Shown here in pieces: positions 1 through 64,000 of a DNA stretch of 64,000 bases. This DNA comes from Spirosoma fluviale. Its GTDB lineage: Bacteria; Bacteroidota; Bacteroidia; Cytophagales; Spirosomataceae. How positions within the stretch are numbered: position 1 is the stretch's first letter; each line of letters begins with the position of its first letter. The stretch is from assembly GCF_900230225.1 (NCBI RefSeq), contig NZ_OCNH01000002.1, positions 311,844 through 375,843 on the forward strand, given 5' to 3'. Position numbers and translations under genes: made by a program. Below the pieces are notes generated by a model that was not told the DNA's origin, did no database searches, and saw nothing but the letters and a program-made list of their open reading frames with translations.

Positions 1-62
1 ACTGTCAGATGAGCATGAAGGTCGATGCAAAAGAGGAGGGTATTGCGGTTAAGCTGGATTAG
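1..62 (+). CDS. C-terminal end of an unidentified gene (partial)
   Basis: An open frame runs in from the left edge and ends with a TAG at 60-62, giving a tail that reads QMSMKVDAKEEGIAVKLD. Only about 19 codons are visible, so no family can be assigned. It would converge on the UbiA-like gene, whose stop lies 33 bp further on. It is called because the frame is open to the edge and has ordinary codons; it could still be chance. Confidence 0.35.
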   Translation, partial: CQMSMKVDAKEEGIAVKLD

Positions 63-95
63 GCAATACTGCTGAACAAGTGTCGGCCTACCTTC

Positions 96-995
96 CTAAG
101 CAGGCGTAACGGCCAGCAGAATACCCGAAAGCATCAATAAGCCATCCAGGCCAATATAATACAGATAATCAGAAACCTTACGTAAAACCCGTTGGGCCAG
201 CAGGACCAGTATGCCCATGGGTAGCCCTATACAAATGACGCCCCAAACCGTAAAGCCATGCCGGTACAACGCAAGTAGTGTCAGTCCGAAAAAGAAAACA
301 AGACTGCAAAAGAATCGATATAACTGGGCATCGGTTAGCCGGGAGGCAAGAGTTAACCACCTCGACTGGCGGTCAACATCCCGGTCGCGGTAGTCGAACC
401 AGAGCGCAATGCTGTAGATGAGCAGAAATCGATTGAGAATCCAAATTGCCATCAATAACCCGTTGGGCCGTTGAAGCGGAGAAACGACAAGAAAAGGCAG
501 TACGACCGTAACATACGTCCAGACGAAGGTAAGATACAGGCTTTTCAGAACCGCAACTCGGCGCAGAGCCCGGAAGGGTGGGCTGTCGATTTTAGGGGCC
601 GAGTACAGGAACGTAATCAGCACCACGGGCAACAGTTCGACCAGATACAGCCGCAGGAACCACAGCATCCACAGGCCCGTCAGCACAGCACCTACAAACA
701 AACCCGCCAGAACGGGTTTATACTGATAATTCCAGCGGCCTCGTCTGGAGTAGTCAGCGGACGAATCCGTCAAAAACCAGTGCAGCGAATAACTGCCTAA
801 CGTGCCCACAAAGGTGAACAGCAGAAGCGATTCAGGTAAGGTTAGCCGAAACAACCGAGCTGTGGTTTGGCACATCACGACCGCACAAATGGCTATATAG
901 ACATTGCTGAAAAGGAGAAACTCCAGAATGATGGTGGAAACCCTGGCAATCCGCCTTATTATCCCCAACATATAAGCCGTTGTCGTTATCATCAA
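96..995 (-). CDS. UbiA-superfamily prenyltransferase-like integral membrane protein
   Basis: A 299-residue, strongly hydrophobic protein with about eight predicted membrane segments. The acidic cluster DYRDRDVD at residues 201-208, after a transmembrane segment, matches the second Asp-rich motif of UbiA-type prenyltransferases, which bind Mg-diphosphate of a polyprenyl donor. The first motif is weaker: D77 and D81 in DSSADYSRRGRWN are the best candidates. Members attach prenyl groups to aromatic rings in quinone, haem or carotenoid/glycolipid pathways, but the acceptor cannot be read from the sequence. It is encoded alone, divergent from the trehalase gene. The superfamily is fairly secure; the substrate is unknown and the weak first motif leaves activity open. 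Confidence 0.7.
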   Translation of the reverse strand: MMITTTAYMLGIIRRIARVSTIILEFLLFSNVYIAICAVVMCQTTARLFRLTLPESLLLFTFVGTLGSYSLHWFLTDSSADYSRRGRWNYQYKPVLAGLFVGAVLTGLWMLWFLRLYLVELLPVVLITFLYSAPKIDSPPFRALRRVAVLKSLYLTFVWTYVTVVLPFLVVSPLQRPNGLLMAIWILNRFLLIYSIALWFDYRDRDVDRQSRWLTLASRLTDAQLYRFFCSLVFFFGLTLLALYRHGFTVWGVICIGLPMGILVLLAQRVLRKVSDYLYYIGLDGLLMLSGILLAVTPA

Positions 996-1109
996 TTGGG
1001 GTCCCGCAGGTGTTAGGGGAAATTCCTTTTACTAACAGAACTGGTAGGAAATGGTTTATACGGGGAAAGGCCATTGACGGAATCCGGTCCTACTGGCAAA
1101 CAGTATATT

Positions 1110-2717
1110 ATGAAATTACCCCTTATGAATAGAGTACTCTTTCTGTTTTTTCTGTTTTGTCTGACACCCGGCTGGAGTCAGCAAGTTCTTGAAAAACCTA
1201 ATTCAACCATACTGAATCTGGCTGGTCCGGACGAACAGTTCGGGCCGCTGTTTGAGGCTGTTCAGTTAAAAGCCGTTTTTCCGGATTCGAAAACATTTGC
1301 CGATTGCACACCTAAATTCACGGTAGCTACCATCCTGGCCAGCTACGAAAGTGCACGGCAACGTAGCGACTTCGACCTGAAAGCGTTTGTTCTCCAAAAT
1401 TTCGCCCTACCCATTAAACCGGCCTCTGGCTATACGAGCAAAGCAGGACAAACCGCTCAGGAGCACCTTACCGATTTATGGCCCGTACTTACCCGGCCTG
1501 CATCGCCCGCTGCCAAAACAGGTACACTTGCCGGTTCGCTGATTTCATTACCCAAACCTTACGTGGTTCCGGGTGGGCGATTTGGTGAGATCTACTATTG
1601 GGATAGCTATTTTACGATGCTCGGCCTGAAGGCATCCGGTCAGACAGCCCTGATCCGGAACATGATCGACAATTTTGCCTATCTAATCCGAACGTTCGGC
1701 TTTATTCCAAATGGCAACCGGACTTACTTTTTGGGTCGTTCGCAGCCGCCGTTTTTTTCCTTAATGGTCAACCTGCTCAGCGAAGTGCAGGGCCGCCGGG
1801 TGCTGGTTACCTACCTGCCTGAATTACAAAAGGAGTATGACTTCTGGATGGATGGCAAAGAACAACTGACCGCCGAACACCCGGCTCACCGGCGGGTGGT
1901 CCGGCTGGAGGAAGGTGTTTACCTGAATCGTTATTATGATGACAAGATGACACCCCGGCCGGAGTCGTACCGGGAAGACGTTCAACTGGCTAAACGGAAT
2001 AAAACTCCGGCCATACTTTACAAGCATATCCGCGCCGGGGCCGAATCGGGTTGGGATTTCAGTAGTCGATGGTTTCGCGATGGAAAGAACCTGAAAACAA
2101 TTCATACAACGGATTTCATTCCGGTCGATTTGAATGCGCTCCTCGTTAATCTGGAACAGACACTGGCCGAGGGCTACCGGCTGAAGGGCGATAAAGTCCT
2201 GTCGAAAAAATATACAGTTCTGGCACAGCAACGACGTGACGCTGTTCAACGCTACTGCTGGAACACCAAAAGTGAATTCTTTTTTGACTACGATTTCGTT
2301 GCCAGGAAACTATCGACGGTTTACTCACTGGCGGCTGTTTATCCGCTTTTTGTGCGAATTGCGACACCTTTGCAAGCGCAGGCAGTGGCTCGCACGCTGG
2401 AAAAGTCGTTTCTAAAGCCGGGTGGTTTGACTACGACTCTTGTCCGTACCGGCGAGCAGTGGGATGCGCCCAATGGATGGGCACCCTTGCAGTGGGTAGC
2501 CATTCAGGGCCTTCGAAATTACAAACAGGTTCCGCTGGCTACCAAGATTAAAACGAATTGGGTCAACGAGAACCTGCGGGTGTACAAAGCTGCTGGAAAA
2601 ATGGTGGAGAAGTATGATGTTATCAGCACAGCAGGAGCAAAGGGCGGAGAGTACCCTAATCAGGACGGTTTCGGCTGGACAAACGGGGTGCTTTTAAAGC
2701 TGCTCACCGAGAAATAG
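1110..2717 (+). CDS. treA: Periplasmic trehalase, GH37
   Basis: Hydrolyses alpha,alpha-trehalose to two glucose molecules, probably in the periplasm. Both trehalase signatures are present: PGGRFGEIYYWDSY near residue 155 and QWDAPNGWAPLQW near residue 455. The conserved stretch around SGWDFSSRW also fits the (alpha/alpha)6 toroid of GH37. I start at the ATG at 1110 because it opens directly onto a signal peptide (MKLPLMNRVLFLFFLFC, cleavage likely after GWSQ). An in-frame TTG at 1074 would put a polar segment before the signal peptide and is less likely. At 535 residues it has normal length. It stands alone and is followed by a palindrome and an intrinsic terminator. Confidence 0.93.
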   Translation: MKLPLMNRVLFLFFLFCLTPGWSQQVLEKPNSTILNLAGPDEQFGPLFEAVQLKAVFPDSKTFADCTPKFTVATILASYESARQRSDFDLKAFVLQNFALPIKPASGYTSKAGQTAQEHLTDLWPVLTRPASPAAKTGTLAGSLISLPKPYVVPGGRFGEIYYWDSYFTMLGLKASGQTALIRNMIDNFAYLIRTFGFIPNGNRTYFLGRSQPPFFSLMVNLLSEVQGRRVLVTYLPELQKEYDFWMDGKEQLTAEHPAHRRVVRLEEGVYLNRYYDDKMTPRPESYREDVQLAKRNKTPAILYKHIRAGAESGWDFSSRWFRDGKNLKTIHTTDFIPVDLNALLVNLEQTLAEGYRLKGDKVLSKKYTVLAQQRRDAVQRYCWNTKSEFFFDYDFVARKLSTVYSLAAVYPLFVRIATPLQAQAVARTLEKSFLKPGGLTTTLVRTGEQWDAPNGWAPLQWVAIQGLRNYKQVPLATKIKTNWVNENLRVYKAAGKMVEKYDVISTAGAKGGEYPNQDGFGWTNGVLLKLLTEK

Positions 2718-2730
2718 TCAACTTTAGATT

Positions 2731-2794
2731 GTAATGCCGACCGTCCGGCAGTGATTAATAGCTCATCTTACCCGACCGGGACGGTCGGCACTAC
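2731..2794. repeat. Intergenic palindrome, GACCGGGACGGTC family
   Basis: Imperfect hairpin just after the trehalase stop. The left arm (2731-2748) and right arm (2777-2794) share the core found at 28043-28079, 51348-51434 and 52789-52903. The arms differ by a few bases and the loop is about 28 nt. Confidence 0.7.
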
Positions 2795-2808
2795 AGCCTA
2801 AAACAATT

Positions 2809-2840
2809 AAAGCCGCCTGACCTAAATCGAGCGGCTTTTT
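2809..2840 (+). terminator. Rho-independent terminator after the trehalase gene
   Basis: The stem AAAGCCGC/GCGGCTTT (2809-2816 with 2831-2838) is followed by a T run. The T run meets the left attachment repeat of the genomic island, so the host terminator was left intact by the insertion. Confidence 0.75.
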
Positions 2841-2858
2841 CTTGTAGTCCGAGAAGGA
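2840..2858. repeat. Left attachment repeat (att) of the integrative element
   Basis: The 19-bp sequence TCTTGTAGTCCGAGAAGGA is repeated exactly at 14717-14735, where it is the 3' end of tRNA-Gln plus five downstream bases. Direct repetition of a tRNA end at the far border of an integrase-bearing segment is the usual mark of tyrosine-recombinase insertion. Confidence 0.88.
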
Positions 2859-3014
2859 CTGTAGTAACATCCTCATAACTAACAGTTTAAGGTAAAAGGT
2901 GGTAACTAGGTAGCAAACTTGTAGCAAAATATAAATGAGCGAAGTAAATTCACTCTCCTGAAAATGTGCAAGAAGGTCAGTATTACAAATAAAAATACAT
3001 CTTGATAGTTAAAT

Positions 3015-3737
3015 ATGATGGATGAAAAAATTTTTGAACGCTTGAGCGAAGAAGAATTAATAAAAGGTTGTAATTCCTGCGCGATTAATGCAAACGCTCA
3101 TTATGAAAGTGCGCTCAGGGTCGCAGAAATTGAACATTATGGAATAGCATCATCGCTGTTAATTTTATCGGTTGAAGAAGCAATTAAAGGATTAATATTT
3201 ATGAGTAAACTTATGGGCATGGATACACCTGATAAAGTAGAGCGATTCTTCTCTAAACACGAATCTAGGCACCAGGCAGCAAGAGACCTTTATGAGTTCA
3301 TTAAAAATATTATGGATTCCGTTGATGAAGTTAAAGATTGTATTAAGGAAAATGGGCGATTATTAATGATTCAACATGCGGTTAAAGGTATGCCGGATGA
3401 TATTGAAGCATGGAAAATAGATTTTCTTTCTAATCTGACTAAAAATACTCAGGATGAAATTAGTAGGATAATAATGTCAAAGTCGAATGATAGAGACCAA
3501 CAACAGGAACGTGCTGACAAAAAATGGTGGAATAAGGCCAACCAATTGAAAAATAGTGGGTTTTATGTTGATTATAAAGGTGAATGGCTTCTTCCTCAAA
3601 ATATTACAAAAGAAGATTTTGATGTGAGTCAAACTAAAGTTTATAATGTACTTAGCTTGCTGCAAAAAATTTGTAGCATAGATATAGTAGATTATAATTT
3701 TATGAAGCAAATATTATCAACGACACAAGTAAAATGA
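3015..3737 (+). CDS. AbiV-like HEPN-family abortive infection protein
   Basis: A 240-residue protein, mostly helical. The N-terminal third has the pattern typical of AbiV-type HEPN proteins: NANAHYESALRVAE, then a helix with SSLLILSVEEAIKG (residues about 50-63) and a later KHESRHQAA segment. AbiV of lactococci blocks phage translation, and the family is often found in defence islands. Its position as the first cargo gene inside the left att site, near the IetAS pair, supports a defence role. The canonical HEPN RNase motif RxxxxH is not obvious, so catalysis is uncertain. The start at 3015 (MMDEKIF) could equally be the next ATG at 3018. Function is inferred from pattern and context. Confidence 0.6.
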   Translation: MMDEKIFERLSEEELIKGCNSCAINANAHYESALRVAEIEHYGIASSLLILSVEEAIKGLIFMSKLMGMDTPDKVERFFSKHESRHQAARDLYEFIKNIMDSVDEVKDCIKENGRLLMIQHAVKGMPDDIEAWKIDFLSNLTKNTQDEISRIIMSKSNDRDQQQERADKKWWNKANQLKNSGFYVDYKGEWLLPQNITKEDFDVSQTKVYNVLSLLQKICSIDIVDYNFMKQILSTTQVK

Positions 3738-3918
3738 TATTATAAATCTGATAATTAGTCTAACATCTAAGATCAAACTAGATGTAGGGGTTATATCTAA
3801 TTTGATCACAAATGTGAAAGCTAATTTATTAAATATTTATATCACTCACCAAATTAGGGCGCTTGCCTTTTATTCGCTTTGAATTTTTAATCCTTGCCAT
3901 TTCTTATGTAGACTTCTT

Positions 3919-4308
3919 ATGAAAATTATTTGGAAGTTATGTCTCACATATGAAGACGCGCGTAATTATACCGGAATCATTTATTTGCATGAATGGAACG
4001 ATAAGCCTTTCTATTGGGGTAAAGCTGATAAAAGTTACTTTGGTGGTCATAAACGCATCTGCAATGAAAATAAGATTAGCGGGCGTTATAACGTTGGTTA
4101 CCGGCATTGGATAGAAGGCTGTCTAAAACATGGTGCAAAACTTTACATCGGCATACTTGATGAGGAAGCGCTTAAGTCTATCAGTATGATTGAGAATTAT
4201 ATGATTGACAAGTATCCTAGTGAGATGAACAAGAAGAAATTACAGCCAGTACAACTAGCCATTGTACATGCTGGAGACGTACCAGCTAGCATCATTTTAG
4301 ACAAGTAG
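3919..4308 (+). CDS. Small GIY-YIG-like nuclease-domain protein
   Basis: A 129-residue protein resembling a stand-alone GIY-YIG domain. TGIIYL (about residues 19-24) stands for the GIY strand, FYWGKAD (about 32-38) for the YIG strand, and an ENYMIDKYPSEMN segment near residue 94 supplies the usual catalytic Glu and conserved Asn. GIY-YIG domains cut DNA and occur in repair, homing and restriction proteins. The YIG motif is changed to YWG and no extra DNA-binding domain is visible, so substrate and activity are unknown. It lies 181 bp after the AbiV-like gene on the same strand and is AT-rich like its neighbours. Confidence 0.5.
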   Translation: MKIIWKLCLTYEDARNYTGIIYLHEWNDKPFYWGKADKSYFGGHKRICNENKISGRYNVGYRHWIEGCLKHGAKLYIGILDEEALKSISMIENYMIDKYPSEMNKKKLQPVQLAIVHAGDVPASIILDK

Positions 4309-4842
4309 CAGAAAAATTGGCCTCAGTCAGCGAAATTTGCACTTTGCCCGCAAGAGAACGAACAGCCTCTTTAGGTTATGTGTCAATAGAATTACAGAAA
4401 TCAGCATGAATTCTGTTTACTATAGATACAAGTACTAATTATCTACAAGTAAGGTTGGAAGCACTAATTACCTTAACTACTCTCGTGAAGCTGCTGTCAG
4501 TAGCTTACTTAGTCCTTGAAGAATGGGGCTAATTGACCAATGACCAGTTGATTGGGTTGTTACAGAGTATCGCTGTGACAAAAGTGTATTATTTAGATTG
4601 ATGATTGTATAGAGTAGTATTTTTTAGTCTCATACGTACTTTAGCAGTTATATTCAATAACAGGGTGTTTTGTAACATGTGGATATTCTAAGAAAAAGAA
4701 TATTTGTTGCAAATATGAATCATTCCCGTATTTAGGTCGGATTGTCTTTCTAATGAGTTGATAATGAGCAAATTAAATGTCTTAGGATTCGTGATTTTTC
4801 TCTTGCTAGATTGAGGTTGATTTCGTAAATTTATTCAAAAAA
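4309..4842. other. 534 bp without a convincing gene
   Basis: AT-rich spacer between the GIY-YIG-like gene and the ietAS leader hairpin. Stops are frequent in all frames. A short minus-strand frame near 4310-4430 ends with THNLKRLF, which vaguely recalls transposase C-termini, but it is too short to call. The segment probably holds the ietAS promoter, though no clear TTG/TAnnTTTG pair was found. Confidence 0.5.
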
Positions 4843-4889
4843 GAGAAGTCAAGGAAATTTAAACTCACTTTGAATTTCCTTGACTTCTC
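4843..4889 (+). promoter_or_regulatory. Perfect 17-bp hairpin in the ietA leader
   Basis: Arms 4843-4859 and 4873-4889 are perfect inverted copies of GAGAAGTCAAGGAAATT with a 13-nt loop. The hairpin ends 35 bp before the ietA ATG at 4925 and is not followed by a T run. It is therefore more likely an operator or a leader RNA structure than a terminator. Confidence 0.55.
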
Positions 4890-4924
4890 GACTGTATTGT
4901 GAAATACGAACAACAAATTCTGTC

Positions 4925-5899
4925 ATGAATAATTCTGAAATGGCCGCGGGGGAACAGATAAAGGCTTTAATCAAGTCTCATTTTGATGAGGAAAAAGAAA
5001 GGTTCATCACTCTTTCCCTTCAAATTGCTGCTAATCGTGCTCGTATGGGGCATACAGTACTAGCTGAAGATATAAAAAAAATAGTTGATAAGCATAAAGT
5101 CTCATTGCCAAGGTTAAAAGCCTTTGCTTCAGATCTTCAAGGGCTGATAATCGAAAAAGAACCTGATAATAGACTGAGTGATCTTATTCTTTCTGTTGAA
5201 CTAAAAGGAAGAATAGACCGAATCTTATTAGAATATAGACAAAAGAATAAGCTGCATAAATATGGTTTATTTAACCGTAGAAAGCTTTTACTGTCTGGGC
5301 CACCGGGCACAGGGAAGACCATGACTGCTTCTGTTATTGCTCAGGAAACAGGGTTACCATTTTATGTTATATTAACTGATAAAATGGTTACAAGGTTCAT
5401 GGGCGAAACTAGCGCGAAGTTGCGTCAGGTATTTGAAAGTATTGCTGAGAAGCCGGGTGTTTATCTATTTGATGAGTTTGATGCTATAGGCTCGGAAAGA
5501 GGAAAAGATAATGATGTTGGGGAAATGAGAAGGGTTTTAAGTTCTTTTCTTCAATTTATTGAAATGGATGAGTCTGATAGTATAATAATTTCGGCAACTA
5601 ACAATTTGAACATACTTGATCAAGCTTTATTCAGAAGATTTGATGATGTGCTTCACTATCATTACCCATCAGAGAGAGAAGTAATTGAGCTTTTAAGAAA
5701 TAAATTAACTTCTTTTAAAGGAAATTATAAACTAGATTCTATCGCAAAAGTAGCTTCTAATTTAAGTCATGCAGAAATAACGCAGGCGTGTCTTGACGCA
5801 ATAAAAGAAGCCGTTTTAAATGATCAAGATGAAGTCAGTAAAATTGACTTGGTTAAAACAATAAAACAAAGAATTTCCGCTTATCCACTAAAATTGTAA
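4925..5899 (+). CDS. ietA: IetA-like AAA+ ATPase of an IetAS defence system
   Basis: An AAA+ ATPase of 324 residues from the ATG at 4925. An upstream in-frame ATG at 4880 lies within the leader hairpin and is unlikely; the ATG at 4940 is also possible. The helical N-terminal part of about 90 residues is followed by the AAA core: Walker A GPPGTGKT from residue 125, Walker B VYLFDEFDAIG, sensor 1 SATNN and the RRFD arginine-finger region. A subtilase gene starts 4 bp after its stop, so the two are surely co-transcribed. This order of ATPase then S8 peptidase is that of ietA/ietS, first described as a plasmid incompatibility/toxin-antitoxin locus in Agrobacterium and later listed as an anti-phage system. 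The ATPase is thought to restrain or activate the protease. AAA+ assignment is certain; the IetA name rests on the pairing. Confidence 0.82.
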   Translation: MNNSEMAAGEQIKALIKSHFDEEKERFITLSLQIAANRARMGHTVLAEDIKKIVDKHKVSLPRLKAFASDLQGLIIEKEPDNRLSDLILSVELKGRIDRILLEYRQKNKLHKYGLFNRRKLLLSGPPGTGKTMTASVIAQETGLPFYVILTDKMVTRFMGETSAKLRQVFESIAEKPGVYLFDEFDAIGSERGKDNDVGEMRRVLSSFLQFIEMDESDSIIISATNNLNILDQALFRRFDDVLHYHYPSEREVIELLRNKLTSFKGNYKLDSIAKVASNLSHAEITQACLDAIKEAVLNDQDEVSKIDLVKTIKQRISAYPLKL

Positions 5900-5903
5900 T
5901 AAA

Positions 5904-8438
5904 ATGAGTATAAATTTTAAGCACATTTATTTGAATGAAAACTTTCAATCAATTAGTTATACTACTAAACCACAGCTAGGGCAGACGTTAAAAATACCTA
6001 AAAGAGATAGAGATGTACATGCAAATAAATTAAATGGTCAATTAGCGGCAATATGGAGTAAAATAAAGAAGAATAATGATGAGCGTTTGGCAATAGCTTT
6101 ACCAACTAAAAATGGAGCTTATATAGAATTCCACAGCCAAGCAGGTAAAGACCTTATTACAAAAAGCCTTGAAGATACTAGGAAAGGAATAAGATTACTA
6201 AATGTGAGGTACCTAGGGGAAAATAAGGAATCTATATTAGCAACGGTTTATGTTCCTAAAGGTAAAGAAGCAGCACTTATTAAGAAGATAAGAGACTATA
6301 AAGAGAAAGAGACAGTAAAAGGTAATTTTAAAAATAAAAATTTAGTAGAAAGTATTGAGGATATTAGGTTAGCCTTAGCTGAGTCTTTATGGACTGATAG
6401 TTTAAATAATATGCCTAATGATACGAAGAAGTGGTGCGAAGCTTGGCTAAGAACTGAAGTAGATAGCAAAAGCGGGCAGCTTGAGTATGAGGTGCTATCT
6501 AAATTTAGGTCACTTTTAGATGGCTTACAAATTCAGTACAAACAAAATATTATATCCTTTCCAGAAAGAGTGATTATGCTTATATATGTAAGTAAAAAAG
6601 ATCTGGAAGAGATAATTGAACAAAGTGATAGTATAGCTGAATTTAGAGCAGGACAAGAGACTGCTGGTTTCTGGGTCAATGAAAGAAATGCTGACCAAGT
6701 TGATTGGGTAAAAGAACTATTGGGGCGACTTAATATTATAAATTCAAATGTAAAAGTATGTATTCTTGATACTGGAATCTCAAATGGGCACCCATTATTA
6801 TCCCCTATACTTAAACACGATGACTGTTTAACAGTAAATACTACGTGGGGAATTAAAGATCATGATACAGGAAGCGGACATGGAACACCTATGGCAGGTA
6901 TTGTTGCTTATGGGAATTTAGAAGCTATCTTAGGAAGTCCAGAATCAGTAGAGATTACGCACACTCTGTGTTCTGTTAAAGTGTTACCTCCATTGAATCA
7001 GCCTAATACAAAAATGGAATTGTGGGGGGATATTACTGAGCAAGCAGTTAGCCGTGCAGAAATACAGTCACCGACTCACAACATGATTTTCTGCATGGCA
7101 GTGACTGCGTTTGAGGATGAATGTCATGGTAGGCCTTCTTCGTGGTCAGGAGCAATTGACAAACTAGCATATGGTATAGATGATAATAAACGTTTGGTAA
7201 TTGTTAGTGGAGGAAATGTTAGGGAAGAGATATTTTGGTTAGCTTATCCTGATAGTAATTTAGTGCATTCAATTCGTGATCCCGCCCAGTCATGGAACGC
7301 ACTTACGGTTGGTGCATATACTGACAAAGTATTAGTAAATGAAACGTCTTATGCAAATCATGCACCCTTAGCACCTTCAGGGTGCCTATCTCCTTTTAGT
7401 TCTACATCTCGCATTTGGGAAACAAAGTGGCCTAATAAGCCAGATGTTGTATTTGAAGGAGGAAATATACTTGTTTCTCCTGATAATCAGTTAATTTCAA
7501 ATTATGAGGATTATGGTTTGTTAACTACATCGAAGCAATTTAATATTAGCCGTCATTTCGATACAATTAATGCTACAAGTGCAGCCACAGCAAAAGCGTC
7601 ATGGATGGCAGCTAAATTAATGTATCAGTATCCGGAAGCTTGGCCTGAAACTATTAGAGGATTAATAGTTCATTCAGCTGATTGGAGTAATCAAATGATC
7701 TCACAATTTAATACTGATATTACGAGAAAATCGGATGTGAGTGAGTTGATTAGAATATTTGGATATGGTAAACCTGATTTGGAAAAAGCACTTTACACAA
7801 CGAAAAGCAGTTTAACATACATTAGTCAACAAACTATTCAACCATTTGTTAAAGACGGAAATAGTTATAAAACTAATGATATGCATTTTTATGAGATACC
7901 ATGGCCTAAAGATGAGCTATTAGCTATGGAAAATGCTATTGTTGAATTACAGATTACTTTATCCTATTTTATAGAGCCAGGGCCAGGGCAAATAGGTTGG
8001 AAAGATAAATATCGTTATCAATCTTATGCTTTTAAATTCGACCTTAACTCACCCACCGAAAGTGCTTTGGATTTTAAAAGAAGAATAAACTCAGAAGCGA
8101 TGTCTGAAGCATTAGAGGAAGAAGAGATAGTAATAGCTACTGATAGTGGAAGCGGTAGATGGCAAATTGGTAAAAATGCTAGAAGTAAAGGTTCTATTCA
8201 TAGTGATAGATGGATTGGAACAGCTTCTGAAATAGCTTCTTGTAATTTGTTGGCTATATACCCAATGATTGGATGGTGGCGTGAAAGACATAACTTAAAA
8301 AAATACGATTTTTCAACCCGCTATTCATTATTACTTTCATTGAGAACTCCATCTACTGATATTGATCTATATACTGAAGTGATTAATAAAATAAAAATAC
8401 CTATTGAAATAGAAGTTAAAACTGGGAGTAATAAATAA
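5904..8438 (+). CDS. ietS: IetS-like subtilisin-family (S8) serine protease
   Basis: An 844-residue protein with a complete subtilase triad: Asp289 in CILDTGI, His326 in GSGHGTPMAG and Ser559 in NATSAATAKASW. The oxyanion Asn438 lies in VIVSGGN. About 270 residues precede the catalytic domain and about 240 follow it; neither end resembles a known domain to me. No signal peptide is present, so the enzyme should be cytoplasmic, unlike most subtilases, as expected for a protease acting inside infected cells. It starts 4 bp after ietA. In IetAS the protease is regarded as the toxic effector and the ATPase as the sensor or controller. The intact triad argues for an active protein. Base composition matches ietA and differs from the host genes. 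Confidence 0.85.
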   Translation: MSINFKHIYLNENFQSISYTTKPQLGQTLKIPKRDRDVHANKLNGQLAAIWSKIKKNNDERLAIALPTKNGAYIEFHSQAGKDLITKSLEDTRKGIRLLNVRYLGENKESILATVYVPKGKEAALIKKIRDYKEKETVKGNFKNKNLVESIEDIRLALAESLWTDSLNNMPNDTKKWCEAWLRTEVDSKSGQLEYEVLSKFRSLLDGLQIQYKQNIISFPERVIMLIYVSKKDLEEIIEQSDSIAEFRAGQETAGFWVNERNADQVDWVKELLGRLNIINSNVKVCILDTGISNGHPLLSPILKHDDCLTVNTTWGIKDHDTGSGHGTPMAGIVAYGNLEAILGSPESVEITHTLCSVKVLPPLNQPNTKMELWGDITEQAVSRAEIQSPTHNMIFCMAVTAFEDECHGRPSSWSGAIDKLAYGIDDNKRLVIVSGGNVREEIFWLAYPDSNLVHSIRDPAQSWNALTVGAYTDKVLVNETSYANHAPLAPSGCLSPFSSTSRIWETKWPNKPDVVFEGGNILVSPDNQLISNYEDYGLLTTSKQFNISRHFDTINATSAATAKASWMAAKLMYQYPEAWPETIRGLIVHSADWSNQMISQFNTDITRKSDVSELIRIFGYGKPDLEKALYTTKSSLTYISQQTIQPFVKDGNSYKTNDMHFYEIPWPKDELLAMENAIVELQITLSYFIEPGPGQIGWKDKYRYQSYAFKFDLNSPTESALDFKRRINSEAMSEALEEEEIVIATDSGSGRWQIGKNARSKGSIHSDRWIGTASEIASCNLLAIYPMIGWWRERHNLKKYDFSTRYSLLLSLRTPSTDIDLYTEVINKIKIPIEIEVKTGSNK

Positions 8439-8544
8439 AAATTTACAAAGTCCATACAGTATTACGACAACTAAATAATATTTTTTGTCTAGTCTCAGCA
8501 AGTGTATGAGCAAAATATTTTTTTAGATAAATGTTTATATAAGT

Positions 8545-8576
8545 AAAAGCCTGCTATAGAGAAGTAGCAGGCTTTT
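8545..8576. terminator. Bidirectional terminator between ietS and the RimK-like gene
   Basis: The stem AAAAGCCTGCT/AGCAGGCTTTT (8545-8555 with 8566-8576) has A and T tracts on its two sides. It lies between two convergent genes and can serve both. Confidence 0.75.
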
Positions 8577-8589
8577 AAGATTTGATGAG

Positions 8590-9684
8590 TTAAATATCGA
8601 GATCTTTCATTAGTATAGGGTACTTACTTTTTAAGCGGTTTATATTTTCAATCCGAGCTATTTCTTGTTCACTTAATTTTTCATAAGGGTCAACTTTTTG
8701 TCTGAATAAAGTGACTTTGGTATTGCCGACTAGCCTATTACTAGTAGATGCCTCATCGGTATTATCTTCCTTATTTTCAATCTTACCAACTTTCTCTTCT
8801 ACCATTTTAACCAGGTCTACAAAGTAGTTATGACCAGTTAGGTCAATGATTTTTGTGCCAGGATTACCATTTACTTCAATTACGAAGGTTTTACCTTTAT
8901 CATCTTTCATAATATCTACTCCTGCAAACTCCAGACCAACTGCTTTTGCCGACCTTATACAAATGTCCTTATCTTCTTCTGATAGTTCAACTTTCCGACC
9001 TGAACCGTTCTTGCTAATATTCGCTCGAAAGTCTCCTTTGTTAGCTGTTCTTTCCATTGCTACTGCAACTTTATCACCAACTACGATAGCTCGAATATCT
9101 TTACCATTTGCTTTTATAAATTTCTGAATTTTCAAATCAATATTTGATTTCGAAAAGCTTTCTAGCATTGTGTTAGTAGCTAGTGGGGTTTCTAAGATGT
9201 TCACGCCGACACCTTGAGACCCTTGTAATAGCTTTGCTATAGCTGGTAAACCATCGACTTTTTTCAATAGAAAGTCAACGTGAACGGGATTCTTTGCATA
9301 AATGGTCTTAGGGACTCTCAAACCCCTGTAGCTTAACTTCTGGGTTGTTTTAAGCTTGTTACTGGCTGTAAGTAATCCGTCTGCGTCTTGAGTCGAGTAA
9401 ATGCCCAAGTTCTCATTTATGTGCCTTAGAATGCATGTTCCATGATTCAAGCTATCGCCAATACGAGAAATAACAGCATCATAAGCGTTTGCCTTTAATC
9501 GCTTTGGCTCTGTTAGCTCTTGATTGCCATCGTAAACGCAATCATATCCATTCTCGGACGACGAAACGTATAAATACACATCATTTGGGTTGTAAATCTC
9601 GTACGTGTGTCCGCGTTGCTCTATAACGTTAATTAGCTTGTCTTGTTGACCTGTTGCCAATACCAAAAAGTGAAGTTTACTCAT
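8590..9684 (-). CDS. RimK-like ATP-grasp ligase
   Basis: A 364-residue protein of the RimK/ATP-grasp type, which joins a carboxylate to an amine (for RimK itself, glutamates onto ribosomal protein S6) through an acyl-phosphate. Visible elements are a RimK-like N-terminal domain (LHFLVLATGQQDK), the glycine-rich ATP loop LLQGSQGVGVNI, the DIRAIVVGDKVAVAMER strand pair, and the metal-binding FAGVDIMKDD and FVIEVNGNPG segments. About 60 residues beyond the core are charged and unlike RimK. I start at the ATG at 9684 (MSKLHFLVL). The same frame stays open for 81 more codons upstream to 9927, but that stretch is Lys/Arg-rich and lacks family similarity. It is convergent with ietS inside the island. 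Its substrate is unknown; peptide or tRNA/translation-factor modification are possibilities. Confidence 0.8.
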   Translation of the reverse strand: MSKLHFLVLATGQQDKLINVIEQRGHTYEIYNPNDVYLYVSSSENGYDCVYDGNQELTEPKRLKANAYDAVISRIGDSLNHGTCILRHINENLGIYSTQDADGLLTASNKLKTTQKLSYRGLRVPKTIYAKNPVHVDFLLKKVDGLPAIAKLLQGSQGVGVNILETPLATNTMLESFSKSNIDLKIQKFIKANGKDIRAIVVGDKVAVAMERTANKGDFRANISKNGSGRKVELSEEDKDICIRSAKAVGLEFAGVDIMKDDKGKTFVIEVNGNPGTKIIDLTGHNYFVDLVKMVEEKVGKIENKEDNTDEASTSNRLVGNTKVTLFRQKVDPYEKLSEQEIARIENINRLKSKYPILMKDLDI

Positions 9685-10069
9685 GATAAATAATTGATTT
9701 GATTGTGAAAAAAACTGTTTAAGAATTTGATGTAAACATCGCTTTATGCGAGACCAAGCGATAGGACATAACTTGTTGACATTTTGCGATAAACCTGACG
9801 ACACATATTCTTTTTTTATTTTGGCGGTCGCCAATTTTGCTAAAGTGCGGGCAGTCATTCTTGACTTTACCGGAAAATAAAGGGGTGCTTTAAGAGTTAA
9901 GGTCTTGTGGAGCAGATTTTTAGCCAATGTGTAGACCGGAAAAGACCAAAAAACAGAAGTATTTTTACTGGAAAACTTATTCAGAAGTACTTGTAGTAGC
10001 TAATATTCGCCAAAAATTACGCTTATGGTAGGAGTTACTTGTTGGGTTCTGTAGCAGAATAAAACGTTC
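9685..10069. other. Spacer upstream of the RimK-like gene
   Basis: No gene is called here. The RimK frame is open through 9927 but is probably untranslated. A short perfect palindrome, TTGGCG-GT-CGCCAA, lies at 9821-9834 and could be an operator for the ligase gene. The rest shows nothing recognisable. Confidence 0.4.
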
Positions 10070-10843
10070 CTACTGTTTTAGGTCTCTATAGGCGTTTGCA
10101 ATCGTTATGTTAAAATAACGCTCTGATCGGTTGCCTTTTCGCTCTAGGATGCTTGGCATTATGTAGTCGCTTATTTCACTACGGCTTTTGCCTTCTCTAA
10201 TAAGTTGGCAGATTTTACCGTACTCCTTTGCGCTCTGACTGTCATCATATTTAGGTGCTTGCCTATTCGACCGGGGGGGACTGATAACAGGAGATTGCAC
10301 CACCCCCCCCAAAGGGGGTAAAAAGGTCGTTTGTCGGTGTTCCCATCGCCAAAGTTTTACGATAGGGTACTCTCTGTAAAGTTCAAAATACTTCTGCTTT
10401 TGATTGCGAAATTCAGGGACACGCCCAACGTGATCTGGCTCGGCACTTGCAAGGTCAGCCCCAAACCGAACGGCCAATTCTTTACAAATCGCTTTGGCTG
10501 TGTCTCTGTCGGCGGGGGTTTCAGGCAGTATTAACCATGCCTGAAAATTACCGGGGCTGGTCTCAATCAGCATACAGGGTTTCAAGCTTGCTACGTCTGT
10601 TAAAACTTCTCGTGTCAGGTCGTCAAGTAGCACATATTGCCAACCAATAGGACGTGCATAGATATTAAACCCTTGTTGGTTCATCGCATAAAAGAACTTT
10701 CCTGATTTTATAAACTCTTCTTTGTTGTATTTCCCAAATTTGACTTTGCCAGTAATCGGATGTACCAACCGATAGTGGTACTTTGCCGCGTTGAACGCTG
10801 CTACGTAGTTCTTAATTACTGGTGTTATTGTGTCCATAGTCAT
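10070..10843 (-). CDS. RepB-like DNA primase of a mobile element
   Basis: A 257-residue protein resembling the RepB-type primases of plasmids and integrative elements (archaeo-eukaryotic primase fold). Typical features are FNIYARPIG, VLLDDL with its acidic pair, a LIETSPGNFQAWLIL strand-turn-strand, GADLASAEPDHVGRVPEF, then FRNQKQKY. These proteins make primers for element replication. A C-terminal segment after residue about 180 is probably a linker plus DNA-binding part. A run of eight C at 10303-10310 lies inside the gene. The gene follows the helicase gene on the same strand, forming a replication pair. The start may be 10843 or the next ATG at 10837. Confidence 0.72.
   Translation of the reverse strand: MTMDTITPVIKNYVAAFNAAKYHYRLVHPITGKVKFGKYNKEEFIKSGKFFYAMNQQGFNIYARPIGWQYVLLDDLTREVLTDVASLKPCMLIETSPGNFQAWLILPETPADRDTAKAICKELAVRFGADLASAEPDHVGRVPEFRNQKQKYFELYREYPIVKLWRWEHRQTTFLPPLGGVVQSPVISPPRSNRQAPKYDDSQSAKEYGKICQLIREGKSRSEISDYIMPSILERKGNRSERYFNITIANAYRDLKQ
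10297..10320. repeat. G/C-tract inverted repeat, copy inside the primase gene
   Basis: The sequence GCACCA-C8-AAAG5TA is the inverted copy of 10853-10878, with eight C against ten G in the partner. It encodes part of a PPLGGVV segment of the primase. Confidence 0.75.
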
Positions 10844-10852
10844 TTTGTTTTC

Positions 10853-10878
10853 TACCCCCTTTGGGGGGGGGGTGGTGC
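10853..10878. repeat. G/C-tract inverted repeat, copy upstream of the primase gene
   Basis: TAC5TTTG10TGGTGC, inverted relative to 10297-10320, ten bases before the primase ATG. Together the two copies bracket the first two thirds of the gene. Possible roles are an origin element, autoregulatory operator or recombination site; none is shown. Confidence 0.7.
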
Positions 10879-10945
10879 TCTAGCACCTTTCTATACATGA
10901 CTGTAATTTGGCCCTACTAATATGGCCAACTACACTACCTGTTTA

Positions 10946-11003
10946 ATAGAATGGAACACTTTGGAACACCATACTATAGCTGTTCCAAAGTGTTCCATTC
11001 TAT
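10946..11003. repeat. Perfect 23-bp palindrome between helicase and primase genes
   Basis: Arms 10946-10968 and 10981-11003 match perfectly around a 12-nt loop. Each arm contains TGGAACA twice in tandem. The right arm includes the stop codon of the helicase gene. It could be a terminator-like RNA hairpin, an operator or part of a replication origin. There is no adjacent T run. Confidence 0.75.
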
Positions 11004-12034
11004 GATTCTGATAGAGTAATGGAGTCCTTTTCACGTTCTAATACTCTGCCTACTCTCATGTGATTTGTTTTAAGTTTGTCAGCTATTGACCGATTAGACA
11101 ATTCAGGGTTGGTTTGCTTTATCTCGATAATTTGTTGATCTAATTCATTTAGTGCTTTTCCTGTCCATTCTCGTAAGTGCTCACGTTCCTCACTATAGCC
11201 TGTTAGCTCAAACTCTAAGAAATTAGAATGCTTGACAATATTGCAAACACAAACGTTATCATCTCCGTAGACTTTTTCCGTACTGCGTTCTTTGATTTGC
11301 TTGATATACCTTATTGTACTGTTGAGCGTACTTCTACCAATGGCAAAAGCACTATCGCAAAAATTCATTAACATTTTACTGCCACTTACATCATTACCGT
11401 TTAACGGTTTGCTCATGTCTCTTTTAGGAGTATGAGCTAAAACCATAACTGATAAATCGTATTTCTTTTTTAAGGCTTTTAATTGCTTCATTAGAGATAA
11501 AGCGTCCCTACCTTTCTCGTTATCACTACCTAAATAAGTTAGATTGTCAATAATCAATATTTTAGCTTTGACCTCTACAACTGCAATTTCTAATTGATGC
11601 AGTAAATAGGCTTCATAATTGTTTTTATATACATCTGGTATTCCGGCTTCGGGGTCTATCTCTACTCGTAGTAGCTTATCACTAAATGGGTAATGATTAC
11701 TGAAATTTTGAGAATAACGAGTTTCAAACTGTTTATCAGATAATTCAAAATCAAAGTATAAAATTTGTTGTGGTAAATGAGATTCTAAGCGAAAACCGGC
11801 AATGCTTTTGCCTTTACTGATTGAATTGGCAATTTGAACGGCCAAAATAGATTTACCTACGTTGGAATCTGCGAATAGAATACACAGTTCACCCTCATGC
11901 CAGAACACATCAAAAAGCATCTGAGGAATAGGCCGGTTTTTGGCTTCTTCTATCCATTGACTTGCCTTTTTGATCTTAAACAGATTGGTATGACTGGTTT
12001 GTATTTCAGATTGCTTAGTGCTCTGATAATCCAT
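11000..12034 (-). CDS. RepA-like RecA-fold helicase/ATPase
   Basis: A 344-residue P-loop ATPase of the RepA/DnaB-related group found in plasmids and integrative elements. Walker A is ADSNVGKS (residues 55-62), Walker B is ILIIDNLTYL (159-168), and a VLAHTPKRD segment and GSKMLMNFCD segment match the family's later motifs. The C-terminus (ELSNRSIADKLKTNHMRVGRVLERE) looks like a helix-turn-helix. It probably unwinds DNA for replication of the excised element, in partnership with the primase encoded just downstream. Normal length; start at 12034 is the only good ATG. Confidence 0.78.
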   Translation of the reverse strand: MDYQSTKQSEIQTSHTNLFKIKKASQWIEEAKNRPIPQMLFDVFWHEGELCILFADSNVGKSILAVQIANSISKGKSIAGFRLESHLPQQILYFDFELSDKQFETRYSQNFSNHYPFSDKLLRVEIDPEAGIPDVYKNNYEAYLLHQLEIAVVEVKAKILIIDNLTYLGSDNEKGRDALSLMKQLKALKKKYDLSVMVLAHTPKRDMSKPLNGNDVSGSKMLMNFCDSAFAIGRSTLNSTIRYIKQIKERSTEKVYGDDNVCVCNIVKHSNFLEFELTGYSEEREHLREWTGKALNELDQQIIEIKQTNPELSNRSIADKLKTNHMRVGRVLEREKDSITLSES

Positions 12035-12087
12035 ATCTTTGCTTCGTTCAGGAGCCTGTTGCGAAGGGGCTTCTAATGATTGTTATT

Positions 12088-12113
12088 AGCCGGTCGGGAG
12101 CACACGACCGGCT
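12088..12113. terminator. Stable hairpin AGCCGGTCG/CGACCGGCT
   Basis: Nine-base-pair perfect stem with an eight-base loop. On the plus strand it is followed by TTTGCTTTTT and would terminate transcription in that direction. On the minus strand, the direction of the neighbouring genes, there is no T run, so within that operon it may only be a processing or attenuating structure. Confidence 0.5.
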
Positions 12114-12121
12114 TTTGCTTT

Positions 12122-12241
12122 TTAAGCCTTTTGGGGCTGTGTTCCGTGTTTGTCAGTGAATTGTTTAGCCGTTACTATCAAGCCGCTTAACATATCAGTC
12201 ATAGCAGTTTGCACATTGCGAAATGGATCGGTTTTATGCAT
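12122..12241 (-). CDS. Small hypothetical protein, 39 residues
   Basis: A 39-codon frame beginning MHKTDPFRNVQTAMTD and ending TQPQKA. It starts 8 bp after the stop of the excisionase-like gene on the same strand, which suggests translational coupling and makes it more credible than its size alone. Its sequence is amphipathic, without a motif I recognise. It may be a small regulator of the element. No function is assigned. Confidence 0.4.
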   Translation of the reverse strand: MHKTDPFRNVQTAMTDMLSGLIVTAKQFTDKHGTQPQKA

Positions 12242-12248
12242 TAGTTAG

Positions 12249-12458
12249 TTAGGCGGCTTTGGGGTAGCCTCTTTCGAAAAACTTTTCTACATCACTCTTA
12301 CGAACGAATACAGCCCTACCCTTTGGGTCTGGCTTTGATACTGGGAAAGCCCCATCTCTGACGAATTGATAGTACTTATTATGTCCTATCTTGAATATTC
12401 GTTGTATGTCTTTAGGCTTTAGCCACTCGTCGGGAGAGGTTATTTTTGATTGTGCCAT
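12249..12458 (-). CDS. Excisionase-like helix-turn-helix protein
   Basis: A 69-residue MerR/AlpA-type winged-helix protein. The core reads WLKPKDIQRIFKIGHNKYYQ, then GAFPVSKPDPKG and a final VRKSDVEKFF helix, the standard 'excisionase family DNA-binding' pattern. Such proteins bend attachment-site DNA to favour excision or act as element regulators. It lies between the integrase genes and the replication genes on the same strand, the usual place for an excisionase. Size and motif are typical. Confidence 0.78.
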   Translation of the reverse strand: MAQSKITSPDEWLKPKDIQRIFKIGHNKYYQFVRDGAFPVSKPDPKGRAVFVRKSDVEKFFERGYPKAA

Positions 12459-12540
12459 ACTTTAAAGGATTAAATAAAATGTTATGGGACAAATGTATAT
12501 AGAAAATCGTGTTAATTTTTTAACACGAAAAAATAAACAT

Positions 12541-12573
12541 AAAAAAAGACCATTACCCTTTATAGTGGTCTTT
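12541..12573 (-). terminator. Intrinsic terminator at the end of the integrase operon
   Basis: On the minus strand AAAGACCAC pairs with a GTGGTCTTT-like arm (one mismatch), followed by a seven-T run. The hairpin overlaps the last codons and stop of the accessory gene at 12553. Confidence 0.7.
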
Positions 12574-13314
12574 CAGAAGTTGATCTATTACCTTAACTGT
12601 TCGGCTATTGGTAATATCCTTTTTAAAGGTGCCGGTGTGCCAGTCGCTTAACGTTGGCTTGACTTGGTATCTGTGTACAGCATACAAACCATTATAAAGA
12701 GAATCGAAGCCAAAAGCAGGGCCATACTTTTTTTCAAGGTCGTTAAGTGGTTCAAAAAGCCGGGGTACTGCTTCCTGCAACAGAGTTAGTATAAGGTGAG
12801 CAGGTTTCTGCCAGTCAATGAGTGACACAAGACTGTTCTGTTGCAATAGAGTGACTATGGACACTCTGTTGTCTAAAGTAACATCTTGTGGTGTACTGGG
12901 ATCATTAACAACAATACAGTAGCGTAGTTCATCCTTTAAACAATCTTCAATGATTATAGTAAAGGGGGTAGTTGATTGGCTATATGAGGAAGTTACAGCT
13001 TGAATTAAGAAATCCTGTTTGTTGAATGGATTCAACCCCTTTATGATAGTGGTTATATCTTTTATTTCTTGCTCCAAAAATAGCCTGTACTCATTTTTGA
13101 ACCAGTCATAATGTTCTGGTTGAATTAATCCTGTTAGGCGGCTCTTGATATCTGACTGTTGCCCTTTAACCATTATCCGAACGTACAGAGGATAAGCATT
13201 ACTGCCATCGGCTTGCTGTTTACCTTTTAGACGAGTGTTTAGGAAGTGCTTTACTGTAATCTTTCCTTCTCTACTAAGCTTTGTAGTTTCCATAGAGTTT
13301 ATATGTTTTCCCAA
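12553..13314 (-). CDS. Integrase-associated protein with Arm-type DNA-binding region
   Basis: A 253-residue protein whose first 70 residues (KITVKHFLNTRLKG, YPLYVRIMVKGQQ, TGLIQPEHYDWF) resemble the Arm DNA-binding domain at the N-terminus of Bacteroidota tyrosine integrases. The catalytic R-K-HxxR-H-Y set is absent. It overlaps the end of the integrase gene by 16 bp, so the two are translated together. A role as accessory or architectural factor binding att-site arms is an inference. The rest of the sequence matches nothing I know. The ATG at 13293 is an alternative start that would remove the overlap. Confidence 0.55.
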   Translation of the reverse strand: MGKHINSMETTKLSREGKITVKHFLNTRLKGKQQADGSNAYPLYVRIMVKGQQSDIKSRLTGLIQPEHYDWFKNEYRLFLEQEIKDITTIIKGLNPFNKQDFLIQAVTSSYSQSTTPFTIIIEDCLKDELRYCIVVNDPSTPQDVTLDNRVSIVTLLQQNSLVSLIDWQKPAHLILTLLQEAVPRLFEPLNDLEKKYGPAFGFDSLYNGLYAVHRYQVKPTLSDWHTGTFKKDITNSRTVKVIDQLLKDHYKG

Positions 13315-14507
13315 TTAGGTACATTGGTTAGAGCTTTACTCGTATCCTGTTGGTCTAAGTGAGTATAACCCATAGTAGTTTGAATACTTTCGTGTTGGGC
13401 TATGTACTGAATTATTGCCGGGGCTATACCAAGCTTGTGCATATTAGTTATGCCTGAATGTCGCGAAGTATGAAAACTAACAGGTTTTGTTATGCCTGCT
13501 ATTTCAATTACCCGTTTGAGATACTTATTAATTTTTACGTGCGACCTAGCAAACAATGGGCGGTTGTCCGTACGAGAATATTTTTGTACTAAACGTTCTG
13601 GTTTACTTGGGCCATCTTGTGTTGGGTAAAGTAAGAATAGAGATAGCCTGTTAAGCTTACCCGTTTTCTTTGCTTTTAGCTCAAGCGCAACTCCTTCAAT
13701 TGTATTTAGTAGATGACTTTGGCGTAACTGAGTTACATCGCTAATTCGTAATAGAGTGTAATAACCAAACAGAAAAGCATCTCTGTAAAATGCAAGGTGC
13801 TGTTCTTCAGGGTTGAATGTTAGTTGTTCAATACAGGCTATCTCTTCGGGCCTTAGAACGATTTTATTAACCTTTGCCAACTTAGGTCGGAACGTATTGT
13901 AAGGGTTCTTCACGCTTTCAAATAGACCTTTCTGAATGGCATTCGTTAAGTACCTCTGAATAATCTGGTGTTCTTTATGGATAGTATTAGTGCTTAATTT
14001 TTGAGAGGTTCTCAAGTACACAGTATACCGTTCTACAAAGTCAAGAGTAAACGCATCAAATTCAATGTGTGGTTGTTTGTGGAAAGCCGTTAGACGTTTC
14101 AATACTAACTGTCTACGTAAGATAGTGAATCTACCCAAAGCCGGTTTATCTCGCTCAAGTTGTTGTGCAAAGTGAGTAGTAAAGGTCAATTTTTCACGGG
14201 TAGGGGTTACGGCTTGCCTCATGGTTTTGAGGTCAGCTAGTGTACACGGGCGGTTATGTTTGGCGGAAAAATTGAAGATAAAGTTTTCCATCTCAAGTAT
14301 GCTTTCCCGAATAACCCTGTTCAATTGTGGGTTTCCTTTTACCTCATTCTTCTTACTATCCCATTGAGCCGGGGTTAGCCTTATGCCGGTGCTTTCGTAC
14401 TGACGCTTTCCATTGTGATAGGCTTCAATGCTGATAGGTGCTTTACCATTTTTATCTAATTCGTCTCGCCGGTTATAGATTACCCGAATGCTAATTACTT
14501 TGCTCAT
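13299..14507 (-). CDS. int: Tyrosine recombinase / phage-type integrase
   Basis: Site-specific recombinase that inserts and excises the island at tRNA-Gln. From the start at 14507 (MSKVISIRVIYNRR) it has 402 residues. An Arm DNA-binding domain comes first, then a SAM-like core-binding domain, then the catalytic domain with Arg254 (LLRISDV), Lys281, His346/Arg349 (HTSRH), His372 and nucleophile Tyr381 (TTMGYTHL). All catalytic residues are present, so the enzyme should be active. The gene lies about 210 bp from the right att repeat, reading away from the tRNA. An ATG at 14537 would add ten residues that look unlike family N-termini. Confidence 0.93.
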   Translation of the reverse strand: MSKVISIRVIYNRRDELDKNGKAPISIEAYHNGKRQYESTGIRLTPAQWDSKKNEVKGNPQLNRVIRESILEMENFIFNFSAKHNRPCTLADLKTMRQAVTPTREKLTFTTHFAQQLERDKPALGRFTILRRQLVLKRLTAFHKQPHIEFDAFTLDFVERYTVYLRTSQKLSTNTIHKEHQIIQRYLTNAIQKGLFESVKNPYNTFRPKLAKVNKIVLRPEEIACIEQLTFNPEEQHLAFYRDAFLFGYYTLLRISDVTQLRQSHLLNTIEGVALELKAKKTGKLNRLSLFLLYPTQDGPSKPERLVQKYSRTDNRPLFARSHVKINKYLKRVIEIAGITKPVSFHTSRHSGITNMHKLGIAPAIIQYIAQHESIQTTMGYTHLDQQDTSKALTNVPNWENI

Positions 14508-14660
14508 TGTGCCTTTTGCTATAATTGATTGGCACAAACGTATTTAAGCAATCAGACTAAACTTCCTGTATCAATCTGGTAGCAAATGAGAAGGATAAAC
14601 GGGTACACTAACGGACTTAAACGTATTAAGGTGAAATGATCTAAAAAGCCTTAAAAGATT

Positions 14661-14695
14661 AAATCCCCTGCAAATTCTTAGTTTACAGGGGATTT
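14661..14695. terminator. Hairpin between integrase gene and tRNA-Gln
   Basis: Stem AAATCCCCTG/CAGGGGATTT (14661-14670 with 14686-14695), perfect, 15-nt loop. It stands between the tRNA and the integrase and may stop read-through from the tRNA into the element. Confidence 0.6.
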
Positions 14696-14716
14696 AAAGA
14701 CTATTTTTAACTATAC

Positions 14717-14735
14717 TCTTGTAGTCCGAGAAGGA
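14717..14735. repeat. Right attachment repeat (att) overlapping the tRNA-Gln 3' end
   Basis: Exact copy of 2840-2858. Bases 14722-14735 are the last 14 nt of tRNA-Gln (acceptor and part of the T arm). The preceding base differs between the copies (C against T), which sets the outer limit of the repeat. Confidence 0.88.
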
Positions 14736-14792
14736 TTCGAACCTCCACAAACAGAACCAAAATCTGTCGTACTACCCTTATACTATCGGACT
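14722..14792 (-). tRNA. tRNA-Gln (anticodon UUG)
   Basis: A 71-nt cloverleaf. The acceptor stem AGTCCGA pairs perfectly with TCGGACT, the T arm is GGAGG-TTCGAAT-CCTTC, and the anticodon stem ACAGA/TCTGT encloses the loop TTTTGGT, giving UUG. The discriminator is A and CCA is not encoded. Its 3' end was used as the insertion site of the island and is restored by the right att copy, so the gene remains functional. Confidence 0.93.
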
Positions 14793-14917
14793 GTTTTGTA
14801 ATTGCGAGTGCAAAGGTACTTTATTTGAGGGGTTAAAAGCAAGTACTGGCATAAAAAAAATACCTTTTTTGTACCAGTACATAGCCTTTTGCTTGATTTT
14901 CAGGAATCTATCAATTC

Positions 14918-15793
14918 TCAAATACCGGCAACGGGCGTGGCAGAACTGATCTTTTTTATCAATCCCTGCAATACTTTACCTGGTCCGCACTCATAAAACT
15001 CCGTAGCGCCGTCGGCTACCATGCGTTCAACGGACTGCGTCCACCGCACCGGCGACGTTAACTGCGCAATTAGATTTGCTTTAATTTGTGCGGGTTCGGT
15101 GGTGGGTTCGGCGTTGACGTTCTGATAAACCGGGCAGCGGGGCGCACTGAAGGGCATATTTTGAACAGCTTCGGCGAATTCGGTCTGTGCTGGTTCCATA
15201 AACGGTGAGTGGAAAGCACCGCCTACCGCTAATAGAACAACGCGTTTGGCACCGGCAGCTTTCAGCCGCTCCTCGGCGAGCTGAATACCCGCTACACTTC
15301 CTGATATAACCACCTGGCCGGGGCAGTTGTAATTGGCGGGTACTACAATCTCTTCCGTAATTTCGGCGCACACCCGCTCAATAGTCTCATCGGCCAGACC
15401 CAGCACGGCGGCCATAGTGGACGGAACCAGTTCGCAGGCACGCTGCATGGCCGTTGCCCGAACGGAGGCCAGCCGCAGACCATCTTCAAAGGAGAGTACA
15501 CCAGCCGCTGTCAGGGCGGATAGCTCACCCAGCGAGTGACCGGCCACCATCGTCGGGGCGAAGGAGTCATGGGTGAGCGCCATAACCACACCATGCAGGA
15601 AAACGGCGGGCTGGGTATAAATCGTCTGTTTGAGGTCCTCGTCGGTTCCTTCAAACATAATATGGGTCAGATCATAGCCCAACACCTCATTGGCCTGGTC
15701 GAATAACCGGTGGGCGGCTTCGGACTGTTGGTAGAGGTCTCGACCCATACCCCGAAACTGGGAGCCCTGACCGGGAAACACGTATGCTTTCAT
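14918..15793 (-). CDS. fabD: Malonyl-CoA:ACP transacylase
   Basis: Transfers the malonyl group from CoA to acyl-carrier protein, supplying extender units for fatty acid synthesis in the cytoplasm. The protein has 291 residues, the normal length. It opens with YVFPGQGSQFRGMG, has nucleophile Ser87 in GHSLGE and catalytic His195 in GGAFHSPFM, and contains the conserved NYNCPGQVVISG stretch. It is transcribed alone, divergently from sdhCAB, and lies just outside the genomic island beyond tRNA-Gln. Confidence 0.96.
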   Translation of the reverse strand: MKAYVFPGQGSQFRGMGRDLYQQSEAAHRLFDQANEVLGYDLTHIMFEGTDEDLKQTIYTQPAVFLHGVVMALTHDSFAPTMVAGHSLGELSALTAAGVLSFEDGLRLASVRATAMQRACELVPSTMAAVLGLADETIERVCAEITEEIVVPANYNCPGQVVISGSVAGIQLAEERLKAAGAKRVVLLAVGGAFHSPFMEPAQTEFAEAVQNMPFSAPRCPVYQNVNAEPTTEPAQIKANLIAQLTSPVRWTQSVERMVADGATEFYECGPGKVLQGLIKKISSATPVAGI

Positions 15794-15828
15794 AGTAAAG
15801 ATGAACTAACTGATGGTGCAAAATAGCC

Positions 15829-15848
15829 GGATAATTATCGTTGTTCAA
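15829..15848 (-). promoter_or_regulatory. Putative fabD promoter
   Basis: On the minus strand TTG is followed 8-12 bases later by AT-rich sequence and then TATTTTG at 15829-15835, close to the Bacteroidota -7 consensus TAnnTTTG. The spacing from the TTG (15846-15848) to the -7 box is only 10 bp, shorter than usual. The position 36 bp before the ATG supports the call more than the spacing does. Confidence 0.3.
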
Positions 15849-16070
15849 AAGGTAAATCGATTTATCCCGTCTAAGGTGCTGTTTATCATTTGGTTGCCTT
15901 TTTTACTTATCGTAAACAAGGAAAATGAATAATCATTCTGGTAGCTATCTAATTAAAACCTTATCAAATCGAACAAACATTTATGACACACTGTTGAGAA
16001 AGTAGAGCAATAAAGCAATTTATACCGACTGTAAATAAAGTTATAAAACGGTTGATAATACCGCTTAACC

Positions 16071-16101
16071 TTGTTTCCATCGGGATTGTGCTTTAGCTTT
16101 G
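16071..16101 (+). promoter_or_regulatory. Promoter of the sdhCAB operon
   Basis: TTG at 16071-16073, a 20-bp spacer and TAGCTTTG at 16094-16101 match the Bacteroidota housekeeping promoter (TTG-N19-21-TAnnTTTG) exactly. Transcription would start near 16108, leaving a leader of about 58 nt before sdhC. Confidence 0.72.
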
Positions 16102-16165
16102 ATGCGCCGTTTAAAGCGGCTTTTCTTCAATAGTTTACCACTAAATTTTTCGTGTCGTTCACCGT

Positions 16166-16861
16166 ATGGCTTGGGTAACACAAACTCTGTCCAGCTCCCT
16201 CGGCCGCAAGGTCATTATGTCGCTGACGGGACTGTTTTTAAGTACTTTTCTGATTGTACATATGGCTGGTAATCTCCAGCTGTTCAAGGGTGATGGCGGG
16301 AGGGCCTTCAATGAGTATACGTACTTCATGACCCACAATCCGGTTATTATGACCGTTTCTTACCTGCTTTACACCTCGATTCTGGTACACGCGCTGATGG
16401 CCTTCGTGCTCACGCGCCACAACCAGGCATCGCGGCCAGTAAAGTATGCGTACAGTAAGCCGGAAGCGAATAGCGACTGGTCGTCGCGGAACATGGGTAT
16501 CCTGGGTACCATTCTCCTGCTGTTCATCATTATCCACATGCGTACATTCTGGTACGAAATGCACTTCGGTTCGGTCCCTATGGCCGAGTATGACGGCAAG
16601 CAGTATAAGGATTTATACGCTGTAGTGCAGGTAGCATTTGGCGAGTGGTGGTATGTACTGCTGTACGTTATCTGTATGGGTGCTCTTGGCTATCACCTGG
16701 CACATGGTTTCCAGAGTGGTTTTCAATCACTTGGTGTTCGGCATAAGAAATATACGCCCCTCATTGAAGCACTGGGCAAATACTTCTTTGCCATTATTAT
16801 CCCGCTGGCTTTTGCGGCAATGCCAATTTATGTGTTTTTACAGGTTCACCATATTATTTAA
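16166..16861 (+). CDS. sdhC: Succinate dehydrogenase cytochrome b subunit
   Basis: Membrane anchor of succinate dehydrogenase (complex II), passing electrons from SdhB to menaquinone. The protein has 231 residues with five hydrophobic segments. The opening SSLGRKVIMSLTGLFLSTFLIVH stretch and the histidines in segments IVHMA, LVHAL, IIHMRTFWYE, and YHLAHGFQS are those of the Bacteroidota di-haem b558-type subunit. First gene of the operon sdhC-sdhA-sdhB, preceded by a consensus promoter. Confidence 0.94.
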   Translation: MAWVTQTLSSSLGRKVIMSLTGLFLSTFLIVHMAGNLQLFKGDGGRAFNEYTYFMTHNPVIMTVSYLLYTSILVHALMAFVLTRHNQASRPVKYAYSKPEANSDWSSRNMGILGTILLLFIIIHMRTFWYEMHFGSVPMAEYDGKQYKDLYAVVQVAFGEWWYVLLYVICMGALGYHLAHGFQSGFQSLGVRHKKYTPLIEALGKYFFAIIIPLAFAAMPIYVFLQVHHII

Positions 16862-16882
16862 TGAGTGAATGTGTGAATGAAG

Positions 16883-16923
16883 GAATGAGTGAATAACTCA
16901 TCTCCCTTATTATTCACTCATTC
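16883..16923. repeat. Inverted repeat in the sdhC-sdhA gap
   Basis: GAATGAGTGAATAA at 16883-16896 is inverted perfectly at 16910-16923. The surrounding bases are made of further GAGTGAATG-like units (16861-16890 and 16915-16938). It forms a hairpin inside the operon. Confidence 0.65.
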
Positions 16924-16951
16924 GCTCAGTCACTCATTGACAATTGGACAA

Positions 16952-18889
16952 ATGAAACTGGAGTCAAAAATCCCCGCAGGTCCTTTGGCCGAGAAATGGT
17001 CTCGGCATAAGTTTTCGCTGAAGCTGGTTAACCCGGCTAACAAGCGGAAATATGAAATTATTGTAGTGGGTACGGGGCTGGCCGGTGCATCGGCGGCTGC
17101 GTCACTGGCTGAGTTGGGCTACAACGTGAAAGCGTTCTGTTTCCAGGATAGCCCTCGTCGGGCGCACTCCATTGCAGCACAGGGTGGTATCAACGCTGCC
17201 AAGAACTACCAGAACGATGGCGACAGCGTGTTCCGGCTGTTCTACGACACTATTAAAGGCGGTGACTACCGGGCACGCGAAGGCAACGTACATCGCCTGG
17301 CCGAGGTTAGCGTTAACATTATTGATCAGTGCGTAGCGCAGGGGGTTCCTTTTGCGCGTGAGTACGGCGGTACGCTGGCAAACCGTTCGTTCGGTGGTGC
17401 CCAGGTGTCGCGTACGTTCTACGCACGGGGTCAAACGGGTCAGCAACTGCTGTTGGGTGCTTATTCGGCCCTGAGCCGTCAGGTAGCTAACGGGAAAGTG
17501 AAGCTGTACCCACGTACCGAAATGCTCGACCTCGTGGTTGAGGGCGGTAAGGCTCGGGGTATCATCACCCGGAACCTGATTACCGGTAAAATCGAATCAC
17601 ATTCCGCCCATGCTGTTCTGCTTTGCACGGGTGGCTATGGCAACGTATTCTACCTGTCGACAAACGCGATGGGCAGTAACGTAACGGCCGCCTGGCGGGC
17701 ACACAAAAAAGGTGCTTTCTTTGGTAACCCCTGCTTTACGCAGATTCACCCAACCTGTATTCCCGTATCGGGCCACTACCAGTCGAAGCTGACGCTGATG
17801 TCGGAGTCGCTGCGGAACGATGGCCGGGTGTGGGCACCGAAGTCGAAAGAAGACGCGGTACGGATTCAGAAGGGCGAAATAAAGCCAACGGATCTGGCTG
17901 AAGACGCTCGCGATTACTTCCTGGAGCGCCGTTATCCGGCCTTCGGAAACCTGGTTCCCCGCGACGTAGCTTCGCGTAACGCGAAATATGTTTGCGACGA
18001 AGGACGCGGTGTGAGTAAAACCGGTCTGGCCGTTTATCTGGATTTCGCTGATGCCATCAAACGCGACGGTCGAAAAACGATTGAAGCCAAATACGGTAAC
18101 CTCTTCGAGATGTACGAAAAGATCACCGGCGAAAACCCGTATGAGCTGCCAATGATGATTTACCCGGCCGTTCACTACACGATGGGTGGCCTGTGGGTCG
18201 ATTATAACCTGATGACAACCATTCCCGGTTTGTACGCGCTCGGCGAAGCTAACTTCTCCGACCACGGTGCCAACCGCCTTGGTGCTTCGGCTCTGATGCA
18301 GGGTCTGGCCGATGGGTACTTCGTTATTCCGTACACCGTGGGTGACTACCTGGCTACAATTGGCCCGGCTGATAAAATCCCGGTTGATTCGCCAGCTTTC
18401 AGAGAAGCCGAACAGAAGATACAGGATCAGGTGAACAAGCTGCTGTCCATCAAAGGGGAGCGGCCTGTCGATGAACTGCATAAGGAACTCGGCCACATCA
18501 TGTGGGAATACTGCGGTATGTCACGCACGGCCGAAGGACTGAAGCTGGCCAAGCAGAAGATTCAGGCCCTGAAGAAAGAGTTCTGGACGAATGTGAAAGT
18601 GCTGGGCGATGCAGAAGAGATGAACCAGGCACTGGAGCAGGCTGCTCGGGTAGCCGACTTCATTGAGCTTGGCGAACTGATGGTCGACGATGCGCTGAAT
18701 CGCGAAGAATCCTGCGGTGGTCACTTCCGGGAGGAACACCAGACACCCGATGGCGAAGCCCTGCGTGACGATGAAAACTTCGCCTACGTAGCAGCCTGGG
18801 AGTTTAAGGGTGAAAATCAGCCCGAAGAGCTTAACAAAGAGATTCTCGAATTCGAGAACGTGAAACTGACACAGCGGAGTTATAAATAA
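16952..18889 (+). CDS. sdhA: Succinate dehydrogenase flavoprotein subunit
   Basis: Catalytic FAD subunit oxidising succinate to fumarate. The protein has 645 residues from the ATG at 16952 ([16 protein letters not shown]). The upstream ATG at 16889 falls in the intergenic repeat and is not a likely start. The nucleotide-binding [20 protein letters not shown], the His for covalent FAD in [15 protein letters not shown], the HPTCIP active-site region and [19 protein letters not shown] are present. Normal length for the Bacteroidota/epsilon-type enzyme. It lies between sdhC and sdhB. Confidence 0.95.
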
Positions 18890-18914
18890 TAGTTGGTAAC
18901 CACTGACTGTAATT

Positions 18915-19673
18915 ATGAAAATTAACCTAAAAGTCTGGAGACAGAAAAATAATAATACCCCTGGTAAACTGGTTGAATACCATCTGGATAATGTATCGGA
19001 AGATATGTCTTTCCTGGAGATGTTCGACGTTTTGAACGACTCACTTACCCGGAAAGGTGAAGACCCCGTTACGTTTGACCACGACTGCCGCGAGGGCATC
19101 TGCGGTATGTGTTCGATGTACATCAACGGTCGGGCGCACGGCCCACAAACCGGCGCTACAACCTGTCAGTTGCATATGCGGTCGTTCAACGATGGCGATA
19201 CCATTGTGGTTGAACCCTGGCGGGCGCGGTCGTTCCCGGTCATTAAAGACCTGATGGTAGACCGGTCGGCGTTTGACCGGATCATTCAGTCGGGTGGTTA
19301 TGTGTCGGTAAACACGGGCTCGGCGCGTGATGCCAACGAAATCCTCGTTCCCCGCACGATTGCTGATGAAGCCATGGATGCTGCCGCCTGTATTGGCTGT
19401 GGTGCCTGTGTAGCTGCCTGCAAAAATGCTTCGGCTATGCTTTTCGTTTCGGCGAAAGTGTCGCAGCTGGCAATCCTGCCACAAGGGCATTCGGAACATA
19501 AAGAACGGGCTGAACGAATGGTTGCACAAATGGATGCTGAAGGCTTCGGTGCCTGCTCATTCACGGGTGCCTGCTCGGTTGAGTGTCCAAAGTCGATATC
19601 ACTCGATCACATTGCCCGTATGAACCGCGAGTATCTGGGAGCTAAATTGTCTTCGGATAACGTTCAAGGCTAA
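18915..19673 (+). CDS. sdhB: Succinate dehydrogenase iron-sulfur subunit
   Basis: Electron-transfer subunit linking SdhA to SdhC. The protein has 252 residues. The 2Fe-2S cysteines lie in [16 protein letters not shown] and TTC, and the 4Fe-4S and 3Fe-4S ligands in [11 protein letters not shown] and [14 protein letters not shown]. Final gene of the operon; starts 25 bp after sdhA and is followed by a strong terminator. Confidence 0.95.
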
Positions 19674-19695
19674 ACCAAGCTCTTTTGAATTAAGT

Positions 19696-19732
19696 AAGTC
19701 CGATGTTCAGTTGAGAACATCGGACTTTTTTT
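19696..19732 (+). terminator. Rho-independent terminator of sdhCAB
   Basis: The stem AAGTCCGATGTTC/GAACATCGGACTT (19696-19708 with 19715-19727) is perfect and runs into seven T. Confidence 0.9.
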
Positions 19733-19900
19733 GTGGTTGTCAGCCGTCTATTTCAGGTATATGGCTACTGGCTAAACCAGGCATAAGATCAGTCGGTAAG
19801 CTTGTCCGAACTTGCGGTTGATAAGGGGTTTTGACAAACTCCGCTATTGTATTTCTAAAATTAGTAATCGACTACTTAGGCTATTTAAGAAAAGGACGTG

Positions 19901-19908
19901 TAGCTTTG
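19901..19908 (+). promoter_or_regulatory. Putative -7 element of the GtrA-like gene
   Basis: TAGCTTTG matches the Bacteroidota -7 box and lies 18 bp before the ATG. No good TTG was found at the expected distance upstream. Confidence 0.4.
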
Positions 19909-19926
19909 CCCTCTTATTAGTGAATT

Positions 19927-20415
19927 ATGACGAGTGGGCTTTTTAACCGCAGGGACATCCTTGCTTATTTTATTGTTGCCGCAATTGGCGCTTCCTTACA
20001 GCTTGTAGCGGGCAGCTTATTTCAGGAATGGTTTCAGTTTAGTTACGAACAGGCCTTGCTGGCAGGTTATGTCATTGCCTTTGTGGTAGGCTTCTTTCTG
20101 ACAAAGCTTTTCGCCTTCAATGCCAAGAACTCAACCAAAACCCAGCGGGAAGCCATCAAATTTACATTGGTCTCTATCGTCTCGTGTCTGATTACGGTCT
20201 ACGGCTCTTCATTCCTGTACGACTACTCGGTTGGTGAATTCGAGGTTCTGACCCTCGTTGTTCCATTCTCGGTAAAGCTTGTCAATGTTAACAAGCTGGT
20301 GGCTCACACGACGGGTATGGGTGTGAGCTTCCTGAGTAATTATGTATTACACAAGACATTTACCTTCCACAATACCGGTTTTTATGAACGTCTGAAACGG
20401 CTGTTGAATCTATAG
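19927..20415 (+). CDS. GtrA-like four-helix membrane protein
   Basis: A 162-residue protein with four transmembrane segments arranged as in GtrA-family proteins: RRDILAYFIVAAIGASLQL, then a helix ending in GFFLTKLFAFNAKN, a third with KFTLVSIVSCLITVYG, and a fourth ending SNYVLHKTFTFH. GtrA proteins are thought to help flip or transfer polyprenyl-linked sugars in cell-envelope glycosylation. The partner glycosyltransferase is not in the window. Single-gene unit with its own terminator. Confidence 0.75.
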   Translation: MTSGLFNRRDILAYFIVAAIGASLQLVAGSLFQEWFQFSYEQALLAGYVIAFVVGFFLTKLFAFNAKNSTKTQREAIKFTLVSIVSCLITVYGSSFLYDYSVGEFEVLTLVVPFSVKLVNVNKLVAHTTGMGVSFLSNYVLHKTFTFHNTGFYERLKRLLNL

Positions 20416-20448
20416 CGAACACTAAGATAACAGCAGCGTAATCCCCTA

Positions 20449-20477
20449 TTCCGGCTATCGACAGCCGGTTTTTTTAT
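20449..20477 (+). terminator. Rho-independent terminator after the GtrA-like gene
   Basis: CCGGCT/AGCCGG stem (20451-20456 with 20463-20468) with a T-rich tail. Confidence 0.8.
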
Positions 20478-20884
20478 TTTTAATCCAAGCGGTTGGCGTT
20501 ACTTCACGCTGGTACTACAGTTCGGATATACTTACGACCCTGCCTGTTTTTCAACGGTAGACGGTCGTTTACACTGCCGCCCCAACGACGTCATCCAGAT
20601 GACAATACGTCAATCATTAAGGTAGACGTGAGATAAAAGAACCAACGATAAAATATTATTCGTAACGATGTGGGGTAAAATAGTAAAACTTTGTCTTAGA
20701 ATTAGAACATTTTGTAGTAGCCTTTATCCCTTATCATGCTTCTCAGGGTTGATAGTTATCTACTACACATGTCATAAACTCAGCGACTTCGTGAAAATTT
20801 GATCTCAACGGCCTACAGCTAGCTCATGGCTAACTGTATTCTGGGGTTTATCATAACATCAGTATAGTATCAGCATTTGCATTA
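20478..20884. other. 407 bp leader before the PUL regulator
   Basis: No gene and no clear hairpin seen. It should hold the promoter of the sigma-factor gene; the near match AAACTTTG around 20686 is the best -7-like sequence but lacks the initial TA. Confidence 0.35.
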
Positions 20885-21556
20885 ATGATACCTAAAGAGA
20901 AGGAGCAGGAAGAGAATCCACTTGGTAAGGAAACGTGTAGAGTCGCTACGGATTCGTCGGAAACCAGAGTGTTTTCTGACGAATACTTCATTGAGAAATG
21001 TTTTAGTAAATCGCCGAAAGAGGGCTTCGATTTACTCTTCAGGAAGTATTACACAAACCTATGTAATCACGCAATTCGGTACGTGTATTCGAAGGAAATA
21101 GCGGAAGATATTGTGGCCGAAGTATTTGCTAATTTCTGGAACAGCAAAGCGCACGAGCATATCACGACTTCCTACCGTTCCTATTTATATACAGCTGTAA
21201 AAAACAGAGTACATAATTTTATTAAAAGTGAACTGAATCGAAACACAAGTTTTGATTCGTGTACGATTGATTTTCAAAATTATAATACGATTACCGTATT
21301 ACGACCCGATGAAATAACACACTTCCACGAGTTAAGTCAGAAGTTGGAAATAGCGATTCAGCATCTTCCCAAACAATCGCAGAAAGCGTTTCAGCTAAAT
21401 CGCCTTGAAGGTAAGAAATATAGCGAAGTCGCTCTTGAAATGAAATTAACAGTTAGCGCCGTTGAGCGGCTGATTAGTCGGGCGTTAGCTCGAATTCGGG
21501 AGGAGCTTAAGCTTGAATATTTATTAACTATTTTCTTAGCCTATCTAATTTCCTGA
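20885..21556 (+). CDS. ECF RNA polymerase sigma-70 factor (Bacteroidota expansion family)
   Basis: A 223-residue alternative sigma factor. Region 2 is seen at GFDLLFRKYYTNLCNHAIRY and SKEIAEDIVAEVFANFW; region 4 at LPKQSQKAFQLNRLEGKKYS followed by the helix-turn-helix VALEMKLTVSAVERLISRAL. A FecR gene follows 35 bp later and a SusC gene after that, the standard arrangement in which the anti-sigma holds the factor until the outer-membrane receptor signals ligand. The first 30 residues are an extra polar extension. It should transcribe the PUL that follows. Confidence 0.92.
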   Translation: MIPKEKEQEENPLGKETCRVATDSSETRVFSDEYFIEKCFSKSPKEGFDLLFRKYYTNLCNHAIRYVYSKEIAEDIVAEVFANFWNSKAHEHITTSYRSYLYTAVKNRVHNFIKSELNRNTSFDSCTIDFQNYNTITVLRPDEITHFHELSQKLEIAIQHLPKQSQKAFQLNRLEGKKYSEVALEMKLTVSAVERLISRALARIREELKLEYLLTIFLAYLIS

Positions 21557-21591
21557 TACATAAACTATCAACGTGAATAAACGTAGTTATT

Positions 21592-22680
21592 ATGGACTCA
21601 TACTTAATGAAAAAAATCATATTCGATTATTTTAACGGGAATAATACTACGATTCAATGCAAACTGATTGAGGAATGGCTTGCTGAGCCAAAAAATATAG
21701 ATCTTTTTTATGTGTATCTGGATGAGTGGGAAGCCCAGCATCCTCAATACCGGTTTGATCTGGACACGGGGCTGAAAAAAGTATATACGCACATAAATAC
21801 ACCAGCAGAAAAACGCCCTGTTGTTTCTGATGAACCCAGCGTTATAAGCCTTTATCCGTATCTAAAGTGGGCGGCTGCGGCCTCGATTTTACTGGTAGCT
21901 GGCTGGTTGAGCTGGTCGGTAGTCAACAAACCATCAGCGGTTTCGTATAAGAGTCTCGTTCGCTATACGAAGAATCAGACCGGCGAAATTTATGAGAAAG
22001 AAAACGTTACCAACCAGCCTCTACTCATCAATTTGCCCGACAACAGTTCAATAATTCTACAGCCTCACAGTAAAATCTGCTATTCGCCAAAACAATACAA
22101 TAGGACAAAACGAGAAGTGATTCTGGCTGGCGAAGCATTTTTTGAAGTACAGAAAGACGCTAAAAGACCTTTCTTCGTCTATGCGAATGAGTTGATTACC
22201 AAAGTTTTAGGTACTAGTTTTTCCGTCAAAACGCAGCCCGAAACATCGGAGATAGAAGTGATCGTCAAAACAGGTCGGGTATCGGTGTTTTTGCAGCATG
22301 ACCGCAACAGAAACAAAAAAATGACCGATAACCTTCTGGAAGGGCTTGTTCTGACGGCGAACGAAAAAGTAAGAGTTAGCGAAGACGACTTTCGCATTTA
22401 TGCACCAACTGTTGTTGAACAAAAATCTCTTCAGCTACCCATTCAAAAAATTGCTTTCGATTTTGACGAGACTCCGCTCATTGAGGTGCTGAACGATTTG
22501 CAGAAAGCGTATTCAATTCAACTCGTTTATAATCCTGAAAAACTGGCCGATTGTAAACTGACCGCCCATTTGTCGGACGAACCTTTGCTGGAAAAACTAA
22601 AACTGATTTGTGCGGCTATTGACGCTACATACGAAGAGGTTAACGATAAACTAATAATACACACCAACGGCTGTAAATAA
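21592..22680 (+). CDS. FecR-family anti-sigma factor
   Basis: Inner-membrane regulator of the preceding sigma factor. The protein has 362 residues: a cytoplasmic N-terminal part with MKKIIFDYFNGNNT and IEEWLAEPKNIDLFY, one transmembrane helix (WAAAASILLVAGWLSWSVV, about residues 93-111), a periplasmic FecR domain (LPDNSSIILQPHSKICY, GEAFFEVQKDAKRPFFVYA, VLGTSFSVK) and a C-terminal DUF4974 domain (FDETPLIEVLNDLQKAYSI). The DUF4974 part resembles the STN domain of the SusC protein encoded next. Spacing to both neighbours fits one operon. Confidence 0.92.
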   Translation: MDSYLMKKIIFDYFNGNNTTIQCKLIEEWLAEPKNIDLFYVYLDEWEAQHPQYRFDLDTGLKKVYTHINTPAEKRPVVSDEPSVISLYPYLKWAAAASILLVAGWLSWSVVNKPSAVSYKSLVRYTKNQTGEIYEKENVTNQPLLINLPDNSSIILQPHSKICYSPKQYNRTKREVILAGEAFFEVQKDAKRPFFVYANELITKVLGTSFSVKTQPETSEIEVIVKTGRVSVFLQHDRNRNKKMTDNLLEGLVLTANEKVRVSEDDFRIYAPTVVEQKSLQLPIQKIAFDFDETPLIEVLNDLQKAYSIQLVYNPEKLADCKLTAHLSDEPLLEKLKLICAAIDATYEEVNDKLIIHTNGCK

Positions 22681-22749
22681 GCTTTCGGCTTCAATCATCT
22701 GCCCCCTGCCTTTTCACTATTCCTAACTAAACCACAAGCATGTACATCA

Positions 22750-25700
22750 ATGAAACACACTCTACGAAGTAGTAAGACATTCGGTAGGATATTGCGAGTC
22801 ACGTTCTTGCAACTCATACTGTCGGTATTCTTTTTTGGCATTTCGGCTGCGCATGATGGATACGCGCAGGATTTACTAAATAAGCGAATTAGCCTGAAGG
22901 TAGATAATCAGCCCATTAAAAAAGTGTTGACTGAAATCGAGAAATCGGCTGAGATTCGATTCGTTTATAATTCGAGCCTGATTAAATCAGAAAAGAAAAT
23001 TTCACTGAATCTGGCCAATTCAACCTTGGGCGAAGCACTTGATAATCTGCTCACACCGCTTCAGTTAGATTACAGGATTTTAGGTAAACAGATTGTTTTG
23101 AACAGGACCGAACCAAAAACGGGACTTATTCAAAAGCAAACCCCCGAGCAAACCGAAATCAGTGCGTTGGTTATACCCATCAAAGGCGTTGTAACGAGTG
23201 AATCGGGCGAGCGTCTGCCGGGCGTTAGTATCGTCATTAAAGGCACGCAGCGGGGCACCACTACCGATCAGGATGGGGCATTTAGACTGGACGCTCAGGA
23301 TGCGAAAACCATACTAATTTTTAGCTTTATCGGCTACGTCAGGCAGGAAGTTACGGTTGGCAATCAAACCGATATGACGGTTTCGCTTAAAGCCGATGAT
23401 TTGTCGTTGAATGAGGTGGTCGTGGTTGGCTATGGCGAGCAGAAAAAGAGCGACCTGACCGGTGCGGTATCCTCCATACAACCTAAAGATATTGTACGGG
23501 CAAATCCGGTGCTGGCCTCCAAAGCTCTACAGGGGCAGGTGGCCGGGGCAACAGTCACCAAATCGGACAACCGGCCGGGCAGTACCTACAATATTACCAT
23601 TCGGGGCGAAAATACCATCAACAACTCAACGGCTCCGCTGGTCGTAATCGACGGCCTGATGGGGGGCGACATCAATAACCTGAATCCGAATGATATTCAG
23701 TCGATGGATGTATTGAAAGATGCCTCGTCGACGGCTATCTATGGAGCCAGGGGCGCTAATGGGGTCATCATCATCACGACCAAAAAAGGAATTTCGGGTA
23801 AGCCGCGGGTAAGCTATGATGCGTATGTGGGTATAAAAACGCCCGCTCACGTTCCGCGCCTTCGCAGTACCGAAGAGTTTTATAAACTCACCTACACCGA
23901 CCGGATCTTAGAGGGAGTTACCGGGACTACATTTACGGCGGCCGAACTGGATAATATCAAAAACAACCGGACAACGGACTGGGTTGCGCTGGTTACGAAA
24001 CCGGGTATCCAAACGAGTCAGAATATCAGCGTATCGGGCGGTACTGAGAAAACGACCTATCGCTTTTCGGGTGGTTTTCTGAACGAAGACGGGAATGTGA
24101 TCAGTACCAACTACAAACGCTATAATTTGAATGCGGGCCTCGATAGTAAGCTGGGGGAGCATTTTAAAGTTGGGTTTACCTCCTATGTAACGTACTCAAA
24201 CCAGAATTTAGGCTCGCAGGAGTCGTTGCGTGGCGCGTTTAGAGCCCGGCCAACCGGTGTTCCTTATTACTCAGACCTGGCCAACCCAACGGAGAATCAG
24301 GACATCAATGTAAACAACACGGCTGTATGGATGGGTATCAACGACAAACAGGTCCCTAACCCGCTACTGGATACCGACCCTAAACAATCCAAGTTGCAAA
24401 CGACAGTAGCCAACATTATGGGTAATGCCTATGTAGAGTATTCGCCCATAAAAGGGTTGAGCATTCGCTCGGCTCTGTCGGCAACGTATGGCTCGACCCG
24501 GATCGGTGATTTTAGAGGGACCTGGTCAAAATCGCAGATTGGAGCCAAACCACGGGCGCAGTTCGATAACCGGACGATCGGCAGCTACACGCTCGATAAT
24601 ATCATTACCTACAACATGGATTTGGGCAAGCACAGGCTAAATTTTACTGGTCTGCAAAGTGCGTTTTACCAGCGAAATGAAACCTATACCATTGCCGCCA
24701 AAGACCTGCCGTTTGATTCGGACTGGTACGCGCTCAACACGGGAACCATCACCAGCTTTGGCAGCTCGCTCGTAGAGCGTTCCCTATCGTCGTTCATGGG
24801 GCGGGTAAACTACTCGTTTAACGATAAATACCTGTTGACCGTTACGGGCCGTTCGGATGGGGCCTCCCAGTTGGCTCCCGGCAATAAATGGGCATTTTTC
24901 CCCTCGGTGGCCGTGGCCTGGAAGTTGATCGACGAGCCTATGATTCAAAACATAAAGGCCATTTCTAATTTGAAACTCCGGCTAAGCTATGGTCAGGTAG
25001 GCAACTCCACCGTCAATCCATACAGTACACAGGCCGGGTTGTTGAATACCGGTTACGACTTCGACGGAACAGCCGCTTATGGATTTGCGCCCGCCAACCT
25101 GGGCAACAAAGACCTGCGCTGGGAGCGTAGTAAAGAGCTTAATATGGGCGTCGATTTCGGTTTGTTCAATAACCGGGTATCAGGAACGGTTGAAGTGTAC
25201 GACCGAAAAACGGAGGATTTGATCCTGAATCAGAAAATACCAACGGCTTCGGGCTTCTCGCAGGTGACTTCGAACATCGGTAAAATTCAGAACAAAGGCA
25301 TCGAGATTTTGCTGAATACGGTCAACGTTGCCACCAGTAACTTTAGCTGGAACAGCACCTTCACTTTCACCAAAAACAATAACAAACTGCTTGAACTGTA
25401 TGGCGATGGCCAAACGATCGACAAGGGAAACAAGCTGTTTGTGGGTTTGCCTATTAAAGCCAATTTCGACTATCAGTTTAACGGAATCTGGCAAACGGCC
25501 GACAAGGATTTAGCCACTTCTTACAAACAGGTACCCGGAGCGGTGCGGGTGGTTGACGTGAATAACGACGGCCAGATTTCATCGACCGAAGGCATCGACG
25601 ACCGCGTTTATTTAGGGACTCAGCTGCCTAACTACCTGATTGGTATCACAAACCGGTTCAAATACAAGAACTTCGATTTTTCCTTCTTCACCTATTACCG

Positions 25701-26088
25701 CAACGGCACCCAGTACCGCAACAACACCCTGGCTGGTACATTTGGCGATATCGGAACGCGCTACAACAGCCTGGCTTCTCTGGATTACTGGCGCAGCGAT
25801 AACCCGTCGAATACCTATTTCGGAGCCGTAGCGGCCAACCCTTACCGGAACGCCATTCTGTATCAGGATGCCAGCTTTCTGCGGATTTCCGACATTACGC
25901 TCGGCTATACGGTGCCAAAGGAGTTGATGAATAAATGGAAACTCAACACGGCTCGTGTGTATGCGCAGGTTATCAACCCCATTATACGATCGAAATTCAC
26001 TGGATTTGACCCGGAGTTCAACTCATCGATCTATCAGGATGATCTTCCATCCATGACACTGAGTCTGGGCGTAAACCTTAGTTTTTAA
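22750..26088 (+). CDS. susC: SusC/RagA TonB-dependent outer-membrane receptor with STN domain
   Basis: Outer-membrane transporter importing glycan fragments with its SusD lid, powered by TonB. The protein has 1112 residues: a signal peptide ending near DGYAQD; an STN signalling domain (about 42-118, LKVDNQPIKKVLTEIEKSA); a carboxypeptidase-regulatory-like domain (IKGVVTSESGERLPGVSIVI, from about 143); the TonB-box-like NEVVVVGYGEQKKSDLTGAV; a plug; and a 22-strand barrel ending in SLGVNLSF. The STN domain marks it as a transducer able to signal to FecR. Nothing appears truncated. First structural gene of the PUL. Confidence 0.95.
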   Translation: MKHTLRSSKTFGRILRVTFLQLILSVFFFGISAAHDGYAQDLLNKRISLKVDNQPIKKVLTEIEKSAEIRFVYNSSLIKSEKKISLNLANSTLGEALDNLLTPLQLDYRILGKQIVLNRTEPKTGLIQKQTPEQTEISALVIPIKGVVTSESGERLPGVSIVIKGTQRGTTTDQDGAFRLDAQDAKTILIFSFIGYVRQEVTVGNQTDMTVSLKADDLSLNEVVVVGYGEQKKSDLTGAVSSIQPKDIVRANPVLASKALQGQVAGATVTKSDNRPGSTYNITIRGENTINNSTAPLVVIDGLMGGDINNLNPNDIQSMDVLKDASSTAIYGARGANGVIIITTKKGISGKPRVSYDAYVGIKTPAHVPRLRSTEEFYKLTYTDRILEGVTGTTFTAAELDNIKNNRTTDWVALVTKPGIQTSQNISVSGGTEKTTYRFSGGFLNEDGNVISTNYKRYNLNAGLDSKLGEHFKVGFTSYVTYSNQNLGSQESLRGAFRARPTGVPYYSDLANPTENQDINVNNTAVWMGINDKQVPNPLLDTDPKQSKLQTTVANIMGNAYVEYSPIKGLSIRSALSATYGSTRIGDFRGTWSKSQIGAKPRAQFDNRTIGSYTLDNIITYNMDLGKHRLNFTGLQSAFYQRNETYTIAAKDLPFDSDWYALNTGTITSFGSSLVERSLSSFMGRVNYSFNDKYLLTVTGRSDGASQLAPGNKWAFFPSVAVAWKLIDEPMIQNIKAISNLKLRLSYGQVGNSTVNPYSTQAGLLNTGYDFDGTAAYGFAPANLGNKDLRWERSKELNMGVDFGLFNNRVSGTVEVYDRKTEDLILNQKIPTASGFSQVTSNIGKIQNKGIEILLNTVNVATSNFSWNSTFTFTKNNNKLLELYGDGQTIDKGNKLFVGLPIKANFDYQFNGIWQTADKDLATSYKQVPGAVRVVDVNNDGQISSTEGIDDRVYLGTQLPNYLIGITNRFKYKNFDFSFFTYYRNGTQYRNNTLAGTFGDIGTRYNSLASLDYWRSDNPSNTYFGAVAANPYRNAILYQDASFLRISDITLGYTVPKELMNKWKLNTARVYAQVINPIIRSKFTGFDPEFNSSIYQDDLPSMTLSLGVNLSF

Positions 26089-26107
26089 ATCCTCTGTCTG
26101 AAACAAC

Positions 26108-27970
26108 ATGAAAACCATATTTCGTAAAAAATATAGCGTGTGGCTGGGGCTTTCTCTGCTGCTTGTTTCGTCCAGTTGCAAAGAGCAGTTTCTGGATGAA
26201 ACCCCCGTTAGTTCGTTAACCACCGATGTATATTACAAAACAGAAGCGGGTTTCGAAGATCTGGTGCGGTCGTGTTACCCACTCTTGAGAAACATTCATC
26301 AAAACCGGGTGCTGGTGCTGAATGGCACGGATATTTTTGCCAACAACAGCGGCTGGAATCCATCGGCCGTTACGGGCAAAGAGAACCAGCCAAGCCAGTA
26401 CGATGTGTACGACTCCCGTTTCAATGCCACCCTGCCCGAAGCGCAGAGCCTTTGGACATTGTTGTACGCCGAAATTGCCCGCGCCAACACGGTACTTTCA
26501 CGGGCGGATGCCATCACGACAATGGCTTCTGCGCTGAAAGATGCACGGGTGTCGGAAGCGAAGTTCCTGCGGGCATTATGCCTGTTTTATGCCGTACAGC
26601 AATGGGGCGACATACCCATGCCGCTTGCCGAAATCACGACGCCGGCCAAAGATTTTCCACGAGTAGCCTCGGCGGAGGTGTACAAACAGATCGTTAACGA
26701 CTTACTCGACTGCGAAGCCAAACTTCCCGTTACGGCCTCTAACTATGGCCGAATCACGAAAGGGACCGCTCAGTTTTTACTGGCAAGGGTGTATCTGACA
26801 AGAGGGTGGAATTTCAATAATGCATTGGGCGGCACCAGTGCCGACTTTGATCTGGCACTACAATACGCCGACAAAGTCATTGACACGTATCCGCTGGCTG
26901 CCAATTACAAAGATCTTTTCCCGACTCGCTCAAATAATCCATTAACACAGTATACGGGGGCGCAGAATGACAAGAATGCAGAGATCGTTTTTGCCGTTCA
27001 GTATAATTCGGATGTGCTGACCAATAAAACCGATCCCGCTTTTACGCAGGATGCTGCGGGTGGAAACGACCTGCACTCCAAATTTGGTGCGAGCGGAGAG
27101 GGCTTTCCCGGAACCAAGGGGCGAACGACGGATTACAATCGTTGCTTAAATGTACACTGCCCAACAACCGCCGTTTACCGCTTTTTCGACCCCGAAAACG
27201 ACACGCGGTATGCCCATAATTTTGTGACCGTTGGCTATGCGTTGCAGGCGGTGAAAAACTTTAAAGCGTTGCCCGTTAGTAACCCTACGTTGCTGGTTAA
27301 TTATAACGCTGGCGATACGGTCATGCTGTGCCGCCCCTGGAACAACCCGGCTGTTAGCGCAACTGACCGGGGTGTAGATCTGGGTGGTAAGAAAAGCTAT
27401 GCGGTGATAAACACCAATGAGTTTGGTGGCGGCTATCCGATAGATAACTCTGGTTTGGCGGTTACCATGCCCCTGATGTGGAAATTCTGGCAGCCGGGTA
27501 TTCCGTATGGCGATGCGTTCGGGACGTTTAACGAGTGTATTTTCCGGTCGGCCGAAGCCTATCTGATTGCCGCCGAAGCCATCGTGAAAGGGGCCAAAGG
27601 TGGTAAGCTGGGAACGGCAGACGTGTACTATAACCGGATTCTCGACCGGGCACTGGGTACCAAAAAAGGTACAGACCCGAAATGCGCTGCCGCACCCGAA
27701 GATCAGAAATCACTCGCGGCCGTATCGTACCGGGCTACCCCCGCAAACATCGCCATCGACCTGATCCTGGACGAACGCGCGCGGGAGTTCATGGGTGAAT
27801 ATAACCGCTGGTTCGACTTGAAACGGACAGGAAAACTGGTTGAACGGGTGAAGAAGTACAACCCCTGGACAAAAGGCCAGTCTATTTCGGCCATACACAA
27901 TCTTAGGCCTATTCCACAGGGTGAAATAGATTTGTCGTACCCCAAAATGACACAAAATCAGGGCTATTAA
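26108..27970 (+). CDS. susD: SusD/RagB glycan-binding outer-membrane lipoprotein
   Basis: Surface lipoprotein forming the lid of the SusC channel. The protein has 620 residues, with a lipobox at LLVSSSC (Cys near residue 24) followed by KEQFLDETPVSSLTTD, the classic SusD opening. Tetratricopeptide-like helices and the C-terminal ILDERAREFMGEYNRWFDLK signature (about 558-577) are present, with PIPQGEIDL near the end. It starts 19 bp after susC. Ligand specificity cannot be read, but the adjacent GH95, GH92 and GH27 genes suggest a fucose/mannose/galactose-containing glycan. Confidence 0.95.
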   Translation: MKTIFRKKYSVWLGLSLLLVSSSCKEQFLDETPVSSLTTDVYYKTEAGFEDLVRSCYPLLRNIHQNRVLVLNGTDIFANNSGWNPSAVTGKENQPSQYDVYDSRFNATLPEAQSLWTLLYAEIARANTVLSRADAITTMASALKDARVSEAKFLRALCLFYAVQQWGDIPMPLAEITTPAKDFPRVASAEVYKQIVNDLLDCEAKLPVTASNYGRITKGTAQFLLARVYLTRGWNFNNALGGTSADFDLALQYADKVIDTYPLAANYKDLFPTRSNNPLTQYTGAQNDKNAEIVFAVQYNSDVLTNKTDPAFTQDAAGGNDLHSKFGASGEGFPGTKGRTTDYNRCLNVHCPTTAVYRFFDPENDTRYAHNFVTVGYALQAVKNFKALPVSNPTLLVNYNAGDTVMLCRPWNNPAVSATDRGVDLGGKKSYAVINTNEFGGGYPIDNSGLAVTMPLMWKFWQPGIPYGDAFGTFNECIFRSAEAYLIAAEAIVKGAKGGKLGTADVYYNRILDRALGTKKGTDPKCAAAPEDQKSLAAVSYRATPANIAIDLILDERAREFMGEYNRWFDLKRTGKLVERVKKYNPWTKGQSISAIHNLRPIPQGEIDLSYPKMTQNQGY

Positions 27971-27986
27971 GGGAATTGGCTAGCTA

Positions 27987-28025
27987 GAAAAGGAGGGGGA
28001 GATTTTTACATCCTTCTCCTTTTTC
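27987..28025 (+). terminator. Hairpin/terminator after susD
   Basis: GAAAAGGAG pairs with CTCCTTTTTC across a 20-nt loop; T-rich right arm. It may end or attenuate the susCD transcript before the enzyme genes. Confidence 0.6.
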
Positions 28026-28042
28026 ATTTCAGCAAAAAAACT

Positions 28043-28079
28043 GGTTGTAATGCCGACTGTCCCGGTCGGTACTACAACC
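28043..28079. repeat. Intergenic palindrome, GACCGGGACGGTC family (short form)
   Basis: GGTTGTA..TGCCGAC at the left and GGTCGG..CTACAACC at the right form an imperfect hairpin sharing the core of the repeats at 2731, 51348 and 52789. The inner stem is shortened. Confidence 0.65.
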
Positions 28080-28150
28080 GTCCCGGCACCACATTTCATC
28101 AGTAGCAACTTGACCCGTAAAGCGTTTCCGATTTTTACAAAATCATCCTA

Positions 28151-29521
28151 ATGAGAACATTAGTAACCGTTTGCCTGATAACCCTCGTCGCCGTTAACAG
28201 CCTGGCCCAGGTGCCGTGGAAGAATCTTTATAATGGGAAAGATCTGAAAGGGTGGGTAAAGCGAAATGGGAATGCGGACTATAAACTAACGAATACGGCC
28301 ATCATTGGCGTTTCGCAACTCAATACACCCAACACCTTCCTATGCACCGAAGAAACCTACGGCGATTTCGTACTGGAAATGGACGTAAAAGTAGAGCCCG
28401 GACTCAACTCAGGCATTCAAATCAGAAGCCTGAGCGACCCCGCTTTTAATAATGGGCGTGTTCACGGCTACCAGATCGAGATCGACCCCGGCGACCGGGC
28501 GTGGAGCGGTGGTATTTACGACGAAGCCCGCAATGGCTGGCTCTATCCGCTATCCATCAATCCGAAAGGGCAGAAGGCGTTCAAAAACGGGCAATGGAAC
28601 AAGTACCATATCGAAGCCATTGGCCCGCGTCTGAAAACCTGGATCAACGGCATCCCCTGTGCCAACGTGCTCGACCCGCAAACCGCCCGCGGCTTCATCG
28701 CCTTGCAGGTACACCAGATCAAGCGCGAAGATCAGAACGGCCTGACCGTTCAATGGCGCAACATCCGCATCGCTACGGAGAACCTGAAAGAGGCCGTTTG
28801 GTCGGGTGGCGAGGACATCGAAGAAGTGAATTACCTGCCTAACCAACTGTCTGACAATGAAAAACGGAAAGGCTGGCGGTTGCTGTGGGACGGTAAAACC
28901 CCGGCTGGCTGGCGAGTGGCCAATGGCGATAATTTTCCAACGGCAGGCTGGGCTATTCAGGATGGTGTATTGAAAGTGCTGGGGTCTAAAAAAGACAGCA
29001 TTCGCAAAGGGGGCGATATTATAACCGATCAGTCGTTCGCGAATTTCGAACTGGAACTGGATTTCAAACTAACCACGGGTGGCAACAGTGGCGTAAAATA
29101 CTTTGTGGTTGAAGACCGGAAGAAAAAGCCGGGTACCGGTGCAGGACCGGAATTTCAGATTCTGGACGATAAAGTCCACCCCGACGCCAAAGAAGGCGTT
29201 AACGGCAACCGGACAACCGGCTCACTCTACGACCTCATCACCGCCGAAAACCTCTCGGAAGGCAACACCGATAAGCGCATGAATCCGCCGGGGAAGTGGA
29301 ATAAAATGCGGATTGTGTCGAAAGACGGTCATGTAGAGCACTGGCTCAATAACCTCAAACTGGTGGAATATGACCGCTATTCGCAGATTTTCCGCAATCT
29401 GGTAGCTAAGAGCAAATACAATACCTACCCCAATTTTGCGCAGGCATCATCCGGCCATATTCTGTTTCAGGATCACGGCGATGAAGTGCATTTCCGGAGC
29501 ATCAAGATTCGGGAGTTGTAA
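28151..29521 (+). CDS. Secreted protein with two DUF1080 (3-keto-disaccharide hydrolase) domains
   Basis: A 456-residue protein with a signal peptide ending at NSLAQ. It contains two jelly-roll DUF1080 domains: about 22-200 (WKNLYNGKDLKGWVKRNG, GDFVLEMDVKVEPGLNSGIQ, GYQIEIDPGDR) and about 235-455 (GWRLLWDGKTPAGWR, FELELDFKLTTGGNSGVKYF, GPEFQILDDKVHPDA). The Pfam family is now named 3-keto-disaccharide hydrolase, acting after C3 oxidation of a sugar. In this PUL, Gfo/Idh/MocA and cytochrome c dehydrogenases could supply the keto-sugar. Tandem duplication of the domain is common in Bacteroidota. Exact substrate unknown. Confidence 0.88.
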   Translation: MRTLVTVCLITLVAVNSLAQVPWKNLYNGKDLKGWVKRNGNADYKLTNTAIIGVSQLNTPNTFLCTEETYGDFVLEMDVKVEPGLNSGIQIRSLSDPAFNNGRVHGYQIEIDPGDRAWSGGIYDEARNGWLYPLSINPKGQKAFKNGQWNKYHIEAIGPRLKTWINGIPCANVLDPQTARGFIALQVHQIKREDQNGLTVQWRNIRIATENLKEAVWSGGEDIEEVNYLPNQLSDNEKRKGWRLLWDGKTPAGWRVANGDNFPTAGWAIQDGVLKVLGSKKDSIRKGGDIITDQSFANFELELDFKLTTGGNSGVKYFVVEDRKKKPGTGAGPEFQILDDKVHPDAKEGVNGNRTTGSLYDLITAENLSEGNTDKRMNPPGKWNKMRIVSKDGHVEHWLNNLKLVEYDRYSQIFRNLVAKSKYNTYPNFAQASSGHILFQDHGDEVHFRSIKIREL

Positions 29522-29529
29522 TCTTTTAC

Positions 29530-29622
29530 CGGACAGCATCCCTGCTGTTCAGCCGTCAGGCTAAAATAACGAGTACATAACGCTTTCTTAGCCTTGCGGC
29601 TGGACAGCAGGGATGCTGTCCG
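29530..29622. repeat. Long intergenic palindrome, GGACAGCATCCCTGCTGTCC type
   Basis: Arms 29530-29563 and 29589-29622 (34 nt each) match with three mismatches around a 25-nt AT-rich loop. Each arm contains its own smaller palindrome (GACAGCATCCCTGCTGT), so several structures compete. Confidence 0.8.
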
Positions 29623-29644
29623 ATACATCTAAGCTACCCCAACC

Positions 29645-31351
29645 ATGAACCGTCGACATTTCGTAACCCTGAGCGCTAGCTCCTTAACCCTGATACCAAC
29701 GTTGGGCTTTAGCGAACTGGTTAACCGCGCTCCCCGCAAACCAGCCTGGCTGCTCGACTGGATCGCAATCAACGACCAGCAGTTGCCCAACTACGCACCC
29801 ATAAAGGTTACGGATGCCAACAGCCGATACGCGGGTGGCTATATGAATGACGCCGACATGCCGAATCCGCACAGTACAAGTGGGTTTCTGATGAAAGCTA
29901 GCATGCTGTTTGCCACGCCTGAATCGAAGTACTACCAATCGAAGAGCCTGCTTGCCGAAATCGAAGCAGCAGCCCGTGCTATGCTCAAGTTTCAGCACAG
30001 CGACGGAACGATTGATCTGCTCGATACCAATTTCCATTCCACACCCGACACCGCTTTCGTGCTGGAAAACATCGTTCCGGCTTATAAATCTCTTAACGAG
30101 TCGAATGCCAAAGGCACCAGCACGGCCATTGGGTTGATAAAAGCCTTTCTGACCAACGCCGGTGAAGCGCTGATTGTGGGCGGCATTCACACGCCCAATC
30201 ACCGCTGGGTGGTTTCGGCGGCCCTGACCAAGTTAAATGAGCTATTCCCGAATCCAAGGTATACCAAACGCATCGACCAGTGGCTGGCCGAACACATCGA
30301 CCTTGATCCCGACGGGCAGTTCAACGAAAAGAGCACTAACAGCTATTCGCCCATCGTCGACCGGTCGCTGATCATCGTCGCTCGTGGCCTGAAAAAGCCT
30401 GAGCTTTTCGAGCCCGTCCGGCGGAATCTGATGATGACGCTCTACTACGTACATCCCAATGGCGAGGTGGTAACGGAGGGCTCGAACCGGCAGGATAAGG
30501 GCACCATCGGCAATATGGCGAAGTATTATTATTGCTACCGCTACATGGCGTTGCTCGACAAAAATGGTGAGATGGCGGCTATGTGTCGGCTTATCGAAAA
30601 GACCTGTCCGAAGGAACAACTGGCCGGGTACCTCGATTATTTTCTGGAAGACCCGACGCTCTGGAATGAACTGCCCGCCAGCAAACCGCTACCAACCAGT
30701 TACGTCAAAGCGTTTCCGTATTCGGGCGTGGTGCGTATCCGGCGGGAGGGGTGGGACGCTACATTGTTGTCGAATAACGCGGGCTGGCTCACCTTCCACA
30801 AAGGCAACGCCATTTTGCAGGGGATGCGGGTAGTCGCGTCGTTTTTCGGGAAAGGGCAGTTTCAGACCGAGAAAATTGAGCAGCAAGGTGCTTCCTGGGT
30901 GATGCGTAAGTCGCTGGAGGGGCCATACTATCAACCTATTGCGGCTGATAAAATTGATGCCAATGGCGACTGGGATAAAATGCCCAGAACCGACCGACCG
31001 CAAAGCGAAATCCAGAAAATGACGACCACTGTTACCGTTACGGAAGCCAATAACGGCCTGCGAATCGACATCGACCTATCGGGAACCGACAATGTTCCAG
31101 TGGCGTTGGAACTGATTTTCCGGCCGGGCGGAACGCTGGGGGGCGTTACCAAACACCCTAAAAAAGACAATGCCTTTCTCTTTTCGGACGAAGCGGGCAC
31201 GTATGCCGTTGGTAACGACATAATTCGGTTCGGCCCAGGGAAGGTGGAACACAAAGGTGTGCAACTGCGGGGAGCGTTGCCCGCTATGGATGCGCCAACC
31301 GTTTATTTGACGGGCTATACACCGTTTAAACACAGTATTTTTCTGGGGTAA
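29645..31351 (+). CDS. Secreted protein of unknown function with Tat-like signal, PUL-associated
   Basis: A 568-residue protein. It begins MNRRHFVTLSASSLTLIP, a plausible twin-arginine signal. Residues about 80-360 are helical with repeated hairpins (AAARAMLKFQHSDGTIDLLD, RWVVSAALTKLNELFPNPRY, GNMAKYYYCYRYMALLDK), as in an (alpha/alpha) toroid. The last 200 residues are beta-rich (LRIDIDLSGTDNVPVALELI, GPGKVEHKGVQL). This layout recalls heparinase II/III-type lyases and related polysaccharide-active proteins, but no catalytic motif is recognisable. Position between DUF1080 and GH95 genes supports a role in glycan breakdown. Family assignment is open. Confidence 0.55.
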   Translation: MNRRHFVTLSASSLTLIPTLGFSELVNRAPRKPAWLLDWIAINDQQLPNYAPIKVTDANSRYAGGYMNDADMPNPHSTSGFLMKASMLFATPESKYYQSKSLLAEIEAAARAMLKFQHSDGTIDLLDTNFHSTPDTAFVLENIVPAYKSLNESNAKGTSTAIGLIKAFLTNAGEALIVGGIHTPNHRWVVSAALTKLNELFPNPRYTKRIDQWLAEHIDLDPDGQFNEKSTNSYSPIVDRSLIIVARGLKKPELFEPVRRNLMMTLYYVHPNGEVVTEGSNRQDKGTIGNMAKYYYCYRYMALLDKNGEMAAMCRLIEKTCPKEQLAGYLDYFLEDPTLWNELPASKPLPTSYVKAFPYSGVVRIRREGWDATLLSNNAGWLTFHKGNAILQGMRVVASFFGKGQFQTEKIEQQGASWVMRKSLEGPYYQPIAADKIDANGDWDKMPRTDRPQSEIQKMTTTVTVTEANNGLRIDIDLSGTDNVPVALELIFRPGGTLGGVTKHPKKDNAFLFSDEAGTYAVGNDIIRFGPGKVEHKGVQLRGALPAMDAPTVYLTGYTPFKHSIFLG

Positions 31352-31367
31352 GGGATTCTGTTGTAAA

Positions 31368-31531
31368 CTACCCCACCCCAACCCCTCCCCTTGAAAAAAG
31401 GGGAGGGGCTAGAGAATGAGTGACTTTTTATTGTTTTAATAGCTGGTCATGAAAAAACGCTCATTATCTGTGAGAAAGGTGGTCGTTGTAGCCCCTCCAC
31501 TTTTTTTAGGGGAGGGGTTGGGGTGGGGTAG
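31368..31531. repeat. Nested inverted repeat of C/G tracts upstream of GH95
   Basis: The 23-nt arms 31368-31390 and 31509-31531 are perfect inverted copies 118 bp apart. Inside them lie smaller hairpins of CCCCTCCCC against GGGGAGGGG (31382-31408) and CCCCTCC against GGAGGGG (31491-31516). The structure forms the false upstream extension of the GH95 frame. Confidence 0.75.
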
Positions 31532-31568
31532 CTTGCTAGGAACCAGTTCTTATTGTTCCCTTACTACC

Positions 31569-34157
31569 ATGAGTCGATTAATTCATTTACTGTTTTTCCT
31601 ACTGCTTCCCGGCGTTCACTCGTTCGGGCAAAGCTCGTCGCAAACACTCTGGTACGACAAACCGGCCGCCGTTTGGTCGGAAGCATTGCCGCTGGGAAAT
31701 GGCTATATGGGCGCCATGGTGTTTGGCGATCCGGCGAAAGAACACCTGCAACTGAACGAAGGCACGCTCTATTCGGGCGACCCGACCGGTACGTTCAAAA
31801 CGGTTAATGTTCGAAAAGACTTTAAACAGGTCAGTGCGTTACTGGCCTCCGGCAACTATCAGGAAGCGCAGGCACTGATTGCCCGTGAATGGCTGGGTCG
31901 AAATCATCAGCTCTACCAGCCAATGGGCGATTTCTGGATCGACGTTGACCACAAAAATGCGCCTGTTTCGAACTACAAACGCCAACTCGATCTGGCAACG
32001 GCAACGGCTACCACCACCTATAAAGCGGACAACACAACCTACACCCGGACGTACTTTGCCAGCTATCCCGACCATGTGATTGTGGTGAAACTAACCGCCA
32101 ATGGCCCCGGCAAAATCAATTGTTCGTTCCATTTCTCGACGCCCCATAAACCAACGGCCAGCTACGTTGCGCAGGGCAATACACTGACGATGCGGGGAAA
32201 AGTGCCCGGCTTTGGCCTGAGACGCACGTTCGAACAGGTTGAAAAACTCGGTGATCAATATAAATACCCCGAAGTCTACGAGAAGAACGGCCAGCGCAAG
32301 CCGGGCGTTGAGAATATGCTGTACGACCGGGAGATAAACGGTCTGGGTATGTCGTTCGAAACGCGGGTGAAGGCCATTAACACGGGTGGGCGAGTGAGCA
32401 GCGGCAACGGAACACTAACTGTTCAGGACGCTTCAGAAGTTGTTTTTGTACTTTCGGCCGCAACAAGCTTCAATGGGTTCGACAAAAGCCCGGCCTACGA
32501 AGGCGTCGCCCCGAAACCTATCCTCGACCAACGGTTCAACATCATTGAGAAGAAACCATATGCCGAGTTGTACAGAACGCATTTGGCCGATTATAAAAAC
32601 CTGTTCGACCGGGTAGATCTCCAACTAGCCGCCGAAACGGAGCAATCGCAACTCCCGACCGATAAGCGGGTTGAGTCATTCTCGAATGGGAAAGACCCGG
32701 CTTTTGCCGCACTGTATTTCCAATATGGGCGTTATTTGATGATTGCCGGGTCGAGGCCGGGTGGTCAGCCGCTCAATTTGCAGGGCATCTGGAACGACCA
32801 GATGACACCGCCCTGGAATGGTGGCTACACCATCAACATCAACGCCCAGATGAACTACTGGCCCGCCGAACTGACCAACTTGTCAGAGTGTCAGGAACCG
32901 TTTTTCAAGGCGGTGAAGGAACTGGCCGTCAACGGGCGCGAAACGGCCCGGAACATGTACGGAAACGACGGTTGGGTAGCCCACCACAACATGGACATTT
33001 GGCGCCATGCTGAACCCATCGACAACTGCAACTGCGCCTTTTGGCCAATGGCAGCGGGTTGGCTAACGAGCCATTTCTGGGAGAAATACCTGTTCAACGG
33101 CGACAGGACCTTTCTCAAAAAAGACGTTTTCCCGTTGCTGAAAGGGGCGGTCCAGTTTTATCAGGGCTGGCTGGTGAAAAACGAGCAGGGCTATTTGGTA
33201 ACCCCGGTGGGCCACTCGCCCGAGCAGAATTTCCTGTACGATGGAAAGAAACAAGCTACATTCAGCCCCGGCCCAACGATGGATATGGCCATCATTCGGG
33301 AATCGTTTTCTCGCTATGTCGAAGCCTGTAAAACGCTGGGTATTGATGATGCGTTTACCACCGGAGTAAAGCAGAATCTGGGTCAGTTGTTGCCGTACCA
33401 GATCGGTAAATACGGCCAATTGCAGGAGTGGCAGGACGATTTTGCCGATGCCGACGTACAGCACCGCCATTTCTCGCACCTCTACGCCATGCACCCCAGC
33501 AACCAGATCAATACCCGGTCTACGCCCGAGCTGGCGGCTGCGGCCAAACGCGTGATGGAGCGCCGGGGTGATGGCGCAACGGGTTGGTCGATGGGCTGGA
33601 AAGTGAACGTCTGGGCCCGACTGCACGACGGTGACCACGCCCTGAAACTGATCACCAATTTATTCAAGTTGATCCGGACCGATTCAACGCATATGTCGGG
33701 CGGGGGAACGTACCCCAACCTGTTTTGCGCGCACCCGCCGTTTCAAATTGACGGAAATTTCGGGGCCACAGCGGGCATTGCCGAAATGCTGGTGCAAAGT
33801 CACGCGGGCGAAATTCATTTGCTTCCGGCTCTGCCCAAAGCTTGGCACACGGGCCGGGTAAAAGGTCTGAAAGCGCGGGGGGGATACACCGTCGATATGG
33901 AATGGAAAGCCGGTAAGTTGACCAAAGCCGTCGTGCATTCGGCCCTGGGCGGCAACTGCCGAATCCGAACGAATGACCAAATGACGGTGCAGCCAACGGG
34001 TCGTAGCTCTGGTCAGGCTGTAAACCCGCTATTCAGCTTTGTCGATGCGGGGAAACCGATCATTAAGGATCAAACCAAATTAGGGGAAATGCCTGCGGTA
34101 AAAGGGTTCACGATTGGTTTGAAGACAGAGAAAGGAAAACAATACGAAATTCGATAA
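31569..34157 (+). CDS. GH95 alpha-L-fucosidase (or related alpha-L-galactosidase)
   Basis: Inverting glycosidase removing terminal alpha-linked fucose, or L-galactose in some members. The protein has 862 residues from 31569 (MSRLIHLLFFLLLPG signal peptide). The frame is open from 31449, but that part encodes the C/G repeat and is not protein. GH95 hallmarks are present: LWYDKPAAVWSEALPLGNG, the NAQMNYWPAEL region with two catalytic Asn, HSPEQNF holding the general acid Glu, and HRHFSHLYAMHPSNQ. N-terminal beta-sandwich, (alpha/alpha)6 barrel and C-terminal beta domain are all intact. Part of the PUL enzyme run. Confidence 0.92.
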   Translation: MSRLIHLLFFLLLPGVHSFGQSSSQTLWYDKPAAVWSEALPLGNGYMGAMVFGDPAKEHLQLNEGTLYSGDPTGTFKTVNVRKDFKQVSALLASGNYQEAQALIAREWLGRNHQLYQPMGDFWIDVDHKNAPVSNYKRQLDLATATATTTYKADNTTYTRTYFASYPDHVIVVKLTANGPGKINCSFHFSTPHKPTASYVAQGNTLTMRGKVPGFGLRRTFEQVEKLGDQYKYPEVYEKNGQRKPGVENMLYDREINGLGMSFETRVKAINTGGRVSSGNGTLTVQDASEVVFVLSAATSFNGFDKSPAYEGVAPKPILDQRFNIIEKKPYAELYRTHLADYKNLFDRVDLQLAAETEQSQLPTDKRVESFSNGKDPAFAALYFQYGRYLMIAGSRPGGQPLNLQGIWNDQMTPPWNGGYTININAQMNYWPAELTNLSECQEPFFKAVKELAVNGRETARNMYGNDGWVAHHNMDIWRHAEPIDNCNCAFWPMAAGWLTSHFWEKYLFNGDRTFLKKDVFPLLKGAVQFYQGWLVKNEQGYLVTPVGHSPEQNFLYDGKKQATFSPGPTMDMAIIRESFSRYVEACKTLGIDDAFTTGVKQNLGQLLPYQIGKYGQLQEWQDDFADADVQHRHFSHLYAMHPSNQINTRSTPELAAAAKRVMERRGDGATGWSMGWKVNVWARLHDGDHALKLITNLFKLIRTDSTHMSGGGTYPNLFCAHPPFQIDGNFGATAGIAEMLVQSHAGEIHLLPALPKAWHTGRVKGLKARGGYTVDMEWKAGKLTKAVVHSALGGNCRIRTNDQMTVQPTGRSSGQAVNPLFSFVDAGKPIIKDQTKLGEMPAVKGFTIGLKTEKGKQYEIR

Positions 34158-34180
34158 GAATGTGTTTTTGTGATCGCCTT

Positions 34181-34270
34181 TTTTGTCATCCCGACGCCAG
34201 GAGGGATCTTCGCTAGTAGCAGGCATTGTTAGCGTCTAGCGAAGATCCCTCTGACGTCGGGATGACAAAA
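34181..34270. repeat. Long palindrome, AGGAGGGATCTTCG family
   Basis: Arms 34181-34215 and 34237-34270 pair with few mismatches over about 34 nt. The outer part reads GTCATCCCGACG and the inner part GAGGGATCTTCGCTA. The same inner core occurs at 45888-46004. Confidence 0.82.
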
Positions 34271-34349
34271 AACATCGGAATGACACAGGTTTGTCGATAA
34301 GCCCACTGCCTTGAAAAGCTAAAACCCTCAGTAGAGTTGATTTATAACT

Positions 34350-36731
34350 ATGAATAAACGCTTAACGTACCTACTAGCGCTCATCGCCATCCTGAACCTG
34401 GATCAAACCGCCATCGCCCAGAAACAACCCGTGGATCTGGTCAATCCGCTGGTCGATGCGGCTAATTCGCGGTGGTTCTTTTTTAACTCGGCGTCGCGTC
34501 CCTTTGGCATGGTCAACCTCAGCCCCGACAATGGCGTCAATTCCGACTGGGGCGCGGGCTATCGCTATCATTCCGACAGTATAAAGTGCTTTAGCCATGT
34601 ACACGGCTGGCAGTTGTCGGGGGTGCCGGTGATGCCCACGACGGGTGAGTTCAAAGGGCATTTGGGCCCCGAAAAGTATGGCTCCCGGTTTTCGCATGAG
34701 AAAGAAATTGTAAAAGCGGGTTACCATAAAGTGGTGCTGGATGCCTACAATATCACCGCCGAATTGACGTCGACCACCCGCGTTGGCTTCCATAAATACA
34801 CCTACCCAGCCTCGGCGCAAAGCTATATTCTGTTTGATTTTTCTACGTTTCTAGGGCCATCCGATACCCAGAAAGGCTACGTAAAGAAAATCAGCAATCA
34901 GGAGATTGAGGGCTATGCCATCATGGCCCCGACCATTCGTCGGCCAAAAGTGCTGCCCGTTTATTTCGTGGCCGTCTTCGACAAACCGTTTGACTCGTTC
35001 AGGGGTTGGCGAAACGGGAAACTGGAAACGATCGATGGCTTCATCGAAGGCGAACGCGTGGGAACGTACCTGAGCTTCAAAACTAAAGCGGGGGAGGTGC
35101 GGAAGATGAAAGTGGCCATTTCATACGTCAGCGAAGAACAGGCCCGAATCAACCTCAAGGCCGAACTGCCGCACTGGGATTTCGAGAAAACCGTGCAGGA
35201 GAGCCGCAGCGACTGGAACAACTGGCTGAGCCGGATTCAGGTCGAAGGCGGCAGCGATACCGTCCGAAGCCGCTTCTACACCGATCTCTGGCACGCCTTG
35301 CAGGGCCGGCGCATCATTTCGGACGTCAACGGCAAATACTCCGACATGACCGGTCCCGAACGGCGCATCAAACAGATTCCGCTGGATGCCAGTGGCAAAC
35401 CCAAATTCAATCACCACAACTCCGATTCCTTCTGGGGGGCGCAGTGGACCATCAACACGCTCTGGCATCTGGTGTACCCGGAGGTCACCGAATCGTTTGT
35501 CAACTCGATGGTGATGATGTATCAGGATGGCGGGCTCATTCCCCGTGGACCGGCAGGCGGCAACTACACTCATGTGATGACCGGAGCCTCTACCACGCCC
35601 TTCATCGTGAGCGCGTTCCTGAAAGGCATCCGGGGCTTCGACATCGAAAAAGCCTACGAGGGTCTGCGCAAGAACCATTTCCCCGGTGGCATGATGAGCA
35701 AAGCCGGGTACGAACACAACACGTTCAAAGGGGGTGGTATCGAATTTTACCTGGACCGTGGGTATGTGCCTCACCCCATGAGCAAAACCCGCTACGGGTT
35801 CCATCAGGACGGGTCGACACAAACGCTGGAGTATGCCTATCAGGATTACACCCTGGCGCAGATGGCCAGAAAGCTAGGCAAAACCGACGATTATGCCCTG
35901 TTTATGAAGCGGGCGCAGAACTACAAAAACGTCTGGAATCCTGAACTGGGCTGGATGTGGAACCGCACCCTCGACGGCAAATGGGCTGAGCCGGTGGATA
36001 TTCTGCGATACGATAACGGTTGGGAAGAGGGCAACGCAGCCCAGTACACCTGGTTTGTGCCGCACGATGTGCAGGGGCTAATTAATCTCATGGGCGGTCG
36101 CGAAGCTTTTACCAGTAAGCTGAACGGCTCGTTCGAGAAGGCGCAGAAACACGATTTTGTATCGGGTAAATCGCACGATAACGAGACGCTGGAAGAACTG
36201 CGCCGGGTATTTCTCAACTACGGCAATCAGCCGAGTATTCAAACGGCGCACTTATTCAATTACGCGGGTGCGCCCTGGCTCACCCAATACTGGACACGGC
36301 AGGTGATCGAGAAAGTATACAGCGGCATCTCACCCGATTACGGCTACAGTGGCGACGAAGATCAGGGACTGATGGGTAGCCTGTCGGTGTTGCTCAAAAC
36401 GGGCTTGTTCTCGACCAACGGCGGCACCACGCCCGAGCCGTTCTACGAAATCAGCAGCCCGATTTTTAACAAGGTCACGATCAAGCTAAATCCGAAATAT
36501 TACAAGGGCAAGCAGTTCGTGATCGACGCGAAGAACAACTCGGCCGCAAACCTGTACATCCAATCGGCGCAATTGAACGGCAAACCCCTCGATCGCCCCT
36601 GGATGTTGCACGAAACGGTGATTAACGGCGGTACCCTGACCCTGCAAATGGGTGCCCAACCGAACAAAGTGTGGGGTAGTAAACCTGAGCAGGCACCGGT
36701 GTCCATGTCGTCGGAGGCCACAAAACGATAA
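34350..36731 (+). CDS. GH92 alpha-mannosidase
   Basis: Calcium-dependent exo-alpha-mannosidase (1,2/1,3 linkages in most members). The protein has 793 residues with a signal peptide ending TAIAQ. GH92 hallmarks: VNPLVDAANSRWFFFN with RPFGMVNLSPDN near the start, CFSHVHGWQLSGVP, NSDSFWGAQWT-like HHNSDSFWGAQW, GGNYTHVMTG, and the C-terminal FLNYGNQPSIQTAHLFNYAG with SGDEDQGLMG, including the acidic residues for Ca and catalysis. Full length. Neighbour of GH95, consistent with attack on a branched host-, fungal- or plant-type glycan. Confidence 0.92.
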   Translation: MNKRLTYLLALIAILNLDQTAIAQKQPVDLVNPLVDAANSRWFFFNSASRPFGMVNLSPDNGVNSDWGAGYRYHSDSIKCFSHVHGWQLSGVPVMPTTGEFKGHLGPEKYGSRFSHEKEIVKAGYHKVVLDAYNITAELTSTTRVGFHKYTYPASAQSYILFDFSTFLGPSDTQKGYVKKISNQEIEGYAIMAPTIRRPKVLPVYFVAVFDKPFDSFRGWRNGKLETIDGFIEGERVGTYLSFKTKAGEVRKMKVAISYVSEEQARINLKAELPHWDFEKTVQESRSDWNNWLSRIQVEGGSDTVRSRFYTDLWHALQGRRIISDVNGKYSDMTGPERRIKQIPLDASGKPKFNHHNSDSFWGAQWTINTLWHLVYPEVTESFVNSMVMMYQDGGLIPRGPAGGNYTHVMTGASTTPFIVSAFLKGIRGFDIEKAYEGLRKNHFPGGMMSKAGYEHNTFKGGGIEFYLDRGYVPHPMSKTRYGFHQDGSTQTLEYAYQDYTLAQMARKLGKTDDYALFMKRAQNYKNVWNPELGWMWNRTLDGKWAEPVDILRYDNGWEEGNAAQYTWFVPHDVQGLINLMGGREAFTSKLNGSFEKAQKHDFVSGKSHDNETLEELRRVFLNYGNQPSIQTAHLFNYAGAPWLTQYWTRQVIEKVYSGISPDYGYSGDEDQGLMGSLSVLLKTGLFSTNGGTTPEPFYEISSPIFNKVTIKLNPKYYKGKQFVIDAKNNSAANLYIQSAQLNGKPLDRPWMLHETVINGGTLTLQMGAQPNKVWGSKPEQAPVSMSSEATKR

Positions 36732-36796
36732 GATGAATACGCTACCCTGATTAGACTAAGTACTCTTCCAAAATAGAAACTTGAATAAAAGTTAGC

Positions 36797-36872
36797 GGTT
36801 GTGTCTGGGCCAAGCTCCAGCTTGGCCGTCGAACTGGGAAGTCAACGGCCAAGCTGGAGCTTGGACATAACC
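36797..36872. repeat. Palindrome of CCAAGCT(C/G)CAGCTTGG units
   Basis: Left arm 36797-36829 and right arm 36845-36872 are inverted, with a five-base bulge in the left arm. Each arm is itself nearly palindromic. Located in the GH92 to cytochrome gap. Confidence 0.72.
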
Positions 36873-36983
36873 TAATCAGACGATTAAAGTGGAAGACTAC
36901 TAAGTAGCTTGGTGAAAACAGCTTTGTCAGCATGACAAAAAACTTGATTAGGAAGACTTTAAAGTAAATTAGCCTTAGTCCTT

Positions 36984-39900
36984 ATGAAGCGAAATGTGGT
37001 AGGCGGTTTAGTGGTGTTCGTGCTGGCTATTTTTGTGGCCGGGTTCGTTGCGGACCCGATTGAGGGGGCGTGGGAGTATACCATCAAGCTGGACGAAGAA
37101 CTATCCGGCACCCTGACACTAAGCCGGAAAGAGGCAGCCTATACCGGCGCTTTACATTCATTCGAGCACGGAGCCATACGCATCCAGCCGCTAACGATTG
37201 ACGCCAATACGCTGAATGGCCGTTTTACACTCCGAAAAGTAACCTACCAGCTAACCGGCGTGTTCACCGGCGATACGTTTACCGGTACCGTTTCGTCGGC
37301 CACGAAAACGTATCCGATAACCGCAAAACGGCCGCAGGAACCAACGGTTGCGTACAACCCTCCCGGGGTCTCCTACATCCTGTCGGATAACGAGCTGAAC
37401 GCATTTGAGCGCGACATTGACCACGCGGGCCTGATCGCAGGTTTCGACCGGCAAGGATACACCCGTGGCGAGCGTATCTACAATGCCATCTGCATCAACT
37501 GCCACGGCAATCCCGAGATCGAAGGGTCTATTCCCCTGTCGCACAAGTTCTGGGCACAGCCGTTCAAGGCGGGTCACGACCCCCACGCGATGTATCGGAC
37601 CATTACGAAAGGGTATGGCTCCATGCCGCCCCAGATGACGCTTACCCCGCAGGAGAAGTACGACGTGATCGGGTACATCCGGCAGAACTTTATCCGGGAA
37701 AGTAATCCCGGCCAATACTTCCGCGTCACGCCCGGCTATCTGGCCAAACTCCCAACAGGAACATCGACAGGACCGGCGGTGAAACCCTATCATCCGTGGT
37801 CGGATATGGACTACGGGAATTTCTTTATCAATACGTACGAACTGGCCGATTCGGCAACGGGGCCGAAACGCTTCCATTCGCCGGGACGCGCGCCCTATGC
37901 CGATGAGGACTATCGGAAGAACAATTTTGCGTACAAAGGCATTGCAGTGCGGGTCGATACCGGATCCGGTGGGGTATCGGCCGGGAAGGCCTGGATGATC
38001 TTCGACCATGACCTGATGCGCGTGGCCGGTGGGTGGACGGGCAAGGGATTTATTGACTGGGAAGGCATCCTACTCAACGATAACCACGAAACCTACCCCC
38101 GAACCATCGGGCAGTTGCACATCGAAACGCCCGTTGGCCCCGGCTGGGCAAATCCCCACACCGGTTCCTTCGATGACCCTCGATTTACCGCGCGGGATGG
38201 TCGCCAGTTTGGGCCGTTACCCAAACCGTGGGCTAACTACAAAGGGCTGTATCATTACGAAAACTCGGTTATCATTGCGTACAGCGTTGGTCAGGCGGCT
38301 ATTCTGGAAAAGATGGGATTGGAAAAAATGGAAGGCCAGCCGGTCTTTACCCGAACCCTGACCATTAGTCCAGGTCAGCAACTGCTTAAAACCCGCGTGG
38401 CGCGGGCTGGCACCAACGTCGCGGCCATTGGCAAGGGGGCATCGCTGAAAGAGGAGGACGGATACGTTGTTTTACGGATTTCGGCCACGGCGAAAACGAC
38501 CGTTAAGCTGTTTATGGCTCGGCCCGGCAGTAAACCCCTGACCTATTTTGCCGCGCGTTCTCCCAAACCCGAATCGCTCGACCAATATACCAAAGGCGGA
38601 AAGCCTCATTATCCGCAAACGCTCTACACGACCATCACGCGGGGGAACGACGACGGCTTGTTTGCGGTGGATCAACTGACGCCACCCTACGAAAACCCGT
38701 GGCGGTCGCGGATGAAACTCAGTGGTATTGACTTCATGAAAAATCCCAATGTCGCGGTTTTGTGCACCACCGACGGGGATGTCTGGCGGGTGACGGGCCT
38801 GACCAACCCCAGCGGGCGTCTGGGCTGGAAACGCATCGCATCGGGGCTTTTTCAGCCATTGGGTATCAAAGTATTAGCCGACAAAATATACGTGACCTGC
38901 CGAGATCAACTGGTCCTGCTCCGCGACTTAAACGGCGATGGCGAAACCGATTTTTACGAAAGCTTCAACCACGACCATCAGGTAACCGACCATTTTCATG
39001 AGTTCGCGATGGGCTTGCAGGCCGATAAGGAAGGGAACCTGTATTACGCCAAAAGTGGCCGCCACGCCCGCGAAGCCCTGATTCCGCAGCATGGAACCCT
39101 GTTGAAAGTCAGCAAGGATGGGGCCACCACGCAGGTTATTGCCACCGGCTTCCGGGCCGCCAATGGTGTGTGCATCAACCCCGATGGTAGTTTTATCGTG
39201 ACCGACCAGCAGGGCTACTGGAATCCCATGAACCGCGTCAACTGGATTGATGGGAAGGGAAAATTCTACGGCAACATGTGGGGCTACAACCCGCCCAACG
39301 ACTCGACCAAAGCGGCCATGGAGCAGCCGCTGGTGTGGATTGATATGGAGTTCGACCGGTCGCCATCGGAGTTGCTTTGGGTAGACAGTAAGAAATGGGG
39401 ACCGCTGAACGGCGGTTTGCTCAGCTTTTCGTACGGATATGGGAAAATTCAACTGGTGCTGCCCGAAGATGTGAACGGACAGAAACAGGGCGGGGTGATC
39501 GACCTGCCGGGGGTTAAGTTCCGCACCGGCATCATGCGGGGCCGATTCAACCCCGCCGATGGGCAGTTATACGCCTGTGGCATGTCGGCCTGGGGAACGT
39601 CGCAAACGATTAAAGGGGGCGATTTCTACCGGCTTCGCTATACCGGAAAGCCCGTTTCGCTCCCCACCCGACTGAGCGCCGAAACGGATGGCGTTACGCT
39701 GACATTCGCCAGCGAGCTAGCCGACAAAAGCACCCGCAACCCCGCCAATTTCGAGGTAAAAAGCTGGGACATTCGGCGGAGTCGGAAGTACGGGTCAGAT
39801 CGCTACAACACGCAGACGCTGATCATTGCCGACGTGAAACTGAGTAGGGACAAAAAGACCGTAAAACTCCTGCTCCCCGGCCTAAAACCCACCGATGTCA

Positions 39901-40016
39901 TGACCATTGCCTATTCGGTTACGGATGCCAAAGGACACCCCTTGAAAGGGAAAGTACAGAACACCATCCACCAGCTGCGAAAAGCCAACAACCAGCTTTT
40001 TGCCGGGGGCAGGTAA
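36984..40016 (+). CDS. Large secreted haem-c protein with beta-propeller (PQQ-type dehydrogenase-like)
   Basis: A 1010-residue fusion. After a signal-anchor (residues 1-25) comes a small beta-barrel-like domain (about 28-115), then a cytochrome c domain with CINCH at residues 170-174 and a likely Met ligand in GSMPPQMTL. A long domain resembling DUF6797 follows (about 245-560). The last part (about 570-900) is a glucose/sorbosone dehydrogenase-like propeller (NHDHQVTDHFHEFAMGLQAD, FRAANGVCINPDGSFIVTDQ). Related proteins are common in Planctomycetes and Bacteroidota. It probably oxidises a sugar or polyol outside the cytoplasm, sending electrons through the haem. Substrate unknown. Its stop lies 50 bp before the esterase start. 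Confidence 0.8.
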   Translation: MKRNVVGGLVVFVLAIFVAGFVADPIEGAWEYTIKLDEELSGTLTLSRKEAAYTGALHSFEHGAIRIQPLTIDANTLNGRFTLRKVTYQLTGVFTGDTFTGTVSSATKTYPITAKRPQEPTVAYNPPGVSYILSDNELNAFERDIDHAGLIAGFDRQGYTRGERIYNAICINCHGNPEIEGSIPLSHKFWAQPFKAGHDPHAMYRTITKGYGSMPPQMTLTPQEKYDVIGYIRQNFIRESNPGQYFRVTPGYLAKLPTGTSTGPAVKPYHPWSDMDYGNFFINTYELADSATGPKRFHSPGRAPYADEDYRKNNFAYKGIAVRVDTGSGGVSAGKAWMIFDHDLMRVAGGWTGKGFIDWEGILLNDNHETYPRTIGQLHIETPVGPGWANPHTGSFDDPRFTARDGRQFGPLPKPWANYKGLYHYENSVIIAYSVGQAAILEKMGLEKMEGQPVFTRTLTISPGQQLLKTRVARAGTNVAAIGKGASLKEEDGYVVLRISATAKTTVKLFMARPGSKPLTYFAARSPKPESLDQYTKGGKPHYPQTLYTTITRGNDDGLFAVDQLTPPYENPWRSRMKLSGIDFMKNPNVAVLCTTDGDVWRVTGLTNPSGRLGWKRIASGLFQPLGIKVLADKIYVTCRDQLVLLRDLNGDGETDFYESFNHDHQVTDHFHEFAMGLQADKEGNLYYAKSGRHAREALIPQHGTLLKVSKDGATTQVIATGFRAANGVCINPDGSFIVTDQQGYWNPMNRVNWIDGKGKFYGNMWGYNPPNDSTKAAMEQPLVWIDMEFDRSPSELLWVDSKKWGPLNGGLLSFSYGYGKIQLVLPEDVNGQKQGGVIDLPGVKFRTGIMRGRFNPADGQLYACGMSAWGTSQTIKGGDFYRLRYTGKPVSLPTRLSAETDGVTLTFASELADKSTRNPANFEVKSWDIRRSRKYGSDRYNTQTLIIADVKLSRDKKTVKLLLPGLKPTDVMTIAYSVTDAKGHPLKGKVQNTIHQLRKANNQLFAGGR

Positions 40017-40065
40017 GGCGTCGAAAAGGTCAAAAGAAAATGAAGACAGTCCACAACGAATAAAT

Positions 40066-41610
40066 ATGAAGTTTTCACTACGTCCAGCATCTGTTGCCTT
40101 TATTTGGTTTGTTCTGTTTATGGCGGCCAGCGAAGCCATTGCCCAGGTGCCCGTTTCCTGGAAAGTGACGGTTTCGGTGGCGCCTGAACTCCGCCCGTCG
40201 TTCCGAAAAGGGGGGCGGCTACTGCTTCACGTGACCAAACAGAACGAACGCGAACCCCGCAACCGGTCGGAGATAACGGTGGGCGTGACCCCGCAGCAGT
40301 GGAACGGGGTTAGTCCATTCGTGATCAATACGAAAGATAAGAACGTTCTGTCGGTTGGGCTGGATAAACTGCCCAGCAACCCGTCGGAGATGTATTATTT
40401 CCAGGTTGTTTACAAGCAAAACCCCGACGATGGGCAGGAGAACGTACCGGGTAATCTATACAGCATCGTCGACTCGGTGCCGTTCTCCAAAAAAGCAAAC
40501 CTGAGCCTGACGCTCAAAACGCTGATTCCGCCCGCTACCATCGTTCAGCACAAATTTGTAAAATCGGTCGAGATCAACAGCCCGCTTTTGTCGGCGTTTT
40601 CGGGAAAGTCGCGCTCGTTGAAAGCGGCTATTCTGCTGCCGTCGGGTTATTTCGAGAATCCCGACAAAACCTACCCGATCTGTTACCGGGCTGCGGGCCT
40701 GAATGGTCGCTATACGGCGGTGAACGGGTTGATGGCCAACAAAGAATTCACCGACTGGTGGTTCACCAAAACCGCCCCGCAGATCATCTACGTGTTCCTG
40801 GATTCGCAGGGGCCCTACGGCGATACGTATCAGGTCGACTCAGAAAATAACGGCCCTTGCGGCAAGGCGCTGACCGAGGAACTGATCCCCGAAATCGAGC
40901 GGCAGGTTCGCTATAAACCCGACTCGAAACTGCGGTTCCTGACGGGTAATTCAACGGGTGGCTGGGTGTCGCTGGGACTACAGATCTTCTACCCCGATTT
41001 CTTCGACGGTACCTGGTCGTACAGCCCCGATCCCGTCGATTTCGAGCATTACGGTCTGATCAATATCTACGAAGATGAATCCATTTTCTACAACCGCTAC
41101 GGCTACCTGCAACCCGGCCGCCGGACCATTTACGGCGAACCTACGTTCTCGATGAAAGACTGGATCGCGGGCGAAAATGTCAACAGCCGAACAGGTACGT
41201 ACTTAATTTCGGGTGGTCAGTTTGGGGCGTACAATGCGGTGTTCGGCCCGAAAGGAAGTGATGGACTGCCGTCGCTCATGTTCGACCCGCTAACGGGAAA
41301 AATCGACCATGCTATTGCCAAACAGTGGGAGAAGTACGATTTGAAAAAGGTGCTGGCGAAAAACTGGTCGACCCTCGGCCCGAAATTACAGGGCAAAATC
41401 TGGGTGTGGATGGGCGATATGGATGGACTGTACTCGAACGTGGCGACCCGGTTTTTGCAGAAGTTTCTGGAGAAGACCGACAACCCGAAATCGGACGCTA
41501 AACTTTCCTTTACGGCTATGGCGGGTCACGGGCAGGAGTGGAGCGATAAAGCCGCGCTGACCCTGATTGCCGAACGAGTGGCTAAAAAACTGACACTGGT
41601 CCATGACTAA
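40066..41610 (+). CDS. Secreted alpha/beta-hydrolase esterase
   Basis: A 514-residue protein from the ATG at 40066 (MKFSLRPASVAFIWFVLFMA signal peptide, cleavage after EAIAQ). An earlier in-frame start at 40000 would overlap the cytochrome gene and is unlikely. An Ig-like N-terminal domain of about 150 residues is followed by an esterase-D-like domain with nucleophile motif GNSTGGW (GxSxG) and a late His in AGHGQEWSD. It could remove acetyl or feruloyl groups from the PUL glycan. It overlaps the start of the first GH27 gene by 8 bp, so the two are translationally coupled. Confidence 0.8.
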   Translation: MKFSLRPASVAFIWFVLFMAASEAIAQVPVSWKVTVSVAPELRPSFRKGGRLLLHVTKQNEREPRNRSEITVGVTPQQWNGVSPFVINTKDKNVLSVGLDKLPSNPSEMYYFQVVYKQNPDDGQENVPGNLYSIVDSVPFSKKANLSLTLKTLIPPATIVQHKFVKSVEINSPLLSAFSGKSRSLKAAILLPSGYFENPDKTYPICYRAAGLNGRYTAVNGLMANKEFTDWWFTKTAPQIIYVFLDSQGPYGDTYQVDSENNGPCGKALTEELIPEIERQVRYKPDSKLRFLTGNSTGGWVSLGLQIFYPDFFDGTWSYSPDPVDFEHYGLINIYEDESIFYNRYGYLQPGRRTIYGEPTFSMKDWIAGENVNSRTGTYLISGGQFGAYNAVFGPKGSDGLPSLMFDPLTGKIDHAIAKQWEKYDLKKVLAKNWSTLGPKLQGKIWVWMGDMDGLYSNVATRFLQKFLEKTDNPKSDAKLSFTAMAGHGQEWSDKAALTLIAERVAKKLTLVHD

Positions 41611-43609
41611 TTTCTACCGACTGTTACTTGCCGGGTTTTGCTGCATTGTATCGGCCACCCACGCCCAGACAACGACCAAACTCTGGCTGGATGAAATCAA
41701 TATCAAATCCTTCTCGGAAGGCATTCCGGCGGTATTAGGCAAAACCAACGCGGCCGGTGATTCCATGCTCATCGACGGGCAGTATTTCAGGCACGGCGTT
41801 GGGGTGAACGCTACCAGTATTCTGGCGCTTTCTCTGGACGGGAAAGCCACCGAATTTTCGGCGCTGGTAGGTGTAGACGACAAAGGGAATAAAGACTTAC
41901 CCCACACCTTTTACGTGGTCGCCGACCGCAAAATCCTGTTCGACAGCGGAGAAATGCGGCTGGGCGACGTACCCAAACCCGTAAACGTAAACCTTAACGG
42001 TGTAAAGCGACTTGGTCTATTGGTTAAAGTCAACGACGAGGGGCGCACGAAAGTCTACGCGAACTGGGCCAACGCGCAGCTGACCATGCTGGACAATTAC
42101 CGTCCCCAAAACATTCCCAATTCCGACGAGAAGTACATCCTGACGCCCCTGCCGCCACAAACGCCACGCATCAATTCGGCCAGCGTGTTCGGGGCCACAC
42201 CCGGCAACCCGGTGTTGTACCTCATTGCCGCCACGGGCGAGCGACCCATGACTTTCTCCGCCAAAGGACTTCCGAAAGGCCTGTCGCTGGACGGGAAAAC
42301 GGGCATCATTACCGGTAATGTAAAACAACGGGGAGCGTATCTGGCGACCCTGACGGCGACCAACGCGCTGGGTAAAGCCACCAAAAAACTGACCCTTAAA
42401 ATCGGTGACACCATTGCCCTGACGCCCCCCATTGGCTGGAACGGCTGGAACTCCTGGGCCAGAAACATCGACCAGGGAAAAGTTATTGCCTCGGCCGATG
42501 CGCTGGTGAAAATGGGCCTGCGTGACCACGGCTGGACCTACATCAACATCGACGACGCCTGGCAGGGCAAACGGGGCGGTAAATTCAACGGCATTCAGCC
42601 CAACGAGAAGTTTCCGACTTTCCAGAAAATGGTCGATTACGTACATGGGCTGGGCCTAAAAGTCGGTGTGTATTCTACGCCCATGATTACGAGTTATGCG
42701 GGCTACATCGGCGGCTCGTCGGATTTCAAGGATGGTCATATTACCGACGCTATCATCACCAACAAACGCGCATTTCGATACGTTGGTAAGTACAGGTTTG
42801 AGACCAACGACGCTAACCAACTAGCCGCGTGGGGCATCGATTACCTCAAATACGACTGGCGCATCGAGGTGCCGTCGGCCGAGCGGATGTCGGTAGCACT
42901 CAAACAATCTGGTCGCGATATCCTGTACAGTATTTCCAATTCGGCACCCTTCGCCAACGTCAAAGACTGGGCTCGCCTGACCAACAGTTACCGTACCGGC
43001 CCTGATATTCGCGACAGTTGGAACAGCCTGTTTGTATCGGCCTTCACGCTCGACAAATGGGCTCCTTACGGCGGTCCCGGCCACTGGAACGACCCCGACA
43101 TGATGATCGTGGGCAACGTAACCACAGGCACCCAACTGCACCCCACCCGCCTGACGCCCGACGAGCAATACAGCCATGTGAGTTTATTCAGCCTGTTGTC
43201 GGCCCCCATGCTCATCGGTTGCCCCATTGAACAACTCGACGCCTTTACGCTGAATCTGCTCACCAACGACGAAGTGATCGAGATCGATCAGGACCCGCTG
43301 GGCAAGTCGGCCAGGCTGGTCATGAACGAAAATGGTATGCAGGTCTGGCTGAAACCGCTGGCAGACGGGTCGTATGCCGTGGGCCTCTTCAACGTCGGTG
43401 ATTTCGGGAAAACACCCGCGTCTTATTTTCGCTGGGGTGATGAGAAACCGAAATCATTCACATTTGATTTTATAAAAGTCGGTTTAACCGGAAAGTACCG
43501 GCTGCGCGATGTGTGGCGTCAGCAGAATTTAGGCAATTTTACACGCTCATTCAAAACCGAAATCCGTCATCACGGTGTTGTGATGCTACGAGTATTTTCG
43601 GAAAAGTAA
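41603..43609 (+). CDS. GH27 alpha-galactosidase with N-terminal NPCBM domain, copy A
   Basis: Retaining glycosidase removing terminal alpha-galactose (or alpha-N-acetylgalactosamine in some members). The protein has 668 residues: signal peptide (ends ATHAQ), NPCBM carbohydrate-binding domain (about 22-150), a putative Ig/He_PIG-like domain (about 175-265), and the GH27 barrel starting TPPIGWNGWNSWARNID. Nucleophile Asp418 is in LKYDWRIE and acid/base Asp468 in RTGPDIRDSW. The C-terminal beta domain is complete. It overlaps the esterase gene by 8 bp. A paralogue of identical length lies at 46018. Confidence 0.92.
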   Translation: MTNFYRLLLAGFCCIVSATHAQTTTKLWLDEINIKSFSEGIPAVLGKTNAAGDSMLIDGQYFRHGVGVNATSILALSLDGKATEFSALVGVDDKGNKDLPHTFYVVADRKILFDSGEMRLGDVPKPVNVNLNGVKRLGLLVKVNDEGRTKVYANWANAQLTMLDNYRPQNIPNSDEKYILTPLPPQTPRINSASVFGATPGNPVLYLIAATGERPMTFSAKGLPKGLSLDGKTGIITGNVKQRGAYLATLTATNALGKATKKLTLKIGDTIALTPPIGWNGWNSWARNIDQGKVIASADALVKMGLRDHGWTYINIDDAWQGKRGGKFNGIQPNEKFPTFQKMVDYVHGLGLKVGVYSTPMITSYAGYIGGSSDFKDGHITDAIITNKRAFRYVGKYRFETNDANQLAAWGIDYLKYDWRIEVPSAERMSVALKQSGRDILYSISNSAPFANVKDWARLTNSYRTGPDIRDSWNSLFVSAFTLDKWAPYGGPGHWNDPDMMIVGNVTTGTQLHPTRLTPDEQYSHVSLFSLLSAPMLIGCPIEQLDAFTLNLLTNDEVIEIDQDPLGKSARLVMNENGMQVWLKPLADGSYAVGLFNVGDFGKTPASYFRWGDEKPKSFTFDFIKVGLTGKYRLRDVWRQQNLGNFTRSFKTEIRHHGVVMLRVFSEK

Positions 43610-43630
43610 ACGGACGAATTCTCAATAAAG

Positions 43631-45880
43631 ATGGCTAAGACAAAACGCTTTACGTTAGCAGTTGCCTCAGTAGTAGTGCTTTCAATTTTTATGCTGGGGT
43701 TTCAGCAAATCTCCGGTATCAAACCTGCCTTTTCACTCGACGATTACAAAATAGAGGAGGGATTTGAATTAAAATTAATTGCGTCGGAATCGTTGTTGAA
43801 AGCCCCCGTCAGCCTGGATTTCGACAACAAAGGCCGGATGTGGGTGGTCGAAATGATCGGCTACATGCCCAACCTGGAAGGCATCGGCGAGGAGGAACCC
43901 ACCGGCCGAATTTCTATCCTCGAAGACCGGAATAAGGATGGCATAGCCGACCATGCGAAGGTATTTCTGGATAAGCTCGTGCTGCCTAGAGCGATGGCGC
44001 ACGTATACGGCGGCCTGCTGTACGTGGATGGTCCCAAGCTTTGGTTTGTCGAGATCAACAACGACAAGCCCGGCAAAAAAACGCTGGTCGACCCGGTCTA
44101 TGCCGAAGGCGGTAACGTGGAGCACTCGTCCAATGGGTTGATGATGAACATCGACAACTGGATTTATAACGCCAATTATAACTTTCGGTATCAGCTGAAA
44201 AACGGCAAATGGCTGAAAGAACCAACCACCGACCGGGGGCAGTGGGGCATCACGAGAGACAATTTCGGACGGCTGTACTACAACAACAACTCCACCAATT
44301 TGCAGGGCGATTTTGTGCTGCCCAACAAAGTAATCCGAAACAAGTATTTTAAGCCGACCGTCGCCGAACACCAGCGACTGGCCAGCAACCGCGTGTACCC
44401 CATTCATCAAACGTCGGTCAATCGGGGCTACCAGACAGGTGTTCTGGACGAAAAAGGCTTGTTAAAAGAGGTGACGGCTGCCTGCGGGCCACTGGTGTAC
44501 CGGGGTGGCGCTTTCCCGGACGCGTACAATCAGAACGCGTTTGTCTGCGTGCCCGAAGCCAACCTGATCAAGCGAAATATCCTGAACTTTAAGGGCCTTC
44601 AAACAACGGCCAGTCAGGCTACGGAAGGCAGAGAATTTATTGCGTCGACGGACGAAGGGTTTCGGCCGGTGAATCTGTTTATGGGTCCCGACGGTGCCAT
44701 GTACGTGGTCGATATGCACCGGGGCATCATTCAGCACAAGGCGTATATCTCGCAATACCTGACCGAACAACTTGCCAGTAAAAAGCTGGATACACTGCAA
44801 AATGCCGGGCGTATTTTGAAGATCACGAGCAAAACAAACAAGCTCAATCCAACCCCCGATTTCACCAAAGCGACGACTGGTCAACTGGTTGCGTTGCTGA
44901 GCAACTCAAACGGCTGGTTGAGAGATCGTGCGCAACAGGTGCTGATTCAAAGAAAAGATCTTTCGGTTGTTAATCAGTTGCTTACGCTGGCTAAATCTAC
45001 CAATGAATTGGCAACGGCCATTCATGCGCTGTATGTACTGGACGGGTTAAACGCCCTTACATTTGACAATCTGAGTGCCCTGGTGAAGCAATCGAAACAG
45101 CCCGAAACCATTGCCCACGCGCTGGGCCTTCTGGAGCGCTTTGCCACACCCCAGCGGGTGGTCGGCATGAAGGCCATCAGTACCGAATTGCTGGCCCGGA
45201 ACAACGAAACGATAGACCTCTATCTGTCGATGGCGTTGAACCCGTGGCTCAACCTGTCGGAGACCACCTTCCTGCCCATGCTGTCGGAGATAGAAAAAAA
45301 ATACGCGACGCAGAAAGTAGTTCAGGAGGCTATTACCAGCGGCCTTGATGGGAAAGAGGCCGTGTATCTGGCGTCCATGAATCCGAGCGATTTTCTGAAA
45401 AATAACCTAACCCTGACCATCAGTAACCGGCAGAAAAAGCAACTGAACTCCATTTACGTAGCTGAGGTAAATGCCGTTGACGCCCGCACGAAAGGCCTGA
45501 AACTGTTCCGAACCATTTGTGCGACCTGCCACGGTGCCGATGGGAAAGGCATTCAGGATTTGGCCCCGCCCCTCAAAGGCTCCGAATACATTGACGGCTC
45601 CATGAAACGGCTGGCGGCTATCATTCTCCACGGCGTCAGCGGGCCGATTCACGTGAACGGGAAGCTCTACCAGTTGAACAACGAAATGCCCGCCCTACTC
45701 AACAACAAGGACATCAGCGATCAGGACATTGTCGATATTATCCGCTATACCCAGAATGCCCTTGCCAAAGAAGGGAAAGGCATTTCGACTGCTGACGTCA
45801 AAAAAATGAGAGACAAAAAGCCCTCGGGTAGTGGCGTTCTGACCGAAAAACAGCTGCTCGAAGAGGATTTTGAGAAGTGA
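43631..45880 (+). CDS. Haem-c beta-propeller dehydrogenase with HEAT repeats, copy A
   Basis: A 749-residue protein of the 'membrane-bound dehydrogenase / PVC-type haem-binding' group. A signal-anchor is followed by a six-bladed propeller (GRMWVVEMIGYMPNLEG, GPDGAMYVVDMHRGI), HEAT-like helices (about 420-560) and a C-terminal cytochrome c with CATCH at 630-634 and a Met-containing NNEMPALL stretch. It likely oxidises a sugar in the periplasm or at the surface and passes electrons to the respiratory chain. It lies between two GH27 genes, 21 bp after the first, and is paralogous to 49065-51347. Confidence 0.85.
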   Translation: MAKTKRFTLAVASVVVLSIFMLGFQQISGIKPAFSLDDYKIEEGFELKLIASESLLKAPVSLDFDNKGRMWVVEMIGYMPNLEGIGEEEPTGRISILEDRNKDGIADHAKVFLDKLVLPRAMAHVYGGLLYVDGPKLWFVEINNDKPGKKTLVDPVYAEGGNVEHSSNGLMMNIDNWIYNANYNFRYQLKNGKWLKEPTTDRGQWGITRDNFGRLYYNNNSTNLQGDFVLPNKVIRNKYFKPTVAEHQRLASNRVYPIHQTSVNRGYQTGVLDEKGLLKEVTAACGPLVYRGGAFPDAYNQNAFVCVPEANLIKRNILNFKGLQTTASQATEGREFIASTDEGFRPVNLFMGPDGAMYVVDMHRGIIQHKAYISQYLTEQLASKKLDTLQNAGRILKITSKTNKLNPTPDFTKATTGQLVALLSNSNGWLRDRAQQVLIQRKDLSVVNQLLTLAKSTNELATAIHALYVLDGLNALTFDNLSALVKQSKQPETIAHALGLLERFATPQRVVGMKAISTELLARNNETIDLYLSMALNPWLNLSETTFLPMLSEIEKKYATQKVVQEAITSGLDGKEAVYLASMNPSDFLKNNLTLTISNRQKKQLNSIYVAEVNAVDARTKGLKLFRTICATCHGADGKGIQDLAPPLKGSEYIDGSMKRLAAIILHGVSGPIHVNGKLYQLNNEMPALLNNKDISDQDIVDIIRYTQNALAKEGKGISTADVKKMRDKKPSGSGVLTEKQLLEEDFEK

Positions 45881-45887
45881 TGTTTTT

Positions 45888-46004
45888 TGTCATGGCACCG
45901 GCCACCCGGCCCGACGCAGGAGGGATCTTCGGCAGGCGGGCTATTTTTTACTCTTACCGAAGATCCCTCCTGACGTCGGGCCGGGTGGCCGGTGCCAGGA
46001 CAAA
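45888..46004. repeat. Very long palindrome, AGGAGGGATCTTCG family, extended form
   Basis: Arms of about 48 nt (left from 45888, right 45957-46004) with only a few mismatches around an AT-rich loop. The inner core is shared with 34181-34270. Between the GTCAT end and the core both arms carry the additional GGCACCGGCCACCCGG segment, mirrored. It lies just before the second GH27 gene. Confidence 0.85.
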
Positions 46005-46017
46005 CAACCCACCGAAC

Positions 46018-48024
46018 ATGACTAAACTCTTTACCACTCTTTTACTTACGTTAACCCTCGGCGCGCAGGCCCAGAAAACCACCACCGTCTGGCTCGACGA
46101 TCTGCCGATTCAAACGTTCTCGGAAGGACTCCGGCCGGTAAAGGCAAAACACAATTACAGCGACGACACGCTGCGCATCAACGGTACGCGCTATGTACGC
46201 GGGCTGGGTGCTCAATCGCCCTGTGTGCTGGCGTTTGACCTTGGCAAAAAAGCCACCCGTTTCTCGGCCCTGATCGCGGCCGATGATCTGGGCAACAAAG
46301 ACATACCGCTGACCTTCTATGTGTTAGGCGATGGCAAGGTGCTTTTCGAGAGTAAGCCCATGCGCATCGGCGATGCGCCCGTTCCTATCAACGTCGACCT
46401 GACCGGGATCAGGCAGCTTGGGCTTCTGGTGACCGATAAAGTAGGCGGTGTTGGCAACAAGCGAACCTACTGCAACTGGGTCGATGCGCAGGTCGATATG
46501 CTTGGCAACGCCATGCCCGAACACATTCAGCACCCCGGCGAAACGTATAATTTAACGCCACCGCCGTCGAAAAAACCGAAAATCAATTCGGCAACGCTGT
46601 TTGGGGCCACACCCGGCAATCCGTTTCTGTATCTCATTGCGGCAACGGGTGATCGACCGATGACGTTCTCCGCGAAAGGGATTCCGCAGGGGCTGACGCT
46701 GGACCAGAAAACGGGCATCATCACCGGCCGCGTGGCCCAACGGGGAACGTACCGGGCAACACTCGGCGCGAAAAACAAGCTCGGGCAGGCTACCAAAGAA
46801 CTGACCATCAAAATCGGCGATACCATTGCCCTGACGCCCCCCATTGGCTGGAACGGCTGGAACTCCTGGGAAGCGCACATCGACCGCGAAAAGGTCATTG
46901 CCTCAGCCGAGGCAATGGTAAAAATGGGCCTGCGCGACCACGGCTGGACGTATATCAACATCGACGATGCCTGGCAGGGCAAACGGGGCGGGCCGCTCAA
47001 CGCCCTGCAACCCAACGCGAAATTTCCGCAGTTTAAGGAGATGGTCGATTACATTCACTCGCTTGGCTTGCGGGCGGGCCTGTATTCAACGCCCTATATT
47101 TCCAGTTACGGCGGTTACGCGGGCGCGTCGTCCAACTCGGCCTTTGGGGGCGAAACTCACGAGACGATCATGGTAGATCGGCGGGCGTTTAACCGGATTG
47201 CCAAATACCGGTTCGAGACGGAAGATGCCCGCCAAATGGCCGAATGGGGGTTCGATTTCCTGAAGTACGACTGGCGCATCGACGTTAACTCGACCGAACG
47301 GATGTCGACCGCCCTAAAAAAGTCGGGCCGGGACATTATTTTCAGTTTATCCAATAACGCCCCCTTCGAAAAAGTAGCCGATTGGGCGCGGTTGTCGAAC
47401 ATGTACCGCACCGGCCCCGACATCAAAGACAGTTGGACGAGCCTGTACCTAACCTCGTTTTCGCTCGACAAATGGGCTCCCTACACCGGCCCCGGCCACT
47501 GGGCCGACCCCGACATGATGATTCTGGGTAAAGTGTCCATTGGTCCCGTCCTGCACGACACCCGCCTGACGCCTGACGAGCAATACAGCCACGTCAGCAT
47601 CTTCAGTCTGCTGGCTGCGCCCATGCTGATCGGCTGCCCCATTGAGCAACTCGATGCGTTTACCCTGAATCTGCTCACCAACGATGAGGTCATCGCCGTC
47701 AACCAGGACCCGCTGGGCAAACCCGCCCGACTGATCCGAAATGAAAACGGCGTCGAAATCTGGCTTAAACCGCTGGACGATGGTTCGTATGCCGTGGGCC
47801 TGTTCAATACGGGTGATTTTGGTAAAACACCCCAATCGTACTTCCAATGGGGCACCGAAACGCCGGAAGCCTTCACGTTCGATTTTGCCAGCATCGGCCT
47901 GAAAGGCAGCTATAAACTACGCGATCTATGGCAGCAGAAAGACTTGGGTACGTTCAGCGAGACGTTCAAGACGAGTATTCGGCATCATGGGGTAGTGATG
48001 CTTAAGATGGTTGCCCGTAAATAA
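46018..48024 (+). CDS. GH27 alpha-galactosidase with N-terminal NPCBM domain, copy B
   Basis: Paralogue of the enzyme at 41603, with the same 668-residue length, domain order and residue numbers (nucleophile Asp418 in LKYDWRID; RTGPDIKDSW). The two are highly similar through the catalytic barrel and more different in the N-terminal module. The start at 46018 (MTKLFTTLLLTLTLGAQAQ) gives a good signal peptide. The frame is open from 45877, but that part is the intergenic palindrome. Two copies may differ in linkage or be specialised for different galactosides. Confidence 0.92.
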   Translation: MTKLFTTLLLTLTLGAQAQKTTTVWLDDLPIQTFSEGLRPVKAKHNYSDDTLRINGTRYVRGLGAQSPCVLAFDLGKKATRFSALIAADDLGNKDIPLTFYVLGDGKVLFESKPMRIGDAPVPINVDLTGIRQLGLLVTDKVGGVGNKRTYCNWVDAQVDMLGNAMPEHIQHPGETYNLTPPPSKKPKINSATLFGATPGNPFLYLIAATGDRPMTFSAKGIPQGLTLDQKTGIITGRVAQRGTYRATLGAKNKLGQATKELTIKIGDTIALTPPIGWNGWNSWEAHIDREKVIASAEAMVKMGLRDHGWTYINIDDAWQGKRGGPLNALQPNAKFPQFKEMVDYIHSLGLRAGLYSTPYISSYGGYAGASSNSAFGGETHETIMVDRRAFNRIAKYRFETEDARQMAEWGFDFLKYDWRIDVNSTERMSTALKKSGRDIIFSLSNNAPFEKVADWARLSNMYRTGPDIKDSWTSLYLTSFSLDKWAPYTGPGHWADPDMMILGKVSIGPVLHDTRLTPDEQYSHVSIFSLLAAPMLIGCPIEQLDAFTLNLLTNDEVIAVNQDPLGKPARLIRNENGVEIWLKPLDDGSYAVGLFNTGDFGKTPQSYFQWGTETPEAFTFDFASIGLKGSYKLRDLWQQKDLGTFSETFKTSIRHHGVVMLKMVARK

Positions 48025-48224
48025 GCGGAAGTTAGATATAAGCTTACAGATGAGGTTGCTAAATTGGTATTGGATAAACAGACAATTAGAAACGTGATCG
48101 TTTTTGATTGTCTGTTTTGAAGCCGTAGTTGGCGGACCCGTTAACTTTATCCAGTTGTTAGGATCAGAATACGTTAGTGATGACTTGGAAAATTATAATT
48201 TTTCAGCGCTTTTTCTCTTTAGTT

Positions 48225-49046
48225 ATGCCATCCCAGACCATCTATAAACTCCTTATCCGCTCGTTTTTTCTGACGCTGGGTATGCTCGTTATCTGGTGGG
48301 GGCTGGATTCCTTTTTTAGCGGCTCGGTTTGGGCGGGCATGGTGGTCAGCAAATCGGCGCTGGTGGTGGAATACTGCGAATTCAATAACGTGGCCCGGTT
48401 CTTTCACCAGCCCATGAATACATACTCCAATCTGGCGTATTTCTTCTTCGGCGTGCTGATCCTGCAAATTGCTTACGACGACTATAAAAAGGAAGGCATC
48501 CGGCGACAGAACCGGCTGGAATCGTTCCCGATGCTTTCGGCCCTCATGGGCATCTGCTTCATTTATCTAAGCTTCGGCAGTGCCTTTTTCCATGCGTCGC
48601 TGACGTGGATAGGGCAGCGCGTCGACATGAACGGTACATACGGAATTACCCTCGTACTGGTCAGTATCGCGTTTTATCATGTGTTGCCTGAAATTAGATT
48701 TACGCAATTCGTTAAAAACGTCTGGGTCATTGCTTTAGTCATTGTGATTCTCCTGTTTTTGAAAATTGCCTTGTTGATTTCCAGTGGTGTTCTGTTGCCT
48801 TCGTTAATTCTGGCCCTGCTGGTAGGCATTGCAGTAAATTATCTCCAATTCAGGAAAAAACGCTCGATCCTGTTAGCCGTTGCCAGCCTGGTGCTTATGG
48901 TGGTTGCCGTCCGATTTCGCACGCTGGACGTGCAGAAAATAGGCTGCGACCCGCATTCAGTGATTCAGGGGCATTCCATCTGGCATTTACTAACGGCGCT
49001 GAGCAGCGTTTGCAGTTACTCATTCTTTCGATTTGCTAAACCCTAG
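48225..49046 (+). CDS. Ceramidase-like (alkaline ceramidase/Per1 superfamily) membrane protein
   Basis: A 273-residue protein with about seven transmembrane segments. It has the family pattern of metal-binding residues: VEYCEFNN with FHQPMNTYSNLAYF, then SFGSAFFHASLTW and QRVDMNGTYG, and at the end QGHSIWHLLTALSS. These supply the Ser, His and Asp ligands of the zinc-dependent amidase fold (CREST superfamily). Bacteroidota make sphingolipids, so a ceramide amide bond is a plausible substrate. A start at 48177 would add 16 residues. It sits between two PUL genes on the same strand without an obvious glycan role. Confidence 0.75.
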   Translation: MPSQTIYKLLIRSFFLTLGMLVIWWGLDSFFSGSVWAGMVVSKSALVVEYCEFNNVARFFHQPMNTYSNLAYFFFGVLILQIAYDDYKKEGIRRQNRLESFPMLSALMGICFIYLSFGSAFFHASLTWIGQRVDMNGTYGITLVLVSIAFYHVLPEIRFTQFVKNVWVIALVIVILLFLKIALLISSGVLLPSLILALLVGIAVNYLQFRKKRSILLAVASLVLMVVAVRFRTLDVQKIGCDPHSVIQGHSIWHLLTALSSVCSYSFFRFAKP

Positions 49047-49064
49047 ACCAAAATACTCGCTAAC

Positions 49065-51347
49065 ATGAAGCGTAAACCATTGATTGTTTGCACGCTGGCT
49101 CTATCCGCATTGATCTACGCCTGTAAAGTGCAGATGGCGACGAACACCCCCGCCGGTAGCCCGGCTCCGATGACTGCCGCCGTCGATAAGGATACCGCGT
49201 TGCCATTGGCTCCGTTTGCCGTTACGCCCCTAACGCCCGAGCAAAGCCAGCAGGCCTTTGTGCTGCCCCCTGGTTATCATATGGAACTGGTGGCCAGCGA
49301 ACCCATGATTACCGAACCCGTTGCCATTGCCTGGGACGGTAACGCCCGCATGTATGTGGCCCAGATGGAAACTTATACGCAGGACGCCGATGGTACCGGC
49401 ACCAAGGACAAAAAAAGCCGGGTAATGCTCCTGGAAGATACCAACAACGACGGCAAAATGGACAAAAGCTCGGTGTTCATCAAAGACCTGATGCTGCCGC
49501 GTATGATCCTGTGTGTCAACCATGAACTTCTTGTCAATGAGACTGATACCTACGATATTTTCAGCTACAAAGACACCAATGGCGATGGCGTAGCGGATGA
49601 AAAACGAGCCGTATACACGGTTGGTAAAGTAGCGCCCGGTAACCTCGAACACCAGCGTAGTGGGCTGGTCTGGAACATCGATAATTACATCTACCAGACT
49701 GTTGACCCCATTCGTTTCCGGTACGTGGGCGGGATGCTCAAACCCGATTCCCTGCACAGCGGCTCCAATGGGCAATGGGGACTGACGCACGACAATTACG
49801 GCCGGTTGTTTTATAGCCGGGGTGGGGGCGAAAACGCCGGTTCGGGCTTTCAGATCAACCCGAAATACGGTGCCCTGGAGTTTGCCGACGCGTATAACGA
49901 AGAAACATTCAGCCCCGTCTGGTCGCGCATTTCCAATCCCGAAGTGCAGGGTGGTCCGCCCCGGTTACGTCCCGATAGTACCCTGAACCACTTTACGTCG
50001 GGCAATGGCCAGTCTATTTTCCGGGGCGACCGCCTGCCTGCCGATCTGGTGGGCGATTACCTGATCAACGAACCCGTAGCACGGATTATACGCCGGGCGA
50101 AAGTCGTTAATCGGGACGGCAAGACCTATCTGGAAAACGTGTACAAGCACAAGGAGTTTATTGCCAGCACTGACTTTTTCTTCCGACCCGTCAACACCTA
50201 CACCGGCCCGGATGGCTTACTGTACATCATCGACATGAACCGGGGCATTATTCAGGAATCCAACTGGACGAAAAAAGGGACGTTCCTGCGGAATAAAATC
50301 GACCAGTACGGAATCGCCAAAGTGAACCAGCGCGGCCGCATCTGGCGGTTAGTACACGATGGCTATACACCCGGTCCGAAGCCTAACATGCTCGACGTTC
50401 CGGCGGTCGATTTAGTGAAACACCTGGATCATGCCAACGGCTGGTGGCGGGATAATGCCCAAAAACAGATCGTACTTCTCGGCGATAAGTCGGTTATTCC
50501 GACGCTGAAACAAATGGCTGGCGGTCAGAAAGGGGCTTCGGCGTTGGGACGTCTGCACGCGTTGTGGACGCTCGAAGGTCTGGAGGCCATCGACAAAGAG
50601 CTGTTGACGGCTACGCTTAAAGACACCGATGCGCAAATCCGGCGGGCATCGGTCTGGATCAGTGAGCGTTACCTCAAACAGAACGATGCCGACATGATTG
50701 CCCGCGTAGGTGGTCTGGTGAGTGATCCGAATTACGACGTAAAAACGCAGTTGGTTCTATCCTTAGGGGCTAATAAAAATGAGCGCGCCCGGCAAATCGT
50801 TCAGGATATTCTGGCCCAAAATCCGGAGAATCAAATGCTCGCCCGCGCCAAAAACAGCATCGACCGAAACGAAGATGCCAAGGTATACGGTATGAAGCTG
50901 GGTGGCTTCACGGCCTCGGAGCGGAAGCTGATCGTGAGTGGGGGAGAAATTTACAAAGGCATGTGTTCGCCCTGCCACGGGGGCGATGGCAATGGCTTAC
51001 CCACCAATGCGGCACCGGCCTTGCGAGGAGCCAGACACGTTAATAACGACCGGGATTACGCCATCCGGATTTTGCTGCATGGCCTGAAAGGCCCGATTGA
51101 GGGGAAGACGTACCCCAGCGAAATGGCCTCAATGAAAGACAACACCGATGAGTGGATTGCTTCGGTGGTCAGCTACATCCGCTATGAATTTGCAGGTACG
51201 TCGGTGAGAGGGATAAAAGGTCGGCAATCGGCGGTAGTTCAGCCCGAGGAGATCAAAAAAGTACGGGAATCCTACCCATCCTCACGCGAAGCCTGGACAA
51301 TAGACGAACTTGAAAAACAACTCCTGCCCACAACGACGTTGAAGTAA
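49065..51347 (+). CDS. Haem-c beta-propeller dehydrogenase lipoprotein, copy B
   Basis: A 760-residue paralogue of 43631-45880 with the same order: propeller (NARMYVAQMETYTQD, GPDGLLYIIDMNRGI), HEAT-like repeats (about 460-600) and C-terminal cytochrome c with CSPCH at 634-638. The N-terminus ends in a lipobox-like LIYAC, so it is probably a lipoprotein, unlike copy A. It would oxidise an extracytoplasmic sugar, feeding electrons to the respiratory chain. It precedes the Gfo/Idh/MocA gene, from which a perfect palindrome separates it. Confidence 0.85.
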   Translation: MKRKPLIVCTLALSALIYACKVQMATNTPAGSPAPMTAAVDKDTALPLAPFAVTPLTPEQSQQAFVLPPGYHMELVASEPMITEPVAIAWDGNARMYVAQMETYTQDADGTGTKDKKSRVMLLEDTNNDGKMDKSSVFIKDLMLPRMILCVNHELLVNETDTYDIFSYKDTNGDGVADEKRAVYTVGKVAPGNLEHQRSGLVWNIDNYIYQTVDPIRFRYVGGMLKPDSLHSGSNGQWGLTHDNYGRLFYSRGGGENAGSGFQINPKYGALEFADAYNEETFSPVWSRISNPEVQGGPPRLRPDSTLNHFTSGNGQSIFRGDRLPADLVGDYLINEPVARIIRRAKVVNRDGKTYLENVYKHKEFIASTDFFFRPVNTYTGPDGLLYIIDMNRGIIQESNWTKKGTFLRNKIDQYGIAKVNQRGRIWRLVHDGYTPGPKPNMLDVPAVDLVKHLDHANGWWRDNAQKQIVLLGDKSVIPTLKQMAGGQKGASALGRLHALWTLEGLEAIDKELLTATLKDTDAQIRRASVWISERYLKQNDADMIARVGGLVSDPNYDVKTQLVLSLGANKNERARQIVQDILAQNPENQMLARAKNSIDRNEDAKVYGMKLGGFTASERKLIVSGGEIYKGMCSPCHGGDGNGLPTNAAPALRGARHVNNDRDYAIRILLHGLKGPIEGKTYPSEMASMKDNTDEWIASVVSYIRYEFAGTSVRGIKGRQSAVVQPEEIKKVRESYPSSREAWTIDELEKQLLPTTTLK

Positions 51348-51434
51348 TTGTTTTGTGTAGTACCGACCGTCCCGGTCGGGTGTGAAGTAAGTTGCCTTAC
51401 ACCCGACCGGGACGGTCGGTACTACACAAAACAA
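51348..51434. repeat. Perfect 36-bp palindrome, GACCGGGACGGTC family
   Basis: Arms 51348-51383 and 51399-51434 are identical inverted copies with a 15-nt loop, GAAGTAAGTTGCCTT. The same loop occurs in 52789-52903. The repeat begins right at the stop of the cytochrome gene. Confidence 0.92.
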
Positions 51435-51461
51435 ATCCAACCCCCTTTTACCAACATAAAC

Positions 51462-52781
51462 ATGAAAGAAGAACAAGGCATTAATCGCCGGGATTTCGTT
51501 GGGAAAGCCGCTACCGCTGTGGCCGGTTTTATGATCGTTCCCCGCTTCGTGCTGGGCGGCAAACGGCCAGACGGCACCAAATATCTGGCACCCAGCGATG
51601 TTATTTCCCTGGGCTTTATCGGTACCGGCAAGCAGGGAAAAGGGCTTATTAATTCGTTTTTAGGTACGAATGAAGCCCGGATCATTGCCATCAGCGAAGT
51701 CTACAAAGCCAAAGCACAACAGGGACTGGACCGGATAAAAGCCCATTACGAAAAGAACCCGCAGTCAGGCAAGTACGGTGACGTTCCGGTCTATACCGAT
51801 TTTCGGGAGCTATTGGCCCGTAAAGACATTGACGCCGTAGTCATTGCCACCCCCGACCATTGGCACGCAGCTATGGCCGTTCGGGCGGCTCAGGCGGGCA
51901 AAGATATTTATTGCGAGAAACCACTGGCGCTTACCGTGAAAGAAGGTCGGGCCATGGTCGATGCCGCCCGCAAATACAACCGGGTGTTCCAGACGGGAAG
52001 TATGCAGCGGTCGTGGCCGGAGTTTCGGCAAACGGCCGAACTGATTCGCAATGGCTATATCGGCGAAGTAAAAACGATTAAAGTGAACGTCGGCCCACCG
52101 CCAACGCCTTACGATCTGCCTGCCGAACCTATTCCCGATGGGCTCGACTGGGGTAAATGGCTCGGCCCCAACGAGCCGGTGGCGTTCAATTCTGAACTGG
52201 CACCCCCGCTTTCGAAAGATGTGTTCCCCAATTGGCGCAACTACCGGGAGTTCGGCGGGGGCATGGTGACCGACTGGGGTGCCCATATGTTCGACATCGT
52301 GCAATGGTCGCTGGATATGGACAACAGCGGTCCCGTAGAGGTGATTGCGCCTGATGGCAAAGACCACCCGTTTCTGACCTATAAATACGACAACGGCATT
52401 GTGATGACCCATGAGAAATGGGACTGGAACAACGCCATACATTTCGTGGGGACGGAAGGTGAAATTAAAGTGCAGCGGAAAAAAATCGAAACGACACCGA
52501 TTTCATTGGCCACCAAAGAAATTGGCGAGACCGAAAAGCATGTATACAGGAGCGACAACCATTACAAGGATTTTCTGGAGGCCATGCGCAAACGCAGCAA
52601 ACCCATCTGCGACGTTGAGATCGGCCATCGCACCGCATCGGTCTGCAACATCGGTAACATTGCGTACCGACTGAATCGCCCCCTGCAATGGAATCCGAAG
52701 AAAGAACAGTTTAAGAACGATGCCGAAGCCAATGCCCTCCTCGGCCGCCCCATGAAAAATGAGTGGGGGATTAAGCTTTAA
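51462..52781 (+). CDS. Tat-exported Gfo/Idh/MocA-family oxidoreductase
   Basis: NAD(P)-dependent sugar oxidoreductase of 439 residues. It begins MKEEQGINRRDFVGKAATA, a twin-arginine signal, as expected for an enzyme exported with bound NAD. The Rossmann motif is GFIGTGKQGKGL, followed by ATPDHWHAAM and the CEKPLAL motif with the usual catalytic Lys, and WGAHMFDIVQW. The frame is open from 51348, but that is the palindrome. Members act as glycosidases by redox or as C3 dehydrogenases/epimerases. Here it could make or reduce the 3-keto sugar used by the DUF1080 protein. It is bracketed by two related palindromes. Confidence 0.88.
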   Translation: MKEEQGINRRDFVGKAATAVAGFMIVPRFVLGGKRPDGTKYLAPSDVISLGFIGTGKQGKGLINSFLGTNEARIIAISEVYKAKAQQGLDRIKAHYEKNPQSGKYGDVPVYTDFRELLARKDIDAVVIATPDHWHAAMAVRAAQAGKDIYCEKPLALTVKEGRAMVDAARKYNRVFQTGSMQRSWPEFRQTAELIRNGYIGEVKTIKVNVGPPPTPYDLPAEPIPDGLDWGKWLGPNEPVAFNSELAPPLSKDVFPNWRNYREFGGGMVTDWGAHMFDIVQWSLDMDNSGPVEVIAPDGKDHPFLTYKYDNGIVMTHEKWDWNNAIHFVGTEGEIKVQRKKIETTPISLATKEIGETEKHVYRSDNHYKDFLEAMRKRSKPICDVEIGHRTASVCNIGNIAYRLNRPLQWNPKKEQFKNDAEANALLGRPMKNEWGIKL

Positions 52782-52788
52782 GTAATGC

Positions 52789-52903
52789 CGGTTTGTGTAG
52801 TGCCGAGCGTCGGCCCGGCGACCGTCCCGGTCGGCCGTGAAGTAAGTTGCCTTACACCCGACCGGGACGGTCGCCGGGCCGACGCTCGGCACTACACAAA
52901 CCG
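52789..52903. repeat. Perfect 46-bp palindrome, GACCGGGACGGTC family, expanded form
   Basis: Arms 52789-52834 and 52858-52903 are perfect inverted copies with a 23-nt loop that includes GTGAAGTAAGTTGCCTTAC, as in the repeat at 51348. Relative to that copy both arms carry the additional GCGTCGGCCCGGCGA or its complement. Confidence 0.92.
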
Positions 52904-53037
52904 TTTCTTTCAGCCGCTCGGCATTTTCGGCGATGCGGAGTTACTGTATCATTGGTCTTGTCCTCACAGACCGAAGATACGGTTGCGCGGCTTCCCTGCC
53001 GCGTTACGTATACAGAACCAATACCCCACCAATCAGA

Positions 53038-54555
53038 ATGCTTAGATTTACTAAAGGGAGTGTCGTCATAGGCATCATCGGCTGTGTGCTGATTTGTATC
53101 AGCATGGCGATGAGACCCGCCCGGTCGCAACCGCCTAATATCGTTTACATTCTAGCCGATGACCTGGGCTACGGCGACGTGTCAGCGTATAACCCGGCGG
53201 GCAGGATTGCTACGCCCAACATTGACAAACTTGCCTCGCAGGGGATGCGCTTTACGGATGCTCATTCGCCGTCGGGTGTTTGCACACCTACGCGGTACTC
53301 CTTGCTGACGGGTCGTTATCCATGGCGCAGTCGCTTACCCGTGGGTGTTTTGCGCGGCTACAGCCGGACATTGATCGAAGCGGATCGTCCAACGGTGGCT
53401 TCGTTACTTAAACGTAATGGGTACCAAACGGCGGTCATTGGTAAATGGCATTTGGGCCTGGATTGGGTTCCGAAAAAAGGTAATGAGTCATTGTTAGCGT
53501 CGGCGAATTATGGCATCCAGGCAGAAATGGACCCGGAGGTGATCGATTTCTCACAGAATCCGGCGCAGGGACCTAATACCGTTGGGTTCGATTATTCGTA
53601 TGTGCTGCCCGCTTCGCTCGATATGCCGCCCTATTGTTACCTGGAAAACCATAAACTGACCGAGTTACCCACAGACTACACCAAAGGCAATAAAATGGAG
53701 TCGGGCTATGCGGGGCCTTTCTGGCGCGAAGGCAGGATGTCGCCCTCGTTCGATTTTCATGGCGTGCTCCCTCGATTCGTTGAAAAAGCTACGAATTTCT
53801 TGAACCGTCAAACGGTGAAAAAACCGTTCTTTCTGTATTTGCCGCTGGCCGCACCGCACACACCCTGGATGCCAACCAAAGACTATACCGGTAAATCGAA
53901 AGCAGGAGAGTACGGCGATTTTGTGCAGCAGGTCGATGCGGCTGTAGGGGAAGTGCTGGCGGCACTCGAAAAAACAGGACTGGCTGGGAATACCCTCGTG
54001 GTTTTCACCAGTGACAACGGCCCCTATTGGCGGGAGGATTACGTAAAGCGGTTCGATCATAAAGCCGCCGGAGAATTTCGGGGCATGAAAGGCGATGCGT
54101 TTGAAGGGGGCCACCGTATTCCGTTTATCGTCCGCTGGCCCGGCACCGTGAAAGCCGGAACCGTGAGCAACGCCACAACGACCTTAGCAAACCTGACCGC
54201 TACCTGTAGAGAGATTCTGGGCAATACCAGCCCAAATGTGGAAGACAGCTATAGTATTTTGTCGGTGCTTTCCGGGAAAACCAACGACGTATCGAATCAA
54301 CCGGCGGTTGTGCATAGCTCGTCGATCGGCTTTTTTGCCATTCGGAAAGGGGATTGGAAATTGATCGAAGGGTTGGGTTCGGGCGGTTTTACAGAACCTA
54401 AAGAAATCAAGCCTAAAGCGGGCGAGCCCATCGGGCAGTTATACAACCTCGCCACTGATCAACTGGAAACCACCAACGTGTATCAGCACCATCCCGAGAA
54501 AGTAAAGGAACTAACGGATTTGCTGGCAAAAATCAAGGAAGGGAAATCCAGGTAA
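53038..54555 (+). CDS. Secreted sulfatase (arylsulfatase A type)
   Basis: Hydrolyses sulfate esters on the PUL glycan or its fragments. The protein has 505 residues from the ATG at 53038, which opens a hydrophobic signal (VVIGIIGCVLICISMAM). Metal-binding NIVYILADDLGYGD is near residue 34. The formylglycine site is Cys82 in GVCTPTRYSLLTGR (CxPxR), so maturation needs a formylglycine-generating enzyme encoded elsewhere. Later conserved segments are GKWHLGLDW and TSDNGP. The open frame begins at 52933, but those codons lack a signal peptide and follow the palindrome. Last gene of the locus. Confidence 0.92.
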   Translation: MLRFTKGSVVIGIIGCVLICISMAMRPARSQPPNIVYILADDLGYGDVSAYNPAGRIATPNIDKLASQGMRFTDAHSPSGVCTPTRYSLLTGRYPWRSRLPVGVLRGYSRTLIEADRPTVASLLKRNGYQTAVIGKWHLGLDWVPKKGNESLLASANYGIQAEMDPEVIDFSQNPAQGPNTVGFDYSYVLPASLDMPPYCYLENHKLTELPTDYTKGNKMESGYAGPFWREGRMSPSFDFHGVLPRFVEKATNFLNRQTVKKPFFLYLPLAAPHTPWMPTKDYTGKSKAGEYGDFVQQVDAAVGEVLAALEKTGLAGNTLVVFTSDNGPYWREDYVKRFDHKAAGEFRGMKGDAFEGGHRIPFIVRWPGTVKAGTVSNATTTLANLTATCREILGNTSPNVEDSYSILSVLSGKTNDVSNQPAVVHSSSIGFFAIRKGDWKLIEGLGSGGFTEPKEIKPKAGEPIGQLYNLATDQLETTNVYQHHPEKVKELTDLLAKIKEGKSR

Positions 54556-54572
54556 AGCCAACTGCCGGAAAC

Positions 54573-54609
54573 AACAGGCGCGACAAAATACTCTTTTGCC
54601 GCGCCTGTT
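54573..54609 (+). terminator. Hairpin after the sulfatase gene
   Basis: AACAGGCGCGACAAAA pairs with TTTTGCCGCGCCTGTT (one mismatch) around a five-base loop. There is no T run beyond it, but its position at the end of the PUL suggests termination. Confidence 0.6.
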
Positions 54610-54642
54610 ATGTCTCGAAGGATGAGTGAACTACTGATACCG

Positions 54643-54834
54643 TCAAATAGATTGGCGTTTGGAAGCTTCGATTGCCAATACGTCTTCCAAGGTAAGATAA
54701 GGCCCCGAATGAGTAGCCCATCGCTCCCCCGATTCCGCTAATTCAGCCGAGGTATGCCCGTTTTTAATCACCTTAACCTTTGAGGCTTTAGTTACCTGGG
54801 TCTTCTTTCCTTTGTTGTTGGCTGATTTGAGCAT
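54643..54834 (-). CDS. Small basic protein, putative antitoxin of the BrnT-like toxin
   Basis: A 63-residue protein, rich in Lys and Thr at its N-terminus, with a C-terminal segment YLTLEDVLAIEAS. Its start overlaps the end of the BrnT-like gene by 47 bp, the usual coupling of a toxin-antitoxin pair in toxin-first order. It does not show the BrnA ribbon-helix-helix pattern. The antitoxin role is inferred only from position and size. Confidence 0.5.
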   Translation of the reverse strand: MLKSANNKGKKTQVTKASKVKVIKNGHTSAELAESGERWATHSGPYLTLEDVLAIEASKRQSI

Positions 54835-55108
54835 AACGAATTCGTTCTTTTCGGCTGGCTGGTCGGCAACTTATCGGTCTAATTTGACCATTTCTAATTG
54901 AAAAGACAACGTATAGTAGTCGATTTTGGTTGCTAAGACCGACACTATGATACTGTTGCTCTCCACGGCTATCAATTCGGTCAGGTAATGGCTTAAAGTC
55001 ACTATCAGCGAATAAGCTTTCTACTTCTTCTATAGTGTTTCCTCTTTCAGGGTAATCTTCTGTAACATGCTTTTTATTACCAGAATCCCATTGAAAGGGT
55101 AGAGACAT
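54788..55108 (-). CDS. BrnT-like toxin
   Basis: A 106-residue protein with the BrnT layout: an opening FQWDSGNKKHV segment, TIEEVESLFAD, LLYVVFSIRNGQIRPISCR, and a final ASRKERIRYAQ helix with the conserved Arg and Tyr. BrnT toxins are RelE-fold ribonucleases that stop translation and are blocked by an adjacent antitoxin. It precedes and overlaps the small protein gene. Encoded just downstream of prfA on the same strand, 26 bp away, so it could also be co-transcribed with that gene. Confidence 0.7.
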   Translation of the reverse strand: MSLPFQWDSGNKKHVTEDYPERGNTIEEVESLFADSDFKPLPDRIDSRGEQQYHSVGLSNQNRLLYVVFSIRNGQIRPISCRPASRKERIRYAQISQQQRKEDPGN

Positions 55109-55134
55109 TCGTCGGGAAATTAATAAAGAGTTAT

Positions 55135-56208
55135 CTAAACCGTTGCGCCTTCTTTCAGCCGTTCGGCGTTTTCGGCGATGCGAAGTTGCTCGATGAATTC
55201 GCCGATGCCACCGTCCATCACAGCAGGCAGGTTATACACTGTTAGCCCGATGCGGTGATCCGTTACGCGGCTTTGGGGGTAATTGTAGGTCCGGATCTTG
55301 TCGGAACGGTCGCCACTGCCTACCATCGTTTTGCGCTGGGAAGCGATGGCGTCGTTGTGTTTCTGTAATTCGATTTCGTATATCCGCGACCGTAATACCG
55401 TCAGGGCTTTGTCGAAGTTTTTTAACTGCGACCGCTCATCCTGGCACTGAACAACGATACCGGATGGTATGTGAGTAAGCCGCACCGCCGAATAGGTAGT
55501 GTTTACCGATTGACCACCCGCCCCTGACGAACAGAAGGTATCCTTCCGAATGTCGTTCATGTTGAGCTCAACGTCCACTTCTTCGGCTTCGGGCAGCACG
55601 GCAACGCTGGCCGCCGAGGTATGAATACGGCCCTGGGTTTCGGTAGCCGGTACACGCTGCACCCGGTGAACGCCCGACTCGAATTTCAGTTTGCCGTATA
55701 CATCTTCGCCTTCTACTTCGGTAATAATCTCTTTGTAACCACCAGACGTTCCTTCGGTAAAGTCGACCAGCGACATTTTCCAGCCCATTTTCTCGCAGAA
55801 ACGTTGGTACATGCGGAAAATATCGCCCGCAAAAATGGCCGCTTCGTCGCCACCGGTGCCTCCCCGAATTTCCAGAATGACGTTTTTGCTGTCGTTCGGG
55901 TCTTTCGGCATCAGCATTTCCTTGAGGATTTCCTCCAGTGTATCCCGGCGAGGCAGCAGCTCGTCCAGTTCGCCTTTGGCCATTTCCCGAAAATCTTCGT
56001 CCTTTTCGGTCGCGATGATTTTCTTTGCATTGTCGATCTCTTCAAGCAGTTGCAGGTAGGCCTGGTACTGCACGACGATCTTTTCCAGATCCTTGTATTC
56101 TTTGCTCAACTTCATAAACCGCTTCTGGTCCGAAACTGCTTCGGGCTGCACGATTTGTTGAGCTACTTCGTTGAAGCGTTCGCGGATGGCTTCTAACTGG
56201 TCAAGCAT
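55135..56208 (-). CDS. prfA: Peptide chain release factor 1
   Basis: Recognises UAA and UAG stop codons and triggers peptide release on the ribosome. The protein has 357 residues, normal length. The codon-reading tripeptide PAT is at 187-189 (RVPATETQGRIHTSA) and the catalytic GGQ at 231-233 (GAGGQSVNTTYSAV). The tripeptide marks it as RF1 rather than RF2. Start at 56208 (MLDQLEAIRE) is standard. A -7-like box lies upstream. Confidence 0.96.
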   Translation of the reverse strand: MLDQLEAIRERFNEVAQQIVQPEAVSDQKRFMKLSKEYKDLEKIVVQYQAYLQLLEEIDNAKKIIATEKDEDFREMAKGELDELLPRRDTLEEILKEMLMPKDPNDSKNVILEIRGGTGGDEAAIFAGDIFRMYQRFCEKMGWKMSLVDFTEGTSGGYKEIITEVEGEDVYGKLKFESGVHRVQRVPATETQGRIHTSAASVAVLPEAEEVDVELNMNDIRKDTFCSSGAGGQSVNTTYSAVRLTHIPSGIVVQCQDERSQLKNFDKALTVLRSRIYEIELQKHNDAIASQRKTMVGSGDRSDKIRTYNYPQSRVTDHRIGLTVYNLPAVMDGGIGEFIEQLRIAENAERLKEGATV

Positions 56209-56269
56209 ATATGTATAACTTTTTCTGTTATTCCGGGGAATAAGAAGAGCGTGTATCTAATAAGAAAAA

Positions 56270-56277
56270 CAAAATTA
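56270..56277 (-). promoter_or_regulatory. Putative -7 element of prfA
   Basis: On the minus strand TAATTTTG matches TAnnTTTG about 62 bp before the prfA ATG. No clear TTG is found at the right distance. Confidence 0.4.
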
Positions 56278-56394
56278 CGAAAATTCTGTGGTTCACCTTT
56301 GTCTGATTGCCGATTGGCACCCGGCTAACACCTGAGTGCTTTTTAAAGCAGTATTTTTGTTGGTAAGGTTACAAATTTGGTGGTATGTTTGTCC

Positions 56395-56682
56395 ATGCCT
56401 AAATTTTTTGAATTGTATGGCTGGCGTTTTTTTGCGGTCATGTTCGATCTATTAAACGAACCTTTTCATATTCACGTTACAGACAAAGGGAAAAAGGAAT
56501 GCAAATATTGGGTAACGCCAGAGGGCGCTTTTCAGTTAGCCTTTAACCGAGGGTTTTCCCGACATGAACTTCGTAAAATAGAAAAAGCGATTACAATGCA
56601 CGCAAGCCAGGTAATCGATCAATACCAAATATACTGTTATGAGAACGGCATCCAACCCGACTACAAAACGCTTACTCGCTAA
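56395..56682 (+). CDS. DUF4160 protein
   Basis: A 95-residue protein from the ATG at 56395 (MPKFFELYGWRFF); an upstream ATG at 56377 would add six residues. Its opening MPK.F...G.RF, then FHIHVTDKGKK and the LRKIEKAI helix match DUF4160, a small family often encoded next to DUF2442. The pair is suspected to be a toxin-antitoxin or metal/mobile-element accessory unit, without firm function. It overlaps the DUF2442 gene by 44 bp. Confidence 0.7.
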   Translation: MPKFFELYGWRFFAVMFDLLNEPFHIHVTDKGKKECKYWVTPEGAFQLAFNRGFSRHELRKIEKAITMHASQVIDQYQIYCYENGIQPDYKTLTR

Positions 56683-56950
56683 ACTGCCCACTAATCCTGC
56701 CTTGCGGATTGATCCACATCAGCTGCCGGATTTATCGACTGTCGAGGTGTCTGGTATGACAGTTGTCTGTGGTTTTGAGGATGGACGTATGATTAGCTTT
56801 CCGCTTAGCTGGTCTAGAAAGTTAACAGAGGCTACTGCTGAACAACGTCAGGCATTTGAATTTAACGCCCATTTTATTTTTTGGGACGATATTGACGAGA
56901 TTATTGGCGTGAGAAATATTCTCTTTGGCAACCAATTGAAGTGGGAATAA
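56639..56950 (+). CDS. DUF2442 protein
   Basis: A 103-residue protein. The DUF2442 pattern is seen in VVCGFEDGRMISFPLSWSRK, the downstream FEFNAHFIFWDDIDEII, and its short C-terminal tail. Partner of the DUF4160 gene, whose end it overlaps by 44 bp, so both are translated from one message. Function unknown; the partnership is known from many genomes, but no activity has been agreed. Confidence 0.7.
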   Translation: MRTASNPTTKRLLAKLPTNPALRIDPHQLPDLSTVEVSGMTVVCGFEDGRMISFPLSWSRKLTEATAEQRQAFEFNAHFIFWDDIDEIIGVRNILFGNQLKWE

Positions 56951-56971
56951 TTGATGAATAAAGGCTTAATC

Positions 56972-57565
56972 ATGACACTGGAAACATTTTTTTGTACGCT
57001 TACATTTTCCGTTTTTTTAATTTCCTGCAATCCCGAACGGGTTCGCTACACCAATGAGTTGAAGCAGGAAATGGCCGACTCGAAGATCAAGCGGATTACG
57101 AATGCGGATCTGGTCGAAACGGTCGATGATTTGGGCGGAAAGGTAATCGCCGTGGTAGAAAAAGAACTCACCACACAGCTTCAGAAAACGACGGACCCCG
57201 CCGAGCGGGCAAAAATATGCCAGTTGCAGAACCTGCCCCGCACGAAAGCCATTGCCGAACGTTATGCGCTCGACATACGCCTGCTGGGTGAGGCCGATAT
57301 TCAAAACAAAGCACTGACTGCCAAGGAGCGGGAAATTCTGGATGCTTATCTGTACAGTGCCAAACAGAAGCAGTCGCCGATCTCCAATATTCAAAAGCTT
57401 ACGGATACCACCTACGTCTATAATAAGCCCGTACCACTCAGCAACCCCATTTGTGATGTTTGCTTTGGCAAGCAGGAAACGCCATTTGCGGTCTGGCATC
57501 TGGGTTTCAACAAACGCGAAGTGGTTCGGCGGATGAGTGCGTCGGTTAAGAAGAAGAAAGCGTAG
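56972..57565 (+). CDS. Lipoprotein related to Tll0287-like (DUF3365) haem proteins, with altered haem motif
   Basis: A 197-residue protein with a lipobox at FLISC (Cys about residue 19). A helical middle part and the final VYNKPVPLSNPICDVCFGK resemble the Tll0287-like domain, where the matching stretch usually carries a CxxCH haem-c site before Gly. Here the His is replaced by Phe (CDVCFG), so normal covalent haem with a His ligand is unlikely. It may bind another metal or serve structurally. The start is chosen at 56972 for the lipobox distance; 56951 is also possible. It follows the DUF2442 gene without a gap of note. Confidence 0.6.
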   Translation: MTLETFFCTLTFSVFLISCNPERVRYTNELKQEMADSKIKRITNADLVETVDDLGGKVIAVVEKELTTQLQKTTDPAERAKICQLQNLPRTKAIAERYALDIRLLGEADIQNKALTAKEREILDAYLYSAKQKQSPISNIQKLTDTTYVYNKPVPLSNPICDVCFGKQETPFAVWHLGFNKREVVRRMSASVKKKKA

Positions 57566-57598
57566 GGTTGTGGTTGCTGGTGCGGGTATTGGTGTTGC

Positions 57599-57705
57599 TG
57601 GCGCGAGTATTCACTCGTGTCAGTTAATAAAGCCAGTATTCACTGGCGGTTAAATGCGTCAGCGAATGCTGACTTTATGAGAGGCACGGGTAAATACCCG
57701 CGCCA
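57599..57705. repeat. Two-tier palindrome overlapping the end of mnmH
   Basis: Outer arms TGGCGCGAGTATTCACTCGTG (57599-) against the TACCCGCGCCA end (to 57705), and inner arms around ATAAAGCCAGTATTCACTGG and GTCAGCGAATGCTGACTTTAT. Both tiers are imperfect. The right arm covers the last codons and stop of mnmH. Confidence 0.72.
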
Positions 57706-58739
57706 GACGCGCCAACCCGCGCCACCCACTCAATTAGCTGCTTTGCGGTTTCTTCCGGATTATCCTCGGCAGTGTTAATCGTTTGAATTGTAGCCGGGTC
57801 GCGGTGGGAAAGGCCGTGTAAGTAGGCTTTGTCGTAATAGTCCAGTGTCAAATCAGCGACGGTGGCGTAGTCGTGGTTGACTAGCGCGTTAAGGGCATCC
57901 TGTGTGACTTTGCCGCCCAGCCGTTTGCGTATTCGCTCGGTGGCTTCGACGAGTAGGCCGTGGTCTATGTTGGCGTATTCAGTCACCAGGCGGGTTACGC
58001 GTTTGGCTTTGGGTAAGTCGATGAACGCGACAGGAGCCGACCGCATCTGCTGCCAGAGGGCCATTGGAATAAAGCACGAACCGATGTTGCGACTTTCGTC
58101 TTCAAGCCAGATTCGGCGACTGGTGTCCAGGGTCAATAGTGTCTGGAAAATCAGGTTTTCAAACTGCTCCGAAGCCGGTTGCGGTCGTTGCCCGATGGCT
58201 CCGTACGACGATCCTTTATGGTTGGCAAGCCCTTCCAGATCAATGATCTGTTCGCCTTGGCGAGCCAGCTCTTTTAGAATGTCGGTTTTACCACTACCCG
58301 TTTTTCCCCCCAGAATGATAAGGTTCAGGGGTTGCGCGAAGGAGTCGAGCACGGCATTGCGGTAGGCTTTGTAGCCGCCCACCAGCGTCGACGCGGTCAG
58401 TCCGGCGGTGTCCAGCAGCCAGGCAAACGACCCGCTGCGCATACCGCCCCGCCAGCAATGGACCAGCACTTCCTTGTTTTGCGGGTTCAGCTTTTTCGAC
58501 TGTTTTACAAAATCGGCCAGCTTCGGTCCAACCATACTGAGGCCTATTAGCACAGCCGCGTCTTTTCCCGCATTTTTGTATTTGGTGCCCACCTGTGCCC
58601 GCTCGTCGTTGTCGAAAAGCGGTATGCTCACCGCCCCCGGAATATGCGCATGGTCATACTCCCCCGGCGACCGGACATCAATGACCGGCAGGCTACGTGC
58701 CTTCTCTAAAAACTCTTCGACGGATAGTTTGTGGACCAT
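57675..58739 (-). CDS. mnmH: tRNA 2-selenouridine / geranylthio-uridine synthase
   Basis: Replaces sulfur with selenium (by way of a geranylated intermediate) at wobble uridine 34 of Lys, Glu and Gln tRNAs. The protein has 354 residues: an N-terminal rhodanese domain with Cys95 in HCWRGGMRS and a C-terminal P-loop domain with GGKTGSGKT (144-152). Selenophosphate from SelD is the donor; selD is not in this window. The last 15 or so residues (ASGAGIYPCLS) derive from the adjacent palindrome and are not typical of the family. Transcribed convergently with the lipoprotein gene. Confidence 0.93.
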   Translation of the reverse strand: MVHKLSVEEFLEKARSLPVIDVRSPGEYDHAHIPGAVSIPLFDNDERAQVGTKYKNAGKDAAVLIGLSMVGPKLADFVKQSKKLNPQNKEVLVHCWRGGMRSGSFAWLLDTAGLTASTLVGGYKAYRNAVLDSFAQPLNLIILGGKTGSGKTDILKELARQGEQIIDLEGLANHKGSSYGAIGQRPQPASEQFENLIFQTLLTLDTSRRIWLEDESRNIGSCFIPMALWQQMRSAPVAFIDLPKAKRVTRLVTEYANIDHGLLVEATERIRKRLGGKVTQDALNALVNHDYATVADLTLDYYDKAYLHGLSHRDPATIQTINTAEDNPEETAKQLIEWVARVGASGAGIYPCLS

Positions 58740-58858
58740 ATTTCTGAACCCGGATTTAGCTGATTTTTTTGATGGGCTATGATTTTGGTAATTAACGGGT
58801 TAGCCCATTTATCTGAGGGAAGTAAAAGTTACCTACTTTTAAATCATAGTCTGTCAAA

Positions 58859-59602
58859 TTAATAAAATAAATCCTGCGGGGCCGCCCGGCGGTTCAGACA
58901 CCGTAAATACATTTGTATCGTATTCTCCAGTCCGAAATAAAGCGCGTCGCAGATAAGCGCGTGGCCGATGGATACTTCTTCCAGACCGGGGACTTGCTCA
59001 TCAAAGAAGCGCAGGTTTTCCAGACTCAGGTCGTGTCCTGCGTTCAGGCCCAGGCCCAACTCAATGGCGCGCTGAGCAGCCCGGACAAATGGTGCCACGG
59101 CGGCTTCCCGGTTCTCGGTGTAGTGGGCCGCGTAGGGTTCGGTGTATAACTCAATGCGGTCGGTGCCCACGGCTTTAGCTCCTTCGACCATGCGCTCATC
59201 GGCATCGACGAAAATAGATACGCGAATGCCATCGGCTTTGAACGTATCGACCAGATTCCGAAGGTGATCGGCATGGCGAATCGTATCCCAACCGGCATTG
59301 GACGTGATGGCATCGACCGCGTCGGGAACGAGCGTCACCTGCGCGGGCTTTACCCGTTTGACCAGCTCGATAAACCGCTCGTCGGGGTTACCTTCAATAT
59401 TGAACTCCGTCGTAACGACCTCGTGCAGGTCCAGCACATCCTGATAGCGGATATGCCGTTCGTCGGGGCGGGGGTGAACGGTAATGCCCTGCGCACCGAA
59501 GCGTTCGCAGTCGAGGGCGACTTTTACGAGGTCGGGGTTGTTGCCACCCCGCGCATTGCGAATCGTGGCAATTTTGTTGATGTTAACGCTTAAACGGGTC
59601 AT
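58859..59602 (-). CDS. pdxJ: Pyridoxine 5'-phosphate synthase
   Basis: Condenses 3-amino-2-oxopropyl phosphate with deoxyxylulose 5-phosphate to form pyridoxine 5'-phosphate (vitamin B6). The protein has 247 residues, a TIM barrel, starting [20 protein letters not shown]. Conserved [30 protein letters not shown], and [12 protein letters not shown] are intact. An earlier in-frame ATG at 59677 would add 25 residues foreign to the family. Divergent from the YqeY-like gene. Confidence 0.95.
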
Positions 59603-59732
59603 CGGGTAATGAATAATGACTAATGTACAACGAACAATGACTGGTTTCTTAACTTTGCTGAACCGTTGATGGTTCATGGGCGCTTACTGTTCTGCCTTAT
59701 CCATCATTCATTTTACATTACTCATTATACCA

Positions 59733-60182
59733 ATGTCTCTAAAACAACAAATTGACGCCGATATAAAGCAGGCTATGCTGGCCAAAAATCAGGATACACT
59801 GCGTGCGTTGCGGGCTGTAAAGTCCATGATCCTGCTTGAAGAAACCAAAGAAGGTCAATCCGGCGATCTGAAACCCGAAGACGAAACCAAAATCCTGACC
59901 AAAGCCGTCAAGCAGCGGAAAGATTCGGCGGACATTTACCGGCAGCAAAATCGGGCCGATCTGCTGGCCGTTGAAGAAGCCGAAATCGCCGTTATTGAGC
60001 AGTACCTGCCCAAGCAGCTTTCGGAAGACGAACTGAAGGCAAAACTACAGGCAATCATGACCCGTCTGGGGGCTTCGGTGCCATCTGATCTGGGCAAAGT
60101 AATGGGCGTTGCGTCCAAAGAACTCGCCGGACAAGCCGACGGGAAAGCCATCTCGGCGATGGTAAGACAACTTTTACAATAA
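59733..60182 (+). CDS. GatB/YqeY-domain protein
   Basis: A 149-residue protein from the ATG at 59733 (MSLKQQIDADIKQAMLAKN). The whole length matches the YqeY family: LRALRAVKSMILLEETK, the IEQYLPKQLSEDEL segment, and DLGKVMGVASKELAGQADGK. The fold equals the tail domain of GatB in tRNA-dependent amidotransferase; the stand-alone protein may act in tRNA or translation quality control, but this is not established. Followed by a perfect hairpin and cvpA-like gene. Confidence 0.9.
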   Translation: MSLKQQIDADIKQAMLAKNQDTLRALRAVKSMILLEETKEGQSGDLKPEDETKILTKAVKQRKDSADIYRQQNRADLLAVEEAEIAVIEQYLPKQLSEDELKAKLQAIMTRLGASVPSDLGKVMGVASKELAGQADGKAISAMVRQLLQ

Positions 60183-60191
60183 GTTAAAGAT

Positions 60192-60253
60192 GTACCTACG
60201 GACTTTAGTCCGTATTTACTTTATTAGAAATACGGACTAAAGTCCGTAGGTAC
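60192..60253. repeat. Perfect 25-bp palindrome between the YqeY-like and CvpA-like genes
   Basis: Arms 60192-60216 and 60229-60253 are identical inverted copies, each containing GGACTTTAGTCC, with a 12-nt AT-rich loop. It could serve as terminator or as a mobile intergenic hairpin. The right arm ends six bases before the next ATG. Confidence 0.9.
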
Positions 60254-60259
60254 GTTATT

Positions 60260-60805
60260 ATGAACACACTCGACATACTTATGCTCATTCCCCTGGCCTG
60301 GGGGATTTTTAACGGATACCGCAAAGGTCTGCTCGTGGAGATCGTGGCGATTATCGCGTTCGTGGTGGCTATGATTGTCGGGTTTAAGTTTCTTGCGTTT
60401 GGGATTGACCTGCTCAGTCCCTACATCAGCCGCGAACTGGCCCGGAAAATACTGCCGTGGCTGGGTTTCTCGGTGATCTTTTTCCCGACAGTGGTCATGA
60501 TCAATCAGATGGGCTTTGCTATTCGCCGGTCGTTAAAGTACTCCATATTAGGTACGTTCGATAGCGTGGCCGGGGCAACCGTTGGTCTTTTTACGTGGGT
60601 CTTTGGCATCAGTGTTATCCTCTGGTTGTTCAGTTATATGGGCGTGAAAATGCCCGCCCGCCAAACGGAAACTGCCTTTTTGTACCCCTATATCCGGCCC
60701 ATTGCGCCCAAAGTGATGGACAAAGCCGCCGTTTGGGTACCCAAAGGCTTGGAAGAAGGGAAGAAATGGCGCAGTAGTGTCGACCGTCTCGGCCGGTTGA
60801 ATTAA
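60260..60805 (+). CDS. cvpA: CvpA-family membrane protein
   Basis: A 181-residue protein with four transmembrane segments, starting MNTLDILMLIPLAWGIFNGY and continuing RKGLLVEIVAIIAFVVAMIV, the family's opening. The central PWLGFSVIFFPTVVMIN and GLFTWVFGISVILWL segments also match. CvpA proteins are linked to colicin V production and envelope stress, but their activity is unclear. Likely in one transcript with the YqeY-like gene unless the palindrome terminates. Confidence 0.85.
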   Translation: MNTLDILMLIPLAWGIFNGYRKGLLVEIVAIIAFVVAMIVGFKFLAFGIDLLSPYISRELARKILPWLGFSVIFFPTVVMINQMGFAIRRSLKYSILGTFDSVAGATVGLFTWVFGISVILWLFSYMGVKMPARQTETAFLYPYIRPIAPKVMDKAAVWVPKGLEEGKKWRSSVDRLGRLN

Positions 60806-60843
60806 CCAGCGGATTTGCTGTACTGCTCGTTCAAATGGGTACG

Positions 60844-60903
60844 CATTTTGTACAAATGAGTGTGTTCAGGTTCTCTCCTAAATACGCTCATTTGTGCAAA
60901 ATG
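60844..60903. repeat. 20-bp inverted repeat ending in a start codon
   Basis: CATTTTGTACAAATGAGTGT at 60844-60863 is inverted at 60884-60903 with two mismatches. The last three bases of the right arm are the ATG of the following small gene. Confidence 0.7.
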
Positions 60904-61056
60904 ATGAAAAGCAGAATCTTCCAGCAAATTGGCCTTTCCAATGAATTTGAGGAATTGCAGGGACGCGTAAGAATCAATCAGGGCGACTGGAAAACGATGA
61001 CGATGGGGTATGCCTCGCCCATGTTCAAGGTGAAAATTGATTTTTACGAAGATTGA
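60901..61056 (+). CDS. Small hypothetical protein, 51 residues
   Basis: Reads MMKSRIFQQIGLSNEFEELQ and ends MFKVKIDFYED. No family recognised. The ATG at 60901 lies in the right arm of a hairpin and the next, at 60904, just outside it; either may be used. A longer frame back to 60835 would cross the hairpin. It lies 43 bp before rlmN on the same strand, so the two may be co-transcribed. Confidence 0.45.
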   Translation: MMKSRIFQQIGLSNEFEELQGRVRINQGDWKTMTMGYASPMFKVKIDFYED

Positions 61057-61099
61057 GGAAGGAAACTTTGCCAGTTGTCAGTGCTGTTGTAGCAGTATA

Positions 61100-62149
61100 A
61101 TGAAACAAGATATTCGTAAACTGACGGCTGTTCAGTTAAAAGACTGGTTTACTAAAAACGGCGAACAGGGTTTCCGGGCCAAACAGGTGCACGAATGGCT
61201 CTGGAAAAAATCGGCGTCGTCGTTTGAGCAGATGACCAATCTGTCGCTGTCGACGCGTGAGGTGCTGAACGCTAATTTCGAAATCCGTCCGCTAACCGTC
61301 GACCAGCAGCAGAAAAGCAACGATGGCACCATCAAGTCGTCGTTTAAGCTGTTTGACGGCAACCTGGTCGAAGGGGTTCTGATTCCGGCGTTACGAAACG
61401 ACGACCTAGATCGAATGACAGCCTGCGTATCGAGTCAGGTGGGTTGCTCGCTGACGTGCAAGTTCTGCGCCACGGGCTACATGGATCGGAAGCGGAATCT
61501 CGACGCGGCCGAAATCTACGATCAGGTGGTGGCCATTGACCGGCAGGCCAAAGAAAACTACGATGCGCCCCTCACCAACATCGTGTACATGGGCATGGGT
61601 GAACCCCTGCTGAACTATAAAAACGTCCTCGAATCCGTCGACCGCATCACCTCGCCCGATGGGCTGGGCATGTCGCCGAAACGGATTACCGTGTCGACGG
61701 CGGGTATTGCCAAGATGATCCGGCAACTCGGCGACGATGCCGTGAAATTCAATTTGGCCCTGTCGCTGCATGCCGCCAACGACCAGAAGCGCGACCAGAT
61801 CATGCCGATCAACGAAAGCAACACGCTAGAAGCTCTGGGCGATGCGTTGGCGTATTTTTACAAGAAAACGGGAACGCGTATTACGTTCGAGTACATTCTT
61901 TTCTACAACTTCAACGACACCCTGCAAGACGCGCAGGAGCTTTGGAAGTTCACCAAGCGCGTACCGGCCAAGGTGAACATCATCGAATACAATCCCATTG
62001 CCGAGGCCAATTTCAAAAACACTGATCCGCAAACACTGGACAAATTCGCCGGGTATCTGGAAAGTAAAGGTGTCATTGTCAACGTACGCCGAAGCCGTGG
62101 TAAAGATATTGATGCCGCCTGTGGGCAGTTAGCGGGGAAGAAGGTGTAG
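61100..62149 (+). CDS. rlmN: 23S rRNA (adenine-2503-C2)-methyltransferase
   Basis: Radical-SAM enzyme methylating C2 of A2503 in 23S rRNA and A37 in some tRNAs. The protein has 349 residues. The 4Fe-4S motif CxxxCxxC is Cys116, Cys120, Cys123 in VGCSLTCKFCATG; the methyl-carrying Cys is in IDAACGQLAG near the end. MGMGEPLLNYKNV, STAGIA and LALSLHAAND are standard. The start at 61100 (MKQDIRKLTAVQ) fits the family; the frame is open from 61037, but those codons are Cys-rich and unlike RlmN. Confidence 0.95.
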   Translation: MKQDIRKLTAVQLKDWFTKNGEQGFRAKQVHEWLWKKSASSFEQMTNLSLSTREVLNANFEIRPLTVDQQQKSNDGTIKSSFKLFDGNLVEGVLIPALRNDDLDRMTACVSSQVGCSLTCKFCATGYMDRKRNLDAAEIYDQVVAIDRQAKENYDAPLTNIVYMGMGEPLLNYKNVLESVDRITSPDGLGMSPKRITVSTAGIAKMIRQLGDDAVKFNLALSLHAANDQKRDQIMPINESNTLEALGDALAYFYKKTGTRITFEYILFYNFNDTLQDAQELWKFTKRVPAKVNIIEYNPIAEANFKNTDPQTLDKFAGYLESKGVIVNVRRSRGKDIDAACGQLAGKKV

Positions 62150-62236
62150 AGACCGGTCCGCCGGTGCGGCAATACCTTGCGTCTTAACGGCAATTGAGAC
62201 TTAACAGCAACTAAGACGCAAGGTATTGCGTCTCTA
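62145..62236. repeat. Palindrome after rlmN, asymmetric form
   Basis: The left side GTAGAGAC..CAATACCTTGCGTCTTA is inverted in TAAGACGCAAGGTATTG..GTCTCTAC. The left arm holds an additional 15 bp (CGGTCCGCCGGTGCGG region) with no match on the right. A short GACTTAACAGCAACTAAG unit is in the loop. It begins at the rlmN stop codon. Confidence 0.75.
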
Positions 62237-62274
62237 CTTAACAATTTGGTAATATAGCAATGCCTAGTTTACCG

Positions 62275-62282
62275 TACTTTTG
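62275..62282 (+). promoter_or_regulatory. Putative -7 element of the phosphate transporter gene
   Basis: TACTTTTG matches TAnnTTTG 57 bp before the ATG. The nearest upstream TTG (62246-62248) is 26 bp away, longer than usual. Confidence 0.35.
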
Positions 62283-62339
62283 TGGCAATCATTGGCTTAC
62301 GGACCCACCGCTAGCTAAACCACAGACGATACATCACTT

Positions 62340-63761
62340 ATGTTTGGATTAGAAACGGATGTTTTTATCCTCCTCTTTATCAGCCTTTTTGCTGCCTGCG
62401 CCTTCGAATTTGTAAACGGTTTTCATGATACCGCCAACGCCGTTGCCACCGTTATTTATACCAACTCCTTAAAGCCAACGGTTGCTGTTGTATGGTCGGG
62501 GATTTGCAACTTCACCGGCGTTTTGCTCGGCGGAATAGGAGTGGCCATGGGCATTGTCAATCTGCTTCCTGTTGAGTTACTGGTCGATCAGAACGTTTAT
62601 CATAGCGTAGCCATGGTGCTGGCCTTGTTGCTCAGCGCCATAATCTGGAATCTGGGAACCTGGTATTTTGGTCTGCCCAGTTCAAGTTCACACACCCTTA
62701 TTGGCTCTATTTTAGGCGTTGGCCTGGCGTTTGCTACCATGCCCGAAAACAAAACCGGAGCTGCCGTTAACTGGGACAAAGCGATTGAAACGGGTTACGC
62801 CCTGTTACTATCTCCGCTATTAGGTTTTAGTTTGGCCATTGTGCTGATGTTCATTTTACGTCGGTCTGTACCCGAAGAAGCTAAAGATCAGCTTTTTAAG
62901 GAGCCTAAAAAGAATACGGAACCACCTACCTGGGTGCGGGCTATACTGATTGCTACCTGTTCGCTGGTCAGTTTCTTCCACGGCAGTAATGATGGTCAGA
63001 AGGGCGTAGGCCTAATCATGCTAATCCTGATCGGTATCGTTCCCTACCACTTTGCGGTAAAAGCCGACCTTGACCCGCGCCTGATGCAGACGAACGTGAC
63101 GGCCATTCAGCAAACCATAAGTGCGCTGGACTCCACCCATTTATCATTGACAAACCGCGTCCGACTGGCGCAAACGAATACTGAGTTGACCGAGTTGAGT
63201 GCGCTGGTAAATGGCCCACTCGTTGATGGTAAAATTCCGAACGAGAAACGGCTGGACGTACGGCGTGACTTACTCCTCATCAACAGCAACATCAAAAAAA
63301 TTACGGCCGATGAAGGATCGAACCTCAGTGCGGCCCAGAATGCTCTATTAACGAAGAACTTAGGTGAAGAAGGCGGATTGCGTCGGTTTACGGACTACGC
63401 CCCGCTTTGGGTTATTCTGATGATCGCCTTATCGCTGGGTCTTGGTACTATGATTGGCTGGCGCCGGATTGTGGTGACAGTGGGCGAAAAGATCGGTAAA
63501 CAACACTTAACCTACGCACAAGGAGCTTCCGCTGAACTGGTTGCTGCTATGATGATTGGGATGGCGTCCTGGCTGAAGTTGCCCGTTAGTACAACGCACG
63601 TACTTTCGTCGGGTATTGCCGGTAGCATGGTGGCCAACAAAGGGGTCAAAAATTTGCAGGCCGGAACGGTCAAAAATATTGCGCTGGCCTGGATACTAAC
63701 GCTACCTGTTTCGGTACTGCTATCGTTCACGCTCTACATCTTCTTCCGCTGGGTATTGTAG
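62340..63761 (+). CDS. pit: Pit-family inorganic phosphate transporter
   Basis: Low-affinity phosphate permease of the inner membrane, driven by ions. The protein has 473 residues. Two inverted family repeats are seen: FEFVNGFHDTANAVATVIYT at the start and SLVSFFHGSNDGQKGVGLIM in the middle. PSSSSHTLIGSILG and PVSTTHVLSSGIAGSM are the matching later motifs. A soluble stretch of about 120 residues (about 240-360) separates the halves; this is usual in Bacteroidota members. Preceded by a -7-like box and followed by a perfect palindrome. Confidence 0.93.
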   Translation: MFGLETDVFILLFISLFAACAFEFVNGFHDTANAVATVIYTNSLKPTVAVVWSGICNFTGVLLGGIGVAMGIVNLLPVELLVDQNVYHSVAMVLALLLSAIIWNLGTWYFGLPSSSSHTLIGSILGVGLAFATMPENKTGAAVNWDKAIETGYALLLSPLLGFSLAIVLMFILRRSVPEEAKDQLFKEPKKNTEPPTWVRAILIATCSLVSFFHGSNDGQKGVGLIMLILIGIVPYHFAVKADLDPRLMQTNVTAIQQTISALDSTHLSLTNRVRLAQTNTELTELSALVNGPLVDGKIPNEKRLDVRRDLLLINSNIKKITADEGSNLSAAQNALLTKNLGEEGGLRRFTDYAPLWVILMIALSLGLGTMIGWRRIVVTVGEKIGKQHLTYAQGASAELVAAMMIGMASWLKLPVSTTHVLSSGIAGSMVANKGVKNLQAGTVKNIALAWILTLPVSVLLSFTLYIFFRWVL

Positions 63762-63858
63762 TAGCAAAGCCATCACGAACAGCAGGTTATATTCTGTATA
63801 GTGCCGTGGTTTTGATTTAATTTTTATAGACAAGGCGCCGATTTATTCGAAGCCAGGA

Positions 63859-63913
63859 CAAACAGCTCATAGTATTCATGCTTGATTAAAGCATGAATAC
63901 TATGAGCTGTTTG
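63859..63913. repeat. Perfect 25-bp palindrome after the phosphate transporter gene
   Basis: Arms 63859-63883 and 63889-63913 are identical inverted copies with a five-base loop, GATTA. No T run follows. It is the only structure in the last 239 bp, where no gene is seen. Confidence 0.9.
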
Positions 63914-64000
63914 CATTATAACATCCAAAAGCTGAAACCGTTGAGAGCCACAAGGCAGCGTAAACTGAGTTCATAATTGAGTTATTCATAGTATGGATTC

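Follow-up and report, generated by a model that had tools for sequence, protein, structure and literature searches.

The two perfect palindromes that flank a Gfo/Idh/MocA-family oxidoreductase gene in Spirosoma fluviale are, with high probability, REPINs: non-autonomous hairpins that rely for their spread on a RAYT transposase encoded in the same genome and consist of two inverted GTAG-type REPs and a spacer, with the gene between them being resident. The window analyzed here is the whole 64,000-nucleotide stretch of DNA in which both palindromes lie, and its features are collected in Table 1. S. fluviale is named as such throughout; the compared genomes carry G numbers (from G001 to G035 in style) and the fetched loci carry L numbers.

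Table 1. Positions of the two REPINs, their parts and associated features (window positions unless a contig is given).
Feature	Position	Strand	Remarks
Copy 1, REPIN of two short REPs, inverted	51348–51434		perfect 36-bp arms, 51348–51383 / 51399–51434
Copy 1, left REP	51357–51379	+	GTAGTACCGACCGTCCCGGTCGG
Copy 1, spacer	51380–51402		GTGTGAAGTAAGTTGCCTTACAC; inverted in the orthologous REPIN of G035
Copy 1, right REP	51403–51425	−	
Copy 2, REPIN of two long-type REPs	52789–52903		perfect 46-bp arms, 52789–52834 / 52858–52903
Copy 2, left long REP	52797–52834	+	
Copy 2, left 15-bp segment	52807–52821	+	GCGTCGGCCCGGCGA; distinguishes the long REP type
Copy 2, spacer	52835–52857		equal to the copy 1 spacer except for the first two bases
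Copy 2, right long REP	52858–52895	−	
Copy 2, right-arm 15-bp segment	52871–52885	−	GCGTCGGCCCGGCGA
Decayed REPIN, same family	2730–2796		left REP truncated, right REP intact
Short single hairpin, same family	28046–28076		GTA-type ends on both sides
Gfo/Idh/MocA-family oxidoreductase gene	51462–52781	+	between both REPINs, resident; ATG start inferred, mechanical ORF from 51348
Copy (90%) of the release-factor gene 3′ end (55150–55190)	52905–52945		41 bp, directly after copy 2
Cognate RAYT gene (HuH/Y1 tyrosine transposase)	C8:287178–287819		S. fluviale genome, approximately 24 kb upstream of the window

Architecture of the two palindromes

The first-pass annotation had described perfect arms of 36 and 46 bp around a common centre, 15 additional bp in the left arm of copy 2 with the exact complement in its right arm, and outer ends that differ symmetrically. 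All of this was confirmed to the base. The 21-bp centre GTGAAGTAAGTTGCCTTACAC is identical in both copies (51382–51402 and 52837–52857). It is preceded by GT in copy 1 and by CC in copy 2, which is without the inner GTGT/ACAC pairs of copy 1, and the outer ends read TTG/CAA and CGG/CCG, respectively. As single-stranded DNA, the two copies fold with energies of −48 to −76 kcal mol−1 (z scores of −14.7 to −18.3), and for each of the four strands 0 of 200 shuffled sequences folded as well as the real one. Allowing up to three mismatches, there is no third copy of the centre in the window (shuffles gave 0) or in the 7.8-Mb genome. The 15-bp segment GCGTCGGCCCGGCGA does not occur in the window beyond the two arms of copy 2 at up to two mismatches.

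The window also holds other repeats. A second hairpin family of the CCCGACGC–AGGAGGGATCTTCG type is present at 34190–34261 and 45882–46008 and is similar to the hairpin that occupies the site of copy 2 in G035 (L114). Between 42055–43082 and 46467–47497 there are two pairs of 300-bp stretches that are 71% alike, one of each pair lying within a gene (ORF 45877–48024) that is alpha-galactosidase-like and contains an NPCBM domain; these are probably paralogous genes. An inverted repeat at 31365–31534 has AAACTACCCCACCCC arms of 43 nt that are 84% complementary and 84 nt apart.

The REP family in Spirosoma

The repeated unit in both copies is GTAG-T(A/G)-CCGACCGTCCCGGTCGG, which written out is GTAG-T(A/G)-CCGACCG-TCC-CGGTCGG. 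Each arm consists of the GTAG foot followed by a small palindrome, and copy 2 carries the longer form of the unit. Two of the features that define REPINs, a GTAG-type tetranucleotide with a short palindrome and an inverted REP pair that makes up one hairpin, are found in both copies. A search with up to three mismatches found 98 half-sites in the S. fluviale genome (48 forward and 50 reverse), and the reversed-pattern control found none. Many half-sites form inverted doublets in which the foot faces outwards; others occur singly or in decayed form. The proposal of a mobile hairpin-type repeat is borne out by this family, and the expected further copies of the loop sequence take a particular form: the REPs are found genome-wide, but the 21-bp centre itself is confined to the two copies.

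With up to one mismatch, the unit was present in 10 of 99 genomes including S. fluviale, and all ten are Spirosoma. The counts are 85 in S. fluviale, 87 in G035, 46 in G024, 43 in G034, 41 in G016, 27 in G014, 12 in G026, 4 in G009, 2 in G011 and 1 in G031. Three of these genomes contain 99 distinct inverted doublets (46 in S. fluviale, where one duplicate row, L028, which is copy 2 cut at the locus end, is left out; 46 in G035; 7 in G026), and the spacer measures 17–37 nt in 93 of the 99. An identity with a known RNA family was rejected, as all eight Rfam matches were microRNA models below their gathering scores and were judged generic to any long hairpin.

A cognate RAYT transposase

The first-pass annotation had suggested looking for a RAYT-like transposase gene. 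Such a gene is present and is bracketed by two complete REPINs of the family of copies 1 and 2 (Table 1). It is one of eight matches in a Y1 transposase search of the S. fluviale genome, and no REPs of this family were found at six other Y1 loci of this genome. A relative with at least 72% identity exists in five genomes (S. fluviale, G024, G035, G034 and G014), and the gene is bracketed by REPs in all five; in G014 it is split, apparently by a frameshift. Among 59 genomes searched, 0 of 25 other RAYT-like loci carried REPs of this family. The protein scores above the cut-off of 23 bits for PF01797 (28.7 bits), and it scores 76 bits over residues 87–203 for NF047646, where the curated cut-off is 80. 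It contains the motifs NHVH (HVH at 117), WE and YILSNP (Y at 184). Judged from the family, the HVH and the tyrosine are the predicted HuH motif and catalytic residue. By analogy with the known family, the RAYT, acting on single-stranded DNA, would probably recognize the foot (GTAG) together with the REP hairpin, and would then copy or move the doublet.

Two genomes depart from this association. G016 has 41 REP sites, and its RAYT relative is only 46% identical and is without REPs of this family; G026 has 12 REP sites and only a RAYT remnant. The RAYT has therefore either been lost there or is not strictly needed.

In four species, the REPIN upstream of the RAYT has a proximal arm that ends in TTTTAC, as opposed to GTAGT(A/G)CC in the opposite arm, and this asymmetry seems to be conserved. 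The TTTTAC arms were seen at L124 (S. fluviale), L157 (G035), L190 (G034) and L191 (G024) with the head GTAAAACC, which is partly decayed in G024. A second RAYT-like gene of S. fluviale (C8:283586–284212, L217) lies approximately 3 kb away and is 55% identical to the cognate RAYT; no REPs of the family of copies 1 and 2 surround it in the fetched stretch.

Symmetric variation and spacer inversion

The heads of the left and right REPs vary together. In 87 of 96 elements of S. fluviale and G035, their identity is 0.9195; permuted pairs average 0.8756 and do not exceed 0.8989. The remaining nine were dropped for an unclassified arm, and the element finder in this count let a complementary core pass as a core; arm classes and orthologues came from the corrected finder. 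At head positions 4, 5 and 6, minor states are mirrored in 12, 4 and 22 cases, versus 25, 6 and 23 cases in which one arm alone has them. Outer ends that are symmetric over at least six bases occur in 5 of 35 elements in S. fluviale and 5 of 44 in G035 (permuted means 0.20 and 0.21). In a subfamily of S. fluviale with common GGCTTCGAGGCT flanks, which was set aside, six of eight elements have symmetric ends versus a permuted mean of 1.52. This subfamily (L009, L036, L040, L058, L059, L063 and others) has a common spacer and longer ends, and several of its copies vary symmetrically in the outer ends (GGCTTCGCGGCT, GGCATCTAGGCT, GGCTTATAAGCT). Several symmetric outer ends, such as GTAGTACCGA-TTTGTG in G035, look like a REP head, and this resemblance suggests a REPIN nested within another hairpin. 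The symmetric outer ends may have arisen when an element inserted into a palindromic site or extended one.

We aligned 17 orthologous doublets from S. fluviale, G035, G026 and G034 by both flanks. A spacer was called recognizable at z≥5 over shuffles with a margin of 2. The spacer is direct in four pairs and inverted in four, and nine spacers are too diverged to judge. In a control of 1500 non-orthologous pairs, 63 passed (19 direct, 44 inverted), which corresponds to approximately 0.5 false inversions in 17. The inverted cases include copy 1, where GTGTGAAGTAAGTTGCCTTACAC of S. fluviale corresponds to GTGTGAAGTAAGTTTTCTACAC of G035 read backwards, and the REPIN upstream of the RAYT. Two lists of 17 pairs exist with 16 in common; they differ in L046/L172 versus L166/L246, both of which are unrecognizable, and they contain the same eight recognizable pairs. 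Spacer orientation was scored with a slightly modified finder, and the copy 2 duplicate is still counted in the element totals of that step. G034 contributed 20 stretches and one further orthologous pair, whose spacer is unrecognizable, and G024, G016 and G014 were compared at the RAYT loci only.

The alignment added a ninth recognizable pair that the finder had missed, L023/L168 of S. fluviale and G035, with a direct and identical spacer. At this locus each species has its own head on both arms around one spacer: GTAATACC in S. fluviale, GTAAAACC in G035 and GTAGAACC in G026. This is a real mirrored change. Over the nine recognizable pairs there are three mirrored substitutions, all at this locus, versus 27 in one arm. 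The idea of strand-symmetric change stands insofar as symmetric variation exceeds chance; it fails as a general rule, as one-arm changes prevail.

These alignments indicate that arm equalization occurs, but that it is weak and not general. Of the two, the inversion of spacers points more strongly to arm-templated events, and the in-place inversions fit template switching between the arms. After insertion, the arms would template each other; occasional template switching would equalize them and turn the spacer, while most mutations stay in one arm, as is the pattern seen here. The arm-templated correction put forward in the first-pass annotation is thus partly upheld, with symmetry above chance and four of eight recognizable spacers inverted, but mixed arms are common. 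More speculatively, Spirosoma REPINs could be flip-flop elements in which orthologous spacers have near even odds of either orientation, and in which template switching at the fork or an in-place action of the RAYT also rewrites arms and moves spacers between neighbors. The hairpin would then be self-templating and not selected for pairing. We put this forward tentatively, as a possibility that we do not hold to be the probable one.

A possible role at the 3′ end of transcripts

Selection on RNA pairing would yield head covariation as well. No base separates copy 1 from the upstream stop codon, and copy 2 follows the stop codon of the Gfo/Idh gene at a distance of seven bases. Across 14 genomes including S. 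fluviale, 13 have a hairpin within 160 bases after the Gfo/Idh stop that scores at least 4 above the best of eight shuffles; the exception is G014. These hairpins are mostly unrelated in sequence (G004 resembles G027, and G019 resembles G001), and they look as if they replace each other there. The REPIN at this place may be one of many interchangeable 3′-end hairpins with a putative role.

It can be argued from these observations that the hairpins are kept for the transcript 3′ end, for stability or for termination without a T tract, that the symmetry is the product of RNA-pairing selection, and that REPINs are one source of such hairpins. The position of both copies directly after stop codons and the recurrence of unrelated hairpins speak for this explanation. 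Neither palindrome gave a terminator-like match, although the scan was limited to loops of 3–8 and is weak for that reason. Pairing selection also does not predict the inversion of spacers, and the 27 one-arm substitutions, set against three mirrored ones, are frequent under such a constraint. We regard this explanation as conceivable but not favored.

The inverted spacers could also have arisen from independent insertions in opposite orientation, or from excision and reinsertion by the RAYT, in place of template switching. REPINs are mobile as a family, their palindromic ends have no fixed polarity and a RAYT is present, all of which would permit this. Among the fetched elements of S. fluviale and G035, however, a spacer from an inverted pair has no similar spacer elsewhere in its genome other than at a direct neighbor, and the flanks stay aligned; together these findings make it improbable that two REPINs inserted independently at one site. 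Excision and reinsertion at the same site could still account for the inversions. Overall, these routes appear rather unlikely to us, and template switching between the arms remains the reading that we follow for the inversions.

Arm types and the 15-bp segment

In the long arm of copy 2, GCGTCGGCCCGGCGA sits between CCGA and CCGTCCC. The first-pass annotation had taken the mirrored 15 bp for a special insertion, but the segment marks a long-arm REP subfamily to which copy 2 belongs, here called longA, with 12 half-sites at nine places in the S. fluviale genome, copy 2 included. A private mirrored insertion in copy 2 was accordingly rejected. The longB type carries another inserted segment. 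The 46 doublets of S. fluviale comprise 33 short/short, five longA/longA, two longA/short and three longB/short elements, one longA arm with an unclassified arm, one flipped core and one short arm with an unclassified arm. Those of G035 (46) comprise 37 short/short, six longB/short, one longA/short, one flipped and one unclassified element, and those of G026 (7) comprise four short/short, one longA/short, one flipped and one unclassified element. One arm of L008 (S. fluviale) and of L139 (G035) has the inner palindrome reversed, with CCGACCGGGACGGTCGG in place of CCGACCGTCCCGGTCGG.

Copies with uncorrected arm differences, which the first-pass annotation had named as evidence against its own reading, are common. 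One long and one short arm are combined in 13 of the 99 REPINs from the three genomes, so correction does not reach every arm. Among the short/short doublets, the two 23-bp arms are identical in just 15 of 33 in S. fluviale, 15 of 37 in G035 and 0 of 4 in G026.

Could copy 2 still have come from a copy-1-like REPIN through a true 15-bp insertion in one arm that was then template-switched into the other? Its arms are identical at 38 of 38 REP bases, against 2, 4, 5 and 2 mismatches in the other four longA/longA elements. A single case among the orthologous pairs, a longA/short element of S. fluviale (C17:79328) with a short/short orthologue in G035, indicates that the segment can differ in one arm. 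Against this, the occurrence of GCGTCGGCCCGGCGA at eight other genome places makes a new insertion unnecessary, and the longB segment is on one side only in all nine cases (three in S. fluviale, six in G035), so equalization of such segments is not the rule. We consider this origin improbable.

The resident gene and the history of the two sites

As in S. fluviale, the Gfo/Idh gene directly adjoins the upstream gene in G035 (85% identity, query 1–1981) and G026 (83%, 1–1991). At the site of copy 1, G035 has the orthologous REPIN with the inverted spacer and G026 has an unrelated hairpin. At the site of copy 2, G035 has a hairpin of another repeat family exactly at that place (L114), and G026 has a short hairpin of the family of copies 1 and 2 with a release-factor gene directly after it. 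The first-pass annotation had proposed that the pair mobilizes the gene. Although two similar inverted-repeat elements bracket one gene and have a centre in common with nothing else in the genome, a composite mobile unit is extremely improbable, as the gene follows the same upstream gene in G035 and G026 with other hairpins at the second site; the gene is a resident and not cargo.

The release-factor gene, called prfA here, encodes PCRF and RF-1 domains. In S. fluviale the Gfo/Idh gene and prfA are separated by a sulfatase gene, and the 41-bp copy of the prfA 3′ end after copy 2 is likely to be the scar of the rearrangement that placed the sulfatase gene there. Beside the release-factor gene, G035 has a REPIN flanked by the half-hairpins GTAGTACCGA and TCGGTACTAC, where G026 has the short hairpin. 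On its left side, copy 2 is flanked by AGTAATGCCG, which is similar to AGTAGTGCCG, with which the corresponding hairpin of G026 begins. Copy 2 seems to be a younger occupant than copy 1. We infer that it resembles a recombinant of two REPINs, in which long arms are combined with the copy 1 spacer and the two bases at the junction are different. A local exchange, or copying across the intervening 1.4 kb, is the probable source of the common spacer. The pair of REPINs around the RAYT likewise has one spacer in common, and such exchange between neighbors is therefore not unique to copies 1 and 2. Occupied and empty sites had been proposed as a check on mobility; the sites do differ between relatives, but no clean empty site, excision or new insertion was seen among those compared.

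Relation to known systems and significance

The REPINs and RAYTs of Pseudomonas fluorescens SBW25 (Bertels and Rainey 2011, PMC3116915) are described, in the passages available, as extragenic, multi-copy inverted REP doublets with a spacer that are associated with a RAYT. The Spirosoma elements are likewise RAYT-associated inverted REP doublets with a spacer. Compared with these SBW25 passages, the arms in Spirosoma, a member of the Bacteroidota, often pair as perfect palindromes, contain a small palindrome of their own and come in three types (short, longA and longB). They also show spacer inversion at the same site between species, which the same passages of PMC3116915 do not mention.

According to the accessible parts of a 2013 survey (PMC3733652), GTAG-tagged REPs have a GTAG foot and a stem-loop body, and form HH dimers with the GTAG outside, heterodimers, and dimers within palindromic sequences. 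The GTAG foot, the outside-GTAG dimers, the mixed arm types and the palindromic insertion match the Spirosoma elements described here. In those parts, GTAG repeats are reported in Proteobacteria, Cyanobacteria, Chloroflexi and PVC, only CGTC repeats are reported for Bacteroidetes, and Spirosoma is not named. The excerpts of a 2018 survey (PMC6006769) describe TnpA-REP subclass 2.4 as abundant in Cyanobacteria and Bacteroidetes, with long and “double foot” GT(A/G)G REPs, the latter arising by central deletion of an inverted dimer. On that description the short Spirosoma hairpins match “double foot” REPs, and GT(A/G)G REPs as such were thus already known from Bacteroidetes. Subclass 2.7 is characterized there by [ND]HVH and YI(L/R)(N/Q)NP motifs and long GT(A/G)G REPs. 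The NHVH, WE and YILSNP motifs of the Spirosoma RAYT fit none of the motif sets in these excerpts exactly, and the genus is not named in them.

Template switching that equalizes arms and inverts spacers or loops at orthologous inverted repeats is described in the passages seen of PMC8604942 and PMC8794818. The cases given there are yeast coding repeats and RNA genes including bacterial rRNA loops, whereas those reported here are REPINs. Our literature search found no work that links template switching or inversion to REPINs or REPs. No description of a Spirosoma REPIN, RAYT or REP was found in the literature listings, and the portions consulted of the two broad surveys (PMC3733652 and PMC6006769) do not name the genus.

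With the present analysis, a GTAG-type REPIN/RAYT system is on record for Spirosoma. Given the many sequenced species of this genus, the system offers a natural test of how palindromes are kept up, that is, of the rate of arm equalization, the rate of spacer flipping and the need for a RAYT. Of these findings, the inversion of spacers in place is the one that merits further attention.
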